The translations under genes were made by a program, and so were the position numbers. Under the pieces are notes generated by a model. That model ran no database searches, was not told where the DNA came from, and saw nothing but the letters and a program-made list of their open reading frames with translations. Below, in pieces: positions 1-64,000 of a stretch of 64,000 nt of DNA. The DNA is from Polychytrium aggregatum (Eukaryota; Chytridiomycota; Chytridiomycetes; Polychytriales): NCBI RefSeq assembly GCF_025602895.1, contig NW_026516283.1, positions 1 to 64,000 on the forward strand. The letters are read 5' to 3'. The number at the start of each line of letters is the position of its first letter. Position 1 is the first letter of the stretch.

Positions 1-687
1 GGGAGGCGAAGAGCCAGAAGTGGACGAAGTGTCCAAGGAAGAAGCAGAGACATCCGCGAGGATGTGTCCATCAGCAAGGCAAGAGGGATCGGAGAAAGAA
101 AGGGAGAGGGACTTCCAATTAACAACTGGATTGTGCAAGCGCATTGTTAGGGATAGCTCCTGCTTATTCTCCACTTTGACTGCACACTTGGCTGTTCTTT
201 TGCCTTTCTGTTTGTTTGTGTGTAGCTTTGCAGTTCCCCTCCGATTTTCCGCCTTTTGCCTGTCTTTTCCGCTCCTTCCGCACTTCCGTTTCCCCGCGCT
301 GCTCCGCTTCCTTTGTCTTCTTCGCACGCGCCGGTTTGTTTTGTGCACGCGCTTCGCTACGATTGGTTGCAATTCGGCTGCCGGTCATGTGTCCCCCCAC
401 CGGTGACTCATGACATGCCTGACCGCCCCGATCTCTTGTTCATCTCGCATGCATTTGCCCCAACCTTATACTTGACCAATCCGCTTCTTGGAAGTTGAGT
501 CACATTGCTTCACCTTGCACGTTTCTCCTGCCAGTGCTTCGCTTTTGCTTGCGCCTCCCTCGCTTTGGTTCTCTGCCTGTCTCGGTGGTCCTTCTCGCCC
601 TCGCTCGTGCATCGCCCCCTTCGCCCTGCTCGATCGCCCACTTTTCCCTCCCTTGGCCGCCCTTCGCTGCCAAGTCCGGGACTTGTC

Positions 688-695
688 TATAAATA
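688..695 (+). promoter_or_regulatory. TATA-box-like element upstream of the hairpin array
   Basis: A TATAAATA match lies about 90 bp before an array of four short hairpins. An AATAAA-like string follows at about 745. The spacing would suit either a small transcript carrying the hairpins or the U3-R-U5 part of a solo LTR. No ORF with recognisable similarity begins downstream on the plus strand. Confidence 0.35.
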
Positions 696-785
696 GCCTG
701 ACCCCCGCGATGTGTAGTCGAACCTCAGCGTTCAAAATAGGACTAAATAAAGTGCCTTCTACTTTATTCTCTGAGTGTTCCTCAC

Positions 786-929
786 GTCTCATTTCGAGAC
801 AAGTCTTATCTTGAACGGATCTTTGCTTCCCTCGCTCCCTCTCCGAGTCCACTTCGGACTTTACCCTTGCCTTCCCTGAGCTCACTTCGAGCTCATTTCT
901 TCTTTTGCCGTTGAGTCCCCTTCGGACTC
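786..929. repeat. Array of four short hairpins sharing a five-base loop
   Basis: Four perfect or near-perfect hairpins occur at 786-800, 845-861, 878-894 and 913-929. Their stems differ in sequence (GTCTC/GAGAC, GAGTCC/GGACTT, GAGCTC/GAGCTC, GAGTCC/GGACTC), but all have a five-base loop of the form (A/C)(T/C)TTC. Keeping the loop while varying the paired bases is the pattern expected of selected secondary structure. The function is unknown. The array lies between two TATA-like boxes and 140 bp beyond the truncated end of a transposase relic. Confidence 0.6.
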
Positions 930-948
930 TAACAGCCGGACAGCCAGG

Positions 949-956
949 TATAAAAG
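949..956 (+). promoter_or_regulatory. TATA-box-like element
   Basis: TATAAAAG lies 20 bp past the last hairpin of the 786-929 array. No coding sequence I can recognise follows on the plus strand. The neighbouring transposase relic reads on the minus strand and ends at 1072, so this box may belong to a lost or non-coding transcription unit. Confidence 0.3.
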
Positions 957-1071
957 GCGGTTCCACGCTTGTCCTTTTGGGAGGGATTGGTAAAAATACG
1001 GGACCCGCTGATACCACAACAATTGTGCACGTGTGGAGGGGTGAGTCCGTCGGTGACCGTCTCCCTCATCG

Positions 1072-2922
1072 TCACACCTCCTGGGTGAACTGCATGCTTT
1101 GGAAGGCATTGTCCGGACCAAACACAGTCGATCGTAGCGGGGGCTGCTTACCACCAGGCGTCATATTCATCTTCTCGGCTCGAAGGGCGTCAATTGCCCA
1201 TGCTCGATGATTGGCGGAGTTGTCGAATTGGAACAGAGCAACACAATCGGGATGAAGGGACTCAAATACTGGAATCGCCCGCTGCACTTGCTCGAGCATG
1301 TCATCGCTCTTCCAGGAAGTTTGATAATCTGGATCAATGATCGCAGTGGCGTCGGACGACTCATTCTTGAGGATTCCGTGACATTCACATAAAAACGCAC
1401 TGACCATGACAGTTCGGCCTGCCCCTTTGGGTTTTGGCTGGCCATAGTCGCACTCTTCGAACCATCCCCAACCAATATCGTCATTTGCGTAAAAAATACT
1501 TTCATCGTGCGAAACCAGAACAATTCTTTTCTCATCTTGGTTTCTGGGCTCTATCCCGATCTCCATGCTTGATCCTTCAAAGAACTTCATTCGCTCTTCG
1601 TAGACTTTCATCTGAGCAAGATACTGGGTGCGATCCTTGACAACATCCTCTCGCTCATGCCCATCTACGTATTGACCCTTTTGATAGCGCCTGAATTTGA
1701 AGCCAAAGAGACGCAACGCTCGTCGTGTTGTAGATATGGTAATGGATTTTGGAGTCTGGCGACGAGATGACTCGTTATCGGACCGAAGCTTGGGAATCAA
1801 GTGGTCGTCGATAAATTTCTTGAAGGATCGTGGTGTTCGATTTGGATTTCGGCGAAGAAAACGGACACACTCTTCCATGACATCTTCGTCACGCAGAATC
1901 GAGAGTGTCTTTCGATGCTTGCCAGTGTTTGTCAAGGGAAGGCTCCCATGAAGGAGGAAGTGCCTTGCCCATTTTCGGATCAAGACACTGAAGTGTCTCA
2001 AGCTGCGTTTCATAAGCACGGTTTTGGCAAGTTGTTGGCAAAACTTTGAGTCGCTCAAGGATTCACCATCCAACTTTTTCTGGAGATAGAGGAGAACAGC
2101 CTCGTAACGGCGGGCATTGAACCTTGTCAGGGTTTCTCTTTGGACTCTGTCAGTGCGTGACTCACGAAGAATCCCTCAGAGCCTCAATACAGCTCGCTCC
2201 ATGCTGTTTCTTGCGAAAAGATCAACATCAGATACATGGCCAGCCGGGATATCGACAGCGTGTTGGGCAGCGGAGCTCGCAGTCGAGTTGGTCTTGGGGA
2301 TGACTGGGAAGTAGCTCTTGATTCCAGGTGAGGCATGCGACGCCATTGCCTCGCGACTCTCAGCACGCTTGCGTCGCTTGTTGCGCTCGGAATCACCGAT
2401 GTAAGCTCGCTTCTTGATTTTTGGAGGAGTAAGGCTCATCGAGGAGGGGAGAACTGGGTCGAATGGGACCTGAGCGACGGGTGCTACTGTCTGAGGAGGT
2501 TCGCAAAGGGCTTGTGGGTGAGAAGCACATGGGAATGGCTGTTGGGATATAGCCAGATGCTGACCCTCGGGCAGCGAGTGAGTCGCCTGGGTGCTCAATA
2601 CGCCGGCCACATCGGTCGAGTCGGGGTGGAGAGAATCTGGGTCGTCAGCAACCCTATCGTCTGGGCCGGGGTTGGCAGTTGTCCCAGGGCAGTCCGGGCT
2701 GCTGGCAACACGTGCGAGGCGAGCAAGATTCGCAAGCTCAGCCCTCCTCTGGGTTGCCTTGGCCGTTTTGAGTTGATATAACTCAAACAAAAATGAATTT
2801 AACCCAACCAAACTCCGTGAGCAAATAGCGAGACCAATTTCCGACAGATTCACGGAGTTTGAGGTTCGCATGAGAAAAATTGAAGAAATTATTGGAGATG
2901 GGCCAAGGGCACAAACTGTCAA
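1072..2922 (-). pseudogene. Relic of a fungal DDE (IS630/Tc1-like) transposase, stop-interrupted and 3'-truncated
   Basis: One minus-strand reading frame runs from 2922 to 1072, broken by a single in-frame TGA at 2176-2178. The N-terminal half is basic and proline/serine-rich, with lysine/arginine clusters typical of nuclear DNA-binding tails. The C-terminal half contains the signatures of a DDE superfamily common in fungal genomes: 'HDESIFYANDD' with the first catalytic Asp, and 'FQFDNSANHRAW' with the second. It stops at 'FQSMQFTQEV', before the region that should carry the third acidic residue, so it cannot be catalytically complete. A 389-bp Fanzor-derived miniature element inserted just 5' of it at 2926. 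The frame has no ATG at its upstream limit, so the true start is lost or lies beyond that insertion. Family-level identity is moderately sure. Confidence 0.7.
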
Positions 2923-2927
2923 TGTTA

Positions 2928-3316
2928 CACTTTACTCAGGGGAAATGGGACACCTGCCCACAACCCATTCGTCAGCGTTGTATGCGATGGAATGCGTCTA
3001 ACTATGTCATAAGAAATGTAATAGATTACTTTGGCAGCCTCCGAGTGAAGACCACCGGTCGCTCTCCGGTCTCCACAGTCGACCTGCACACTGGTCTCGG
3101 ATTGCCAGCGGTGCATGGTGCTCTTGGACAGACTGAAGATGGTGGCGACCTTGCGCAAGCTGCGGAACAGCGAGTAGCATCGCAGTGCAGCAATGCGGAA
3201 ATCGAGGGTGCTGTGTTTGGCCATGATCGCAATGAGTGGGTGGGTGTATTCAGGTCCCAGAAAAACCCACTATGATGGCTCAAAACGGGGTGTCCCATTT
3301 CGTTTTGGAAACGCTG
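2928..3316 (-). mobile_element. 389-bp miniature (MITE-like) derivative of the Fanzor/mariner element
   Basis: The element is bounded by TA at 2926-2927 and 3317-3318. Its termini begin CACTTTACTCAGG and (other end, reverse strand) CAGCGTTTCCAAAACG; both then run into AAATGGGACACC. Read on the minus strand it contains the first ~43 codons of the element's transposase (helix-turn-helix part, 'RIAALRCYSLFRSLRKVATI'). These are fused to the last codons of a Fanzor ('VQVDCGDRRATGGLHSEAAK' in one frame, equivalent to the CRSIVETGER tail) and the Fanzor 3' tail. Everything between has been deleted. It is more diverged from the 51.4-kb copy than the other two derivatives, so it is older or from a sister subfamily. 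Confidence 0.85.
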
Positions 3317-3329
3317 TAAAGCGTCGCGC

Positions 3330-3600
3330 ACCATAGGCCTTGGCTCAAGAAGCTTCGGGTGCATATCGACTTCCACCTTGGCAAGAAGGCCCGTCACCAT
3401 CGCTTCACAGGCCACAAGAGGCGCCAAGTGGCGGTTGACAGGATGTGCAAGGCCGTCCTGAAGCACTCCCCGATACGGACCGATGTGGTGATCGCCTTTG
3501 GCAATGCGTCATGGCGACAGGGCAAGGGCTATGCATCCAGCCCTCGGAGGCAGCGCTTTGCTCGGTACTTTGAGCAATTCAAACCCCACCGTCGCCACCC
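3330..3600 (+). pseudogene. Internal fragment of a Fanzor nuclease gene
   Basis: The plus-strand frame reads RPWLKKLRVHIDFHLGKKAR and continues through 'HHRFTGHKRRQVAVDRMCKAV', 'IRTDVVIAFGNASWRQG' and 'SPRRQRFARYFEQF'. It matches residues about 620-700 of the intact Fanzor at 52677-55070, the region around the RuvC-II position. The fragment has only one copy of the VDRMCKA heptad that is duplicated in the intact gene. Similarity ends near 3600, before the zinc ribbon and RuvC-III. It begins only 12 bp from the TA flanking the 2928-3316 miniature element and has the opposite orientation. Confidence 0.85.
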
Positions 3601-3861
3601 ACGTCGCCCTTCATATGACTAAGCTTGACGGAACCTCATCACATGGTACATGTTCACGGAAGCGGCTGTGGTTTCCTTTTTTCTGGATAGAGTGGACACC
3701 TGGTATCTGATGGTCTCGGCTTTATTGATTACTCTCGATGGACATTTGATCCATATTTCCTTGGCGCTGTCAACACGACGCGGCGGCTTGGCTGTTCATA
3801 TCGACTCACGAAATCCGTTGTCTTCAATTACGAGCCGTATTGTTACTATCGTCTGGGGATA

Positions 3862-6479
3862 TTAAGGCTCGCTTGCTGTTTCAATAGCAAGCTCCGATTG
3901 GAGTAGCTCGAGCTGAAGTTGCTGCTGCTGGAGTTTAGATATCGACTGATGCTTTGAGGCTCTTGAAGCGGTTTCCATCGCCTCACCAACTACAGGATTC
4001 TGAGCAAGCATTTGGCGGATAGCTTCCCCACCGTGCGCTACCCCGCCATTAAGCGAGTTCGTTAGGTTGGTTAGGCCATTGGGTATTTGCGGGCTCCTCA
4101 TTCGCCGACTGGCGGGATTTTCATCAACCGTGTTCAAGATCGATGTCGAAACAAGGACTTGTCGGGCAGGGGCTTTGATGCTCTGGCGTCGCACGGGAGG
4201 GGATGAACTGATACCGAGCGCTGAAAAATCGGCACCGGGCGGTGAGCCGATCAAGCCAGAGAAATAATCACCGCCCCCCTTTGTCGAAGGCCGTCGGGAT
4301 ATCGGTCTTGCCGAACGAGAGCCTTGTCGCGCTAAATTGATGCCCTCGAAGGAAGTTGAAGACGAGACGGTCGGAGAGGAAGGTGCCTGTATCGCAATCG
4401 GAACTGCCGCCGATGGCCGTGGGGTCCCTTGAGCCCGCATTGAGCTGGCACGACCAAGTACTGGCGATAAATATGAGGCTTCGGGCTGTGTCGTGCCGTT
4501 TGTCTGTCGATCCCAGCTCGTGTTTGAAGGTGCCAGGGGATCACCGCTCGAAGGGCGAAGTCGATCGCCGCTTGAGGAACTGCTCGGGCGGGCAGTTGGT
4601 GTTGTTGATGCCGAGTAGCCAGAATCCCGTGCACTACCATTGCGGAAGCGCTCGAGCAGCTGCTCCAACTGCTCCTTCCACTGGCGGTACTGCTCCTGGG
4701 AGCGAAGCTTGAGAACAAACATTTCGCTGTCCCGCTCGTCTCTCCAAAACACTTTGATCCTGCTTGCATCACTCCGAGAAACATCCTGGACCACTTGGAT
4801 ACAGCTGATGTACACGAGGCCGACCAAAACCAAGGCCGCTTCCTCGCGCTGACCGACTCGAATTTTGCGCCCAGGGTTATCACGGAATCCCAGAAGGGCA
4901 TTGTGGAAGAGATACAAACTGGCTGTTTCATCGACTCCCTCGATAAAGATTCGATTATGGAGCAGAAGCTCGCCCAAGTCGCTGAGTTGCAATCCCTGAA
5001 AGCGATAATCAAATTTGAATGCGCTCTCATGAGAAGGGTGCTTTTTAGAGGTGCTCGGATGACAAGAAAGGATGCGCTGTCAAAACATGGCAAGAAAGGG
5101 CGCGCTGTCAAGACAATCGTGCCTACCTTCCAGTCGTCGACGAGCTCAACCAACTCTGTCTTGATGTGCTGAAGCTCTTGTTGACGCTTGATCTCGTTCA
5201 CTTCCTCGGCAACCTTTGTGACGGATTCATAGCCCTCATTCAACTCAGAGAGATACAAATAGGAGCTGCTCTCGGAGAGCTTGTACAGCTCCTTGAGCAG
5301 GAGCGGATAGCGGCATATGCGCTGGATAGGCTTGATCAAGTAGGACTGGATATCTTGAAGGGACGTAAATGTGTCGTGGGGCAGCTTGGAGAGCGCTGGT
5401 ATTTCCTCCATGAGGGTATTTGAGGCAAAGTCAAAGTTTGAGCAGTAGGTGCCATAGAATTGAGAAAAGTGTCCCGCATTTTGGATGAACACAAGACCGA
5501 TACGATGCTCGTCACCGAGCGCGATCGTTGTCTCCATCCACATTAGGATGCGCCGCTGGAAATCCAAGAGATCAATCAGGTTGCCAAAGAGGATGTGAGC
5601 CGTGTCTTTGGAGATGACGTTCTTTGACAATAGGCTCTCGCGGTAGCCGACCAGGGTCTCGAGCTGCGCGATATAGACCCGCTCGGTCTGCAGAATCTCG
5701 TAGATGATTTTAGAGCGGTTGTCAGATAAATCGGCATCCAAGGATTGAAACGGCAGCGGACAGGGTGGAGGCAGCAAGCCTCGATTCTTGAGCATAGACA
5801 ATAGGATATCGACTGTCCGGAGAATCTGAATCGGATGGAATGAATGTAAGGTATCAACACTGATGCGACCGGTGTGCAATGGCGGCGAGTTCACATGGTG
5901 AGCAAGCAATAGGCATGGAGTTGCCCGGATCAGGAGAGTCGAAGCTTGCGGTTGGGGGAGCGGACGGGGAGCAGAATAACAGCTTGCAAAGGCTGCTGAT
6001 CAGAGGATTTGCTGGCAGCAAACCACGGCTGCCCAGATCAGCGGCTGGCAATCTACCCAACTATGATGACGAACCTTAACAAGAACATTGGTGTCGTCCT
6101 TGAATATATCCGAGACGGCGAAGAGATCACCATCGCTCAAGCCAAGGGTGATGCATGCGACCAGAAAAGCGTAGACCATTTTCTTGCATGCATTCTGGCT
6201 TCCGAGCTCGGCGAGGGGAGGAACGACTATCTTGGGCTGGACTTCGGGAAAATAGTTGGCGAGGATGCACAGCGGACTGCCGAAGCGCAGGAACGGCCAG
6301 AGGATGTGGATGGGATTGACAATGTTCAAGGTGCCGTCCCCAAAGGTCTGTGCCAGGCCCGCAGGGAACAGGAGTGGCTGTAAAGGGGCAAAGGCGTAGA
6401 GTTGCTCGATGGTGGCAACAGATTGTTTGTAGAGCGAAGTGGTTTGAGGCAGGCCCAGGGGGCCAGGCTGGACAGACAT
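3862..6479 (-). CDS. CDC24: Cdc24-type Rho/Cdc42 guanine-nucleotide exchange factor
   Basis: Three exons, 6479-6075, 5825-5127 and 4995-3862, join in frame at GT-AG introns to give 745 residues. Exon 1 encodes the fungal Cdc24 calponin-like N-terminus ('FLRFGSPLCILANYFPE', 'DLFAVSDIFKDDTNVLVK'). Exon 2 encodes the DH (RhoGEF) domain from about residue 165 ('IIYEILQTERVYIAQLE', then 'YLIKPIQRICRYPLLLKEL', the conserved DH helix). Exon 3 begins the PH domain ('LQLSDLGELLLHNRIF' to 'YRQWKEQLEQLLERF', about 369-490) and ends in a Ser/Thr/Pro-rich tail with a short Gln-rich helix. By family it should load GTP onto Cdc42 at polarity sites. I see no C-terminal PB1 domain, which yeast Cdc24 uses to bind Bem1. 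The start is the only ATG giving the complete calponin-like segment. Confidence 0.9.
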
Positions 6480-8047
6480 GGCAGCGACAACAGCGAAGGC
6501 GCTCTACGTTGGTAGAAGAGTCGGGTCAAAGTGGCAAGACGGTGAGCGAGGGAGGGTTGGAAGTCAAGACGAAGGGCGAGGGGAAGCGGGAGGCGAGACC
6601 CAACGTGCCGAGCAAGCAGCAGGAGAAGGGCCAGATGGGGAGGCCAGGTGTCGGTTGAGGGGGGCGGAGAGGACGGGCAAAAACGCAAAGAGAGCAAATT
6701 TGGGAGGGACACTGTGGAACGGCCAGCAGTGTCTGGTGGTGGGCGGGGGATGAGCGGCGAAAGGAGCCACCTTCAAGGATGAGCCTCGAGAAGCACATTT
6801 GCTGCCGTAAGCGGGTGGTGTGGAGGAGCCGGCGAGGAGGGGTGGTGGTGGCCGATGGATAGGTGGACGACGCACAGGGGGTCTGGTGGGGGAACGACGC
6901 ACACCATGAGGGGGGGACGGACAACGTATCCCGACTGCTGCAGTGAGGGTGTGGATGTGGATGTGGATGGTGTGTCGGGGGTCTCCCGATTCGTGATCTC
7001 CAATCGGACACTCAAAATGCAATCCTCCATCCGAGCTGCAAGCCGACTCGCTGCTCGGGTCCTTTCTCCAACACCCACGACCCGCGCGCCCGTTGGTGGT
7101 CGATGGGCCCAACGGAAACCGCAGCGCCGGATCTGCTGTCGATCGGTCTGCTCGCACATTGCCCAGGATGGAATGCCAGCCGCCCAAGCGCGATCATGTC
7201 GGAGAGCGGGCGGCTGGAAGCACGGTGCCATCGTGACCGCCAGCCGTGGCCCGCACAAGCATGGAAAGACCACGAAGGCAACGCCACAAGGGCAGCGAAA
7301 GGAAAGCTTCAGGAGAGTGGCCAGGAAACGAGAGGGCGATGCTGTGTGGGGCTGGAGGAAAAGACCATGTTCGACCGTGCGGCATGCCTGGGTGCTGCTG
7401 AATCCTGGATGCTGAATCCTGCGTGCTGGATGCTGGATGCTGGATGCAGCCAGGCATTGCAAACAGCCGGTCGCAGCATCACTTTCCATATCCGGCACGG
7501 AGGTCGCACAGGGCATCGCGCGGCCCACAGGGTCTGCTGCATCTCCGTTCATTTGATCGACGCGCGGCGCGGCTGTCCCTGTGCGCCAAGCGCGCGTGCC
7601 CTGTGGGACAAGGCTGCAGAAAACGCGAGGACGCGCTGGACCTCAAACAGCGCGGGCAGCCCGAAGCAGCGCTTGACAACACACCACACAGCGGAGCGCA
7701 ATACAACATGCAGCGCGCACAGCACAATACTCCACACCACACAGCACTCGACAATACAACACAGCACGCGCCTCGCTGCGTGGCCCCAAACAGCGCCTTG
7801 TTGCCTTGGCCCCCAACCCACCCAGCCCTTCTTCCCACACACAAGCCTCCTCCCCTTGCCCTTTCAGTCCCCAGCCTCCTGCTGCCTCATTACCCCGCAC
7901 CGGCAGCCAACGGCCACTCTCCTGCTTTCTCTCCCGCGGCTCCCATCCTTCCGGGCTCACTTGCCTCCCCATTCCGACGGGCCTGGTGTATTCTCGCCCC
8001 CTCGCGGTCTTTACTCCCGTCTCCCAAGTCGCTGCGTCCTGCCCAAG
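6480..8047. other. Intergenic region between divergent CDC24 and SH3-protein genes
   Basis: About 1.57 kb separates the CDC24 start (minus) from the first SH3-protein ATG (plus). Long ORFs occur on both strands, but they overlap in several frames and are rich in Pro, Arg and Ser, as expected of GC-rich non-coding DNA. A short tandem repeat of GCTGGAT units lies at about 7404-7446. A missing 5' exon of the downstream gene, for example one encoding a signal peptide, could lie here; I could not find one. Confidence 0.5.
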
Positions 8048-9652
8048 ATGTGCTTCGTCTTGGACTCCAACTCCATCTGTGGCCCCGACTTCAACGGGTA
8101 CCAGTTCTACAGCACCGATCAGTACGCCAACAGCGCCGACTTCAACACCTACGTCTCGGCCCTCGTTGTCAGCGTCCAGAACGTCACCACCAGCTTCGTC
8201 GGCACGAGAGCGTGTCTGCCTGCCGTCTCCCAGTCCATCTCGAACCAGCTGAGATACCAGCTCTCGTCCTTCTGTGGCCGAGTTGCCTATCTTTCTTACA
8301 ACGGCTCGAACGCCTGTCCCCAGACGAAATCCCCCCCGCCATTCCTCTGTCCGGACCAGTGCAAGTTTGCCTACACCACTCTGACCACCGTCTACAACGA
8401 TGTCAGTGTCTGCCCAGCCACCACCAGCAGCTCGGCGATGCAGTCCCGCAACCAGAGCATCAACAACGTCATCGAGTACTGCAACAACGCCCTCACCCTC
8501 CAGACATCCAACCCTTCCGTGCAGTGCTATGCCGGCGCCCCTCTCGAGGTCAGCAACAGCGATTGTGGCTTCAGAGATCAATCCAGCCGAATTGCTGGCT
8601 GCCAGCTCATCCCCAACGATCCCTGCTGTATGGCCCTCAACGGCAACAACAACACAAACAACGGCAACACTTCCGGAGGCAGCCCCATCGGCATCATCGT
8701 CGGCTCCATCCTCGGCGTCCTTGCCCTTGTCGGCATCGTGGTGGCCGTCTGGATCGTCCGCCGCCGGCGTCTGCAAAAGGCCTACAACTACCAGACCGAC
8801 TACACTCAGCATCAGACCTATGCCTCCACTGGCAACTCGAACAACAACATTCCAATGTACGCCCAGCGCCGAGATGTCCCGCCTCCCCAAGCACAGCCTC
8901 ATATGGAGCAGCAACCTCCCGCCCAAGCCAACAAGGCCGTCAACCATCTGAGCTATGCCCCCAATGAAAACCAATTCGTCTCCACCCCTCCTGAGCGCCA
9001 GAAGGCATACCCAGTGCCCAGCGCCATGGCTGCCAAGACCCCCAGCCAGCAAGCTCCGCCTGCCACCCAGCAGCATTCCCAGAGTGCACCCCTCAAGTCG
9101 GCTCTCTCTTCTCGTTCCCAGCAACCAGACAGCCTCTCTGTACTCACATCCGTGGGCGCTGCTGCTGTTGCCCAGGCTCCTCCGGCCTCTAAAGCTGCAC
9201 CCGGGGCTGCCGCTGCCTCCATCGAGCTCTCTCAAGCGATTCCTGGGGCCACTGCTGCCCAGAATGTCATGCGAGTCGTGCACCCCTATGCTCCCACTCT
9301 CGCCGACGAGCTCGAGCTCGAAGTCGGCCATGATGTGATTGTGATTCGATCCTTTGATGATGGCTGGGCTCTCGGACTGGTGCCCACCACTGGCAAGCAG
9401 GGCGCTTTCCCCCTCGTCTGCGTGGCCCGGCCTGAAGATGTGGTCGCCTTTGAGCTCGCCAACGGTGGCCAGCGGTTCTCGACCGCCACCTCGAGCGACA
9501 TCCAGTTCAACAAGCGTATGTCGTCTCAGATCATCTCGGCCGAGGACATTGAGGCAGTCGCCAAGATGGTTGTCCAGCAGCGCTCGACGATGATCAATGC
9601 CAACGGCGAAGGTAAAGCCCAGAGCCCATTCGCAACGCCGTTTGATGAGTAG
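8048..9652 (+). CDS. Single-pass membrane protein with Cys-rich ectodomain and C-terminal SH3 domain (paralogue 1)
   Basis: Read from ATG 8048 the protein has 534 residues. Residues 1-205 form a Cys-rich, Asn-rich probable ectodomain ('NSICGPDFNGYQFY' to 'LIPNDPCCMALNGN'). A transmembrane helix follows (about 217-239, 'IIVGSILGVLALVGIVVAVW') with a positive stop-transfer RRRR. A long Gln/Pro/Ser-rich cytoplasmic linker leads to an SH3 domain (about 407-462, 'MRVVHPYAPTLADELELE', then 'FDDGWALGLVPTTGKQGAFP', with the ALYDY-like, GW and P-x-x-x-V positions). The neighbour at 10935 is a clear paralogue that has a signal peptide before the equivalent Cys. Here the ATG coincides with that point, so a 5' signal-peptide exon may be missing. 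The layout resembles membrane SH3 sensors or adaptors such as Fus1 or Sho1, but orthology is not claimed. Confidence 0.8.
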   Translation: MCFVLDSNSICGPDFNGYQFYSTDQYANSADFNTYVSALVVSVQNVTTSFVGTRACLPAVSQSISNQLRYQLSSFCGRVAYLSYNGSNACPQTKSPPPFLCPDQCKFAYTTLTTVYNDVSVCPATTSSSAMQSRNQSINNVIEYCNNALTLQTSNPSVQCYAGAPLEVSNSDCGFRDQSSRIAGCQLIPNDPCCMALNGNNNTNNGNTSGGSPIGIIVGSILGVLALVGIVVAVWIVRRRRLQKAYNYQTDYTQHQTYASTGNSNNNIPMYAQRRDVPPPQAQPHMEQQPPAQANKAVNHLSYAPNENQFVSTPPERQKAYPVPSAMAAKTPSQQAPPATQQHSQSAPLKSALSSRSQQPDSLSVLTSVGAAAVAQAPPASKAAPGAAAASIELSQAIPGATAAQNVMRVVHPYAPTLADELELEVGHDVIVIRSFDDGWALGLVPTTGKQGAFPLVCVARPEDVVAFELANGGQRFSTATSSDIQFNKRMSSQIISAEDIEAVAKMVVQQRSTMINANGEGKAQSPFATPFDE

Positions 9653-9987
9653 ACCCTCAGGCTTTAACTTGTGCCACTCGGCCTGTGCAGCGATGGGGTG
9701 CAGCAAACACCCGTCTGCCTGTTCGGTGGTGTCGGAAGGCTGACACCCACGACATACGGGACTCTGAGTCTAACCCGGCCTTTTGTCGTCGGCCCCGCGC
9801 GCAAAACTTGGATGGCCGTAACTGAGTCGCCGACCTTCTTTCTTCTTCCATCCTCGTCCCGTAACGTGTCCCTATCTGTGGTCTGACATCTGTTGTCAAT
9901 ATTCACTCATTCCCCCCCCCAACTACTCTGGTCGTGTCCTCTATCCCTGTATGCTTGTATGTCTGTCTTTGGCTTGTCACCGTTTTA

Positions 9988-10037
9988 GTGCGGCTCCAAT
10001 AAACAACGGGGGCACCCCGGTTTTTTGAGCATTGACC
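9988..10037 (+). mobile_element. Solo left terminal repeat of the Fanzor/mariner family
   Basis: The segment GGCTCCAATAAACAACGGG, followed by a CACCCCGGTTTTTTGA run, matches the left end of the 51409 element (GGCAATCCAATAAAAAACGGG, then ACACCCGGGTTTTTGA) and is preceded by TA at 9986-9987. No matching right end or transposase sequence is nearby, so it is a decayed end or solo repeat. Confidence 0.6.
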
Positions 10038-10360
10038 GATTTTGTTTCGTTGCCCAGAGCCGGTGCATCCTTACCACAACCATTTGGCCAACCCCAGGAT
10101 GCGATCCACGCTCCTGGAACAGTGTGTCCCGAGATGAACCAGCCGATGCAGTCGCGGCCCTGCACGCCCCTCCCCGCAGCCAGATCGTATCACCAGGGAT
10201 GCTCGGTGCTTCTGTCCCGACTTGGACGTGTGGTTACACCGCTCGACAGAGCAAGGAAAAGCGGAAAGGCTGCCGAAGCCTCGCCAAGCAGCCCGAGCCC
10301 CTGCCAGCACCGTCACTGTCGTGCGGGCTGGTCTGCGCTGTTTCTCATCCTCTCGAATCA

Positions 10361-10441
10361 TATCGCATCGCACCACATCGCATCGCATCGCATCATCGCA
10401 TCGCATCGCATCATCGCATCGCATCGCATCATCGCATTGCA
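10361..10441. repeat. CATCG/CATCGCAT short tandem repeat
   Basis: About 80 bp is composed of CATCGCATCG pentamers punctuated at regular intervals by CATCATCG, forming a higher-order unit of about 18 bp repeated three to four times. It lies upstream of the second SH3-protein gene. Its reading frames give meaningless RIASHH-type peptides, so I treat it as non-coding. Confidence 0.8.
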
Positions 10442-10934
10442 TGCCCTGGACTGCAGTTCCCCCCAGCGCCCCGCCCGACCCGCTGCAACATTCTCTCCCA
10501 GCCCGCTGTGGCTGTGCATCCCCGAGCGCGTGAAGGCGCGTGCCGCCCTCTCCCGGCTTGTGGCCATGCACGGGTCCTTGTCGCACAGTGCTTTTGACTG
10601 TGTCGCCGAGGCCGGCTGACCCCAGGACGCGCCTGCAACCCAGCCGGCCTTGCCCCTTTCTTGCACGAACCCAACTCTCTTGCTCTTGGTCGGCGCTGCT
10701 TCCTCGGGCTTGACGAGCCTTGGCCCTCTCCATCGCTGCCTCTGTCGCCCCTGCTTCGTCTGCGTCGGTGCCCACTGGCTCGGCGCTCTCACTCGGGCCC
10801 CTCACCACTGTTCCGCGCCAAAAGACCCAGAGCTGGTCTGCTCCGAACATCTGCGCTCCGGGCTCGACTCCGAGATTCCATCCATCCTTTCCCATTTTTG
10901 TTCCTCCCTTCCCTTCCCAGCACCAATCGGCTCA

Positions 10935-12971
10935 ATGGCTGTCGCTCACTACTTCCTTAGATATGCAATTGCAGCCGCGCTCTTCGCCGTTGCCGCCGAT
11001 GCCTTCTGCCAGACCCCGGGCGCCTGCTTCCCGCTCGCCGCCAACAACATCTGCGGCTCTAGCTTTGTCGGCTATGGCATCAACAGTCTCTACTTTGACG
11101 AGTTCCCGGCCACGGGCGTCAACACCGACACCTTCAACCAGGTCATGATCCAGCGCTACGAAACCATCAGCGTCGTCGCCGACAACTTCATCTCCAACAA
11201 GGGCTGCTCGGCCTCGGCCTCGTCCTTCATCTCCCAAAACTTCCGCTACCAGCTCTCGTTCTGGTGCAGCGTCATCATCCGCGACAACATCATGCAGAGC
11301 AGCTGCTCGTGCCCGCCTCCGGCCGGCAGCCCCGTCCACGGCCCGGCCCTGTGCACGGCCCAGTGCCAGATTGCCACTGCGAGCGTCCAGTCGCTCCTCA
11401 ACGACCCGACCACTTGTCCTGCCACCTCCAACACGACGCAGTCGCAGGGCCGGACCACGACCCTGGGCACCTTCCAGACGTACTGCTCGACGACGGTCCC
11501 GGCGGACCTGGCGACGCCGAATGGCGGGCCGTGCTATGCAGGCGTGGACCAAGACGTCCAGTTCTGTGGTGAGTTGGCTGCACAAGCAGCTCGATCGTCA
11601 AGGATGCAGGTGTGCGCGGGCAATGCCAGCGGACATGTCCGCTGTGTGTCCATGCACATGTCCATGTGCGTCGATGCATATCTGCATATTGAGCTGGAGT
11701 GCGCTCGCTTGGTGATCCCACCACCTCCGGCGCGAGCACGGCCGAGCACGGCCAGGCACGATGGCAGTGGTCTTGACCAGTTTGCCAAACTGACCACCTC
11801 GGTTGTTTCTCCAGGCTTCCTCGATGCCACGGACATGGCCAACGGATGTAGCTCGCTACCGAATGACCCCTGCTGTGCTTCCCGAGTTTCAGGCCATCCG
11901 ACAAACGGCACCGGCGTCACCACATCGGCACCAACCACACCATCGCCCTCAGTCCCCAACGGAACCCCAAGCAACATTGGTTTAATCTGCGGGGTCATTG
12001 TCGGCGCCCTCGTATTGCTCGGAGTCATTGTCGGGTTCTTGGTCCAGAAACGTCGCCGAGCCTCCCGAGACCCGATGTATGTGCAACATCCCACCGAGAG
12101 CCTAACATACAGCCAGTACTTGCAAGATCAACGACACAAGCAAGACATGGAAGCCAGCGGCACGTATTCCTCTCCAAGAGTCGACTATTCCGAAATCGAA
12201 ATGGCCACCAATGGCCTCAATGACTCGCTTCGATCTCCCCTTCCAACTGCCTCTATGTATAATTCCTCTCCTGCTTCTGGAAAGCAGTCCCCGTATGTTC
12301 GACCCACCCGAGAGTACACGCCTACTCCTCCACCCCCCGCCGCTCCCCCCAAAGATGAGGTCCCCAGCCCCGCAAGCTACGGATTCCGGATCACCAGCCC
12401 GCCGCCCCAAGGGACCCCGGTCTCCAACTCAGCTGCCCCAACAGCGGTATCGACCGAGCCGCCGCCCCATCATCAAGCTGCCCGGGCCCGTCCAGCAGCG
12501 GTCGCACGAGAGCTTCCCCCGCCTGCTGCTAAACCTTACACAGCTCCACCTCCGGTCCGGATCGGCCAGGTCGCGAATTCGCCACAGCATCCCGAGCCGA
12601 CTGTGGTGAAGGTGGTTCACCCATATGTCCCCAGCATCAGCGACGAGCTGGCTCTGAGTGTCGATCAGGATGTAATCGTGATCCGCTCCTACGATGATGG
12701 CTGGGCCATGGGCCTCATCCCCAACACCGGCAAGCAAGGCGTCTTCCCTCTCATCTGCACACTCCCTCCCGAGGACTATGCCGCGCTCCTCCAAAACTCG
12801 GTGACCGAGCCGGGCTCGTACAGTTCCCTGGGCGAGCTGAGCGTCCTGAGCCAAATCTCATCGCGGATGTCATCGCGTCTGTTGGACGAGGAGGATCGTC
12901 ATGCTATAGCATATTCAGGACGAAACGGCATAGCGCCCATCCGTGCTCCCTCACATCAGCCACTGCCATGA
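10935..12971 (+). CDS. Single-pass membrane protein with Cys-rich ectodomain and C-terminal SH3 domain (paralogue 2)
   Basis: It starts at ATG 10935 with a signal peptide ('MAVAHYFLRYAIAAALFAVA', cleavage near ADA-FC). Exon 1 ends at 11568. A 246-bp intron (GTGAGT to CCAG, 11569-11814) restores 'FCGFLDATDMANGCSSLPND', aligning with 'DCGFRDQSSRIAGC' of paralogue 1. The mature ectodomain is Cys-rich. The transmembrane helix is 'IGLICGVIVGALVLLGVIVG', followed by QKRRR. The cytoplasmic part is Pro-rich with an SH3 domain near the end ('VKVVHPYVPSISDELALS' to 'YDDGWAMGLIPNTGKQGVFP'). The intron length is a multiple of three with no stop, so retention would add 82 residues without changing frame. 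Tandem arrangement with paralogue 1 indicates local duplication. The ligand and pathway are unknown. Confidence 0.85.
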   Translation: MAVAHYFLRYAIAAALFAVAADAFCQTPGACFPLAANNICGSSFVGYGINSLYFDEFPATGVNTDTFNQVMIQRYETISVVADNFISNKGCSASASSFISQNFRYQLSFWCSVIIRDNIMQSSCSCPPPAGSPVHGPALCTAQCQIATASVQSLLNDPTTCPATSNTTQSQGRTTTLGTFQTYCSTTVPADLATPNGGPCYAGVDQDVQFCGELAAQAARSSRMQVCAGNASGHVRCVSMHMSMCVDAYLHIELECARLVIPPPPARARPSTARHDGSGLDQFAKLTTSVVSPGFLDATDMANGCSSLPNDPCCASRVSGHPTNGTGVTTSAPTTPSPSVPNGTPSNIGLICGVIVGALVLLGVIVGFLVQKRRRASRDPMYVQHPTESLTYSQYLQDQRHKQDMEASGTYSSPRVDYSEIEMATNGLNDSLRSPLPTASMYNSSPASGKQSPYVRPTREYTPTPPPPAAPPKDEVPSPASYGFRITSPPPQGTPVSNSAAPTAVSTEPPPHHQAARARPAAVARELPPPAAKPYTAPPPVRIGQVANSPQHPEPTVVKVVHPYVPSISDELALSVDQDVIVIRSYDDGWAMGLIPNTGKQGVFPLICTLPPEDYAALLQNSVTEPGSYSSLGELSVLSQISSRMSSRLLDEEDRHAIAYSGRNGIAPIRAPSHQPLP

Positions 12972-13061
12972 GCTCGGTGATGTGTAGGCCCCAGTGAGCA
13001 AGCCGTGAGATTGTTTCCCGTCCTGGTTGTTAATCGCGTTGCTGATGGTTTGGGAAGCATA

Positions 13062-14103
13062 CACTTTATTCAGAAAAAAACGGGACAATATAGCCGTTTC
13101 CATGAACATGTAGTATGTGCTGTGCTTGCGTCAAGCAAAGCCACAAGAAATAAAACAGATCACTTTGGCAGCCTCCGAGTGAAGACCGCCGGTCGCTCTC
13201 CGGTCTCCACAATCGACCTGCATACTGTGATCATGTTGCGCGCCGCATTGACGTCGCGATTCCACACTGTCCGGCAGCTGGGATTCTTGCAGCTCCTGAC
13301 AAAGTGGGAATTCGCATCACTGGGCGCATCGAGTCCTTCCAACCGAACTGGCTCCAGGCACTTGGAGCACACTTGCGAGGTGTTGAACTCGTTCGTCGAG
13401 ACTACCTTGACGCTTCCATGATGGTGATTGGGACGGCGTCGGTGGTGCTCGAATTGCTCAAAGTACCGAGCAAACCGCTGCCTCCGAGGGCTGGATGCAT
13501 AGCCCTTAGTACATGCGATGCAGCACACCAGAGTGGTTGATGGCAAATGCAGCCGAGACAGACTTGTGTTTCATGTGATTGCGCTAGCGAAGCGAAGCAC
13601 CCTTCGGTGAGTATCCGTAAAGAGGGAAAATGGATTTCCTGATCCCCGTCTCATCGACAAAAACGAATCGTCGTGGGTCGATGGAGCGGACCTGGTCCCT
13701 GAACTGTGCCACTCGCTCATCCAGTCGCTTGGACTTGTAGAGGTGTGTTGCCCTCTTGTGTGAGAGACCTGCTCGGTGGATGGCAGTGTGGCAGAGTGAG
13801 AGTGATACTTTCCTCTGGAGGATGGACTCGAGCTTGCACCGCAGCACAGGACCAGTCTGGAACGGGTCCTGTTCAATCAGGGTGCGAATGACTGGACATG
13901 CCTGCTCGAAGAAAGTGGATCTGCGAGCTGGGACCCGGGATGGGTCATCCAGCTTGCATCCTCGGTGCCATCGATGGATGGTGCTCTTGGATACACTGAA
14001 TATGGAGGCGACCTTACGCAGGCTATGGATGAGGGCGTAGCATCGCAATGCGGCGGTGCGAAAGTCGGATGTGTGGCGAATGGTCATGGCCAGCGCGCGA
14101 TCA
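13062..14103 (-). mobile_element. Internally deleted Fanzor/mariner element, left end lost
   Basis: The right end (CACTTTATTCAG, A-run, CGGGACA) starts after TA 13060-13061. On the minus strand it contains the first ~170 codons of the transposase (ATG at 14087), ending in a nonsense TAG at 13584-13586 where the 51.4-kb copy has CAG. A few codons later a deletion joins transposase sequence to Fanzor codons 'KGYASSPRRQRF' through the zinc ribbon, RuvC-III and stop (13160), plus the entire 3' tail. It is nearly identical to 35612-36721, including the junction and the nonsense codon, so both descend from one deletion derivative. The left terminal repeat is missing: near 14100 the sequence switches at TTGGG into target DNA. 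It cannot encode either full protein. Confidence 0.9.
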
Positions 14104-14300
14104 CATTGGGAAGCATAATATTGAATACACCCCGGCCGATCTCCTGTGGCGACGATCGACCGGCAAACCGACATCATGTTTCGCGAGACATTGATGTTGC
14201 ACTTCGCAGTGTAGTGCATGCATTCGACCCTCAGGGCAGCGCCATGTCGAGATGGTGTGGTCAAGCGAGTTGCTCGCCATGTGTTCCGGGCGTGGTCGTC
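14104..14300 (-). pseudogene. Relic of a second Fanzor family (Fanzor-B), C-terminal end
   Basis: The minus strand reads 'HYTAKCNINVSRNMMSVC', then 'RSIVATGDRPGCIQYYASQ'. This corresponds to the RuvC-III/C-terminal segment of the intact Fanzor ('NRDVNAARNMITVC', 'RSIVETGERREVF'). The catalytic Asp position has become Asn-Ile-Asn ('CNINVS'), and the frame is broken upstream. The nucleotide sequence is closer to the relics at 35.2 kb and 51.26 kb than to the intact gene. The 13062 element is inserted in its 3' part. Confidence 0.75.
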
Positions 14301-14339
14301 TCCGGTGACCGAAGGTGTATTCAGGATCCGAAATGGTGA

Positions 14340-14520
14340 CGGCCCTGAGCCGATCGCCTTGATACCTTCCGAGTGACGACCGTGGGCCGCTCTCTGGTCT
14401 CCACAATCGCAAGGCAGCGATGCAAAAGCCTAGTGCGCGGTGGATGGCCATGGCCGCTGACGTTGTCGTCCATCGCAGGTGGCAGTCGACGATGGGGCTC
14501 AAGCCGGGGTGTCAGATGGC
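14340..14520 (-). pseudogene. Further degenerate Fanzor-element fragment
   Basis: The minus strand reads 'CLAIVETRERPTVVTRKV', matching the extreme C-terminus 'CRSIVETGERREVFTRRL' of the intact Fanzor. It is flanked by a degenerate right-end-like string (TATTCAGGATCCGAAATGG, about 14311) and a left-end-like GGGGTGTC (about 14505). It looks like a decayed miniature element abutting the Fanzor-B relic. Boundaries are approximate. Confidence 0.55.
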
Positions 14521-15307
14521 GAGAGACCCATTGCCAGCGCCTGGATGCGCTCAAGACGAGTCTGGACGAGTTTCAGGGTCCCGTTGACGACGAACAGGCG
14601 CTTACGGGCGAGACTCAGCCGAGCCACGGCCGGTTCTAGCGCAGGCGGATTTGCATCAGAGAGAAAAAGCTGGAGTTCTGCGAGAAGCGAAACGAGCCGA
14701 TGTGAATATGGCATGCACGACACCTTGCAAACATATCGACCATCCGAGATGTAGTGCCACACTGGAACAGGCCATGCCTACCTGCCGTCAGTCGCTCAAT
14801 ATCCTGAACAAGCTCGCTCTGCGACCTTCGCAGCTGAAAGACACGCATATCCAGCTCGAGGAGCGATGGGACCAGAACGTCGACAAGGCTCTTGGACAGC
14901 GTCTGGGCGAGAGGCCCGCTTGGTGGTTGGACTGCCTCCATGGCACAGCAAGGTAGGATGCAGAAGCAGGTGCCGGTGCCTGCCGAGACGATTCAGGTCG
15001 AGACGGGGGGGGGAGACGATGGATGGGCCAAGAAGAGGCTGGCCTGTTTGCAAGCAGACAAGCACCGAATGCAACCGGGGGGCCAGGCGGGGAAGCGCCC
15101 AGTGGGACAGCAAGACAGACTTTTTTTGCCGCCGCGGACACACCTCGGCCCTCGGCTCTCTGATCCGCATCTGCTCGCCAGGCTGCCGCCGATCTCCTCC
15201 AGCGCCGCCCGCTCAGCAAGTCTTCCAAGCCCGTTGCCGCTGCCCCAACACCGTCCACCTTCTATCCACATCCTCCACATCCGTCTCTGTCTGCGCCTCT
15301 GTCTCTC
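14521..15307. other. Intergenic region upstream of RQC2
   Basis: About 790 bp holds no recognisable gene or element beyond its left border. Overlapping ORFs on both strands lack family signatures. Minus-strand ORFs such as 'LFLSDANPPALEPAVARLSL' carry a possible coiled-coil-like stretch, but I cannot link them into a supported gene model. The last ~150 bp is C/T-rich and is probably the RQC2 5' leader. Confidence 0.4.
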
Positions 15308-18300
15308 ATGAAGCAAGTCTTCTCCGCCCTGGACGTCGCCGCCTCCGTGGCTGATCTCAAGCTCAAGCTGATTGGCTTCCGGCTCCAGAACGGTATGGTC
15401 CCTCGGGCGAATGCCTCAAACACGCATTTGCTGCTGCCGACACCATTAGCTCGCCATTTGGCCCCCAGATACCCATGGCGCTGACCCCTATTCTTGGCAT
15501 GGCAGTCTATGATGTCAACCAGAAGCTCTATCTTTTCAAATTTGCCAAGCCCGACCACAAAGAACTGCTGCTGATCGAATCGGGCATCCGCATCCACACG
15601 ACCCAGTTCTCGAGGGAAAAGTCGTCTGCTCCGTCGAGCTTTGTCATGAAGCTCAGGAAGCATCTGCGCACCCGTCGCCTGTCCGACGTGTCGCAGCTCG
15701 GATTTGACCGAATCGTAGACATGCAGTTTGGCGATGGTGAATTCGGTAGGCTCCCGCATCCATGGTTCAGGAGATGATGTCCTGTGACGCTGAGGCTGGA
15801 TAATGGCATCGTTTAAGCGGTGGTATCACGGACGCCGATGGCACCGATGGTGGCAGTGGTGCTGCGGATGTCATCAACACAACCGATACTGATGCCGAAT
15901 CGAATCCCACACTCCCGTCTCTCTCCAAACCGGCTGTCTCCGGCCAACAGCCTACCACCTTATAGTCGAACTGTATGCATCTGGTAACATTCTTCTGACG
16001 GACCATGAGTATCGCATCATGACCCTGCTGCGTGTCGTCGAGCTCGATGGCACAGCCATACCCGGAAACAGGGCCGACGACGCCCGCTTTGCCGTCGGCG
16101 AAGTCTACCCGAACGTCTCCCGTCCATTCGAGCCCATGACTGAACTTAAACTGCGTTTGGCGCTCGAAACGGCCGAGGCCAACGAAAACGCGGCCGCCCA
16201 GCTCGACCAGCCCGAGGACGCCCCGTCGCAGTCCGTCGAGAAGCAGGATAAGCAGGAGAAGGGCAAAAAGAAGGGAGGCAAGCAGCCGCCGCAGCAAACC
16301 AGTGCCAAGCATCAGACAAAGAAAAGACCTCAGATACTCACCCTCAAGCGGTTCCTTCGCGAGCATTTCTTGCAAATCTATGGCCCAGCGCTTGTGGAGC
16401 ACGCCCTGGCAGAGTCGGGCCTGGATCCCAATCTCGCGGTCTTGAAAGACCTGGACACCGCGAGCGGGTCCGTCCAGCTCGACTCCTTGCTCGCTGCCCT
16501 TGTCAAGGCAGACGATGTTGTGCGCTCATGCAAGAACAGTCCGCAGAAAGGATGGATCATTTCCAAATCCCATGCAAAAGACGAGAGCAGAGATGATGCC
16601 GGGGAGTTCGTGACCTATGAGGAGGTATGTGCTGAGTACTTTTCTCGCTCCATCCGCAGCAGCATGGCTGTGTATACGGACAAGCTCTTGACCCCCAGCG
16701 GTATTGACGATGGAATGTCTGTCCCTCCTCATCAACGGCATGCAGTTCCATCCGGTGCTCTTCTCTCAGTTCAAAAATTCGCCGCACAAAGAGTTCCAGG
16801 GCTTCGATCACGCGGTGGACGAGTTCTTCTCAAAACTCGAAGCACAGAAACTCGAGCTGCGCGCCCGACAGGCCGAGCAGGCGGCGGCCAAAAAACTGGC
16901 TTCCGTGAAGGCGAGCCACGAGAACCAGGTGCGCGGGTTCGAAGCTGCGCGGCAAAACAACGAAAAGACGGCGCTGGCAGTCGAGCTCAACCTGGAAAAG
17001 GTCGATGCGCTCGTCAACACCCTTCGCGGCTTCCTGGCCAGTGGAATGGATTGGGTCGATCTTGCCGAGCTCATCAAGGAGGAGCAGAAGCGACAAAATG
17101 AGCTGGCGCTGATGGTACTGCAGCTCAAGTTGGATGTTGGCATGGTCACCATCGGCCTTCCAAACCCAGATCTGGCCGATACGTCGTCGGACGAAAGTGG
17201 AAGCTCTAGCGACGATCTGGATTCGGACGATGACGACTACGAGCTCCAACTCGCCGCCAAGAAAAAAGCTTACGAGCAGAAGCTAGCCCTGGTTAAGAAG
17301 CGGCGTGACGAATCGCTGATCAAGTTGGACGTGGACATTTACGCCTCGGCCTATGCCAACGCCTCGCGCTACTACGAAGCCAAAAAGCTCGCCATCGTCA
17401 AGCACACCAAGACGCTCCAGGTCGCTGAGAAGGCGTTCAAGTCGGCCGAGCGCAAAATTGCCATGGACCTCAAGAGCACCCAGCAGATTGTACCCTCGAT
17501 CAGTAAAATTCGCAAGCCCCTTTGGTTCGAAAAGTTCCTGTGGTTCGTCAGCAGTGAAAACTACTTGGTTGTCGGCGGCCGCGACGCAACCCAGAACGAG
17601 ATGCTTGTGAAGCGATATCTCCGGAAAGGAGATGTCTACATCCACGCCGATCTTCATGGAGCCGCCTCTGTGATTGTGAAGAACACTGGCGCTGGGCCAG
17701 ATGCCACCAACGCTGCCGGAAATGATGACTGTCCGATCCCGCCCACGACGCTTTTGCAGGCCGGCACCATGTCCGTCTGCCAATCCAAGGCATGGGACGC
17801 CAAGATCGTCACCAGCGCCTGGTGGGTATATGACCACCAAGTCTCGAAAACCGCGCCCACAGGCGAATACCTAACCACGGGCAGCTTCATGATCCGTGGA
17901 AAGAAAAACTGGCTCCCGCCAATCCAGCTCGTCTATGGCTTTGGCATTCTCTTCAAGGTCGATGAGAGCAGTGTTGGTCGACACTACTGGGAACGGCGGC
18001 CATGGGGACGTGGCCAAGACCCCGGGAACGCCCCATCTGCCAAGTCCTTGGATGGCGGAGAGCTGCCGTCAGCGACCGATGTCTCGCTTGGCCAAGAGGA
18101 GGATCGAGATGAGGATGTTGACGAGCAATCGGTGATGATTGGTGGAGGGCACGCCGTAGACCAAGATGCCCCCAATGACGACGCCGGAGACCTTGCCGAC
18201 GAAACAGAGGATCCCCAAGACGAAACAACCGAGCTCGAGGCCGCTCAAGCGAACGATACCCTCGGGCAAGGCCAGCATACCGCACCTGATGCGGATGATG

Positions 18301-19406
18301 AAGCGAGCTCAGCCACCGGGACATTCCCGGTCGGCTTGGACAAGTATAATCTTGCAACTCTCGGCGAGAGTGCCTCAGATGACGCATCTACACAGCAGAG
18401 CGCAACGCAGTCCAAGCGATACCTGTCGGCCAAAGAGCGTCGCAACGCCAAAAAGAAGCAAGCCCAAGGGATCGACGCCACCGATCCAGAAGACGTAGCG
18501 GATGCAACCAGTGCGAGAGTCCAGAGTAAGGCTCGCCAGGAAGCTCGTGCGACTCCGTTCGAATCCAAAGGAACATCACCGGCGTCCAAGACCCCGGTTC
18601 GCGGCAAGAAGGGGAAGGCGAAAAAGATCAAGGACAAATACAGGGACCAGAGCGACGACGAGCGCGAACTGATGATGAAGCTGCTTGGATCCAAGGGCAA
18701 GGCGGGAACGGTAGAAGCCAAGGGCAGCCAAGTCGCCAAAGCCCAGACAGCGTCCAAGGAAGGCGCGCGCAAGCAGGAACACGATCAAACCGAGCAATCT
18801 GCAGCATCCTCCCTAAACAAAGCTTCGACCGCTTCCCCAGATGGCGATGCCGACGCTGAAGACGAAAACGGAAATGAAATCGAAATCGAAATCGAAAATG
18901 AAAAGGATAACGAAACCGACGAAGAGCGCAACAGCGCCGATGGCACCAACGCAGATGGCACCACCGCTGACCGCGACGATATCGACGAAGTCCGCCGCCT
19001 TTTGGAAGAAGAGAACGTGGCGCTGTTGGATGACGACCAGGCTTCCAATATGACGTTCCTTGACTCGCTCACCGGCCAGCCCCATCCGGACGACAATCTT
19101 CTCTACGCCATCCCGATGTGCGCTCCATGGGCCGCACTGCAAAAGTTCAAGTACAAGGTCAAGCTCCTACCGGGATCGCTCAAGAAAGGCAAGGCAGCCA
19201 AGGCAGCCATCACCTGCTTTATCGCCGCAGCAAATGAGGAGGCAAAGGGGCGCGACGATGCCGTCACTGCTGCCCTCAGCCGTGAAAAGGAATGGATCAA
19301 GGCCATCCCTGAGACGGAGTTGATGGCACAGATACTGGGCAAAGTCAAGGTGATGTCGACGGGTGCAGCGGACAACAAAAAGCAAGCCAAAGGAAAGAGA
19401 AAGTAG
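15308..19406 (+). CDS. RQC2: Rqc2/Tae2/NEMF, ribosome-quality-control factor (NFACT family)
   Basis: Four exons, 15308-15392, 15506-15745, 15951-16624 and 16746-19406, join in frame to encode 1219 residues. The N-terminus is the classic NFACT-N start ('[18 protein letters not shown]', then '[20 protein letters not shown]', '[12 protein letters not shown]', '[18 protein letters not shown]'). A long coiled-coil M region follows, then the NFACT-R domain ('[19 protein letters not shown]', '[19 protein letters not shown]', 'QAWWVYDHQ'-like segment). A Lys/Glu/Asp-rich acidic stretch precedes the NFACT-C domain at the end ('[18 protein letters not shown]'). By family it binds the stalled 60S subunit with Ltn1 and directs C-terminal alanine/threonine (CAT) tailing. 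The family D-R region needed for tailing is visible as 'GGRDATQNE'. The C-terminal acidic expansion makes it longer than yeast Tae2 (about 1038 residues). Confidence 0.95.
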
Positions 19407-19938
19407 GCTTGAACAGATTGGTCGCTTCGGGCCGATCGTCGAGTATACACGCCCGGCGCAGCAAGTTCAAGCTGCCAATCTTACGAACAGTCTCTGCGAA
19501 TGAAACAAACGTTGCCAAACTTTGCTTGCAAACTGGCCATGGGATTTGTTACAGCCCCAGCACACATCACAACACGCTTCTACTGGAGTGAGCAAACTGT
19601 GGGAGTATCGGTATCGGTATCGATATCGATTTTGGTCTTCATGGGCAATCAACAACGGAGGGTGTCAGGGCGATGCCCACATCGACAGCGGCAATGAGAC
19701 GGCGCGTCTACGGGTGGCCTGCGTTTACTGTTGAGACGGACATGTATTCAAGAACCGCGGAGCAGTAAATGCAAATCGGGGCGATAATTCTGGGATAGAG
19801 GAGTGCCCGTGCTTTGAGAGTTGGTTGAGGCTCAGCGTATCACACATTTACCGGTACCATGCGACCTACACACAGTATTCTCCTCCCCCCCCCCAGAGGC
19901 CGATGTGGTGCGCACATTCGTTAGCGCCCCTTGAGATG
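19407..19938. other. Convergent 3' intergenic region with GGTATC microsatellite
   Basis: About 530 bp between two gene ends. It contains a short run of GTATCG/GATATC hexamers at about 19607-19632 and a C-homopolymer of about 10 at 19887. No gene was recognised. Confidence 0.5.
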
Positions 19939-22380
19939 CTATACACTGATCTTCTGACTTTCTGAAGACTTTTCCATCGGTGCGGATTGGTAGTCCAAAA
20001 CGTGCAGCTCCGTGGGCTTCTTGGGTATGGACTTGACAGACCGCTGTACACGGCGCTGCTGGTGAGGGAGGGTACTGTAGTTGCGCTTAGCGAAAGGAAG
20101 CCCGGGAATCCGATACGAAACGTCGCTGCCCTTCACTCCGGGGACCACGAATGGGCGATCTGGCAGCGCGGCATGGGCACGATTCGGGGGGTATTCGTGA
20201 AGGTTCAGGGGCAGCTGGTGCGAAACCGGCAGGAGCGAGTGGCGGGGCTTCGATGGGGTCAGTGTCGAAGACCTCTTGGTGACGATAGCGAGCTCACCCG
20301 TGGCATGGCCCGCGGAGGCGACGGAGCGATTGGTACTGGATGGGCGGGTATTATTGCTGGAGGGGACTGGTGGGTAGCCCGAGCTGCTTTTAGGCTGAGC
20401 GCTGGGCTGACGGCGGCTGTATTCTTGCCAGTGGACGCTTCCAAGATACCGATAAGTCTCGTGGCTAGGACGGGTGCCGCTGAACGAAGGAGCCAGCGGC
20501 TGCGACTCAGCGTTGGAGGAGAGTTTGGCGGTCTGTGTGTGAGTCGTGTGCTGTTTGAAAAACGACTTTGCTGGAATGGCGGTGGGGCCAAGGTAGATGG
20601 CCTCCAGAGCAAGCTCTCGCTGATTTCGAAGCTCTCGAACGAGGTGGTGCCGGCGTGCAGGCGTTTTTTGGATAGGAATGGACTCTCGAGTGATCGGAAG
20701 CGGGTGGGAGTACGGAGAAAAGTTGTCGTCAGGCGCGCGATGGGCGAACGCTGCCATCGAGTACTTGTTACGAAGCCAGATGGTCAAGGGTCTTGATTCG
20801 AGGCCAGGCAACAGTGGGCCGGGATGCAGAGGCAGCTTGGCTAGCGGATGCTGGGCAATATTGGTCTTGGTGCACAGGACAGCGTCCATTTCATCCCCAG
20901 ACTCAAGCGTTGGTGTGCCGACTGGAGAGCGTCAGACGACAAGAATGCCGTTACAACCGGAATTAAGGTCGGTATCGACAGAGAATCGCACTATCGCATC
21001 AGCAACAAGCCCGACGATGGTGGAGGGGGGGGGTAGCTCAAGCTAACCCGGAATCAGCCGAGCGTGGTCAAGACCAGATCGCAACCCACCTTCCAAAGCA
21101 AAGCCTGTTTGTCGAAGGACTGTGAGTCGATGGCCTGCCCGCGATTTTCGGGCATCATATTCCATGAGATGGAGGGCGTTGGAAGGGCACACCGCGGGCT
21201 TGGTAAAGGACACTGATGACGCCGATGCGGCCTTGCCTCCGCCCGTAGGAGACGCAGACGGAAGTAGATGAGAGTGGGATGTCTGGTCCCCGCCTCCATC
21301 AAGGATCCCGGTGGCACTTTTGTCCCCCGGAGTTGATGGATCCCTCTTGAGGCGAGTGACCGGTATCGGCAGCCAACTCGGCCTGCTCGTTGGTGCAGAC
21401 TGCCCGGCCTGAGAGCCGCCATTGTTTAGCTTCCGAAGCGGTACCATGGACGAAATGGGGATCGGAATCGAGCATACGCTTGGATCCCGGAATGATGGCC
21501 GCAGTGAAATGTCCTCCTCCGGCTGAGGAGTCTGAAACAGGGATGAGCTCCGCCTATCATAATCCCCGGGCTGCGAGTCGCTGGGGAGATCAGCGTTCAT
21601 CGACGGTACAGGGGTATCGAGCTCGGCAGGTTGTCCAGTTGTGTCTGCTGAAGTGTCGGCCAACGCTGCGGTGGGTGGATCGTCATTTCCGCTATCTGCA
21701 ACTTGAATATCATTCCATCCATATCGCTGCGGCGCATCTGTAGCTGGGATACCGCTGCCTTCATTGACCGAGGCGACTTGGTTGCCGGAACCCAGAGGCT
21801 CGGCAGCGAGAACCTCTACTGGTTTTAGTTCTGAGCTCAGATGAGGGTTTCCACTTATCGGGCTATCAACTGCGGTCAAAGTAACCTTGGCAGCTCCTTC
21901 GAGCTCACCATCGACAACTTCCCCCGAGTGCTCGGGATCGACTACCTCCAGGTCCTCTGCGACAGGCTCGACTTGGTCGTCAACGACTTGGCTAATGCTC
22001 ACGAATGATATTTCTTCTGAGCCCTCGACTGAAGACTCTCCTAAATATCCCTTCTGTGCTGGCTGAGCCGACTGGGCTAATGCGGTGGTCGATAGCGCCT
22101 GCAATAGAGCGATGTCAGGCTGGGATGCAGTGGAGCGAACCTCATCTGCAGACTTCCAGTGAGGCGCTGTGTGGGGCTCCCCCAGGAGCGCGGAGGCCTC
22201 GGCGTTCCCAGGGCCGTCGATGGTGCCGACCTCGGTTGGTGCAGATTCTTCTAGCGGAGGATCTGAGGGCGCAAAATCGCCGGACCCCAACTCGTTTGGT
22301 ATATACTCGACGGAAGCCTTCGGGGATGAATCGGGTGCGTCGATATCGGTTTGTGACGAGTATGCTTGAGTCGTATCCAT
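19939..22380 (-). CDS. Unrecognised 757-residue low-complexity protein, two exons
   Basis: ORFs at 22380-21090 and 20921-19939 join across a 168-bp GT-AG intron (GGAAG|GTGGGT ... CTCTCCAG|TCGGC). The join gives 'QTGFALEVGTPTLESGDE' and keeps the frame. The first ~400 residues are acidic and Ser/Pro/Thr-rich, with many DS, EP and SA motifs and no hydrophobic segment. The second exon is basic, with Tyr/Arg/Pro clusters ('PYSHPLPITRESIPIQ', 'LRNQRELALEAIYLG', 'GTRPSHETYRYLG'). No signal peptide, transmembrane helix or domain is recognisable. The basic Tyr/Pro-rich repeats faintly recall axonemal microtubule-binding proteins, but that is only an impression. It is divergent from the uS11m gene. 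Confidence 0.65.
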
Positions 22381-22970
22381 CTAGGCGGCCATACAGCGAC
22401 GATGCAGGCCGGGACGGTGGGAGGAGATCAAGGACTTCAATCGTAATGCAATGCGATTCTATACGGCCACAGTGAATGACAGGGTGAGTTGCCCCAGGGC
22501 TTGCTGAGGCTGCGATCGAGCAAGTGCCGGGAGGACGCCCACGGCGGCTGCAATCGAGCCATGTCCAGCAGGGTCGCCAGAGTGGAAGCGCATCATACCC
22601 GGTCCTGGAGCCTCGGGGAGTGTGCGACCTTGCCAGGGCACTGCTCGGCGTAGCTGAACAATAGACGGAGCAGATTGATGAGGAAAGCGCCGGATTTTGC
22701 TCTCGCTGCGGGGTGCGGGGTGCGGGGTGCGAGGCAGTGCCAGACAGCGAACTTTCCCACGGGCTGATGTCAGCATCGGCGGCTCGAGCCAGGGGCCGCG
22801 CTGGCTGCTTCTTGGCTCGAGCCGTCTGGAGCCCACACACACACACGCATGCCTCTGCGAAAAAATTTTCTGGGCTCTGCGTTCTGTCAGATCAGCGACC
22901 CAGATCGATCTCGACCAGCGTCGGCCAGCATCGACCGGCCTCGAACACCCCGACAAGCCCGCTCTCGGCC

Positions 22971-23540
22971 ATGCGCTTCGCCCTACTCCAGAACAGCCTG
23001 TCGCTGCTCCAGAACCGGCTGGCTCCTCAGATCCGCGAATCGGCATCTCGATGGGCAAGCTACTCCACAGCCGCCTCGGAGCAATCCATCCGTCGGCCGG
23101 AGAGCCCAGCCCCCACCATCCCAGACATCCCTGGATCCGCCCTTGCGCAAGACCCGACCTCGGCCGATGCCTGGAACAGCCGCTACGTCGTCCACATTCT
23201 TGCCAACCGCAACAACACCATCGCCACCTTGGCCAAGCGCGACGACGGAAAAGTCATCTGCATCGGTACGGCGGGACTTTGCGGGCTGCGAAAAGCTGCC
23301 CGAGGAACATCGGACGCCGGCTATCTGGCGGTTTTGAAAATGACCGAGTTGGCGGCCAAGAAGCTTGGCGAGGACGAGCTGAAGCGGGCCTCGTACCACC
23401 TCAAGCTGAAGATGTTTGGCCCGGGCCGAGAACAGGCCTTCCGCGCTTTGCAGAGTGTTGGCTGGAGAATCTCCCAAATCACGGATGTGACCCCGGTCCG
23501 TCACGGTGGAAGTCGTCCACCAAAGAAGCGGAACCTGTAA
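22971..23540 (+). CDS. MRPS18: Mitochondrial small-subunit ribosomal protein uS11m
   Basis: A single exon of 189 residues. The first ~45 residues are basic, Ser/Gln/Leu-rich and free of acidic runs ('MRFALLQNSLSLLQNRL'), consistent with a mitochondrial presequence. From about residue 70 it matches the uS11 fold: 'YVVHILANRNNTIATLAKR', then 'GPGREQAFRALQSVGWRI', then 'ITDVTPVRHGG' and the near-terminal 'RPPKKRNL', which corresponds to the bacterial S11 tail (TDVTPxPHNG..RPPKKRR). It should sit on the platform of the mitoribosomal small subunit next to the mRNA exit. The yeast gene symbol is used by homology. The ATG chosen is the first in frame that yields a presequence; the open frame continues upstream without an ATG of better context. 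Confidence 0.9.
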   Translation: MRFALLQNSLSLLQNRLAPQIRESASRWASYSTAASEQSIRRPESPAPTIPDIPGSALAQDPTSADAWNSRYVVHILANRNNTIATLAKRDDGKVICIGTAGLCGLRKAARGTSDAGYLAVLKMTELAAKKLGEDELKRASYHLKLKMFGPGREQAFRALQSVGWRISQITDVTPVRHGGSRPPKKRNL

Positions 23541-24086
23541 TCAATCATTGCTCCCTCCTCTCTACGACACAACCCTGCGCACTCTCCAAAACATTGTCTG
23601 CTGGGGTCGCCACTGCCGCGCTTGGTTTGGTGCAGCGGATGATGCAGCGGATGATGCAGTGGATGATGCAGCGTATTGCCCTACGATCACCGCAACGAAG
23701 CCTCTGGCACGGAGCAGCCCTCGACCACAATGCTCGATACGTGTGTAACCCATTCGCTTGCGCTGTTTTGTAATCTCACGCAATATACGATCGCCTGGGC
23801 TTTTGCATAACCAATGACGTGTATACCCAGCATCGGGACAGTGGAGGTCGGCAAACGCATCACCTGCCACACAAAGTACACATGAAACAAGCAGAGTCGG
23901 TGCAGGGGAAGGAATATGACATCGTGTCCCGAAACATGAACCTGTCTGTTGAAGATTCAAACAGCAACTATCATTGCCGACTGGAGTGCAGGAAACATCG
24001 ACCTCGTGAGTCTGAGCGCTCATTGATTACTGGTACGAACAGCTGTCCAAGGACAACCTCCAGTGGTAAGCATAGGCCCCCGGATG
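23541..24086. other. Convergent intergenic region
   Basis: About 545 bp between two gene 3' ends. It contains three to four copies of GGATGATGCAG(C/T) at about 23634-23672. No gene or RNA was recognised. Confidence 0.5.
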
Positions 24087-25682
24087 CTAGAGAAAAGCCC
24101 TTGACCTTGTGTGAGACACATTATGGACGGGCGGACGGCTTCGGCAAGGATCGCTGAAGTGAGCACTGCTCGGTCCGGCCATCTCACGGACCTCAGTGTC
24201 CCCGCATTCGCCATGAGGATCCGATTCGGGAGCAATGTCAACCCAGGGCTTTGGATGAGGATAATAATCCGAGGACACCGCCGGTGGCCGCTGTTTGAGT
24301 CCGGTCTTCCACTGACGATACGATTCTGTGGCCGCCTGCTGTTTCCGCGTGCGACACTCATGCTCCTTCTGTAGCTGCAACAGGCGCTGCTGTTCCTGGC
24401 TGTCCCGCAGTCCGTTCTTGTGTCTGATCCACAGCTTGAACTGCTCTTTAGCTCTTTCACGGCTCTGCTCGGCCTTTTTTGAGCTTTCGAGCGCAACCTT
24501 TTGCTGATATCTGCGCTGCTGTTCGAGCCGGTGCTGTGTACGGACCGATTCCTCCCGCTTCCGCTGCTTCCAAGCATCATAGGCGTGCAAAGACTTTTGT
24601 TTCTTTTCCAGGATCCCGGCAACAGCCGAGGACGGGAGGTTTTCAAGCTGCTTCAGCAAACCAGCCGGGTCTCGAGCACAGTATTCGGGTGCCATCCCGC
24701 TGACCGCGGCGGGAATCGGGTCCTGACTCGATGGCAGCCTGGGCCGTGGAGCGCTGCAAGATGCAGAGGAAGGACTCATGATCTTATCCACGGGCCGCTC
24801 ACCTTGGTTGGGTTGCTCGCGAAGCCCAGTCGAGCTGGTGTGGGATCTTGCTGACGACCGGCAAGCTAAGCGCTGGACCGATGCTGCCAAGGGATCGGTT
24901 TGGCACTGAGCCACAGAGCATCCGAGCGATGTCGCTGCGCCGGCCTGGACCCGCTTGGATCGGCGCCAAGCTTCAAACGCTCGCTGAGGCCTTCGAGCAT
25001 CCTCGATCGATGCGTCTGCAATGTACTTGCATAAACGGTCCATGTCTTCCGAGGTAAAGCCAGCCCTGTCCTTTGGAGGGTGTGGTTTCGGATCGGCCAT
25101 GTCGTCCGTGGGAACCGCCGGAGCGCGCTCCTCGCGGTGACTTGCTGCCGCTGGACCGAAGTCGCCAAAGGCATGGACGGTCGACCTGGGCGATGCCATC
25201 GATACCAGCCACTCCTTGCTGCAGCTGCGGTTGACTGGCTTGGGGCCTCGGGTCAAGTTCGGTGGCTGCGTGGATGCGGGCGCATGACCGTGGGATGGTG
25301 CAAGCGGGCTGGTAGACAGGGGCGACTCGAGAGCCGTTTGCGATCGAGACGGAGGGAGGGAGCTGCAGGGATTGCGGGGTCCTGGTGGATCGGCATTGAA
25401 GGGAACGTCCGCGATACGAGCAGGCGGGCCTGGGTGCTGGGGTTGTTGAGGCGAGTCCACGAGGTGTTCTGCGCCAGATCCATGAAAGCCGAGGACGGCA
25501 GCAGGAGCGAGAGCGAGAGGGGAATCGGCAAGTGGAGGCTCATAGTCAAGGTCCTCGATTGCAAGCGACGGACCCTCGTCGCCATCGCCATTGCCATCGC
25601 CCTGAAGGCTGTGTTCCCAGACCGAACTATAGAGATCTTGCTCAAAGAGGCTGTGGGTGGCCCTGCAGAAGGATGCGTCCAT
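24087..25682 (-). CDS. Coiled-coil protein, CCDC34-like
   Basis: Read from ATG 25682 it has 531 residues; the open frame extends further upstream but without an ATG. The N-terminal half is Pro/Ser-rich and acidic, with one short helical patch ('AFEAWRRSKRVQAGA'). The C-terminal part (about 350-490) is a long Lys/Glu/Arg/Gln-rich coiled coil with regularly placed aromatic W-x-x-x-K/R motifs ('YDAWKQRKREESVRTQ', 'FKLWIRHKNGLRDSQE', 'ESYRQWKTGLKQ'). It is followed by 'YYPHPKPWVDI'. The repeated AW/LW..K spacing before an N/HPxPW motif is how CCDC34-type flagellum-associated proteins look, which fits a zoosporic fungus. The assignment is by pattern only. Confidence 0.65.
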   Translation of the reverse strand: MDASFCRATHSLFEQDLYSSVWEHSLQGDGNGDGDEGPSLAIEDLDYEPPLADSPLALAPAAVLGFHGSGAEHLVDSPQQPQHPGPPARIADVPFNADPPGPRNPCSSLPPSRSQTALESPLSTSPLAPSHGHAPASTQPPNLTRGPKPVNRSCSKEWLVSMASPRSTVHAFGDFGPAAASHREERAPAVPTDDMADPKPHPPKDRAGFTSEDMDRLCKYIADASIEDARRPQRAFEAWRRSKRVQAGAATSLGCSVAQCQTDPLAASVQRLACRSSARSHTSSTGLREQPNQGERPVDKIMSPSSASCSAPRPRLPSSQDPIPAAVSGMAPEYCARDPAGLLKQLENLPSSAVAGILEKKQKSLHAYDAWKQRKREESVRTQHRLEQQRRYQQKVALESSKKAEQSRERAKEQFKLWIRHKNGLRDSQEQQRLLQLQKEHECRTRKQQAATESYRQWKTGLKQRPPAVSSDYYPHPKPWVDIAPESDPHGECGDTEVREMAGPSSAHFSDPCRSRPPVHNVSHTRSRAFL

Positions 25683-25945
25683 TTCAACGAGTTGGTGGCT
25701 GGCTTGACGTGGAGTGATAGAGGATGTAGATGGAGTGGAGGATGTAGATCGTGCAGACGAAGCGGGGGGGGGTGAGAATGCGGGTGATCTGTGATGAGCC
25801 CGATCAAGATCCTCATGGCAGCGCCCCGCCACTTTGCGTTATCAAGACTCTCTAGCGCAGACCCAAGGAAATAATTTGACCCACTTGGTCGTTGTTGGCC
25901 GGGTGTGATATGATCCGACTGCGCCGTGTTTGTCAGAACGAGACG

Positions 25946-25973
25946 ATGTGTCCCATTTTTTCTTCGATACGCT
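25946..25973 (-). mobile_element. Solo end of a Fanzor/mariner-type miniature element
   Basis: TGTCCCATTTTTTCTTCGAT, then ACGCTG, matches the outer end of the 2928-3316 miniature element (TGTCCCATTTCGTTTTGGAA, then ACGCTG followed by TA). Here the terminal TA has become CA. No partner end lies within several hundred bases, so this is a decayed remnant in the CCDC34/CCR4 intergenic region (25683-26486), which otherwise holds nothing I recognise. Confidence 0.55.
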
Positions 25974-26486
25974 GCAACGTCTGGAGCAATCCATCACCCA
26001 TGAGCCCGGGCGATTCCAGCTTTTGGCGGGCGAGCCATTTTGCTCCTGATCCCCCGCCCGCCCGTTCGCAGTTCGATCGTGGATATGTTTGATGGCCCGT
26101 GCTGATCAATCCTCTGCCTGCGATGCTTGAGCGACTGGGGCCGAATCAAGTGTTGTGGATGGCGAGCGTCTGCACCCCTCCCCCGCCGATATTCATCTGG
26201 CCCACATCGAGCCGACAGTCACCAGCCGTGAGGGACCGGAAAAAATTGATTGTGTATTCACAAACCAGAAAAAGAGAGCATCCAATGCTCGCAAAGGAGA
26301 TACAGGGCTGTCCTGGTATTCTTGCGAGAGCTCTGCCCCATGTCGAAGGAGGGGAAACAAAAGACAGAAGGAGACTGTCGAAGGAAGACAAATGAAGAAA
26401 GAGATAAAGAAAAGAGGGGGGGGGAGACAGCCAAAGAAACGAGCGAGGATCGAGCATATGTACAATATTCGGTTGTGTGCGTGTTA

Positions 26487-29400
26487 TCACTTGCCCATCG
26501 TTGGCTTCTTGGGCCCGAGTGACAGTGAGCTCTTGGACTTGTGGCTCAGAGATCCAGCAAGATTGGCACTCCTTCCGGGGCTTGCTGAGGCCGACAACGG
26601 CGGAAACATCTCGGCCATCAGCAGTTGCTGCTGAGAGTCTCGACCAACAGGCCCAGGCGACAAAGCCATGGCACCCTGTGAGCCCGAATGTTGGTGCGGA
26701 GACGCGTAGAGGGACTGATGACCCATCGAATTGGCCACATTCACTCCCATGCTCATGGCGCCAAAATTGATTGAACTACCGTGGGGATGGTAGGTGGGCA
26801 TGGAGACGGCCAGGCGGGGATCCGATGGTCCGTAGTTTGTGAGCGAGCTTGACTGATACAGATTGGCATGGAGTGACTGTTGTGGATGTTGCGGGTGCTG
26901 TGGATGCTGTTGATGCTGCTGTTGCTGTCCTTGAAGTTGAGGCGCCAGCTGCGACTGAGGCGTCTGGTGCTGCTGCTGCTGGTGGTGCTGATGCTGATGC
27001 TGTTGTTGTTGTTGTTGCTGATGCAGGTAGTATTGATGATGGTTTGACGGAGAGAGCGGCTGCGATATGGCGGACATTGATGCCATCGAGCGCACCTGAA
27101 GGCTGCTATTCTCGGGCGAGCCGTTCATGATCGACGACCCCGACAACGCATACCCGCTGTTCAAACCCATGCTGCTGCGCTTGAGGCTGTTGGCATGGTG
27201 GCCTCGGCGACTGCCACCCCCATTCAGCGACGAGCCCATTCGTGAGCCACCGGAGGGGGACACGCCAACAGGGACCGTTTTCCACTTGAGCCAGGCGCAG
27301 AGGCAAAGATGGTCTGAAGGGAAGTGCTCGGCCGGAAGCGAGGGCAGGCTGCGGAGGTACGAAGGCTGGATTGGAGGGGGTGGGCGGGTATCGGCGACCG
27401 GAGCGGTGTCCTTCGGGGGCTCCTCGGCCGGAACTGCGGTCGCAGCACTGTCCGCAGCATCCGCGAAGCCCTTCGCAGCATCGGTGGCGGCGGAATCGAC
27501 TGGTGCAAAAATGATGTCCGAGGGCTTTCCGGCCTCAGACTGCTGCTGTTGCTGCTGTTGCTCGATGGGTTGCGCACTGGCCTCGCTGACTGAGACATCG
27601 CCACCAACAGACTGACTTTCGTCTCTGTCTCGGACCTCGGTGCCGTCCGGATTGCGTTCCAGTCTATCTGCTTGAGTACTCTGCAGCTGGCTTCTCTGGT
27701 GCTTGAGCGACGGATCCTTTGGCGGCGGGGGCGGGGTGCCTTCGAGCTCTGTCAGCACATCTCGGATCGAGAGTGTGCCGGAGGTGTATAGGATGTGGTC
27801 GATCACGCCTTCGAAATCGGGGGTTTTGTTGGTGTAGGGTAGATCCTTGCGGTCGTACGCCGAGGCAAGCTTCGTGCCGTGTCGGAGGAGCTGCGGCGGA
27901 TGCGGGTTCTGGCCAGTCGCGTGGTAGCCCTGGCCGTTCGAGGAGCCTGCGGCCGCGGCGCTGATGTTGTTCGGAAGCGAGGACGACAGGCCGCCCGGGT
28001 GGGATGGAGGCCCAGAGGACGCACCCACGCCTGTCACGGTCGCAATGCCGCCGGCGATGAGAGGACCGCCGGCTGGAGTACCAACCGAAAATCGGCCAAA
28101 GTCTTGCTCTCCAAACACAGCCGATGGCACGACCTTGCCCCTGACCAGGAAATCGACGACGGGCTCGCCAAAGCGGGAGTTGAGGTCACCGGCGATGACG
28201 GTTGGAATCTCGGGGTTGACCCGCTCGAGCCACTCCATGAGCAACGCGGCTTGGAGCAACTTGGTATCCGTAAACTTTGGGTCCCAATGCAAATGGGTGT
28301 TGACAACCCGGAGTCGAAGTGCCCGCGCATGGCGGTTCTGGAAGACACAGATGATGGCAATGTTGGGGAACGGGGCCAGCCGTGACTTGAGGGCGGGGCT
28401 GGCGTCGAGCGGAATCTGGTCGTTGTAGGCGAACGCTTGAACAGCCAGTAGCTGGAACCTAGGAACGGCGGGCAGATAGCAAACAGTGGTCAGCAGTGGC
28501 TCAAATAGTGGTCGGCAGTGGCTCAAATAGTGGTCAGCAGTGACTCAAATGGCGATATCGGATCGGGCGAGATTCGCGCAGAGCCACCAGCCGGGCCAGA
28601 CGCATCGATCATTCGCTGGCAAACATCCAACCCCAAGACAGATTGTCGGTCATGAGGCCACGGCACACAGCAGGCATAGTTACCTAGACTCGTTGTAAAA
28701 TATCGCGCAGCCCTCGGCAGAGTGTTCGCGCTTCTTGTGCTGGAAATGACCCTCGTAGCCAAGAGCCTGAAGCTCGGGAAGGAAAAAGTCCTTAAAATCG
28801 CGCGGGGGAAGCTCTTGCAAGCAGATAAAGTCTGGCGAATAGAACGCCATCTCTTCCAGCAGCTTCTGACGACGGTGCTCCCACTGTAGCCATTTGGGGT
28901 CCGTCTGGTGGAGCTTGGTCTCATTGCAGTACATCGGGGCCAGGACATTGTACGACATGACCATGAAGTGACCTGCATTTGAGGGAAGGCGGGGTATTAT
29001 GGACAAAGACCGTCAAGAGGCACAAAGGACGAAGCGATATCAATATGCGAGCCAAGAGGCGATGCGTCACAGCCAGACGCAACCGATGGTGCTTTTGCGA
29101 GCCACACAGGAGTTACGACTGGAGCCACACAGGAGCTACGGCTGGAACTGCTAGAGATACAAAAGAGTCATCACATGGCCATCGGGTGCATCTAGTACTC
29201 ACGGCTGTCGACCGTCTCGAACCCTCCATTCTTCCACTTGCGATGAGGCACCACCAGATAGCCTGATACCAACGGATTCATGGCGTTAGGGGCTGTACTG
29301 CGGGAGTAGGAGCAGGAGCTGGAGCTGGGACCGATGTCTTGCTCGAACCAGGGGGGCAAAGTCAGTGCCCATCCACTTGCAGCAGAACAGTACTCACCCT

Positions 29401-31181
29401 CGCGCTGGGGCCAGTACACGCTCTTTCGCATCCACCGCACTGGACATCCGTCTTCGGCTTCGTCCTTGGCGAGGTGGGCAAGGATGGTGCCGCCGCTGCT
29501 CCGCTCGTATCCGCAGGCGTCGAATCCTTCGCTGGGCAGATCATCGTCTGAGGAGAGAGAGGACGGGTCGGCAGCGGGAAGGGAGTTGTGGATCGCAGGA
29601 CGGAGACCAAACGACGAGGCAGCCGAGTTCCAAGACTCGGTCGGCAGCTGCAGGCTGCGGCGATTGAGTTCGACTCGCGGAGCTGAAAGACCCAGAGCGG
29701 ATTGGGACGGCGAGGAGATGGCGATGGGCGCAGAGCGACTGATGTTGGATGTGCGCTCAAGAGAGGTCATGCGGCTCAGCGAAAGTCTGGGGACGGAGCC
29801 CTCCAGGTACCCGGCGGGGTCGTCGTCGATGTCGAGGTCAAACTGCAGGTCGGAATCGTCGGCCATCAGCGATTCAGGGATTGTGGTTGCGGGCTTTTGG
29901 ATGACGAGCGATCGGCGCAGAGGGACGGACGCATGCATATGATCGGCATCGGCGTACATAGACGACAGGGCAACCGACGTTGTCGGCGACGCGGGGTTGA
30001 GGAAGAAGGGCGCCCCCAGCGGCGATAGAGGCGACCTAGAAAACGAGAGCAGGCCACTGTGGAGCGACGCAGGGCCGCCACCCATGAGGTTGAGTGAGGC
30101 CGTCATGCCGTCGACAGAGCGGGTTTGGTGCAGCGAGTGCGGCGCAGAGTGTCGGTGGGTGGCCAGGGTTTTTGGTTCCTTGATGCGGACGGTCTTGACG
30201 GTGCCGGTGATACCAGGGATGAAGGCCATGTCGGCCGGTCGTTTGGAGCACACAGAAAACGACATCATAAACTCCATAGAATAGCGAAGGATGGGGCCGT
30301 CGGAGAGATGGGGCCTTGTGGGGGCATGCTCGAGGCGGACCATGCCATGAGGGAGGTTTGTGCGATAGTACGGGAACGACTCTCGGGGTACGATCGTGTG
30401 TGGATAGGAACTGGGCTCTGGAAACAGCTGAAAGGCAGGTTCTTCGGCGGAGGGCCTTGCACGCAGACTCGGATGGGCCGTTGTGGCCTGAGGACTCAGA
30501 AAAAGCGACCTCGGGGTGCGAGTCGGGAGGAGCTGAAGGGGATCGTCCTCGTCTTGAGCCGATATGATGGAATTCGACTGGGTGAGCGGGCCCGCCAGGA
30601 AGCTTGGGAGATAGGCGTGCAGATTTGTGTCGGGATTCGGAAGGGAGGAGACGGCTGCCCTGGAATATTCGGGGTAATCCTGGGCGGAAAAACCAGCGGA
30701 GCGAGTTAGGAATCACAGGATGAGAGGTCGGCGCTGTGGGATCGGCATTCGGGGACCAGCATTCGGGGACCAGCCCTCCAGCAATAGCCAGCAGAATGCG
30801 TGTCCGGGCGGCTGTCTAAACACGAAGCTGGTTGGCGCCAGGGCAGACAAAAGTCCACACAACAATGGCGCCACGTCCATCCAGCGAAAAGCGGGATCGC
30901 AAAAGGCCGCCGTCGGGGCGGTATGGGGATGCAAAAGGAGGCGGAGCAGAGGCGAAGCGGCGAGAGCGCGGAGGTGGCATCGGGCCCTCAAGCATCCCAT
31001 AACACGGAGGAGCAGATCCCCAAGGCCACAGGGACGGAGGTCAGCCGGCAGTTGCCAGCAGCGAGAGCCAAGCAGGCAGCGGCGACAGACAGCGGCGACA
31101 GAGACATGGTACACCACATACCGTCGTATCTCGCTTTCGAAGGGGAGATGCCAGGCTGTCTTCAAAGGCCAGGGGATTCAT
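26487..31181 (-). CDS. CCR4/nocturnin/Angel-type EEP nuclease with long low-complexity extensions
   Basis: Four exons, 31181-31122, 30679-29203, 28972-28684 and 28458-26487, join in frame (1265 residues). The nuclease core begins at exon 3: 'HFMVMSYNVLAPMYCNE' (active-site Asn), 'YSPDFICLQELPPRDF' (Glu), 'EGCAIFYNESRFQLLAVQ', 'VVNTHLHWDPKFTDTK', 'IPTVIAGDLNSRFGEP' (Asp/Asn), 'GVIDHILYTSG' and 'FPSDHLCLCAWLKWK' (catalytic His). This is the endonuclease-exonuclease-phosphatase fold of Ccr4/Ngl deadenylases. A ~115-residue Pro/Ser/Gln insertion splits 'VIDHIL' from 'SDHL'. The ~510-residue N-terminal region is Ser/Pro-rich with no leucine-rich repeats, so it is unlike yeast Ccr4. The C-terminal ~230 residues are Gln/His-rich. 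It probably acts in mRNA 3' processing or decay; the exact subfamily is open. Confidence 0.85.
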
Positions 31182-33265
31182 GCCCTTCAAGCCGGACGCT
31201 TCGTCGAGCGAGAGGCCGTATCCGTTGCTTGATCGATGGTGCAGCACCCGCGACGAAGGCAGAAAAAAGTCTGGAGCGTGTCCATAGAGGTCCAAGTGCA
31301 GCATGCAGCAGTAACAAGGGTTGAGGCAGCAGCATTGCGGGAATCGAGCATGGGAACAAGAGACATGACCAACCGGCATGGTGGAAATGAGTATCATGGC
31401 ATGAGTCCTGATCCATCAGGACCATGCGTGACACGCGGGGCTGATCAACCGGCCCATGGTCTGCAGGATACAGCAGCGCCAACAGAGCCACGACCGAGGG
31501 GCCTCAAGCGAAGCCACCAAAGGGGCAAAGGGAACGGAATCGCATGGCAGGTCTCGGGAGAGCAGAGACGACAACACGGGAAGGCAGCAGGCCGGGTTGC
31601 CTGGTGCATCCATCATTACCGTGTTTGCGATCCATCGGAACGTGCGGGTGTTTGAGAGCAAAGTGGATCGAATCGTAAGGGCAGCGGGATCACAGCTCGG
31701 AGCGAATTCCAGGAGCGACAGACGCAGCGAGCGACCGAGGCAGAAGAAGAGCAACGGGATGGCGAGAAGCGGAGCCGGGATGGAGGATAAGGTGCCAGGA
31801 AGTAATGAATCTGGCTGGACGGTCGCGAGGCGGTGGCGGCTCGAGCAGGTGGATCGACGGGAGAAGGCGGGCCTGATGCAAGCGAGCCAGGGCCGGAGCG
31901 TTGATACGGAAGCTGGCGCTGAGGCAAGGAAAGCACGGAGGCCTTGGCCCAGGGCGGACGGGAGCGCGGAGTACAGCAGACAGCGAGCGCCGCAGGGATG
32001 GACAGCAGCAGCAGCAGCGGTGATGGCGGCGACGACGACGACGACAGCCAGGACGAGGAAGGCGCCAAGAAAGACTTGCGAGAGAGGATACAGTACTGGG
32101 CGGGAACGAACGATTGCAGGAGCAGAAGGACAGGAGAACGGGACGAAGGTCGAGCCGATGGCCGAGTCGATGACCGAGTCGATGACCGACGGACGGGGGG
32201 AAGGGCAAAGGCCGAAGGGGAGAGTCGGAGGCGAGAAGGGGCGAGAAGGGGCGAGGAGGGGGGAGACACAGGAGAGAACACCCCGAGAACGCCCTGTCGC
32301 ATGGCGGGAGAGAGCGTCCGAAACCCAGCGAGAGCCCGGCGAGACTTGCAGCGAGATGCCCGGCGAGAACGCCGTCAGCGCCACACGCACACAGTGCTGC
32401 ACTGCAACAACGCGGGTGCGCCGGTCACACCGCTCCTCGCCCTCGCCCGGATTGCACAATCGCGCCCACCGCACTCCGTCTGTGCTACCCCAGGCACAGC
32501 GTGATCGGACATGCAGCCAGTGTGCGGCTGGCCTGGCGCTGCACTCGAGCCGGATGCATCCGCCGTCGTCCGCGTCGTTCCCACGCCCCACTTGCCCTGG
32601 ATCCCCAGGAACCACATCGACTTCCCAGAAGGTCTCCGTATCTAGAAGGCCCTCAGCCCCGAGCCAGAGCGAGCCGCCTTGCCCGTGCCTGGCCTTCTGT
32701 GAGTCCGGCCCGCCTTCTGTCCAGAGCCACCCCCAATCACCAGCAGCCCCGCTGTCTTCCTCGAGTCACACACGCACTTCCCAGGCTCCAGAGTTGCGCG
32801 GAGCTCGTCAATCGATCTCTGGAAACTTCTGTCACCGCTCAAACCTTGCCATGGGTCCTCGTCCAAGTCTGTTCTGCGACAGTATGCATGTCTTGCTTGG
32901 TCATCCTTGCCTCCGCCTCATCAAAGTGGGTCGCCCATCCTCTCCGGTTCTTCGACGCACTCTGCACTTCTGTTCTGGATTCTATGGATCTGCGCCATCC
33001 GACGTGCGCCCCCATTCATACCGCGCTGACTCTACTGGAAAGAGCAGGCCATTGCATAGCACTCTCCACCACCTCAACTTGGCGCTTCGGCCAGCCTCTA
33101 CCTGCTCTTGAGCCCCGAGCATCATCTCTTTTCACTCAGGGGGCGTTTCCTCTGCCGCAACACTCTTTATCAGCCCCCAGCTCGACCCTCGCCACCGCAA
33201 GTCTCCATCAGCAGGTTCACTCGGCTCACCGCTCTGAACCACTCCTCGAGTGTGCCCAAAGCGAC
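31182..33265. other. 2-kb intergenic region without a recognised gene
   Basis: The sequence is purine-rich on the plus strand (many GAGAGG, GGCGAGA tracts at 32000-32380). Overlapping long ORFs of Arg/Ser/Pro composition occur on both strands, the largest being plus 31456-33111 and minus 31416-32615. Neither shows a domain, a hydrophobic core pattern or consistent splice logic. It is probably a long divergent promoter/5' leader region for the nuclease (minus) and membrane-protein (plus) genes. Confidence 0.45.
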
Positions 33266-34949
33266 ATGGCAGCTTGCGACGAGTTTAATCCCCAGCGTCT
33301 CGACACCCAGAGCCTAGAGAACGACTTTATCCTCACCAACAACTGCATCGACTCGGAAGGTTGGGATGGCAATCGATCTCTTGGACACGCTGCTGGCCAT
33401 CCACATGCGACATTAATCTATGCGACGCCTCAATTCCACAGGTCGCTTTGTTCTCTACTTGATCAACTGCATGCTCTTTGCGCTTCTCTCGACCGTGGGC
33501 TTCGCCACGGCCGCCTATCGCATGTGGTTCCAAGACGGCTTTTCAAAAACCACGCCGTTCCGCATCCTGCTGATCTCGGCAGTAACATGTCTATGTACGA
33601 CCACCGCCTCATCCGCTGCCACTGCCATATTGACTTTGATGTCTGTCCTTTGCTAACCATGCCAACCATTTACCCGTCCACGCTCTCATCCTCTGTCCAC
33701 GGCTGCTGGCTCGTGCATCCCAGGGCTGGCGATATCGTGGATAGTCATCATGTCCGGCAAAGCCTCATGGATAACCCCGCTCTTGCGCGGAATCACACTG
33801 GAAGGAGTCAATGCATTTCTGTGTCTCAACATTTACTCCAGGTGAGCTTCCCAGGGTCTCGGGGCGAGAGAGCAGGATACAAGTGTCGACATGGTGTGGT
33901 CGCATTGGCTTAACAAAACTCAACCATTTCAACAAACGTACCAACTGCTTCAACTACCACCTCGACCAACTGCTTCCACCATCACCGGACCAACCGTGAC
34001 CTGGGCCAACCATCCTTCTCATCAACCACATCAACCACATCGACTGCAACAACCGCATCGGCTGATTACTCGCTCACATGGCTCCACGACCGACTGCAGT
34101 CTCCACATCGGCGACGTTATCCAGTCATTCTCGTCGTCGCTGCGAGCCACGTCGCTCTATCAGTGGACCGTGCTCGCCCACACCATCGGACGGATCATGT
34201 TCTGGTTCTGGCTTGGCTCGAGCGTGCTTTTCCTTGGCCTGCACTCTCTGGCCGCCTATCTCCACTATGAATCCATGATGGTCTACCAACTGATGGTCAT
34301 GGCCCTGTGCTTCATTGTGACGACGATCTATGTCGGCACCCTCGGAAGCCTGTTCTACATCATGGCCTCGCGGCTGGTGTGCATCTTGAACGACGGCCTG
34401 ACGACGATCGAGAGCGACATTTTCGAAACCGCCGAAGCCATCGCCAAGACCGAGGCCTCATGGAAAGCACTGGCGCAGCAGAGCATCCTCGCTCCGACGC
34501 CGGCTCTCCGGTCGGACCGATCTGCTGAGGTGTCCAAAGCCAGTCCGGACTATGAGGAGCTGACGCTGCTGCACAAGGAGATCAAGACCCTCAACACCAA
34601 GCTCGAGCTTCTGCGGGCTCGCTGGCGGGTGCTGCGAGCGCTCGCCTCCAAGTCGGAGCAGTCGATCCGGGCCGTTTCGATCCTGTGTCTAGCCGTCGGG
34701 GTGCTGCTGACCCTCGGGGTCGCCGCCTGGATCACCATCGCCGTGTTCCAGGAGATCACCGGCCCCACCGCAGCACAGGTATCCATCTCCCTGATGGGCG
34801 GGCGTTCGGGTGCGGCCATTCTCCATGGGTCCAGCTGGGTCTTTGCCCTTGGTGATCTCCTGGTCTATTTTCCGGGTTTTGCGGTTGGCATGTGGTACCA
34901 CGGGCTCCATCTGATTGCAAGCCCCGTCGGCAACCAGGTGCGGCCGTGA
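33266..34949 (+). CDS. Unrecognised multipass membrane protein
   Basis: A four-exon model, 33266-33359, 33442-33594, 33724-33841 and 34100-34949, keeps the frame at GT-AG junctions and yields 404 residues. Helix-length hydrophobic segments run in order: 'FVLYLINCMLFALLSTVGFA', 'ILLISAVTCLWLAISWIVIM', a weaker 'GVNAFLCLNIYSSLHI', 'MFWFWLGSSVLFLGLHSLAA', 'LMVMALCFIVTTIYVGTLGS', 'ILCLAVGVLLTLGVAAWITI' and 'SWVFALGDLLVYFPGFAVGM'. That gives six to seven passes. Between helices 5 and 6 lies a cytoplasmic-type Lys/Glu coiled coil ('YEELTLLHKEIKTLNTKLEL'). A short acidic N-terminus precedes helix 1. It could be a serpentine receptor-like or transport protein; I recognise no family motif. The good hydrophobic joins across three introns support it being real. 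Confidence 0.65.
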
Positions 34950-35164
34950 TGGGCTCGCTGGCGATCTGAACAGGGTCCGAGATACAGCCCACTCAAAGCA
35001 AATCGGGGCATCTGGCTTTAATTTGGAGCTATTGCATGTTGTGGACACTACAGTAGGTCCAGAAAGAAACGGGACAGTTCCTTCCTGGCTTCAGATGTCT
35101 GAAACCCGCTGACTGACTGTAGGCCCAGCGGGTAGGCCATGGCATTGCACTCCTGTCTTCGTTG

Positions 35165-35576
35165 GCAATCCCTTTGTTTTGGTTGGTTTGGGAAGCACAG
35201 TCTTGAATACACTCGGTCGATCTCCTGTGGCGATGATCGACTGGCATACCGTGATCATATTCCTGGCTGCATTGATGTCTCAATCCCACAGCGTATGGCA
35301 GCTTGCACAATGCAGGAATCTCGACCACGAGGGCTGGGAAGGCAGCGTCGTCATCGGGATCGTCTGGAGGGGGTGCTTGGCTGACCATTTCAGCGACCGA
35401 GGCAGAGCCAGAGGCAGGGCTGCTGTCGACTCTGGCTGTGCACTTCTTGGTGAAGGGTCTAACATGGTTGGTCAATCCACAGGAGGGGCATGATTTGATG
35501 GCGGGCTTCTTGGCCACAGGAGAGTCACTGGGTGATCCTGGGTGGGGTCGGGGGGTGTCTTTCTCTTGGGAGCCAT
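35165..35576 (-). pseudogene. Fanzor-B relic: N-terminal zinc knuckle fused to C-terminus by internal deletion
   Basis: ATG 35576 opens 'MAPKRKTPPD', parallel to 'MPPKRKGTGD' at the start of the intact Fanzor. After a frameshift comes 'KSCPSCGLTNHVRPFTKKC', a C-x2-C-x4-H-x7-C motif with exactly the spacing of 'CRQCDGTDHERSNTNRC' (residues 74-90) in the intact protein. A Pro/Asp/Ala segment then jumps, through an internal deletion, to the C-terminal zinc-ribbon remnant 'LHCASCHTLWD', an in-frame stop, 'DINAARNMITVCQSIIATGD' and 'RPSVFKTVLPK'. The RuvC-III Asp survives. Most of the nuclease is missing, so it is not functional. It defines a lineage distinct from the 52.7-kb gene. Confidence 0.8.
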
Positions 35577-35611
35577 CCGGCGAGAAAGCGTCCTTGATTC
35601 ACAGATCCATA

Positions 35612-36721
35612 CACTTTATTCAGAAAAAAACGGGACAATATAGCCGTTTCCATGAACATGTAGTATGTGCTGTGCTTGCGTCAAGCAAAGCCACAAGAAA
35701 TAAAACAGATCACTTTGGCAGCCTCCGAGTGAAGACCTCACGTCGCTCTCCGGTCTCCACAATCGACCTGCATACTGTGATCATGTTGCGCGCCGCATTG
35801 ACGTCGCGATTCCACACTGTCCGGCAGCTGGGATTCTTGCAGCTCCTGACAAAGTGGGAATTCGCAACACTGGGCGCATCGAGTCCTTCCAACCGAACTG
35901 GCTCCAGGCACTTGGAGCACACTTGCGAGGTGTTGAACTCGTTCGTCGAGACTACCTTGACGCTTCCATGATGGTGATTGGGACGGCGTCGGTGGTGCTC
36001 GAATTGCTCAAAGTACCGAGCAAACCGCTGCCTCCGAGGGCTGGATGCATAGCCCTTAGTACATGCGATGCAGCACACCAGAGTGGTTGATGGCAAATGC
36101 AGCCGAGACAGACTTGTGTTTCATGTGATTGCGCTAGCGAAGCGAAGCACCCTTCGGTGAGTATCCGTAAAGAGGGAAAATGGATTTCCTGATCCCCGTC
36201 TCATCGACAAAAACGAATCGTCGTGGGTCGATGGAGCGGACCTGGTCCCTGAACTGTGCCACTCGCTCATCCAGTCGCTTGGACTTGTAGAGGTGTGTTG
36301 CCCTCTTGTGTGAGAGACCTGCTCGGTGGATGGCAGTGTGGCAGAGTGAGAGTGATACTTTCCTCTGGAGGATGGACTCGAGCTTGCACCGCAGCACAGG
36401 ACCAGTCTGGAACGGGTCCTGTTCAATCAGGGTGCGAATGACTGGACATGCCTGCTCGAAGAAAGTGGATCTGCGAGCTGGGACCCGGGATGGGTCATCC
36501 AGCTTGCATCCTCGGTGCCATCGATGGATGGTGCTCTTGGATACACTGAATATGGAGGCGACCTTACGCAGGCTATGGATGAGGGCGTAGCATCGCAATG
36601 CGGCGGTGCGAAAGTCGGATGTGTGGCGAATGGTCATGGCCAGCGCGCGATAACATTGGGTAACAAAATATTCGATGAATGGTCAAAAACCCGGGTGTCC
36701 CGTTTTTTATTGGATTGCCTG
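35612..36721 (-). mobile_element. 1110-bp deletion derivative of the Fanzor/mariner element with both ends
   Basis: It is bounded by TA at 35610-35611 and 36722-36723. The right end (CACTTTATTCAG, A-run, CGGGACA) and left end (outer strand CAGGCAATCCAATAAAAAAC, then GGGACACCCGG) match the 51409 element. On the minus strand it contains transposase codons 1 to ~170 (ATG 36637), with the same TAG nonsense codon as the 13062 copy (36134-36136). The same junction then leads into Fanzor 'KGYASSPRRQRF' to stop (35710) and the full 3' tail. It keeps the Fanzor catalytic Glu, the Zn ribbon and the RuvC-III Asp codons, but not RuvC-I. It inserted at a TA inside the older 35051-36826 element. Confidence 0.92.
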
Positions 36722-36894
36722 TAAACGCATCGCTGAATGGTCATGGCCAGCGCGCGATGGTTTGAGGCAACAAAATACTTGTTCAACGGCCAAAATCCGG
36801 GGTGTCCTTTTTTATTGGATCGGCTGTAATGAAAGAATAAACATCGACAGCAAAATACAAAACAACCAAACAGAGAGCGAAACGGTGGGGAAGA

Positions 36895-36945
36895 AGGAAG
36901 GAAGGAAGGAAGGAAAGAAGGAAAGAAGAAAAGAAAGGACAATAA
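36895..36945. repeat. GAAG/GGAA microsatellite in the Pumilio 3' flank
   Basis: Runs of GGAA and GAAAG tetramers form a purine tract, with further GAGA runs at 37035-37080. Transcribed with the Pumilio gene this would be a pyrimidine-rich 3' UTR. No ORF of interest overlaps it. Confidence 0.6.
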
Positions 36946-37249
36946 AGAGAACATCAAGACAGGAGTATCAGCGTGCACCAACGAGGGCGTGTACTCGGAA
37001 CATCAGGTTTGTCGGTGGCTGCAAAGGAAGATTGCGAGAGCAAGATCGAGAGAGAGACCGTGAGAGAGAGAGAACGAGTGATGAAAAGAAAACGACAGCA
37101 CAGAGGAAAGGGGAACGGATGGGAAAGAGGAAACTCATATATATAAAGGCGGTGTGCAGAGCACGCGAGAGCAAGTGCACTCATGTCTCCAAAGCGCTAG
37201 ATAACTCTGCTTTGTTGGTTTGGTTTGATTTGGTTTGATTTGATTTTTT

Positions 37250-40200
37250 TTACATGGGACCTTCCGTCAGGTTGGTAATGGTGGGCGAGACACCCTGTTG
37301 CTGAGGCTGTGCTTGCTGCTGCTGTTGGAGCATCTTCTCAACCTCTGCAAAGCGTTTCGATAGCAGGTACTGTTAGTCAGAGGCCATCGGACTCAAGCAA
37401 CCCGTGGGATTGTCTCAAAGGAGCGGTTTGCAGGTATTCACGCAGCCCGATATTCACACAGAGCGGTGCCCGTCGCCATGTCGACAAGATAGAGGGAAAG
37501 CATGCAGGGGGGGACCGAGGCGGTGGGAAAATCACTCACTCGCAATCAGGTGCTTGCCATAGGTGTACTTCTTGAGCGAGGCCAGGTGAGGCTTGATCTT
37601 TTGGATCAGGAGCTCCTTCTGGTCGCCGTCCACAACATCCAGCATCTTCTGCACCACATAGTTGGCGTACTGATCCTTCATCATGGCAACAAGCGGAGAC
37701 GAGCTACAGACGACATCAGGCGACATCAGGCGACATCAGGCGACATCAGACGACATCAGGCGAGAGCGGGTCAGCGTCGATGAAAGAGCGCGAGACAGTT
37801 GGGGGTGCAGGCGACAGGGGGGGAAGGTCAGGAACGGTAGCGCAGACGACCAGAGCCAACATACCCATCCGGCTTGGTCTGGACAACTTCTTCGATGAGC
37901 AGCTGGCGGTCTTTCTTGCTGCCGTGTGCAACGCACTTTTCGACCACGTTGCTGGCAAACTTGTGCTTGCTCATCATCAGGACCTGGCCCCGCACTTTGT
38001 TGACGATGATGGCCTTGTCCGACGGCTTGCCGCGCTCGAGGACGTGCTGGATCACATAGTTGCCATACTGATCCTGGATCAGATTTATAGTATAGCGGTG
38101 CAATTCCTCAAGGAGCGGCTGTGAAACGAAGGCGACGGCCAAGGCATGTGTGAGCGACTGCGCGACACCGAGGGATGAAAGCAACTGCCTCGACATGGCG
38201 AATTGGAGGGGTGCACAGACATACGAAAGAATCGCCGTCAAAGGGCCCGGCAAGACGCAGGCGTCGAGGGCCAATATACATACATTGGGGATGGCCGGAT
38301 TGTCTCCGCCAATGATCTGGTTGCGCTCGTCAGTCGAGTGCTCAAAGATGCGCTGGATGACGCGGCAGCCATACGGATGCGTGGCCAGCGAATAGACCTG
38401 TCCGTGGAACGCATCGACAATGAACTGGATGTGCTCGGCGGGGACGCGCTCGATTGCCTTCTGGATGACATGGTTGCCGTTCTGGTCCTTGACGCACTTG
38501 AGGACGTTACCGTCGAGTTCTCTGACGAGCACGGCCTGCTGGTCAACGAGGACGTGCTCGAGCGCCTTCTGTACAACTCGACAGCCGTACATCTGCAGCG
38601 AGAGCGAAAGCACATGACCCTCCATTTGCTTTGCAAGGATCTGCTTCTGGATTTGGTTGCCTGTCGCCACGATGGCGCATTGGCTGTCAGATCAACGACC
38701 GGGCGAATATTCTCCCACCTCGTACGGCCGAGAAGCAGCCGGGCAGCCGGCAGCCGGCAGCTGTGGCCGACTCCACCGCAAGTTTGCGAGTACGTACCAT
38801 GCTCAAAGAACTTTTGGATGACATAGTTGCCAAAGACGTCCGTCATCAGCTGCAGTGCGTTTGACAGGATTTCCTCAAAAACAAGCTGCTTCTCCTCGCT
38901 ACTGGCCGTTTCGAGCTTCTGCTGGATGAAGCGCGAGCCATGCTGGTCGCCGCTGAACTCGACGATATTGCCGACAATGTCCTGTAGTTGTTGCAACGGC
39001 AGGAGAGTTAGGCAGCTGCCTGGCCGCATAACGAGTCGGGGGCTGGAGGCCACACAGCCACAGACAGGAATGCAGGATACATGGTGCGGTGCGGCACATA
39101 CCCGGAGCTCGTATTTCTTGTTCTTGTTGTTTCGGAACTCCTCCAGCAGCGCGCTTCGGATTCCATGTCCTGGATCCGAGGGAATGCTGGGCTCCTGAGG
39201 AGGGATCGGTGTTCGTCTGCTTGGACTCAACGGGTTGACTCCGACGTACGGCGAGCTCGGCGAGGCCAGGGAACCATTGAGGCCCATGAACTCCTTTCGC
39301 ATCAGCTGATCTGGGGTCTCGCGGTACATCTGCTGGGTAGCCAGGAATCGTATCCGCTTCTCCATCAGGCTGTTGGTTCTGGTCACCGTCGGGATGCTCG
39401 GGGCCGTGTATCCGCCCATGTAGTAAGCGCCAGAGTTTTGCTTTGGTACGCCAAGATCTGCACACAAGACAGGCGGGACATGGGCGACATACGAGTAAGT
39501 CATAGCCCCATGGGGTCCGAGCTGCGCCTTAGGCACACCATTGTGCCACCAAGATAAGCAGTATGTCTCACCTGAGCCTTCCTCTGGATAGAATCCGCGT
39601 GTCTTGGTTTGGCCGGCCTGACGGAGCTGGTATAGATGGCGCTCTGGAGGGCGAGGGGGGGGGGAGCAAAGCATGGGGGTTACATTCAGCACCATAGCAA
39701 ACACTTCTGGTCATCTATAGGGGAGAGACGCTGGACGAGCAGTCGCAAGAGCCGTGATATCTACCTTTGGCGGTAAGGAAGGCATCGCGGTTGGGGCCGG
39801 CACTGCGGATGTTGCGGTCGGGGTACATGCGATCAAAGGCTGTGTTGATTTTCATGGGCTTGTGGGAGGACCGCATCTCCATGTTGTCAGCCTGGGAAGA
39901 GGAAAGGGAACAAGTGTTATCTACAGGACACAGATCCACAAACATCGTACGGCGACGCTGTGTTCATTGTGGCCGCGCTGGAGCTGGGTTGGAGCTGAAG
40001 CTGGAGCTGGAGGGGGCGTGTGTACGACAGCACCACAGTGTCATCGAGCCAAACAGTCACATTTCCAGCCACTCGGATCGGCGCCACTCGCGCAGAGTCG
40101 ACTGATCTCATGGATACAACGTACACGTACATCGCTCAGGCTCAGATCGCGGAACTGTGCCGACATGTCCAAGGGTGACATGAAGTCGCCAAAGCCCGAT

Positions 40201-41166
40201 CCTGGCCCAGGGTGGCTTCGGATGCTGTGGAAGCTGGAAGGAGGTGTCGATGCCGAGCGCATAGGCGGAGAAATCAGCGAGGCAGGATCATCCCGATGGT
40301 CGAGGGCGCCGAGCAAAGAGGCCATACGGATCTCCTCTTCATGGTGTCGGTCGTCGTAGTCGTGGTAGATTGTGTCGCGGGGGAGAGGTTCGTCATCGAA
40401 CTCGGGATCGGGCATGCGATATTGAAGGGCCGAGGCAGGGCGGATGTACTCGTCAGGAAGGTCGGCCAGGGGGCGGCGCTTGGACGGGGACTGGGTCTGG
40501 GATCGTGGGATGTACTCGACGGTGCCCCAGGGAATGGAGGGCGCCGGTGCGTATCGGGGGCGAGGAGCAGGGGCGCCATAGGCATCCATGTCTTTGATGC
40601 CTGAGTGGAAATCGGAAGCCAGGGGCTGCAGCGACAGGAGCAAGGAAAAGCAAACAGAGTCAGTCCCGGGGGGAAAGCCACTCTGGAATCACGCATAGCG
40701 CCGCCGAGAAGGATGAGCGGAGCAGGAGATGCGGGCCAGCCAGCCGGACGGCTGAAAATGCAAGCGACTGCGCTATCGATATTACCTCGTCGGTGGGGTA
40801 GTGGCGCTGGTCGGACAAGTCGTCACCGGGGGAGCCGTAGAATGCGGATGGCGGCGGATCCATCAACTTCCGGTCAAACTGTGAGCCAGGGAGCTCAGGG
40901 TACTTTTTGGGCAGACCGGCGCTCGGAACAGACTCTTGCGGCCAAATCTGCCACGAGTTGAAGGGGCTGGGCGAATAGCTGGGCCCAGGAGCCGAGGGAG
41001 TGAGCGGGGCCGAGGGAAGGGCCATCGAGGGATCCAGCCTGGGCTGCGGAGCATAGTATCCGTAGTCAAGGTTGAGGCGAGGATCCAGGCTCGAGGAGTC
41101 TGGCTCGGCGAACTTGAAGCCGTCGAGCTGTGAGGGTGGCGCACTGCTCGAGCGACCAGGGTCCAT
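37250..41166 (-). CDS. Pumilio/PUF-domain RNA-binding protein
   Basis: Ten exons keep the frame: 41166-40786, 40625 to about 40131 (this donor could also be 40125), 39891-39765, 39643-39572, 39457-39102, 38981-38798, 38660-38284, 38118-37865, 37703-37540 and 37344-37250. The product is about 834 residues. The first ~450 are Ser/Pro/Tyr-rich. From exon 6 eight PUF repeats can be read by their NYVIQ-type helices: '[11 protein letters not shown]', '[13 protein letters not shown]', '[13 protein letters not shown]', '[13 protein letters not shown]', '[13 protein letters not shown]', '[13 protein letters not shown]', '[13 protein letters not shown]', '[13 protein letters not shown]'. The protein ends in a short Gln-rich tail. 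The repeat residues (N/S-x-x-x-Q, C-x-x-x-Q, S-x-x-x-E) are those of canonical PUF3/Pumilio proteins binding UGUA-type 3' UTR sites to repress or localise mRNA. Confidence 0.95.
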
Positions 41167-44011
41167 CGTGCGGGAAAAATCAGAGTCCCAGTCCAGACGG
41201 CCTCTCATCAGCACAGCGAGCTGGAGACAGCCACGAAGCGGGCAAAGACGAGTGTATCCAAGCCAAGGGTTGGAGAGAAACAGACCACCGACGATGACGA
41301 CGAAATAAATGAGGGACCGGGGTTCGGTGGGGAGTAAGGTGGGGCGAGGCAGCCGAGCCGAACCGAGTTGCCGGGTCCGTCGCGACGACAAAAAGGAGTC
41401 AGTTCGCAAGAGTGCAGCCAGCATGCAAAGAGCGAGAGGCAGCAGGGCGAGGTGGAGGCGGTGGTGGCCGGAGCGGGTGGTATGTGGAGGGGGAGTGAGG
41501 GCGCCGTGGGTCGGGGAGATGAAGGTGACAAGGCCGAGGAGACGGGTGGGAACAACCAGCGAGCCAAAGGGCAACGGACGGTACAGCACAGAGGCCGAGG
41601 AAGAAGATGGACCGGGAGATGATCAGACGGACTGGTCAGACGATGGCGAGCGAGCGAGCGAGCGGACAATGATTGGCGGTCGACACCGGATCGAGAAGGG
41701 CTTTGGCTGGACAGCAGCCAGAAGGTGCGAACCAACACCAGCCGCAAGGACCCACCAAGGCCATCGCAGGCATGGAGAGCAGCATGGAGAGCAGCATCCA
41801 CAAGCATGGAGAACGGCATCTGAAAGCGGGTAGCAACTGCGACAAGAAAGAGCGCAGACGCATCTCTCACCTGGCCATGGGGATGGTTCTTGGCTTTGGG
41901 TTGAAAGACATTCTCATCCATTTTGGGCGGTATCAGGGCAGTATATACTTGAAGAGGGATAAGGGCTCAATGAGAGAAAGGAATTCACAGGGCTCGAGCA
42001 GAAGAGAGCGACGACCAACGATGGAGGACGTAGTGGAGGGAGAGGAGGAGGGGGGAACTGGGGTCCTTGTATTTACCAGACAGTGGTAGATCGAGATTAG
42101 GCGGATGATCGTTAGGACATCGAGCGGGCAATAGGGACAACTCGGCAATAGAAGAGCAAGTACGGAAGCAAGCACGGAAGCAAGCAGAGGGACAGAGACG
42201 GTGCAGGAGTGGAGGCGATAGAGATGTCGACACCGGTAAGGAGGTCAGGGTCGGGGAGGGGAGGGGAGATGCAGCAAGGAGGGGAGATGCAGCTGGGAGT
42301 GAGAGCGAGAGAGAGGAGACGGCGCCGGTCGCAGAAACAGGGTCGGCAGCTCTGCGATGCGGGCAGCCCGGTGTGCGAGGCCAGAGGAAGCAGGCAAGGG
42401 AAGGGTGTTCAGGCAGGGCGAACAGCGTGAAGTTGCACCTTACTTTTTAAGGCAGCACAGCTCGACAGCAGCAGGTCGTCCGATTCCAAGATCCAGATGT
42501 CAAAGAAGGAAAGAGATCACAAAAACGAGGAAGAGGGGGGGGAGAGGATCTTGTTCGGAAAGTATGAACAGGCAGGCAACGGGGAATGGACGGGCCCAGG
42601 GAAGCACACAGGACGGGGTCGACAGCAGGAGAGGGACGGAAGGCAGCGATGGACGACAAGTACAGACGCAAAAGGGCACGAAAGAGAGCGGGAGCAGCAG
42701 CCGGGACCCGTTCTGTCGAAAGAGAATATATGATATAAATATATATATAGGTATGTATACAGTTATGTACAGATTAAAAAGAAAATGGGGGGAGACGATC
42801 CAAGCAAGTTATGGAGTCATTTATTGAAGGAAGAAGGCAATGGCAACGGCGAAGGCGACGGAGGGGGATTGACAGGAGGGAAGGGAGGGAGGAGGGAGGG
42901 ATCAGAAGGCAGCGCTGGCAAGGCTCAACTCGGCGGCCAGCCTGGAAATCCTGGGTTGACTCGGGTGGGGAGCGAGCGGGAAGGCAGCTGATTGATTGTC
43001 GAGACCAGGGAGGCGAGCGGCAAGATGTCCACGGACGAAGGACGAGGGGGAAAAAAAAGGCTGGAGCCAAAGGAGGCGAGGCCCGAGACAGGAAGACCGG
43101 TCGGCGACAGCCAGAGGCGAGAGGGACACTCTTTGTTGCCGCCAATCCAGGCACTGCGACGGCCCGCAGAACGCAACCGGGACAGCCGACAAGCAGAGAG
43201 GACACAGGCAGGCAGACAGACGGACAGGCCCATGGGCGAGCGGGGCTGCGAGCGGTGCTGCGATCGGCCGATGCGATCAGCCGATGCGATCGGCTCATGC
43301 TTGGGATCGCTCTGTCTGAAAGTAACGTCGTTAGCACGGACTGACTATCAGAGACGGCCGAGAACATCTCGTTCTGTGCACGCTCTGTGCACCGAGGCGA
43401 TTGGGCGGCCTGTGCCAGGCACCGAGAAGGGGGCCGTCAGAGTCACGAAGCAAAGGCCAGGCGGTCTGCCTGCGGCCGCTGCAGTCGCAAAAGCAGCACC
43501 ACACTCGGCGCTAGAGATGCATCGCTGGCCCGCAGAGCCGCAGCGCAAATGCAGCCCGCACCATGGCCACGATCACAGCGGGCGCTGGCCAGGACGAAGC
43601 CGAGGAGGCTCCGTGGATGCTCTCGCTGCATATCGCGGGCATGTCGCACACGCCATCGCAAAAGGAAAGGCTCGAGGCGTCCGCTGTGTTGATTGCGCGA
43701 GCAACAGAGCAGAGCCGGCTGTCGGACCCATGTCCAATCCAAGCTCGATCCAAGCTCGATCCATGTTCGCGGTCGAGAGGCCTCTTCGCCGGGCATCAGC
43801 GCTGATCGGGGGTGATTCTGGCGGCCAATATAACGCTGCTTGCCGAGCCGTGCCATGGACCGGCCGGGCGGCAGCATTCGCCCATCACCCCGGACCGAGC
43901 CGTGCGCACAACATTGCGTGATTGTAAAGTGCCAGAGGGGAGCTCATCGCATATGCTGTATTGATCGATCTGCTCTTGTTCCCGGCATGGCAGGTAGATC
44001 GGATGCGGCCG
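41167..44011. other. 2.8-kb intergenic region without a recognised gene
   Basis: This stretch is upstream of Pumilio and downstream of OST5. It contains purine-rich tracts, many short overlapping ORFs on both strands, an AT-rich patch (ATATATAT-like, 42725-42755) and three repeats of a CGATC(G/A)GC motif near 43262-43295. No ORF shows a domain or coherent splice structure. 5' UTR exons of Pumilio may lie here. Confidence 0.45.
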
Positions 44012-44589
44012 CTAAACAAAGATGTCACAGGACAAGAACAAGAACAGGGTCCCAAAGCCTGAGATGCAGGAGTTGGATTAGCGGCCAGGATAACATGTCT
44101 GGGGCAGACAGGACTAGTCTGCGGCTGCACTCGCTCATCCAGCTTACCGAGCAAAAGCGACGAGGGAAGGGCCAGCGACAACTCCTTGACAAGGTTTTTG
44201 GACGACTTGGCGCCGATCTGGGAGCTGGGATAGGAGAGAAGCACGGTGCATGAGCATCGCAGTCACAGCCATGTCCACCGCCTTCTACGAGTCCACTGCC
44301 TTCCACGATCCCAGTGCGGCTGGCCAGTGCCAGACGAGCAAGACCGTAGCCGTTTCCGTTTGTCTGCCCGACATGGGCGATCCTGAGTGCAGAACACCCA
44401 CGCTGGCTGTCCCAGTCAAGAGGACGGCACCACTGACTCCCTGTCCTTTCGCGAATACAGAGGCACTTACATAAAGAACGACGAGGCGAGGATGAATCCC
44501 AGCAAAAGCAGAGAACCCGAGAGCGGAACAAAGAGCGACGCAGGCACCGGGGGAGCGAATGCCTTCAGGTCGGCATTGGACCAGGAAAT
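44012..44589 (-). CDS. OST5: Oligosaccharyltransferase small subunit Ost5/TMEM258 (first exon not located)
   Basis: Three small exons, 44589-44471, 44224-44148 and 44058-44012, join in frame to give 80 residues. They read 'FAPPVPASLFVPLSGSLLLL' (first transmembrane helix, preceded by the family's P-V-x-P pattern), 'QIGAKSSKNLVKELSLALPS', then 'LLLGGFGTLFLFLSCDIFV' to the stop. This is the two-helix TMEM258/Ost5 layout, including the K-EL loop and the GFG..FL second helix. The subunit sits with Stt3/Ost4-type partners in the ER oligosaccharyltransferase that N-glycosylates proteins. An acceptor AG directly precedes 44589 and an in-frame TAG spans it, so the initiator must lie on a short upstream exon I could not identify. 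Confidence 0.85.
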
Positions 44590-45262
44590 CTAGAAACCAT
44601 CGATGCAACAAACGATCCAGGAGCCGATGTGAGTAGATTCGGCGGGTCGTCGGCCGCCGTTTCGAGGTGGCTATGGTCTGGGTGGCCCCACGGCATCGGG
44701 TGTTGGACCAGCCCCATTGGCAGAGACAACGGCATCTCGTTGCTGCCGTCCTGGGGAGTCAAGTCCAGCGAGTCGCTTGCCGCCTACTATCGTTCAACGG
44801 GAGTCATGGAGCGCTGGCCCATCCACATGCACTGGAGTCTTTGGAGCCACGTCGTTGGGGCCATCTCGATCGTCCGAGTGGCGAGCACGGGTGACCAGCT
44901 TTCGTCCAGCACAGCAGCTTCAGGGTTGACTCGGAGCAGCTCGTTCGATCAACGCCATGCAGCTGCCGCAACAGGCCAGATCCCGCGGCGATAGGTTCTC
45001 GACTCATCAGAGGCATCGGTAGAGGCTCACCAGGTTTACAGGAGCCAGCACCGTCGACATGGCGTGTGTCTGCGCTATCGCTGGATGTCGCTGCGTTGGA
45101 AGGGGAGGGGAAAAAGCGAAATCTCGGGGGTTGCGGGCTTGTGCCTGCCATTTTGTGCATCCCGCGCTTTGATCGGGTCTGGCCGCTTGGCTTTTGAGCT
45201 GCTCCCTCCCTCCCCCGGCTTCTCAGCTTGCCTGCCAACTAACCGGCTACACCAACGGCGCC

Positions 45263-47061
45263 ATGGCATCCAAGCAGATCCTCGAGAAGCTCATCTCCGG
45301 CCAGGAAGCCGCCCACCTCGTCGTGCTCCAAGATACCACCAAGCAGTCCCATCTGCCGATCTTGCACGCCTTCCTGTCGAGCTCAATCTCCCGGAAGCAC
45401 GGTCTCGTCCTGGTCTGCTTGCAGGACCCGCCTGCTCGGCTGCTGCCGCTGCTGGGCAGCTATGCAAATGCAGTATGCATCGACCTATGTTCTCAGCTCC
45501 CGTCTTATGCGGCTTCCACCAAGCCTGGCCCACAGTTCGGCAGCGTCAAGATTCGGCCTGCACTGCCATCGGAACTAGGGGACGTGCTCGCATTGGAGCT
45601 GAAGCAACTCGGTAATGTCAATGCTCCAAACGCAAATATCCGTCCAGATTCCAGTCTTGCAATCCGCCAGATCGACGGTGGCTCTGATGCTGCCGCTTCT
45701 CGGATCCTGCCATCTCTCCCAGAGTCGCCCAAAACCACTGTCCTGTTCGACAGTTTCAATCCTCTGCTCGACTGGATGCCGCTTTCTCTCATCGCCGCCA
45801 CGGTGAAGAATCTGGCGTTCTGTACGAACGGTAAGGGCATCGACGGGCCGACACCTGTTATCCCAGGGTGCTGATCACCCTCATCGTAGTCACGGCCGAC
45901 ACCAACTCGATGGAAGCCCGCCGCTTGACCCAGCTCACTCCAACACCCAACCAAGCCAGACTGCCAATCTGCATCTCCAACGCATCGCTAATACATGTGC
46001 GCTTCGTTGGCCATGTCAGATTCATGTCGGGTTGTCCTGCCGATACACACCGACTCGCTTCCGGAGACCAAAACGCCGCTCTCCATCGAGTCGATCCTCC
46101 ATCAGCACATGAGCACCCACATCAAGATTCTCCATCTCAAAACCCACCTGAAAGCCATCAGCGATCCGTTCGACAAGAGCATCAAGCGAAGCCAGCTGGA
46201 GTTCCAATCGGTCGATGCCAATGCCCTGGAGTTCATTGTCGACCTTGAGTGGCGCAAACGATCGGGCAAGGCCATCAACGAGGTAAGAGACGTCCCTGGA
46301 TGCACATGCCCGTCCCTGCCATCGGATCTCCGCACGGGCGAATCCTGCTCGCCGATCTGAACGAAGGCTGACCGATATTCATCGATTCTCGCGGCATTCA
46401 GTTGTCGCTTGTCAGGTGCGGCGAGGCCAGCAGCATCACAATCTCATCTGCGGACCACCTGAAGCCTGCTCCGACACCAGATGCGGTCCAGCCCAACCAG
46501 TCGACAAAGGTAAGGGCCGGCGACAGTCCAGCCAACCCAAAGAAGAGCAAATGCGGCCGCGAGGGCAGGAGGGCCGTTCATGGTCAACAGCGGCCCCTAC
46601 TCCATGACAGTCGCCTCGAGACTGAATTGATCCATCCTACTAACCAACCAACCAACCACAGAGTGACCCGACGGCCAACCTGTCCTTCAATCTGACGCTG
46701 ACGGATGAGCAGCGCCAGGCCAAAGACCAGGTCGTATTGCCATATCTGGAGGCCCAGCATGAAAGCGAGTCGACTGGAGGCACGATCCACTACGACCCGG
46801 ACGAAGACGATGACTTTGACGAAGAGGTAAGCCACTACCGCGACGACAAAGGCCAGGGCTGCCATGAGCGCATTGGTCGAGCCGGCCATGGTGCTTCTGT
46901 CAACTCAGCACTCCGCAACGTTGTCGACCACGGCCCAACGATGCGAGCCCTGATTCCATGCCGATGATTCCTGGTTGGTGGGATGGCTGGGACACTCATT
47001 CCTCGCCTCCACCGGGCACCTCTCGCCTCCACAGGATCCCGACGCAGATCTGGATATCTAG
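45263..47061 (+). CDS. ELP5: Elongator complex protein 5
   Basis: Five exons, 45263-45830, 46020-46282, 46402-46509, 46662-46826 and 47035-47061, join in frame (376 residues). The N-terminus 'SKQILEKLISGQEAAHLVVL' and 'TTVLFDSFNPLLDWMPLSLI' match the RecA-like ATPase fold of Elp5. The C-terminus carries the diagnostic fungal tail: 'LSFNLTLTDEQRQAKDQVVL', 'PYLEAQ', 'GGTIHYDPDEDDDFDEE', then the last exon 'DPDADLDI'. Elp5 forms the Elp4-5-6 hexameric ring of Elongator, which modifies wobble uridines of tRNAs. No classical Walker A is visible, as usual for Elp5. The length is close to that of the family. Confidence 0.93.
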
Positions 47062-47372
47062 TTTATTGTGACAATCCCGGTCTGTCGGTCAATATCGACG
47101 GGACAACATCAAGCCGCTCTATCCCTGCGCCGAAAGTCGAAAGCTTTCGCCAAGTGGGCGACAAAATCGGGGATGGTCGAACAGCAGCACAAGGAAGTGC
47201 TCGTTGGCAGGACAGTGGGCTCGTTGACAGAACAGTGTGCACGGCAACCCCCCCCCCTTGAAATGGCGAGAGGTCATCAAAGGTTCCATGATGAACTTGC
47301 CGGCGCTGTGTCCCACGTATGCAGAGCCAGCCCATGCCAGTCGACGGTGGAGGGGGGCGAGCCAGAGCCTGC

Positions 47373-48016
47373 CTAGTGTTGATGATCATGGCTCGAGCAT
47401 GGGCCATCGCCGTGCGAGTGCGAGTGCGGATTCGGTCTGCGGACATTCTTTTTCCGGTTTGGATTTCGCTCGTATGCGTTGGGCCTGCGGGGATCGTCGT
47501 CCGAGTCCGAGTCAGACTCTTCTGAAGAAGACTCATCAAAGGCGCGGTTCTTTCTGAAGATACAGCAGACTGACCCGTTTCGTCAAAGGGAAGAGAGAGT
47601 GAGAACGAGCGAGCGAGCGAGCGAGGGTGTCTTTGGTTAGCACCGGGAGGGACACTTGCTTGCGATCACTTGGCAGGCGGAGGGGGCAAGGACTCTTTTC
47701 GCCTGTAGGCTCTCCCCGCATTGGCGAGACCGAAACAAGACCTACTTTTGCTGCTCTTTTTCCCCATTCCCTCGTTGTCCTGCACGGAGGCATCCCACTG
47801 GACCCGTCGGTTTTCCAGCACGCCTCCGGTCAGCATAATTGTGCCGACGATTTCGTCCTGGACGGGAGCAGATGTCAACGCAGGCTCGACCAGCGTTTGC
47901 GAACCCGACACAACGGCCGTGGCTGTTCGTGCGGCACTCTGCGTCTGTAAGGAGCGCCCGTTCCGAGGTGATTCGGTTGATGCCGAGGCCAAATCTCGGT
48001 GGCCAATATCCGACAT
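47373..48016 (-). CDS. YPI1: Type-1 protein phosphatase inhibitor, Ypi1/PPP1R11 family
   Basis: Two exons, 48016-47742 and 47553-47373, join in frame across a 188-bp intron (151 residues). The core reads 'GTIMLTGGVLENRRVQWDAS', then 'VQDNEGMGKKSSKSRKNRAF' and 'DESSSEESDSDSDDD'. This is the family's K/RVxW PP1-docking motif, the DNE-x-x-GxKxSK signature and the acidic serine tail. In most relatives a CCxxY-type cysteine cluster lies between SK and the acidic part; here it is absent, because the donor splits just after SKSR. A basic Arg/Asn/His-rich end follows ('RRPNAYERNPNRKKN'). By family it binds and inhibits PP1 (Glc7). It is convergent with ELP5, with about 310 bp between the stops, and immediately downstream of the channel gene. 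Confidence 0.88.
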
Positions 48017-48322
48017 TGTGATGAAAAGAAGAGGGCTGTCCCGGGATAGCGGCCAGTGCGGCAGCGGCAGATGAGGCTGGATGGGCTTTAGTGGGTGTGA
48101 CGGAGCAATTATCTTTGACTATGCTGGATGCGAGGGGGCGATGGATGCGATGGATGCGAGAGAGCGATGGATGCGATGGATGTGAAGAGCGACGGCGACG
48201 GACGGTTGCAAATCCGAGCAGCGTGTTCCAGAGCCGCATTCGAGCCAACGATCCTGCATCAACCAAGGCGACAGCCAGGGATGCTTGTGCTCTCTGTCCT
48301 TGCATCAGCCCCGCTCGCTCGC

Positions 48323-50980
48323 TCAGACATGCATCCAGGCTGGCTGGTCGGCAGACGGCTCGGCCAGCTTGATCGTCACAGTCGTGTCTCCATGGGTCAC
48401 TTCAATACCCAGATCCTCGACTGCCTCCTTGAGGGCCCACATGAACCTCGTCCGGCGAGCAGCCTTCTTTCCGCCGTCCTGCCAGTTACTCTTGTGCTCC
48501 AGCACCATCGTCACCCACAGCGACTTGCGATCCACAAGCTCGGAGATGGTGATTTCACAGGCTTCGCGAAAATCGCGGCTTTCTTGGCCCAGGAACTGCA
48601 GGATGCGCTCTTGCAGCGCGAGCAGCTTCTCCTTCGGGGTCGTTGCAACCACGGCGAGCTTGATCTCTTCGAGCTGATGGCCAGACCGCCGGATGTTGAA
48701 GATGTACTTGTCGATAAGGGTGGAATTTGGGACGTATGTTTCCTTGCCATCGACCTTGCGGAGCACGGTGGTGTTGAGGCCAAACTCTTTGACGAAATAG
48801 GCGTCTCCGTCAAGCTCGATGCGATCGCCAATGTCGTATGGATGCGAGACAAACAGAAAGATGATGTTCTCGACCAGGCGCTTAATCGTTGCGCCGACTG
48901 GGTGGGATTGATGGCGAACCAGACGAGCGCATGAGTAAACAGCACCAGCGGGCTCGATCCGACTGAAAGCCGACAAATGCTCGAAGCGAGATAGAGGAGT
49001 GCGCGGGGATACTCACTCGCAAACAGGACGCCGGCCCACACCGAGATGGCCACGGTCAGGAACTGCGAGGTATCGATGCTCCAGATGCCCAGCCACAGAA
49101 AGACGGTGATGATCCAGACAAAGAGCTTCATGATGTTGTCCAGGGTCGAAATGGCCTGCGACGAGTCCCTGAGCGACTTTTGGATCGAAGCCCGCTCCTT
49201 GAACACATGCACAATAATCTCCTTCATCTCGGACTTGCTTATGTCGCCGTTACCATCCTTGTCGAAGAACCGAAAGGCCGCCTGGGCCTCCTCCGGAGAG
49301 TCAAAGTACGGCTCAAAGTCCGAAGGCACCAGAAGCGAGGCGCCGTCGTGGCGGAGCGAGAGGAACAGCGTCTTGGCAAGGACCTTGGCATCGTGGACGT
49401 TGCGCAGGACGATGCCCGCCGGCATGCCGAGCTGCAGTCCGACCATAGCACCAATGGCGTGCGAGAGACCCGTCATCACGTTTTTGAAGAGGTTGGCCTT
49501 GGATGTCTGAGGGGAAGCATGGATGTCGATGCTCTCGTGAGACTTTTCGACGCTGGCTGGGATGGTGACATCTCTTCGGACCTTGCGCGACTTGTTGAGG
49601 TGTGCAAGGACAAGGAAGGCATCTTTGTTGGTCCGGATTCGGTCTCGGTAAGCTCGCTGGTGGTCGGTGTCAGTGTCGGCGGGGAGCGAGGGAGATCATG
49701 AAATGCAGAGGTTGATTAGTCTTGCGCCGGTCCGGGTATCGTCGTCTCCATTGTGTGCTCGCATCTGCGATAGAGTGCCGTGCATTTCCATCGCCCCTGC
49801 CTTTGCAATCGCACCACTTGCCCTTTACCTTGTGGAACGAAATTGCAAAAACTTGCAGCAGGAACTTTTCGATGCACCATACGATCGAGGCAGCCAGGAT
49901 CGAGGCCCAGATCAGCTGTATGATCTTTTGCCAGTCGTTGTTTGGGTCGATGTGCTCCGTAAAGATCGTTCCCCAGGTGATCGAGCCTATGATGCTCCAC
50001 TAGATGTCAGGATAGATCTGTGGTGTCAGTACGGCGCTGTGTGGTTGTATTCAGGGCGATCCTGCCAAGTCCATGCGAACTCACCATCAGCCACATCAGA
50101 TAGGGCCGCAGATGAGTCACGTAGTTGATGATCTCCTCGACTTTATTGGCGTAGACGTTCAGCTCCGATGCATCCAGCAGCACATCGGCAACATAGATGA
50201 TGATCTCGGGCACGATCCGGAGCAGCCATCTCAAGCCAAACCACGCTTTTGAATGAAATGGCACAGGGAGTCAGCAAGCAGATGCGAGGGTCGTGCTCCT
50301 AACATGCATGACACTAACCTGTCCACATAATGACACCGTAGACGCTGAATACAAAGACCGGGTATTGGCCGATGGAGAACCCGTTGGTGGCGACCTGTTT
50401 GTTCCAGGTCACGCTGGTGTCCGCTGGGGACCCGTGGAGTTGGGCGAGTGCAGGGTGGGCAGAAAGGAGGATGGCAAGGGAATGAACGGCCAGCGACGAG
50501 TCAGTGGCATCCTGGCGATCATGGCACGGGCGATTCACACGGCATCGACAATCGCACGACGATGATGGAGATGGTGATAACGATGGCGCGGGTCGTGTGG
50601 ATCCAAGCCATGCTGCTCGCAAGCAGATCCTGGTTCAGATGCAGAGGACGCATTTCAAGCATGGGCATGGAGTCTCCGACAGGCGATTGTTCCCGTCTCC
50701 TCGTCGTCACATCTTCCCACGCCCCAGCTCACACACACTTGCCTACAAAAAACAAATACGATATGATCCCAGGGATCATGATCACGGCGTCGCCGATGAC
50801 GATGTAGGCGACATCACGGACGGCAGCTGGAATGCGGTGGCAACATGCACAGCAGCGGCCAAAGATGGTTCTGGCGGCCTTTTCCTGCCGTTGGATGGAT
50901 TCGTATTCTTCAGTCTTGTCCCAGTCGAACTCCCCCTCGGGATTGACCTGGTCGGGAGACTCGTTTGCAGCGTCGCTCAT
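48323..50980 (-). CDS. EF-hand MscS-like mechanosensitive channel (Msy1/Msy2 type)
   Basis: A gene of about eight exons starting at ATG 50980 ('MSDAANESPDQVNPEGEF'). Well-supported exons include 50245-50085 ('AWFGLRWLLRIVPEIIIYVA'), 49999-49829 ('WSIIGSITWGTIFTEHIDPN', 'IIQLIWASILAASIVWCIEK'), 49656-49017 and 48897-48323. Exon 49656-49017 carries an EF-hand, 'FRFFDKDGNGDISKSEMKEI', with all calcium-ligand positions, then the pore-region helix 'IMKLFVWIITVFLWLGIWSI'. The last exon has the MscS beta domain: 'NIIFLFVSHPYDIGDRIELD', 'FGLNTTVLRKVDGKETYVPN', 'NIRRSGHQLEE'. Boundaries of the first two or three exons (50980-50319) are approximate. In fission yeast such channels sit in ER/perinuclear membranes and respond to hypo-osmotic shock with calcium feedback. 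Confidence 0.9.
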
Positions 50981-51249
50981 CAGTGCACAATCGAACTGAT
51001 GCCGCAGTGAGTGTGGGGGCGGATCGGCGCGATCGGTCCTGAGCGGCAGCGTCGAGTGCTGGGATCGCCGCTGGGATGATGGCTCACTTGCTGGGATAAG
51101 GAGGGGGGCAGGGTGCCAAAGCCCGCGCAGGTCGAGATCGGATCTGCCGCCCATGAGGCCGCCCGCAAGCGGAAGCGAGGGGGGGGGTAACTGGAAGCAT
51201 AGCCAAAACGAAACGAGATAGTTGTCAAGCACGAAGGCATGCACCACAT

Positions 51250-51403
51250 CGCGACATCAGCGTCAATCGACCGCCGCTACAGGAGATCGGCCAGATGTAT
51301 TCAAGACGATGCGCCTGCCCATCGGCATCAACAGATGTGATCAGCAGGCTTGAGTCGCTGATACCAGGGAAACGGCACATTGTCGTTTTTCTAGAACAAG
51401 CTG
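51250..51403 (+). pseudogene. Fanzor-B relic: C-terminal end and decayed right terminus
   Basis: CTACAGGAGATCGGCCAGAT, then GTATTCAAGACGATGC, matches the Fanzor-B C-terminal codons seen at 35.2 kb (CCACAGGAGATCGACCGAGT, then GTATTCAAGACTGTGC) and 14.1 kb. Downstream, ATTGTCGTTTTTCTAGAACA, then AGCTG and TA (51404-51405), resembles the right terminal repeat of the family. The relic is in the same orientation as the complete element, whose left TA begins only one base further on. It is strongly decayed. Confidence 0.65.
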
Positions 51404-51408
51404 TATTA

Positions 51409-51434
51409 CTGGCAATCCAATAAAAAACGGGACA
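51409..51434 (+). repeat. Left terminal inverted repeat of the Fanzor element
   Basis: 26 bp directly after TA. It shares the A-rich block and CGGGACA with the right end (55143-55170). The outermost ~12 bp differ between the two ends, and the same asymmetry is seen in the 35612 copy, so the ends are only partly inverted-repetitive. Confidence 0.85.
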
Positions 51435-51492
51435 CCCGGGTTTTTGACCATTCATCGAATATTTTGTTACCCAATGTTATCGCGCGCTGGCC

Positions 51493-52423
51493 ATGACCAT
51501 TCGCCACACATCCGACTTTCGCACCGCCGCATTGCGATGCTACGCCCTCATCCATAGCCTGCGTAAGGTCGCCTCCATATTCAGTGTATCCAAGAGCACC
51601 ATCCATCGATGGCACAGGATGCAAGCTGGATGACCCATCCCGGGTCCCAGCTCGCAGATCCACTTTCTTCGAGCAGGCATGTCCAGTCATTCGCACCCTG
51701 ATTGAACAGGACCCGTTCCAGACTGGTCCTGTGTTGCGATGCAAGCTCGAGTCCATCCTCCAGAGGAAAGTTTCACTCTCACTCTGCCACACTGCCATCC
51801 ACCGAGCAGGTCTCTCACACAAGAGGGCAACACACCTCTACAAGTCCAAGCGACTGGATGAGCGAGTGGCACAGTTCAGGGACCAGGTCCGCTCCATCGA
51901 CCCACGACGATTCGTTTTTGTCGATGAGACGGGGATCAGGAAATCCATTTTCCCTCTCTACGGATACTCACCGAAGGGTGCTCCGCTTCGCCAGCGCAAT
52001 CACATGAAGCACAAGTCTGTCTCGGCTGCATTTGCCATCAACCACTCTGGTGTGCTGCATCGCATGTACATCCCCACATCATTCAAGACACACTCGATGG
52101 TCGAGTTCTTTGAGCGAGCGAGCTTCCCAGACGACTCTGTGATTGTGATGGACAATGTCAGCATGCACAAGACAAGGGCTGTCCTGGACTGCATCGAGCG
52201 CCGAGGATGGTCAGTGATCTTCACCCCACCTGCCTCGCCCGACTTCAATCCCATCGAGAACTTCTTTGGGATTGTGAAGCATCAGTACAGGAAGGCAGCA
52301 GCGCTGAATGCGTCTGAGGGGTTCAGAGTCGGGATGGTGACCCTGTTTGAGTCTGCCGTGCGGAGAGTGCTTCCGGACGTCTTCCCACGGCTGATTGAAC
52401 GTGCGATGCGCTTCTGGGGTTGA
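51493..52423 (+). pseudogene. DD34E Tc1/IS630-type transposase, frameshifted
   Basis: ATG 51493 opens 'MTIRHTSDFRTAALRCYALI' and continues into a helix-turn-helix ('SLRKVASIFSVSKSTIHRWH'). At 51614-51616 the sequence is GGCACAGGATGC where both deletion derivatives have GGCACCGAGGATGC. The two missing bases shift the frame, and the remaining 270 codons continue in another frame to 52423. That part has the catalytic triad Asp (51922, 'FVFVDETGI'), Asp (52151, 'VIVMDNVSMHKT') and Glu (52256, 'SPDFNPIENFFGIVK'), with 34 residues between the last two. Apart from the shift the 310-codon gene is complete, so the damage is recent or a sequencing artefact. The family cuts and pastes at TA. Confidence 0.9.
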
Positions 52424-52512
52424 GTTCCCTCCAATCAAGCCGCCGTTCTCACGTTCACATCCCTGGCTTGAACCTCTCGGCGATTTTTGAACAGGGTCAC
52501 TTCCCCAACCAG

Positions 52513-52530
52513 CCCGCGCAGACGGGCTCC
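52513..52530. promoter_or_regulatory. Perfect 6-bp hairpin before the Fanzor TATA box
   Basis: AGCCCG, loop CGCAGA, CGGGCT lies between the transposase stop (52423) and the Fanzor TATA box (52543). It might terminate transposase transcription or be a regulatory site. Only one copy of this part of the element exists in the window, so conservation cannot be judged. Confidence 0.35.
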
Positions 52531-52542
52531 TGCTCTCGGGTA

Positions 52543-52548
52543 TAAATG
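52543..52548 (+). promoter_or_regulatory. TATA box of the Fanzor gene
   Basis: TATAAA lies 134 bp upstream of the Fanzor ATG (52677) and 120 bp after the transposase stop. It suggests the nuclease is transcribed from its own promoter inside the element rather than as a read-through product. Confidence 0.5.
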
Positions 52549-52676
52549 CCACACCTTCGTCCTGCTGCTTTCTTCCCTCATCTCGCCTTGATCTGATCAT
52601 CGCGCTATTGTACGATAAAAAAAAAGTCTCTGCTCTGACCAGTACCACTGGCAGGCATCCAGCATCCTCTGTCCCC

Positions 52677-55070
52677 ATGCCTCCGAAGCGCAAGGGTACC
52701 GGTGATGGCCAGCCTCGGCCACCCAGGCCCAAGAAAGCCAAGTCACAGTCGGAGCCTGTCTCTGGTTCGTATTCTGACCCCACGCATGCTTGTTCGTCTG
52801 TTGCTCCGTCGCTCACCACCACTGCTTCTGCAGATCCAATGGATGTCGATCCCACCGAGCCTGGTCCATCTACTTCCTCGAGTACCGGCAAGCGATGTCG
52901 CCAGTGCGATGGCACCGATCACGAGCGAAGCAACACCAACAGGTGTCCCGAATATCACCCCCTCAAGAGTTCTGTCGTCCCACTCGTGGATGGAAGGTCA
53001 TCCGCCCCTCAGTTCAGCTGCTTCAAGCAGACGATGGATGGCTGTTGTCTCAATCCCGCTCTCCGCGACAAGATCCAGGCCACCGTCGAGGCCATGACCC
53101 AGATCCAGTTCGAGGCATCCAGGCTGCTCAACCTGCACATCCTCCGGTGCATCGAGCAGGATCTTCCCGTCCCCGTCATCTCCAAGTCCACCCCTGCTTT
53201 CATCCGCCAATGCTTCAAGATTGTCGAGGCCGATGCCCTCTCGCCGACCGGGGACAATGAGAAATACAACGAGCATCTGGTCGCTTCCTTTCGCGACTAC
53301 CAGACCACTCGGCACGCAGACCTGCCTCCGGCCCCTCGTCTGCCTGATGGTGCTCACAGTCAGCTTCTCACACTGGCTGTCAACGCCTATGCCACCAACT
53401 GCACCACCCACCTCAACCTGGCATACTGGCGACTCCTTCGCCGCTTCTGCGCTGCCGTCTTCCCTGCCAACAAGCACAAGCACGAAGCCATCGAGGCCTG
53501 TCTCGAGCTCTTCGAGAAACCAGGGCAGACTCCACCCAAGGCCGATCTCGAGTTCCTCTATCCAGACTTTGGCCACGTCCTGGACGAGTTTCGGTACAGC
53601 AGCGACCAGGACCGCTTCCGGGCCCTCCACCGCCTCTCACACCATGTGGGTCTCCTCGCCCGAGACAAGATGGTCGACAATGTCCACAAGTGGATCGACT
53701 GTGACATACCCGCCCTCCAAGTCACCGAGCTGCAGCGCCAGGCCAAGCTGGACGAGCTCACTACCCAAGGCATTCCCTCCGACGACAAGAGGTTCACCAC
53801 GGCCAAGTCTGAGCTCGGCACCACCAAGGCCAAGATCAACAAGCTGGCATCCAGGATCAACTGGGCACTCAAGCAGCTCGCCGTCGACACTCCTCCGGCC
53901 GTGTGCACGATAGTTCCTCTATGCACTGCAAGGGCCAAGTATGTCAAGATTGACACGGTCACTCTCTGGCAACTCCTTGACACCGATCATCGTCTTGACC
54001 TCACCTGGGACATGCTCAAGGAAGAAGGTGAGGACGGTGTCAACAACCAGGATCGTCTCTGGCGCAGCTGCTTCAAGCTGCGTAGTTCCCTCTTCCAAGA
54101 GCGAGTCAGGGACAAGAAGCTGTTCAACTACGAGATCAGCACCGATGGCATTGGATGCACCATCGGCCTCGTCAAGTTTTTGCGTCGAACCGATCGCACC
54201 GAGACCTCCGAGCCTCCTCCGACCGCCGAGCAGCGCATCCAGGAGCACATCGGCGACCCAGACCCCAACCGCACCACTTGGATTGGCATCGATCCTGGAG
54301 TCGGCTCCATCTTCACGGCGGTCATCCAAGCACCGGGCCACCAAGACGAGGTGGTCTCGTTCTCCAATGGCCACTACCAGCACATGTGTGGCCATACGTC
54401 CAACACCAAGTGGCACAATATCATGAAGTATCGACTCAGCATCGAGACCTGGATGTCGACCACCCCCTCGCCCAAGGTGTCGTCCTCGGAGGCTTTCAAG
54501 GTCCATCTCACCCATGTCCTGCGACCGGAGCTGCGAGTGCAGCTCGACTTCCACCTTGGCAAGAAGGCCCGCCACCATCGCTTCACGGGCCACAAGAGGC
54601 GCCAAGTGGCCGTCGACAGGATGTGCAAGGCCATCGACAGGATGTGCAAGGCCGTCCTGAAGCACGCCCCGATACGGACCGATGTGGTGATCGCCTTTGG
54701 CAATGCGTCATGGCGACAGGGCAAGGGCTATGCATCCAGCCCTCGGAGGCAGCGGTTTGCTCAGTACTTTGAGCAATTCGAGCACCACCGACGCCGTCCC
54801 ACTCACCCTCACGGAAGCGTCAAGGTGGCCTCGACGAACGAGTTCAACACCTCGCAAGTGTGCTCCAAGTGCCTGGAGCCAGTTCGGTTGGAAGGACTCG
54901 ATGCGCCCAGTGTTGCGAATTCCCACTTTGTCAGGAGCTGCAAGAATCCCAGCTGCCGGACAGTGTGGAATCGCGACGTCAATGCGGCGCGCAACATGAT
55001 CACAGTATGCAGGTCGATTGTGGAGACCGGAGAGCGACGTGAGGTCTTCACTCGGAGGCTGCCAAAGTGA
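52677..55070 (+). CDS. Fanzor RNA-guided nuclease (TnpB homologue), intact
   Basis: A single exon of 797 residues; the open frame extends 69 bp upstream but without ATG. The N-terminus has nuclear-localisation-like basic clusters ('MPPKRKG', 'RPPRPKKAK') and a C-x2-C-x4-H-x7-C knuckle (residues 74-90). A helical region of about 400 residues follows. The RuvC-like domain begins at 'WIGIDPGVGSIFTAVI' (Asp539). The segment 'DVVIAFGNASWRQG' occupies the usual RuvC-II position but lacks the TnpB glutamate. A Glu is present instead in 'STNEFNTSQVCSKC' (Glu722), the alternative site reported for Fanzors. The zinc ribbon uses Cys729, Cys732, Cys755 and Cys760. RuvC-III is 'WNRDVNAARNM' (Asp767). All catalytic and metal ligands are present. 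Relative to the 3.4-kb fragment, a 21-bp tandem duplication (54612-54653) repeats the VDRMCKA heptad. By family it would cut DNA using an RNA encoded at the element's right end. Confidence 0.93.
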   Translation: MPPKRKGTGDGQPRPPRPKKAKSQSEPVSGSYSDPTHACSSVAPSLTTTASADPMDVDPTEPGPSTSSSTGKRCRQCDGTDHERSNTNRCPEYHPLKSSVVPLVDGRSSAPQFSCFKQTMDGCCLNPALRDKIQATVEAMTQIQFEASRLLNLHILRCIEQDLPVPVISKSTPAFIRQCFKIVEADALSPTGDNEKYNEHLVASFRDYQTTRHADLPPAPRLPDGAHSQLLTLAVNAYATNCTTHLNLAYWRLLRRFCAAVFPANKHKHEAIEACLELFEKPGQTPPKADLEFLYPDFGHVLDEFRYSSDQDRFRALHRLSHHVGLLARDKMVDNVHKWIDCDIPALQVTELQRQAKLDELTTQGIPSDDKRFTTAKSELGTTKAKINKLASRINWALKQLAVDTPPAVCTIVPLCTARAKYVKIDTVTLWQLLDTDHRLDLTWDMLKEEGEDGVNNQDRLWRSCFKLRSSLFQERVRDKKLFNYEISTDGIGCTIGLVKFLRRTDRTETSEPPPTAEQRIQEHIGDPDPNRTTWIGIDPGVGSIFTAVIQAPGHQDEVVSFSNGHYQHMCGHTSNTKWHNIMKYRLSIETWMSTTPSPKVSSSEAFKVHLTHVLRPELRVQLDFHLGKKARHHRFTGHKRRQVAVDRMCKAIDRMCKAVLKHAPIRTDVVIAFGNASWRQGKGYASSPRRQRFAQYFEQFEHHRRRPTHPHGSVKVASTNEFNTSQVCSKCLEPVRLEGLDAPSVANSHFVRSCKNPSCRTVWNRDVNAARNMITVCRSIVETGERREVFTRRLPK

Positions 55071-55170
55071 TCTGTTTTATTTCTTGTGGCTTTGCTTGAC
55101 GCAAGCACAGCACATACTACATGTTCATGGAAACGGCTATATTGTCCCGTTTTTTTTTCTGAATAAAGTG
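55010..55170 (+). ncRNA. Candidate Fanzor guide-RNA (omega-RNA/fRNA) scaffold region
   Basis: This covers the Fanzor C-terminal codons, its stop (55068-55070) and the 100-bp tail to the element end. The tail holds a strong hairpin at 55089-55111: GCT, one mismatch, TGCTTG, loop ACG, CAAGCA, mismatch, AGC, with TGT/ACA outside a one-base bulge. The tail is identical in the 13062 and 35612 derivatives apart from homopolymer length, although the coding part has substitutions. In characterised Fanzor elements the guide RNA overlaps the 3' end of the gene and runs through the right terminus, using flanking host DNA as guide. Here the flank starts TACTGTTGTCAACAGCGCAA. Exact RNA ends are unknown. 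Confidence 0.6.
55143..55170 (-). repeat. Right terminal inverted repeat of the Fanzor element
   Basis: TGTCCCG, nine T, CTGAATAAAGTG, ending before TA 55171-55172. The AATAAA inside the terminus (55162-55167) could also serve as polyadenylation signal for the Fanzor mRNA. Confidence 0.85.
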
Positions 55171-55381
55171 TACTGTTGTCAACAGCGCAATTCGAAAGGT
55201 GAAGGAACAGCCCTCCTTCCTAGGAGACTCGCTTCTGCATCAGCGCTCGGGTGGCAGCACACCGCAGAGCATCCACGGACGGCAACGCTCCGCCGGGAGA
55301 ACGTGGGGGGAGAGCAATTGGTGTGGCCAGTACAAGGATTTGCAGCGTGGCCGCACTTTGGCAACCTTGACAACGCCGGAT

Positions 55382-58300
55382 CTACTGCTGCGAGGTGCGC
55401 TCGACCCAGACGCGGGCGTTCCGGAACATCCTCAGCCAGGCACCGTCCTCGCCCCAGCCGAAGCGCTGGGCGCCCCAGGTGTTGGAGATGCTTCGGACCA
55501 CGCGCTCGGGGTGAGGCATCATGATGGTCACTCGGCCATCGTCATTCGTCAGGCCGGTGATACCAAAGGGACTGCCGTTGGGGTTGAAGGGGTAGCGATC
55601 GACGCCGGCCGGGGCACCGTAGTTGTCGACGAATCGGCAGGCAATGTTGCCGTCCTGGACCGAAGTCTCGAGACTCTCATCCGACACAAACTCGGCGCGG
55701 CCTTCGCCGTGGGCAACGGCGATGGGGATGCGGGTGCCCTCCATACCTGCAAAGAACACGCTCTTGCCGTTGACGATCTCGACGGTGCACTGGCGGGCCT
55801 CGAACTGCTCGCTTCGGTTGCGCAGGAACGATGGCCAGTTCTGGGCACCGGGGATGATCTCCTTGAGATTGCTGAGCATCTGACAGCCGTTGCAGATGCC
55901 CAGGGTGAAGGTATCTTTGCGGTTGAAGAACTTGACAAACTCGGCCCGAGCGTGCTTGTTGAGGAGGATGCTCTTGGCCCAGCCAGCGCCGGCTCCAAGA
56001 ACGTCGCCATAACTGAAGCCACCGGGGCAGGCCAGGCCGACAAACGAATCGAGCGCAACAGAGCCGTTCAAGATCTCGGTCATGTGGACATCCACGACTT
56101 CAAAGCCAGCCTTGTGGAAGGCCCAGGCCATCTCGCCAAAGCTGTTGACGCCCTGCTCGCGCAGAACACAGACGCGAGGCTTCTTGTCCACAGGGGTCTT
56201 TTCGATGATGTGGGCGGCAATGTCGTCGCTGGGAGAAAAGGTGGTAACGGGGTTGATGCCAGGATCGCGATTGTCCAGGATGGCGTCGTACTCGGCCTTG
56301 GCACAGGCGGGATGATCCCGGAGGGCCTGCATCTTGTAGGATGTGGCACTCCACATGCGCTGATACGTCACCCGGTGGCCCGACAGGACGGTTTCGCCCT
56401 TGGATCGGATCTGGATGGCGTCGTTGCCAAAGGCGTTGACCTCACCGAGGTCATGGATGTGGCTGATGTCGAAACCGCATCCATGGAAGACGGCCTTGAC
56501 CTTGGCCACATCGCTCGAGCGCACCTGCACCACGGCGCCAAGCTCTTCGTTGAAGAGGGCCGAGACCGCATCACCGGACTGGATCGCCGAGATATCGGCG
56601 CTGAAGCCGACATGGGCAGCAAAGGCCATCTCCAGGAGGGTGGTCAGGAGACCTCCGTCGGAGCGGTCGTGGTAGGCCAGGACCAGGCCCTGTCCGTTGT
56701 TGTCGCCGGTGGAGCGGGCTTTCTGCAGCGCATCCCAGAAGGCCTTGAGGCTCTCGGCCGACTCGACATCGGGGGTGTCGGCACCGATCTGGTTGTAAAC
56801 CTGGGCGAGGCAGCTGCCGCCCATGCGCTGCTTGCCGTTGGCCAGATCGATGAACAGGAGGCTGGTGGGGCCCACGTTGGTGCGCAATTCGGGAGTGAGC
56901 GTACGGCGGGCATCATGGACGGGGCCGTAGGCGGTGATGATCAGACTGAGCGGGGCCGTGACGGATTTTTTCTCGCCGCGGTCGCTCCACTGGGTCTTCA
57001 TGGACATGGAGTCCTTTCCCACAGGGACGGTGATGCCGAGCTTGGGGCAGAGATCGAGGCCAACCGCCTCGACGGCCTCGTAAAGGGCCGAACCTTCGCC
57101 CGGGTGGGAGGCGGCCGACATCCAGTTGGCACTGAGGCGGATGGTTGCGAGATCCTCGACATTGGCTGCAACAAGGTTGGTCAGAGATTCGGCAATCGAC
57201 ATGCGGGCGGCGGCGGCAGCGTTGACAAGGGCAGAGGGAGTGCGCTCGCCCATGGCCATGGCTTGGCCGGTGTATCCCTCGTAGCCAGAGGCAATGATCG
57301 AGACGTCGGCAACGGGGACCTGCCAGGGGCCAACCATTTGATCGCGGGCAACCAGGCCAGTCACCGTGCGGTCGCCGATGGTGATGAGGAACGACTTTGA
57401 GGCGACGGTCGGAAGATGGAGCAGACGCGCCGTCGCCTCCTCGATGGTGGCTTGGGCAGGCAGAGCAAAGGACGGGAGAGCCTTGGGCAGGGTCGTGGCA
57501 ACGCGATGCATCTTGGGGGGCTTGCCGAAGAGCGTCGACATGGGCAGATCGATTGGGGTGTTCTTGAAGAGTGAGTCCTGAACAATCAGGCGCTTCTCGG
57601 CGGTAGCAACACCGACGACGGCAAATGGGCAGCGCTCGCGCTTGCAAATACTGGAGAACCGCTCGAGGTCGGCCGGGGAGACAGCCAGGACGTATCGCTC
57701 CTGGGACTCGTTGCACCAGATCTCCATGGGGCTCATTCGCGGGTCGTCGCACGGCACATCGCGAAGCTGGAAGATGGCACCAAGGTCCGAGTCATGGACC
57801 AGCTCGGGCAGGCCGTTGGACAGACCGCCGGCACCAACGTCGTGGATGGCAATGATCGGGGTCTTGTCTCCGAGCGAGTTGCAGGTGTCGATGACTTGCT
57901 GGCAGCGGCGCTGCATCTCCGGGTTGTCGCGCTGGACCGAGGCAAAATCAAGCTCGGCCGAACTCTGGCCCTGGGCCATGGACGAGGCCGCGCCGCCACC
58001 AAGACCGATAAGCATTGAGGGGCCGCCGAGGACAATCACATGGCATCCTGGTTGGATGGGCTTCTTGAAGATGTGCATGGGACGAATGGTGCCCATGCCG
58101 CCGGCAATCATGATGGGCTTGTGGTAGCCACGGAGCTCCGAACCCTCCTGGGTCGGAATGCGCTCGAGGTAGGTTCGGAAGTAGCCAGTGAGATTGGGGC
58201 GGCCGAACTCGTTGTTGAAGGCAGCGCCGCCGAGGGGGCCCTGGATCATGATATCGAGGGACGAGGCCACATGGGCGGGCTTGCCGGGGTTGACGCTGGT

Positions 58301-60005
58301 TTCCCAAGGCTGTGTAAAGTCGGGGATGTTCAGGTTGGAGACGGTAAAGCCCGTGAGACCCGCCTTGGGTTTGGAGCCCTGTCCAACGGCTCCTTCGTCA
58401 CGGATCTCGCCACCGGAGCCGGTGGAGGCGCCAGGGAAGGGCGAGACGGCGGTCGGGTGGTTGTGGGTCTCGACCTTGGCAAGGGTGTGGATGTGCTCGG
58501 TGGTGGTGAAGTAGACGTTGCTGTTTTCGGGGTCGGCGGCGAAGCGGGAGGCGGTGGGGCCCGAGAGCACAGCGGCGTTATCGCTGTAAGCCGAGAGAAT
58601 GTGCTCGGGGTGCTGCTTGTAGGTGTTTCTGATCATACCGAAGAGCGAGTTGGGGCGGTCGGTACCGTCGATGGTCCAGGAGGCGCCAAAGATCTTGTGG
58701 CGACAGTGCTCCGAGTTGACCTGGGCAAACATCATGAGCTCAATGTCGGTGGGGTTGCGGGGCTTCTCGCCGGGCTCCTTGGGGTTGATGAAGGCGTCAA
58801 CGAGATAGTCGATTTCGTCTTCGGCGAGAGCCAGGCCCCAGTCCTTGTTGGCCTTGACCAGGACGTCTCGGGGGGATTGCTTCTGCTCCACAGCAGCCAG
58901 AAGGTTGACCGAGTTCAAAAGCTTGGGCTGGCCGCTGCTGAAGATGAGGGTTTCGTCGGGAACGTGTCGCAGAACAACCTGGTGTGAACAACCAAGAGCC
59001 AAGAGCCAAGAGCCAAGAGCCAAGAGCCAAGAGCCAAGAGCCAAGAGCCAAGAGCCAAGAGCCAAGAGCCAAGAGCCAAGAGCCAAGAGCCAAGAGCCAA
59101 GAGCCAAGAGCCAAGAGCAGAGGAGGAAAGCGGGGATGGAGACGATGTATCGATTGTGGTAGTCACCCAGGCAAGGGCATCGAAACCGCCGCCGAGAGGG
59201 ATCCGCGAGAACGAGCCCAACAAACGAGCGCCGATGCAATCGACACAAGGTTGGGCATATCAACGAGCGATGCGCAGTGCATCGATTGCGGATATGAAGT
59301 GCATTGATGATCGATATCCGGCGTGAGCCACCGACAGGTGAGCAAGCCACGCGACAGAGCAGACACGAGAAGAGGAAAGCGTCAGAGGCGGCGCATGAGC
59401 AGCGAAGGGCATCCGGTCCGATGCTCGATCGCAAGCAGGGTGGGTGTGGGATTCACCCAAGAAGACCGAGCAGCCAAAGGCAGCCCGACTTTGACAGAGG
59501 CCAGTACCTGAGTCATCCGGTCGTGAATCAAGTCAGAGAACTTGGCGACGTCGGCGTCGGAGATGTGCTGGCCATCCTCGACGTGAACAAAGAAGGCGAT
59601 GCCGCGCTCGATGCGCTTGACCTCATTCTGGAGACCGCAGGTGCGGGCAATGTCGGTGGCCTTGGACGACCACGGTGAGATGGTTCCGGGGCGAGGAAGG
59701 ACAAGGAAGAGCTGCCAGTGATCGTCGGTCAGCTTGCCCGTGGAGGCGATGGCAGCGAGCCACTGCTGCTCCTGTGGCGACAGAGTGTTTTCGGAGATGG
59801 AGCCGTATCTGAGCAGCAGCTTGAGATGGTCAAGGATCTGGACACGCTCGGGGGTGCCCTCAGAAGGGAATTGGGCCGAGGGAAGGACCAGATGGACAAA
59901 GAAGGCGCGAACATCGGCGGCAGCGGGCAGGGCCGATTTGAGAGACTTGAGCAGACGATCCTTGCGGAAGTCGGAGAGGGCCGAGGAGCCGGGCAACAGA
60001 AGCAT
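55382..60005 (-). CDS. ADE6: Phosphoribosylformylglycinamidine synthase (FGAM synthase, PurL/ADE6)
   Basis: Two exons, 60005-59508 and 58978-55382, join in frame around a 529-bp intron (1364 residues, normal for the single-chain eukaryotic enzyme). Exon 1 encodes the N-terminal PurS-like domain. Exon 2 has the ATP-grasp-like synthetase core: '[18 protein letters not shown]' (active-site His), '[20 protein letters not shown]', '[20 protein letters not shown]', '[20 protein letters not shown]' and '[14 protein letters not shown]'-type segment. It ends with a class-I glutaminase domain: '[20 protein letters not shown]', '[20 protein letters not shown]', nucleophile Cys in '[20 protein letters not shown]', and His/Glu in '[12 protein letters not shown]'. 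It makes FGAM from FGAR, glutamine and ATP in purine synthesis. The large frame running on into the intron is an artefact of a stop-free repeat there. Confidence 0.96.
58992..59118. repeat. 7-bp minisatellite (CCAAGAG, about 18 copies) in the ADE6 intron
   Basis: About 127 bp of nearly perfect CCAAGAG tandem units lies 14 bp from the 3' splice site of the ADE6 intron. On the transcribed strand (CTCTTGG units) it gives a uniform pyrimidine-rich tract close to the acceptor, and in every frame it encodes the same LGSWLLA heptapeptide with no stop. Copy number probably varies between strains. Confidence 0.9.
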
Positions 60006-60206
60006 CTTGGAGAACGGATGGACTGGAGGCAGGGACGAAGGGCGTTCGGCGAGGGCGAGATCGGGCGGGGCCAGGCAGTGCAGGCACAGACGGCGATGCG
60101 GGAAGGACACCGAAGAAGAACGGCGGAAGGCCAAAAAAAAAAGTCGGCAGATATGGGCGCGCGGCTGCGCACACTCACACCGGCTGGAGATGCACTCGAA
60201 CCAGGA

Positions 60207-60237
60207 TGTGTGTGTGTGTGCGGTGTGTGTGTGTGTG
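60207..60237. repeat. (TG)n microsatellite upstream of ADE6
   Basis: Two TG runs separated by CGG lie about 200 bp upstream of the ADE6 start, in the shared ADE6/malate synthase promoter region (60006-60781). Confidence 0.8.
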
Positions 60238-60637
60238 CGACATGTGGGCCACTGCAGATCCGAAGCGCATGCGCTGCTGGACGCCTGCGGGTGTGATGCG
60301 CATAAGCCATGCACGAGCCATGCATAAGCCGTGCATCGGTGTGTGGGCCGATATGCACATCGTTGTGCGATGTGTTTGGGCCGCTGGATGCATCGCATCG
60401 GGCGAGCCACACGCAACCGACCCCGCAGCCACAGCCCCGCCCCGTCTCGTCCAACCCGGCCGCCCCTGGTCAAGTGACGTGACAGCGCCGGCGCCTTCCG
60501 GCGCGCCCCCCGTGACCGCGCGGGTTAGGGCTGTGCGCCCTCGCCCTGGGCTTTTCATGTGTCGGCGCTCATGTTCATGCTGCCTTCACATGCCGCGCTG
60601 CCGGCCGCTCCGGTCTCCGCCGCGCCGCAATCGGAGG

Positions 60638-60644
60638 TATAAAT
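60638..60644 (+). promoter_or_regulatory. TATA box of malate synthase
   Basis: TATAAAT, 144 bp before the malate synthase ATG and followed by a C/T-rich leader. It is the best TATA match in the 776-bp divergent region. Confidence 0.5.
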
Positions 60645-60781
60645 GATGCCGCTGCTCTCTCTCCCCGCCCGACGCTGCTCTGTCCTCTACCGGCAACCCA
60701 TCTCGCAGCCCGTTCTCTCGCGGACCGCCCTCCATCTGCTCCATCGCATCTCTCACCGTCGCATCCCACCCGTCCCACGCC

Positions 60782-63303
<2,522 letters not shown>

Positions 63304-63764
63304 AACCCCTTGATTGCTAAATTGGCTCTCGGGCCTGCATCGCCTTTCACATCTCTAGTCGCACACCGCATGGTTGCAATTGTTTGATCGACTCTTGGCC
63401 TGCTCTGCTCAAATATACTTGGCGCATACGCGAAAGCTCAATATTGGGCAGCGCCTCCTCAAGCTGTGTGTGCAGAGCGGTTTCATGGCTCGAGAGAGAG
63501 AGTGTGTGTGTGTGAGTGGGAGCGAGAGCCATTCGGGTCGTTTCGGACCAGATTGCATCTATCTGTATGTGCACACATTGGGGGAGCGTGTGTTGTATTC
63601 AGAGCCTAGGCAGCGAACGAGCCACAAGACTATTTCGATGGTCGCACTCCGAACAAAGGCACCAGATATCCAAACGGTGCCAAGGCTTCGTCGGTTGAGA
63701 CACATAGCTCGATCCGTTGGTATGGATTCTGGTATCGAAGGCGTTGTGCTCCCTCGACAGGGTC
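63304..63764. other. Convergent intergenic region
   Basis: About 460 bp with a short GAGAGAGAGTGTGTGTGTG tract (63493-63511). Apart from likely 3' UTRs I see nothing in it. Confidence 0.5.
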
Positions 63765-64000
63765 CTACGCTTCAAGCGCGCTGTTGATGACCATACGGAT
63801 GGCCGGATAGACCACGCAGTACTCCTTCTCGCCCTTGCGGTTTGCTTCGTCAACGTACTGTCCAAGGCACTTTTCAAGCAGCAGTATGGCTTGTTTGGGC
63901 TCCTGTGCATCGAGCCATTCGCTGTACTGCTGCTCCGACCAGTGGCAGAAGACCGTTGGCAGGGGGATCAGCGGGTGGGCTCGTGTGAACAGATGATGGA
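63765..64000 (-). CDS. C-terminal end of an unidentified protein (runs off the window)
   Basis: An open minus-strand frame enters at the window edge and ends at TAG 63765-63767. The readable part (about 77 residues) is helical and charged: 'FCHWSEQQYSEWLDAQEPKQ', 'AILLLEKCLGQYVDEANRKG', then 'YCVVYPAIRMVINSALEA'. The composition suggests an alpha-helical repeat or tethering-complex subunit. I do not recognise the family. The frame has no low-complexity bias, unlike the overlapping shadow ORFs, and is likely real. Confidence 0.6.
   Translation of the reverse strand, partial: HHLFTRAHPLIPLPTVFCHWSEQQYSEWLDAQEPKQAILLLEKCLGQYVDEANRKGEKEYCVVYPAIRMVINSALEA

Follow-up and report, generated by a model that had tools for sequence, protein, structure and literature searches.

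A Tc1/mariner transposon with a Fanzor1 gene in Polychytrium aggregatum and a one-sided insertion-site motif that suggests a role of the nuclease in insertion survival

Introduction

Mariner elements with a Fanzor1 gene have been described before, since PUl-1 and PGv-1 each encode a Fanzor1 protein alongside a transposase of the Mariner type and show TA target site duplications (TSDs) (Bao and Jurka, 2013, PMC3627910). SPu-1 of Spizellomyces punctatus, which encodes SpuFz1, is likewise a TA-flanked element with a chytrid Fanzor1, and is accompanied by abundant ghost elements that keep the 3' end; Saito et al. (2023, PMC10432273) reported finding no transposase within its repeats. Before its 5' repeat, a conserved CA extends the TA into the measured TAM, CATA, and SpuFz1 transcripts extend 14-15 nt past the conserved end (PMC10432273). 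GtFz1 of Guillardia theta shares the Fanzor1 fold and has a T-rich TAM beginning with TTA (TTAAN), but is described by the same authors as having neither inverted repeats nor a clear transposase association (PMC10432273). In IS200/IS605 elements, TnpB and TnpA have been proposed to act together, with cutting of the empty site and retention by cut-and-copy (PMC10432273); there the guide lies at the right end and the TAM left of the element (PMC10711439). For Fanzors themselves, Saito et al. considered the biological role to be still unknown (PMC10432273).

Here we describe a Tc1/mariner element with a Fanzor1 gene in a 64,000-nucleotide stretch of the P. aggregatum genome (the window). That such linkage is a known class, as the sequence-only reading had it, is borne out by PUl-1 and PGv-1 (PMC3627910). 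Our element is a further member of this both-gene mariner type, and what is new is the insertion-site result. Compared with PUl-1 and PGv-1 as described, it forms a high-copy chytrid family whose one-sided flank motif was counted over 85 sites, and has two further related families with other Fanzors. It is like SPu-1 in that bases upstream of the left repeat are conserved, and differs in that the transposase is in the same element and in that the predicted TAM is (W)TTA rather than CATA (PMC10432273). The predicted layout is that of TnpB (right-end guide, TAM to the left), but the nuclease is partnered by a cut-and-paste transposase of the DDE type, and TA is duplicated at either side.

The element and its two genes

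The element is 3762 bp long (51409..55170, plus strand), with the transposase gene first and the Fanzor1 gene second, and most copies share its end bases. TA flanks it at 51407-51408 and at 55171..55172, which is where most of the copies listed stop matching, so that the TA-bounded ends claimed earlier stand; among 31 unique sites, TA is present at the left in 30 and at the right in 30. The left terminal repeat (51409..51440) starts with CTGGCAATCC in the window copy and with CAGGCAATCC in most other copies. The two ends are asymmetric, as their outer bases differ, while the inner CGGGACA (ACGGGACA) is common to both. The left flank, ATTA (51405..51408), is the predicted TAM, an instance of (A/T)TTA. 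At the other end, a G directly precedes the TA (GTG-TA).

The transposase gene (51493..52423, plus strand) is spread over two frames by a frameshift near 51616 and matches PF13358 (3.4e-24). In the intact copy L011 the DDE triad is D145, D221 and E256, with exactly 34 residues between the second D and the E, confirming the DD34E assignment. For a possible N-terminal helix-turn-helix, an in-window derivative gives a weak HTH_23 match (0.0009, under Pfam's own cut-off). Because of the frameshift the window copy is not autonomous, and a near-identical copy on contig C384 also has no full-length transposase frame. The earlier description as a near-intact autonomous element thus has to be given up.

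The Fanzor gene is a single open frame of 797 codons (52677..55070, plus strand; PF07282, 6.3e-9), as the sequence-only reading had proposed. A profile search of the PDB retrieved SpuFz1 (3.5e-20) and GtFz1 (9.9e-11), establishing homology to solved Fanzor1 proteins, while a single-sequence search of the PDB gave nothing significant (best 0.44). The three solved Fanzor1 proteins also came out on top in Foldseek with a predicted structure, a low-confidence AlphaFold model (pLDDT 57.2, pTM 0.42) that was used for fold ranking only. A protein search with the whole Fanzor, with words taken from the first 500 residues, gave no match at E 0.001; the region 420-797 gave seven at E 0.01.

The Fanzor1 signature has been given as D-X(125,275)-[TS][TS]XX-C4 zinc finger-X(5,50)-RD (PMC3627910), and the DPG motif and an alternative Glu have been named as Fanzor1 signatures as well (PMC10711439). 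In the window protein these correspond to D539 in the RuvC-I motif DPG (539-541; Asp codon 54291..54293), the alternative RuvC-II Glu722 (E-FNTSQ, 54840..54842), T725-S726, the zinc ribbon cysteines C729, C732, C755 and C760 (54861..54956) and R766-D767 in the RuvC-III motif NRD (Asp767 codon 54975..54977), all on the plus strand, with 185 residues separating D539 from T725 and five separating C760 from R766. D539, E722 and the four cysteines are invariant in an alignment of six proteins; D767 is present in all but P0005, which is divergent at this point and stops. In the 31 open copies of the gene, D539 and D767 are always kept, and the full triad, like DPG together with E722, is kept in 30, the exception being L011 with Lys in place of Glu722. 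The L011 protein has 790 residues, as it has a single copy of a 21-bp unit (7 aa) that is tandemly duplicated in the window copy (54615..54656, plus strand).

Copies, diversity and selection

P. aggregatum is host to hundreds of copies or remnants of the element. A 30-base left-end pattern with up to 3 mismatches has 371 matches in the assembly, against 0 for a reversed-pattern control, so that the further copies expected from the sequence-only reading are there in number. Several relatives in 64 kb, which that reading found unusual, are simply the ordinary density for this genome. One is an internal-deletion derivative (35612..36721, minus strand) in which element positions 1-661 are joined to 3315-3762; it keeps both ends, has the left flank TTTA and is nested inside an older family-3-like element. 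Another copy (13062..14110, minus strand) shares this internal deletion but has lost its left end, and therefore the claim of derivatives with matching ends holds in full for the first and at the right end only for the second. Activity, also claimed to be recent, is not shown to be very recent: the terminal branches of full-length copies are 0.9-2.5%, and we found no empty allele at 31 loci (see below).

The Fanzor might be a non-functional hitch-hiker, amplified merely by its position between the ends, and we consider this unlikely. Among 38 copies examined, the Fanzor frame is open in 31, although it is 2.5 times as long as that of the transposase, whose complete 310-aa frame is open in 17 (both are open in 13); this is not a clean test, as copies were chosen by whole-element match and may stem from the multiplication of a few sources. 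The retention of the catalytic triad in 30 of 31 open copies also argues against a mere passenger, as does the reduced diversity of the 3' non-coding end, at 0.020, when third codon positions have 0.067 and the intergenic region between the two genes 0.042 (25 of the 38 copies, with the window copy and others that were truncated, duplicated or misread set aside), though transposition needs that end as well. On the other hand, derivatives without most of the Fanzor gene still moved, and in-place purifying selection on the Fanzor, at first suggested by a raw singleton N/S of 0.29 in open copies, was dropped: corrected for mutation class, the value is 0.55 for the Fanzor and 0.42 for the transposase (25 copies, broken ones included). 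As the Fanzor value is not below that of the transposase, no extra selection on the Fanzor is shown.

A one-sided insertion-site motif

The sequence-only reading had the gene identities and ends right, but missed both the sister families with other Fanzors and a one-sided motif next to the element's left end. T is found at position -3 in 80 of 85 unique sites, against a background of 13.8% (p=2e-62), and A or T at -4 in 68 of 85; the TA itself is present in 83 of 85. The 85 sites come from 97 flanks after removal of haplotig duplicates, without L037 (misread start) and L043 (left end not read); 60 of the flanks, besides those of full-length copies, come from the first 100 listed exact left-end matches, and for 20 left flanks and a few more, linkage to a family-1 Fanzor was assumed. 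The right flank is unbiased, with A at +3 in 7 of 31 sites, compared with T at -3 in 28 of 31 (p=9e-8), and the element's last right-end base is G in all 31 unique sites counted (duplicates L009, L020, L025 and L029 removed, as well as L036, L037, L042 and L043). G at -3 on the left is rare (3 of 109 sites in three families, versus 32.6% background, p=5e-15).

As T is nearly as constant as TA, it could be part of the element, with the boundary misplaced. This is highly improbable, and we rejected it: position -4 is biased yet not fixed, which fits a target preference, the Tc1/mariner TSD is TA so that -3 falls outside it, and the nested insertion at 35612-36721 can be compared with its unoccupied site in 13 of 17 fetched paralogous places (deleted or different at the site in the remaining four), all 13 of which have T at -3. 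In this one nested case, T at -3 comes from the target.

The pattern suggests, on sequence grounds, that (A/T)TTA is the target motif of the Fanzor, its predicted TAM, and that the nuclease decides which insertions survive. T at -3 on the left and G before the right TA would be expected if the TAM were (W)TTA and the element's own GTA junction were spared. Alternatively, TTA may reflect asymmetric target choice by the transposase or the left-end complex, with the Fanzor a passenger or acting elsewhere, a possible but rather doubtful reading. The two terminal repeats differ, so an asymmetric transposase complex is possible. The left motif is also found at 6/40 loci with the Fanzor gene almost wholly deleted, where any Fanzor action would need to be in trans. 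A second nested case also weighs against the Fanzor reading, as its paralogs have C at -3, though they also differ at -1 and -5. However, the Tc1/mariner transpososome is two-fold symmetric, and TTA and TAA are equally expected on either side; A at +3 in only 7 of 31 sites does not match this. In SpuFz1, moreover, the conserved upstream flank bases belong to the TAM of the nuclease (PMC10432273).

Sister families

Two related families bear on the same alternative from both sides. The family 2 transposase is identical to that of family 1 at 293 of 310 residues (95%), while the Fanzors are only 39% identical. With nearly the same transposase, the family 2 motif is looser, with T at -3 in 6 of 10 sites versus 80 of 85 (p=0.006, a small sample); with the seven closest family-2 sites alone (T in 5 of 7), the difference from family 1 is not significant (p=0.087). 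The family 2 count leaves out C364, whose end is mutated (L119), and C5, which lacks a left end where one was predicted (L141), merges C326 with C63:45899 on six identical flank bases, and includes among its six T sites one with a mutated TSD (TTGA). These data weakly suggest that the motif depends on the Fanzor family.

Conversely, left ends are related across all three families, and T is above background also in family 2 (6 of 10, p=0.0009) and family 3 (9 of 14, p=2e-5), so part of the preference may stem from the shared transposase. For family 3, 20 places were fetched, of which 16 were unique; L149, L154 and L156 were dropped (no TA by the end), a one-base shift was applied in reading L144, L157, L162 and L129, and linkage to the family-3 Fanzor was shown for L129/L130 only.

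A model for the joint action of transposase and Fanzor

Together, our data point, with somewhat better than even confidence, to a Tc1/mariner (DD34E) transposon whose Fanzor1 acts as an RNA-guided nuclease on empty sites. The transposase would cut the element and paste it into TA. RNA from the right end (3' untranslated region, terminal repeat and TA; 55071..55172, plus strand) would be the reRNA scaffold, as its reduced diversity and predicted TSD-end pairing suggest, and the adjoining bases of the right flank would supply the guide (15 nt, 55173..55187, by analogy to the SpuFz1 layout). The Fanzor would recognise and cut the same site when unoccupied, where (A/T)TTA precedes the right-flank sequence, and repair off the filled chromosome would copy the element in, or restore it after excision. 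Its own right junction would read GTA plus guide, the G sparing the filled site. Insertions without the left TTA would have neither defence nor spread by the Fanzor route and would be under-represented. RNA expression, cleavage, TAM identity and homing are steps that we infer.

The more specific claim, that the Fanzor and not the transposase sets which TA insertions persist, by its need for (A/T)TTA, by the G that hides the occupied site and by a shift of the motif when the Fanzor is swapped, we see as evenly balanced. If true, the pattern would be a genome-scale footprint of a Fanzor and a DDE transposase in a natural host, with a one-base rule for self and non-self. Both genes in one element, hundreds of ends and the sister-family Fanzor swap make the role of the Fanzor testable, as the system offers predictions for the TAM, for the protected junction and for the guide of each copy, with natural module swaps as controls.

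Predicted reRNA, empty sites and a truncated derivative

In predicted minimum-energy folds of families 1 and 2, the TSD end forms a stem with a UAC segment further inside. Compared with shuffled sequences, folding was only moderately better, with a z of about -2 (-0.96 with the window's own guide), and there was no covariation in the predicted fold within family 1. In one pair of the TSD stem, the base is changed or missing in 5 of 26 copies, and in one more on its other side. Rfam gave no matches in 50000-56500.

For empty alleles, as possible evidence of homing, 31 joined flank pairs were searched, and none was contiguous among the best 40 candidates per search, where a contiguous match would be expected to rank first. 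Two rows of 88% spanning L014 were rejected as an empty allele, since a related left end makes up the right flank at this locus; they were taken to represent the filled locus and the second contig for it. Among the matches listed, a second contig exists for at least 23 of these 31 loci. In the single contig pair compared, 1 of 3039 flank columns differs; insertions may predate the split of such near-identical contigs, and homozygosity was therefore not counted as support.

In the truncated copy at 13062-14110, the sequence TATGCTTCCCAA, common to both sides of the left junction, hinted at a cut-and-repair footprint. This reading was dropped, since sequence from inside the element aligns to the junction as well.

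The element and its two genes

The family 1 element occupies positions 51409-55170 (+), between TA at 51407-51408 on the left and TA at 55171-55172 on the right, as the sequence-only reading had placed it. Its first gene, which ends at 52423 (+), encodes a transposase that matches Pfam DDE_3 (3.4e-24). The DDE triad of an intact copy is D145, D221 and E256, with 34 residues separating the last two, in agreement with the proposed DD34E type. In the window copy, a frameshift near 51616 leaves the N-terminal part in one frame and the remainder up to 52423 in another, so the description of this copy as a near-intact autonomous element has to be withdrawn.

The Fanzor gene at 52677-55070 (+) is a single open frame of 797 codons with all the residues that had been recognized in it. 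When the protein is aligned with five relatives from the databases, at 28-34% identity, D539 (DPG), E722 and C729/C732/C755/C760 are invariant, and D767 is common to all aligned proteins but P0005, which diverges and terminates at that point. The C-terminal zinc region matches PF07282 (6.3e-9). Profile and structure searches, to which the earlier reading had deferred, bear out the assignment: searched against the PDB, the alignment profile recovers Fanzor1 proteins of known structure from Spizellomyces (3.5e-20) and Guillardia (9.9e-11), and a structure ranking of the predicted model, itself of low confidence (pLDDT 57), places the Spizellomyces, Parasitella and Guillardia Fanzor1 ahead of all others. 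The two-gene layout is not new, since the mariner elements PUl-1 and PGv-1 are already reported to encode both a transposase and a Fanzor (PMC3627910). None of the titles and abstracts listed on Fanzor, mariner, TAM or insertion sites and Polychytrium aggregatum transposons, a set that does not include Jiang et al. 2023, describes family 1.

Copies and derivatives

In the 64.7 Mb assembly that contains the window, the left end has 371 matches (30-base pattern, at most 3 mismatches; haplotype duplicates counted in) versus 0 for the control, so that the ends recur genome-wide. Adding the window copy to 38 further places (L009-L046) and removing L043, whose left end is unreadable, gave 38 copies at 34 unique sites. 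In 31 of them the Fanzor frame is 785 aa or longer, with the catalytic triad intact in 30 of these 31; 17 of the 38 have a full transposase frame and 13 have both frames complete. The window copy and a near-identical copy on contig C384 each keep the 797-codon Fanzor but no complete transposase frame. These two differ at 1 of 3039 flank columns and at 9 positions within the element, an excess that may reflect ectopic gene conversion or polishing error in repeats. Because the terminal branches of full-length copies measure 0.9-2.5%, the recent activity suggested earlier is reduced to a possibility.

The non-autonomous relatives noted in the window are real: in the derivatives at 35612-36721 and 13062-14110, the same internal deletion joins element position 661 to 3315. 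The latter no longer has its left end, and the junction on that side forms a mosaic with the 3' end of a family 2/3 Fanzor; TATGCTTCCCAA is found on both sides of this junction. Among 40 further left-end loci, five consist of little more than the termini, roughly 97-207 bp on the left and 168-216 bp on the right, and one (L077) has a 661/3314-type deletion. Such non-autonomous copies resemble the ghost elements of Spizellomyces, whose 3' end is reported to look like the one that encodes the RNA (PMC10432273). A 140-bp deletion at the transposase C-terminus is common to 16 of the 40 (L049, L051, L053, L055, L056, L058, L061, L075, L076, L078-L083 and L085); these loci form an abundant subfamily with truncated transposase, and long Fanzor frames lie near some of them. 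Older, diverged Fanzor-mariner pieces (79-87% identity) lie at 2993-3610 and 36735-36820.

A one-sided motif at insertion sites

Counting leftward from the element, with the TSD TA at -2 and -1, the base at -3 is T at 80 of 85 unique sites (A 3, G 2, C 0; collapsed from 97 left ends), while T precedes TA 13.8% of the time in this window. A or T occupies -4 at 68 of the 85, and the left flank of these sites has no comparable bias beyond -4. To the right, the third base at 31 sites is C 10, A 7, G 8 and T 6, and a mirror-image preference is therefore absent (T at -3 vs A at +3, same 31 sites, p=9e-8). The element's own final base ahead of the right TA is G at 31/31. Across family 1 and its sister families 2 and 3, G at -3 is rare (3/109 vs a background of 32.6%); right ends carry G, as GTG|TA in family 1 and CTG|TA in family 2.

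The derivative at 35612-36721 is inserted in an older family-3-like element, of which 17 other places could be compared. Thirteen, some of which may be haplotype duplicates, read GCGATGCGTTTCTGG versus GCGATGCGTTTA|TATGG in the window; the other four are deleted or different there. The T at -3 therefore predates this insertion, and is target-derived in the single case that can be judged; in a second nested case, unusable for -3, the paralogs differ at -1, -3 and -5.

Beyond the motif, its asymmetry and the avoidance of G at -3, we infer a role for the family 1 Fanzor. SpuFz1 is reported to have the TAM CATA, with CA conserved directly 5' of the left repeat in full and ghost elements, and GtFz1 the TAM TTAAN (PMC10432273). 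If the SpuFz1 layout applies, the family 1 TAM should be (A/T)TTA, with the TSD at its end, and the bases following the right TSD should serve as guide, so that an unoccupied site would be a perfect target. Once the site is filled, the left junction would not match the guide, and at the right junction, where the match persists, GTA would replace TTA. The Fanzor could then cut the empty site on the sister or homologous chromosome, and repair would restore the element; insertions without TTA would lose this help. Such a layout would be a simple reason for the presence of a Fanzor within a cut-and-paste element. For Fanzor elements that carry a transposase, none of the titles and abstracts in the set named above mentions an insertion motif confined to one side.

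The left-flank T might instead be an asymmetric preference of the transposase, an explanation weakened by family 2. The first 1014 bp of its member L107, covering left end and transposase, are 95% identical to family 1 (293/310 transposase residues), its Fanzor is only 39% identical over its length, and the right end of family 2 loci L120-L122 is unlike that of family 1. With a nearly identical transposase, family 2 has a looser motif (T 6, C 2, A 1, G 1 at ten unique left flanks, tied by position to the L107-type Fanzor family; p=0.006 against family 1), although the seven closest sites alone give p=0.087. Family 3, defined by left-end sequence (48 matches, at most 3 mismatches, a few of those at 3 mismatches being families 1 and 2), has T 9, C 4 and A 1 at 14 usable sites (p=0.005, likewise against family 1). 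Because all families still favour T, the transposase explanation keeps some probability.

Predicted right-end RNA and selection

Among 25 copies, diversity is 0.020 in the 98-nt 3' non-coding end and 0.028 in the left 84 bp, compared with 0.067 at Fanzor third positions and 0.042 between the genes. When the 3' end is folded in silico together with the TSD, the terminal GUGUA of family 1 is predicted to pair with an internal UACAU, and CUGUA of family 2 with UACGG (z about -2 in both families; -0.96 with the window's own guide). The TSD is reported to form part of the scaffold of Fanzor1 RNAs (PMC10711439), an account that the predicted pairing weakly supports. A search for covariation in this stem within family 1 gave none; 5/26 copies have a base changed or missing at one stem pair, and one further copy on the other side. 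Both genes look constrained during multiplication of the family, with class-corrected N/S from singleton changes of 0.55 for the Fanzor and 0.42 for the transposase; this measure gives no sign of stronger selection on the Fanzor.

Other Fanzor-like sequences

Open frames of 477 aa in the same assembly match PF07282 (C124:405504-405698 and 410594-410788; C379:92828-93022 and 97918-98112) and outscore family 1 in one search (70 vs about 43 bits); they possibly represent a Fanzor2- or IS607-type family. Two Polychytrium aggregatum proteins, P0003 (Pfam 'male sterility') and P0004 (F-box), have Fanzor C-terminal sequence, which may stem from insertion at the end of a gene or from faulty gene models. 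In the window, a 313-aa open frame at 1072-2013 (-) resembles, by sequence impression, part of another DDE-type transposon gene.
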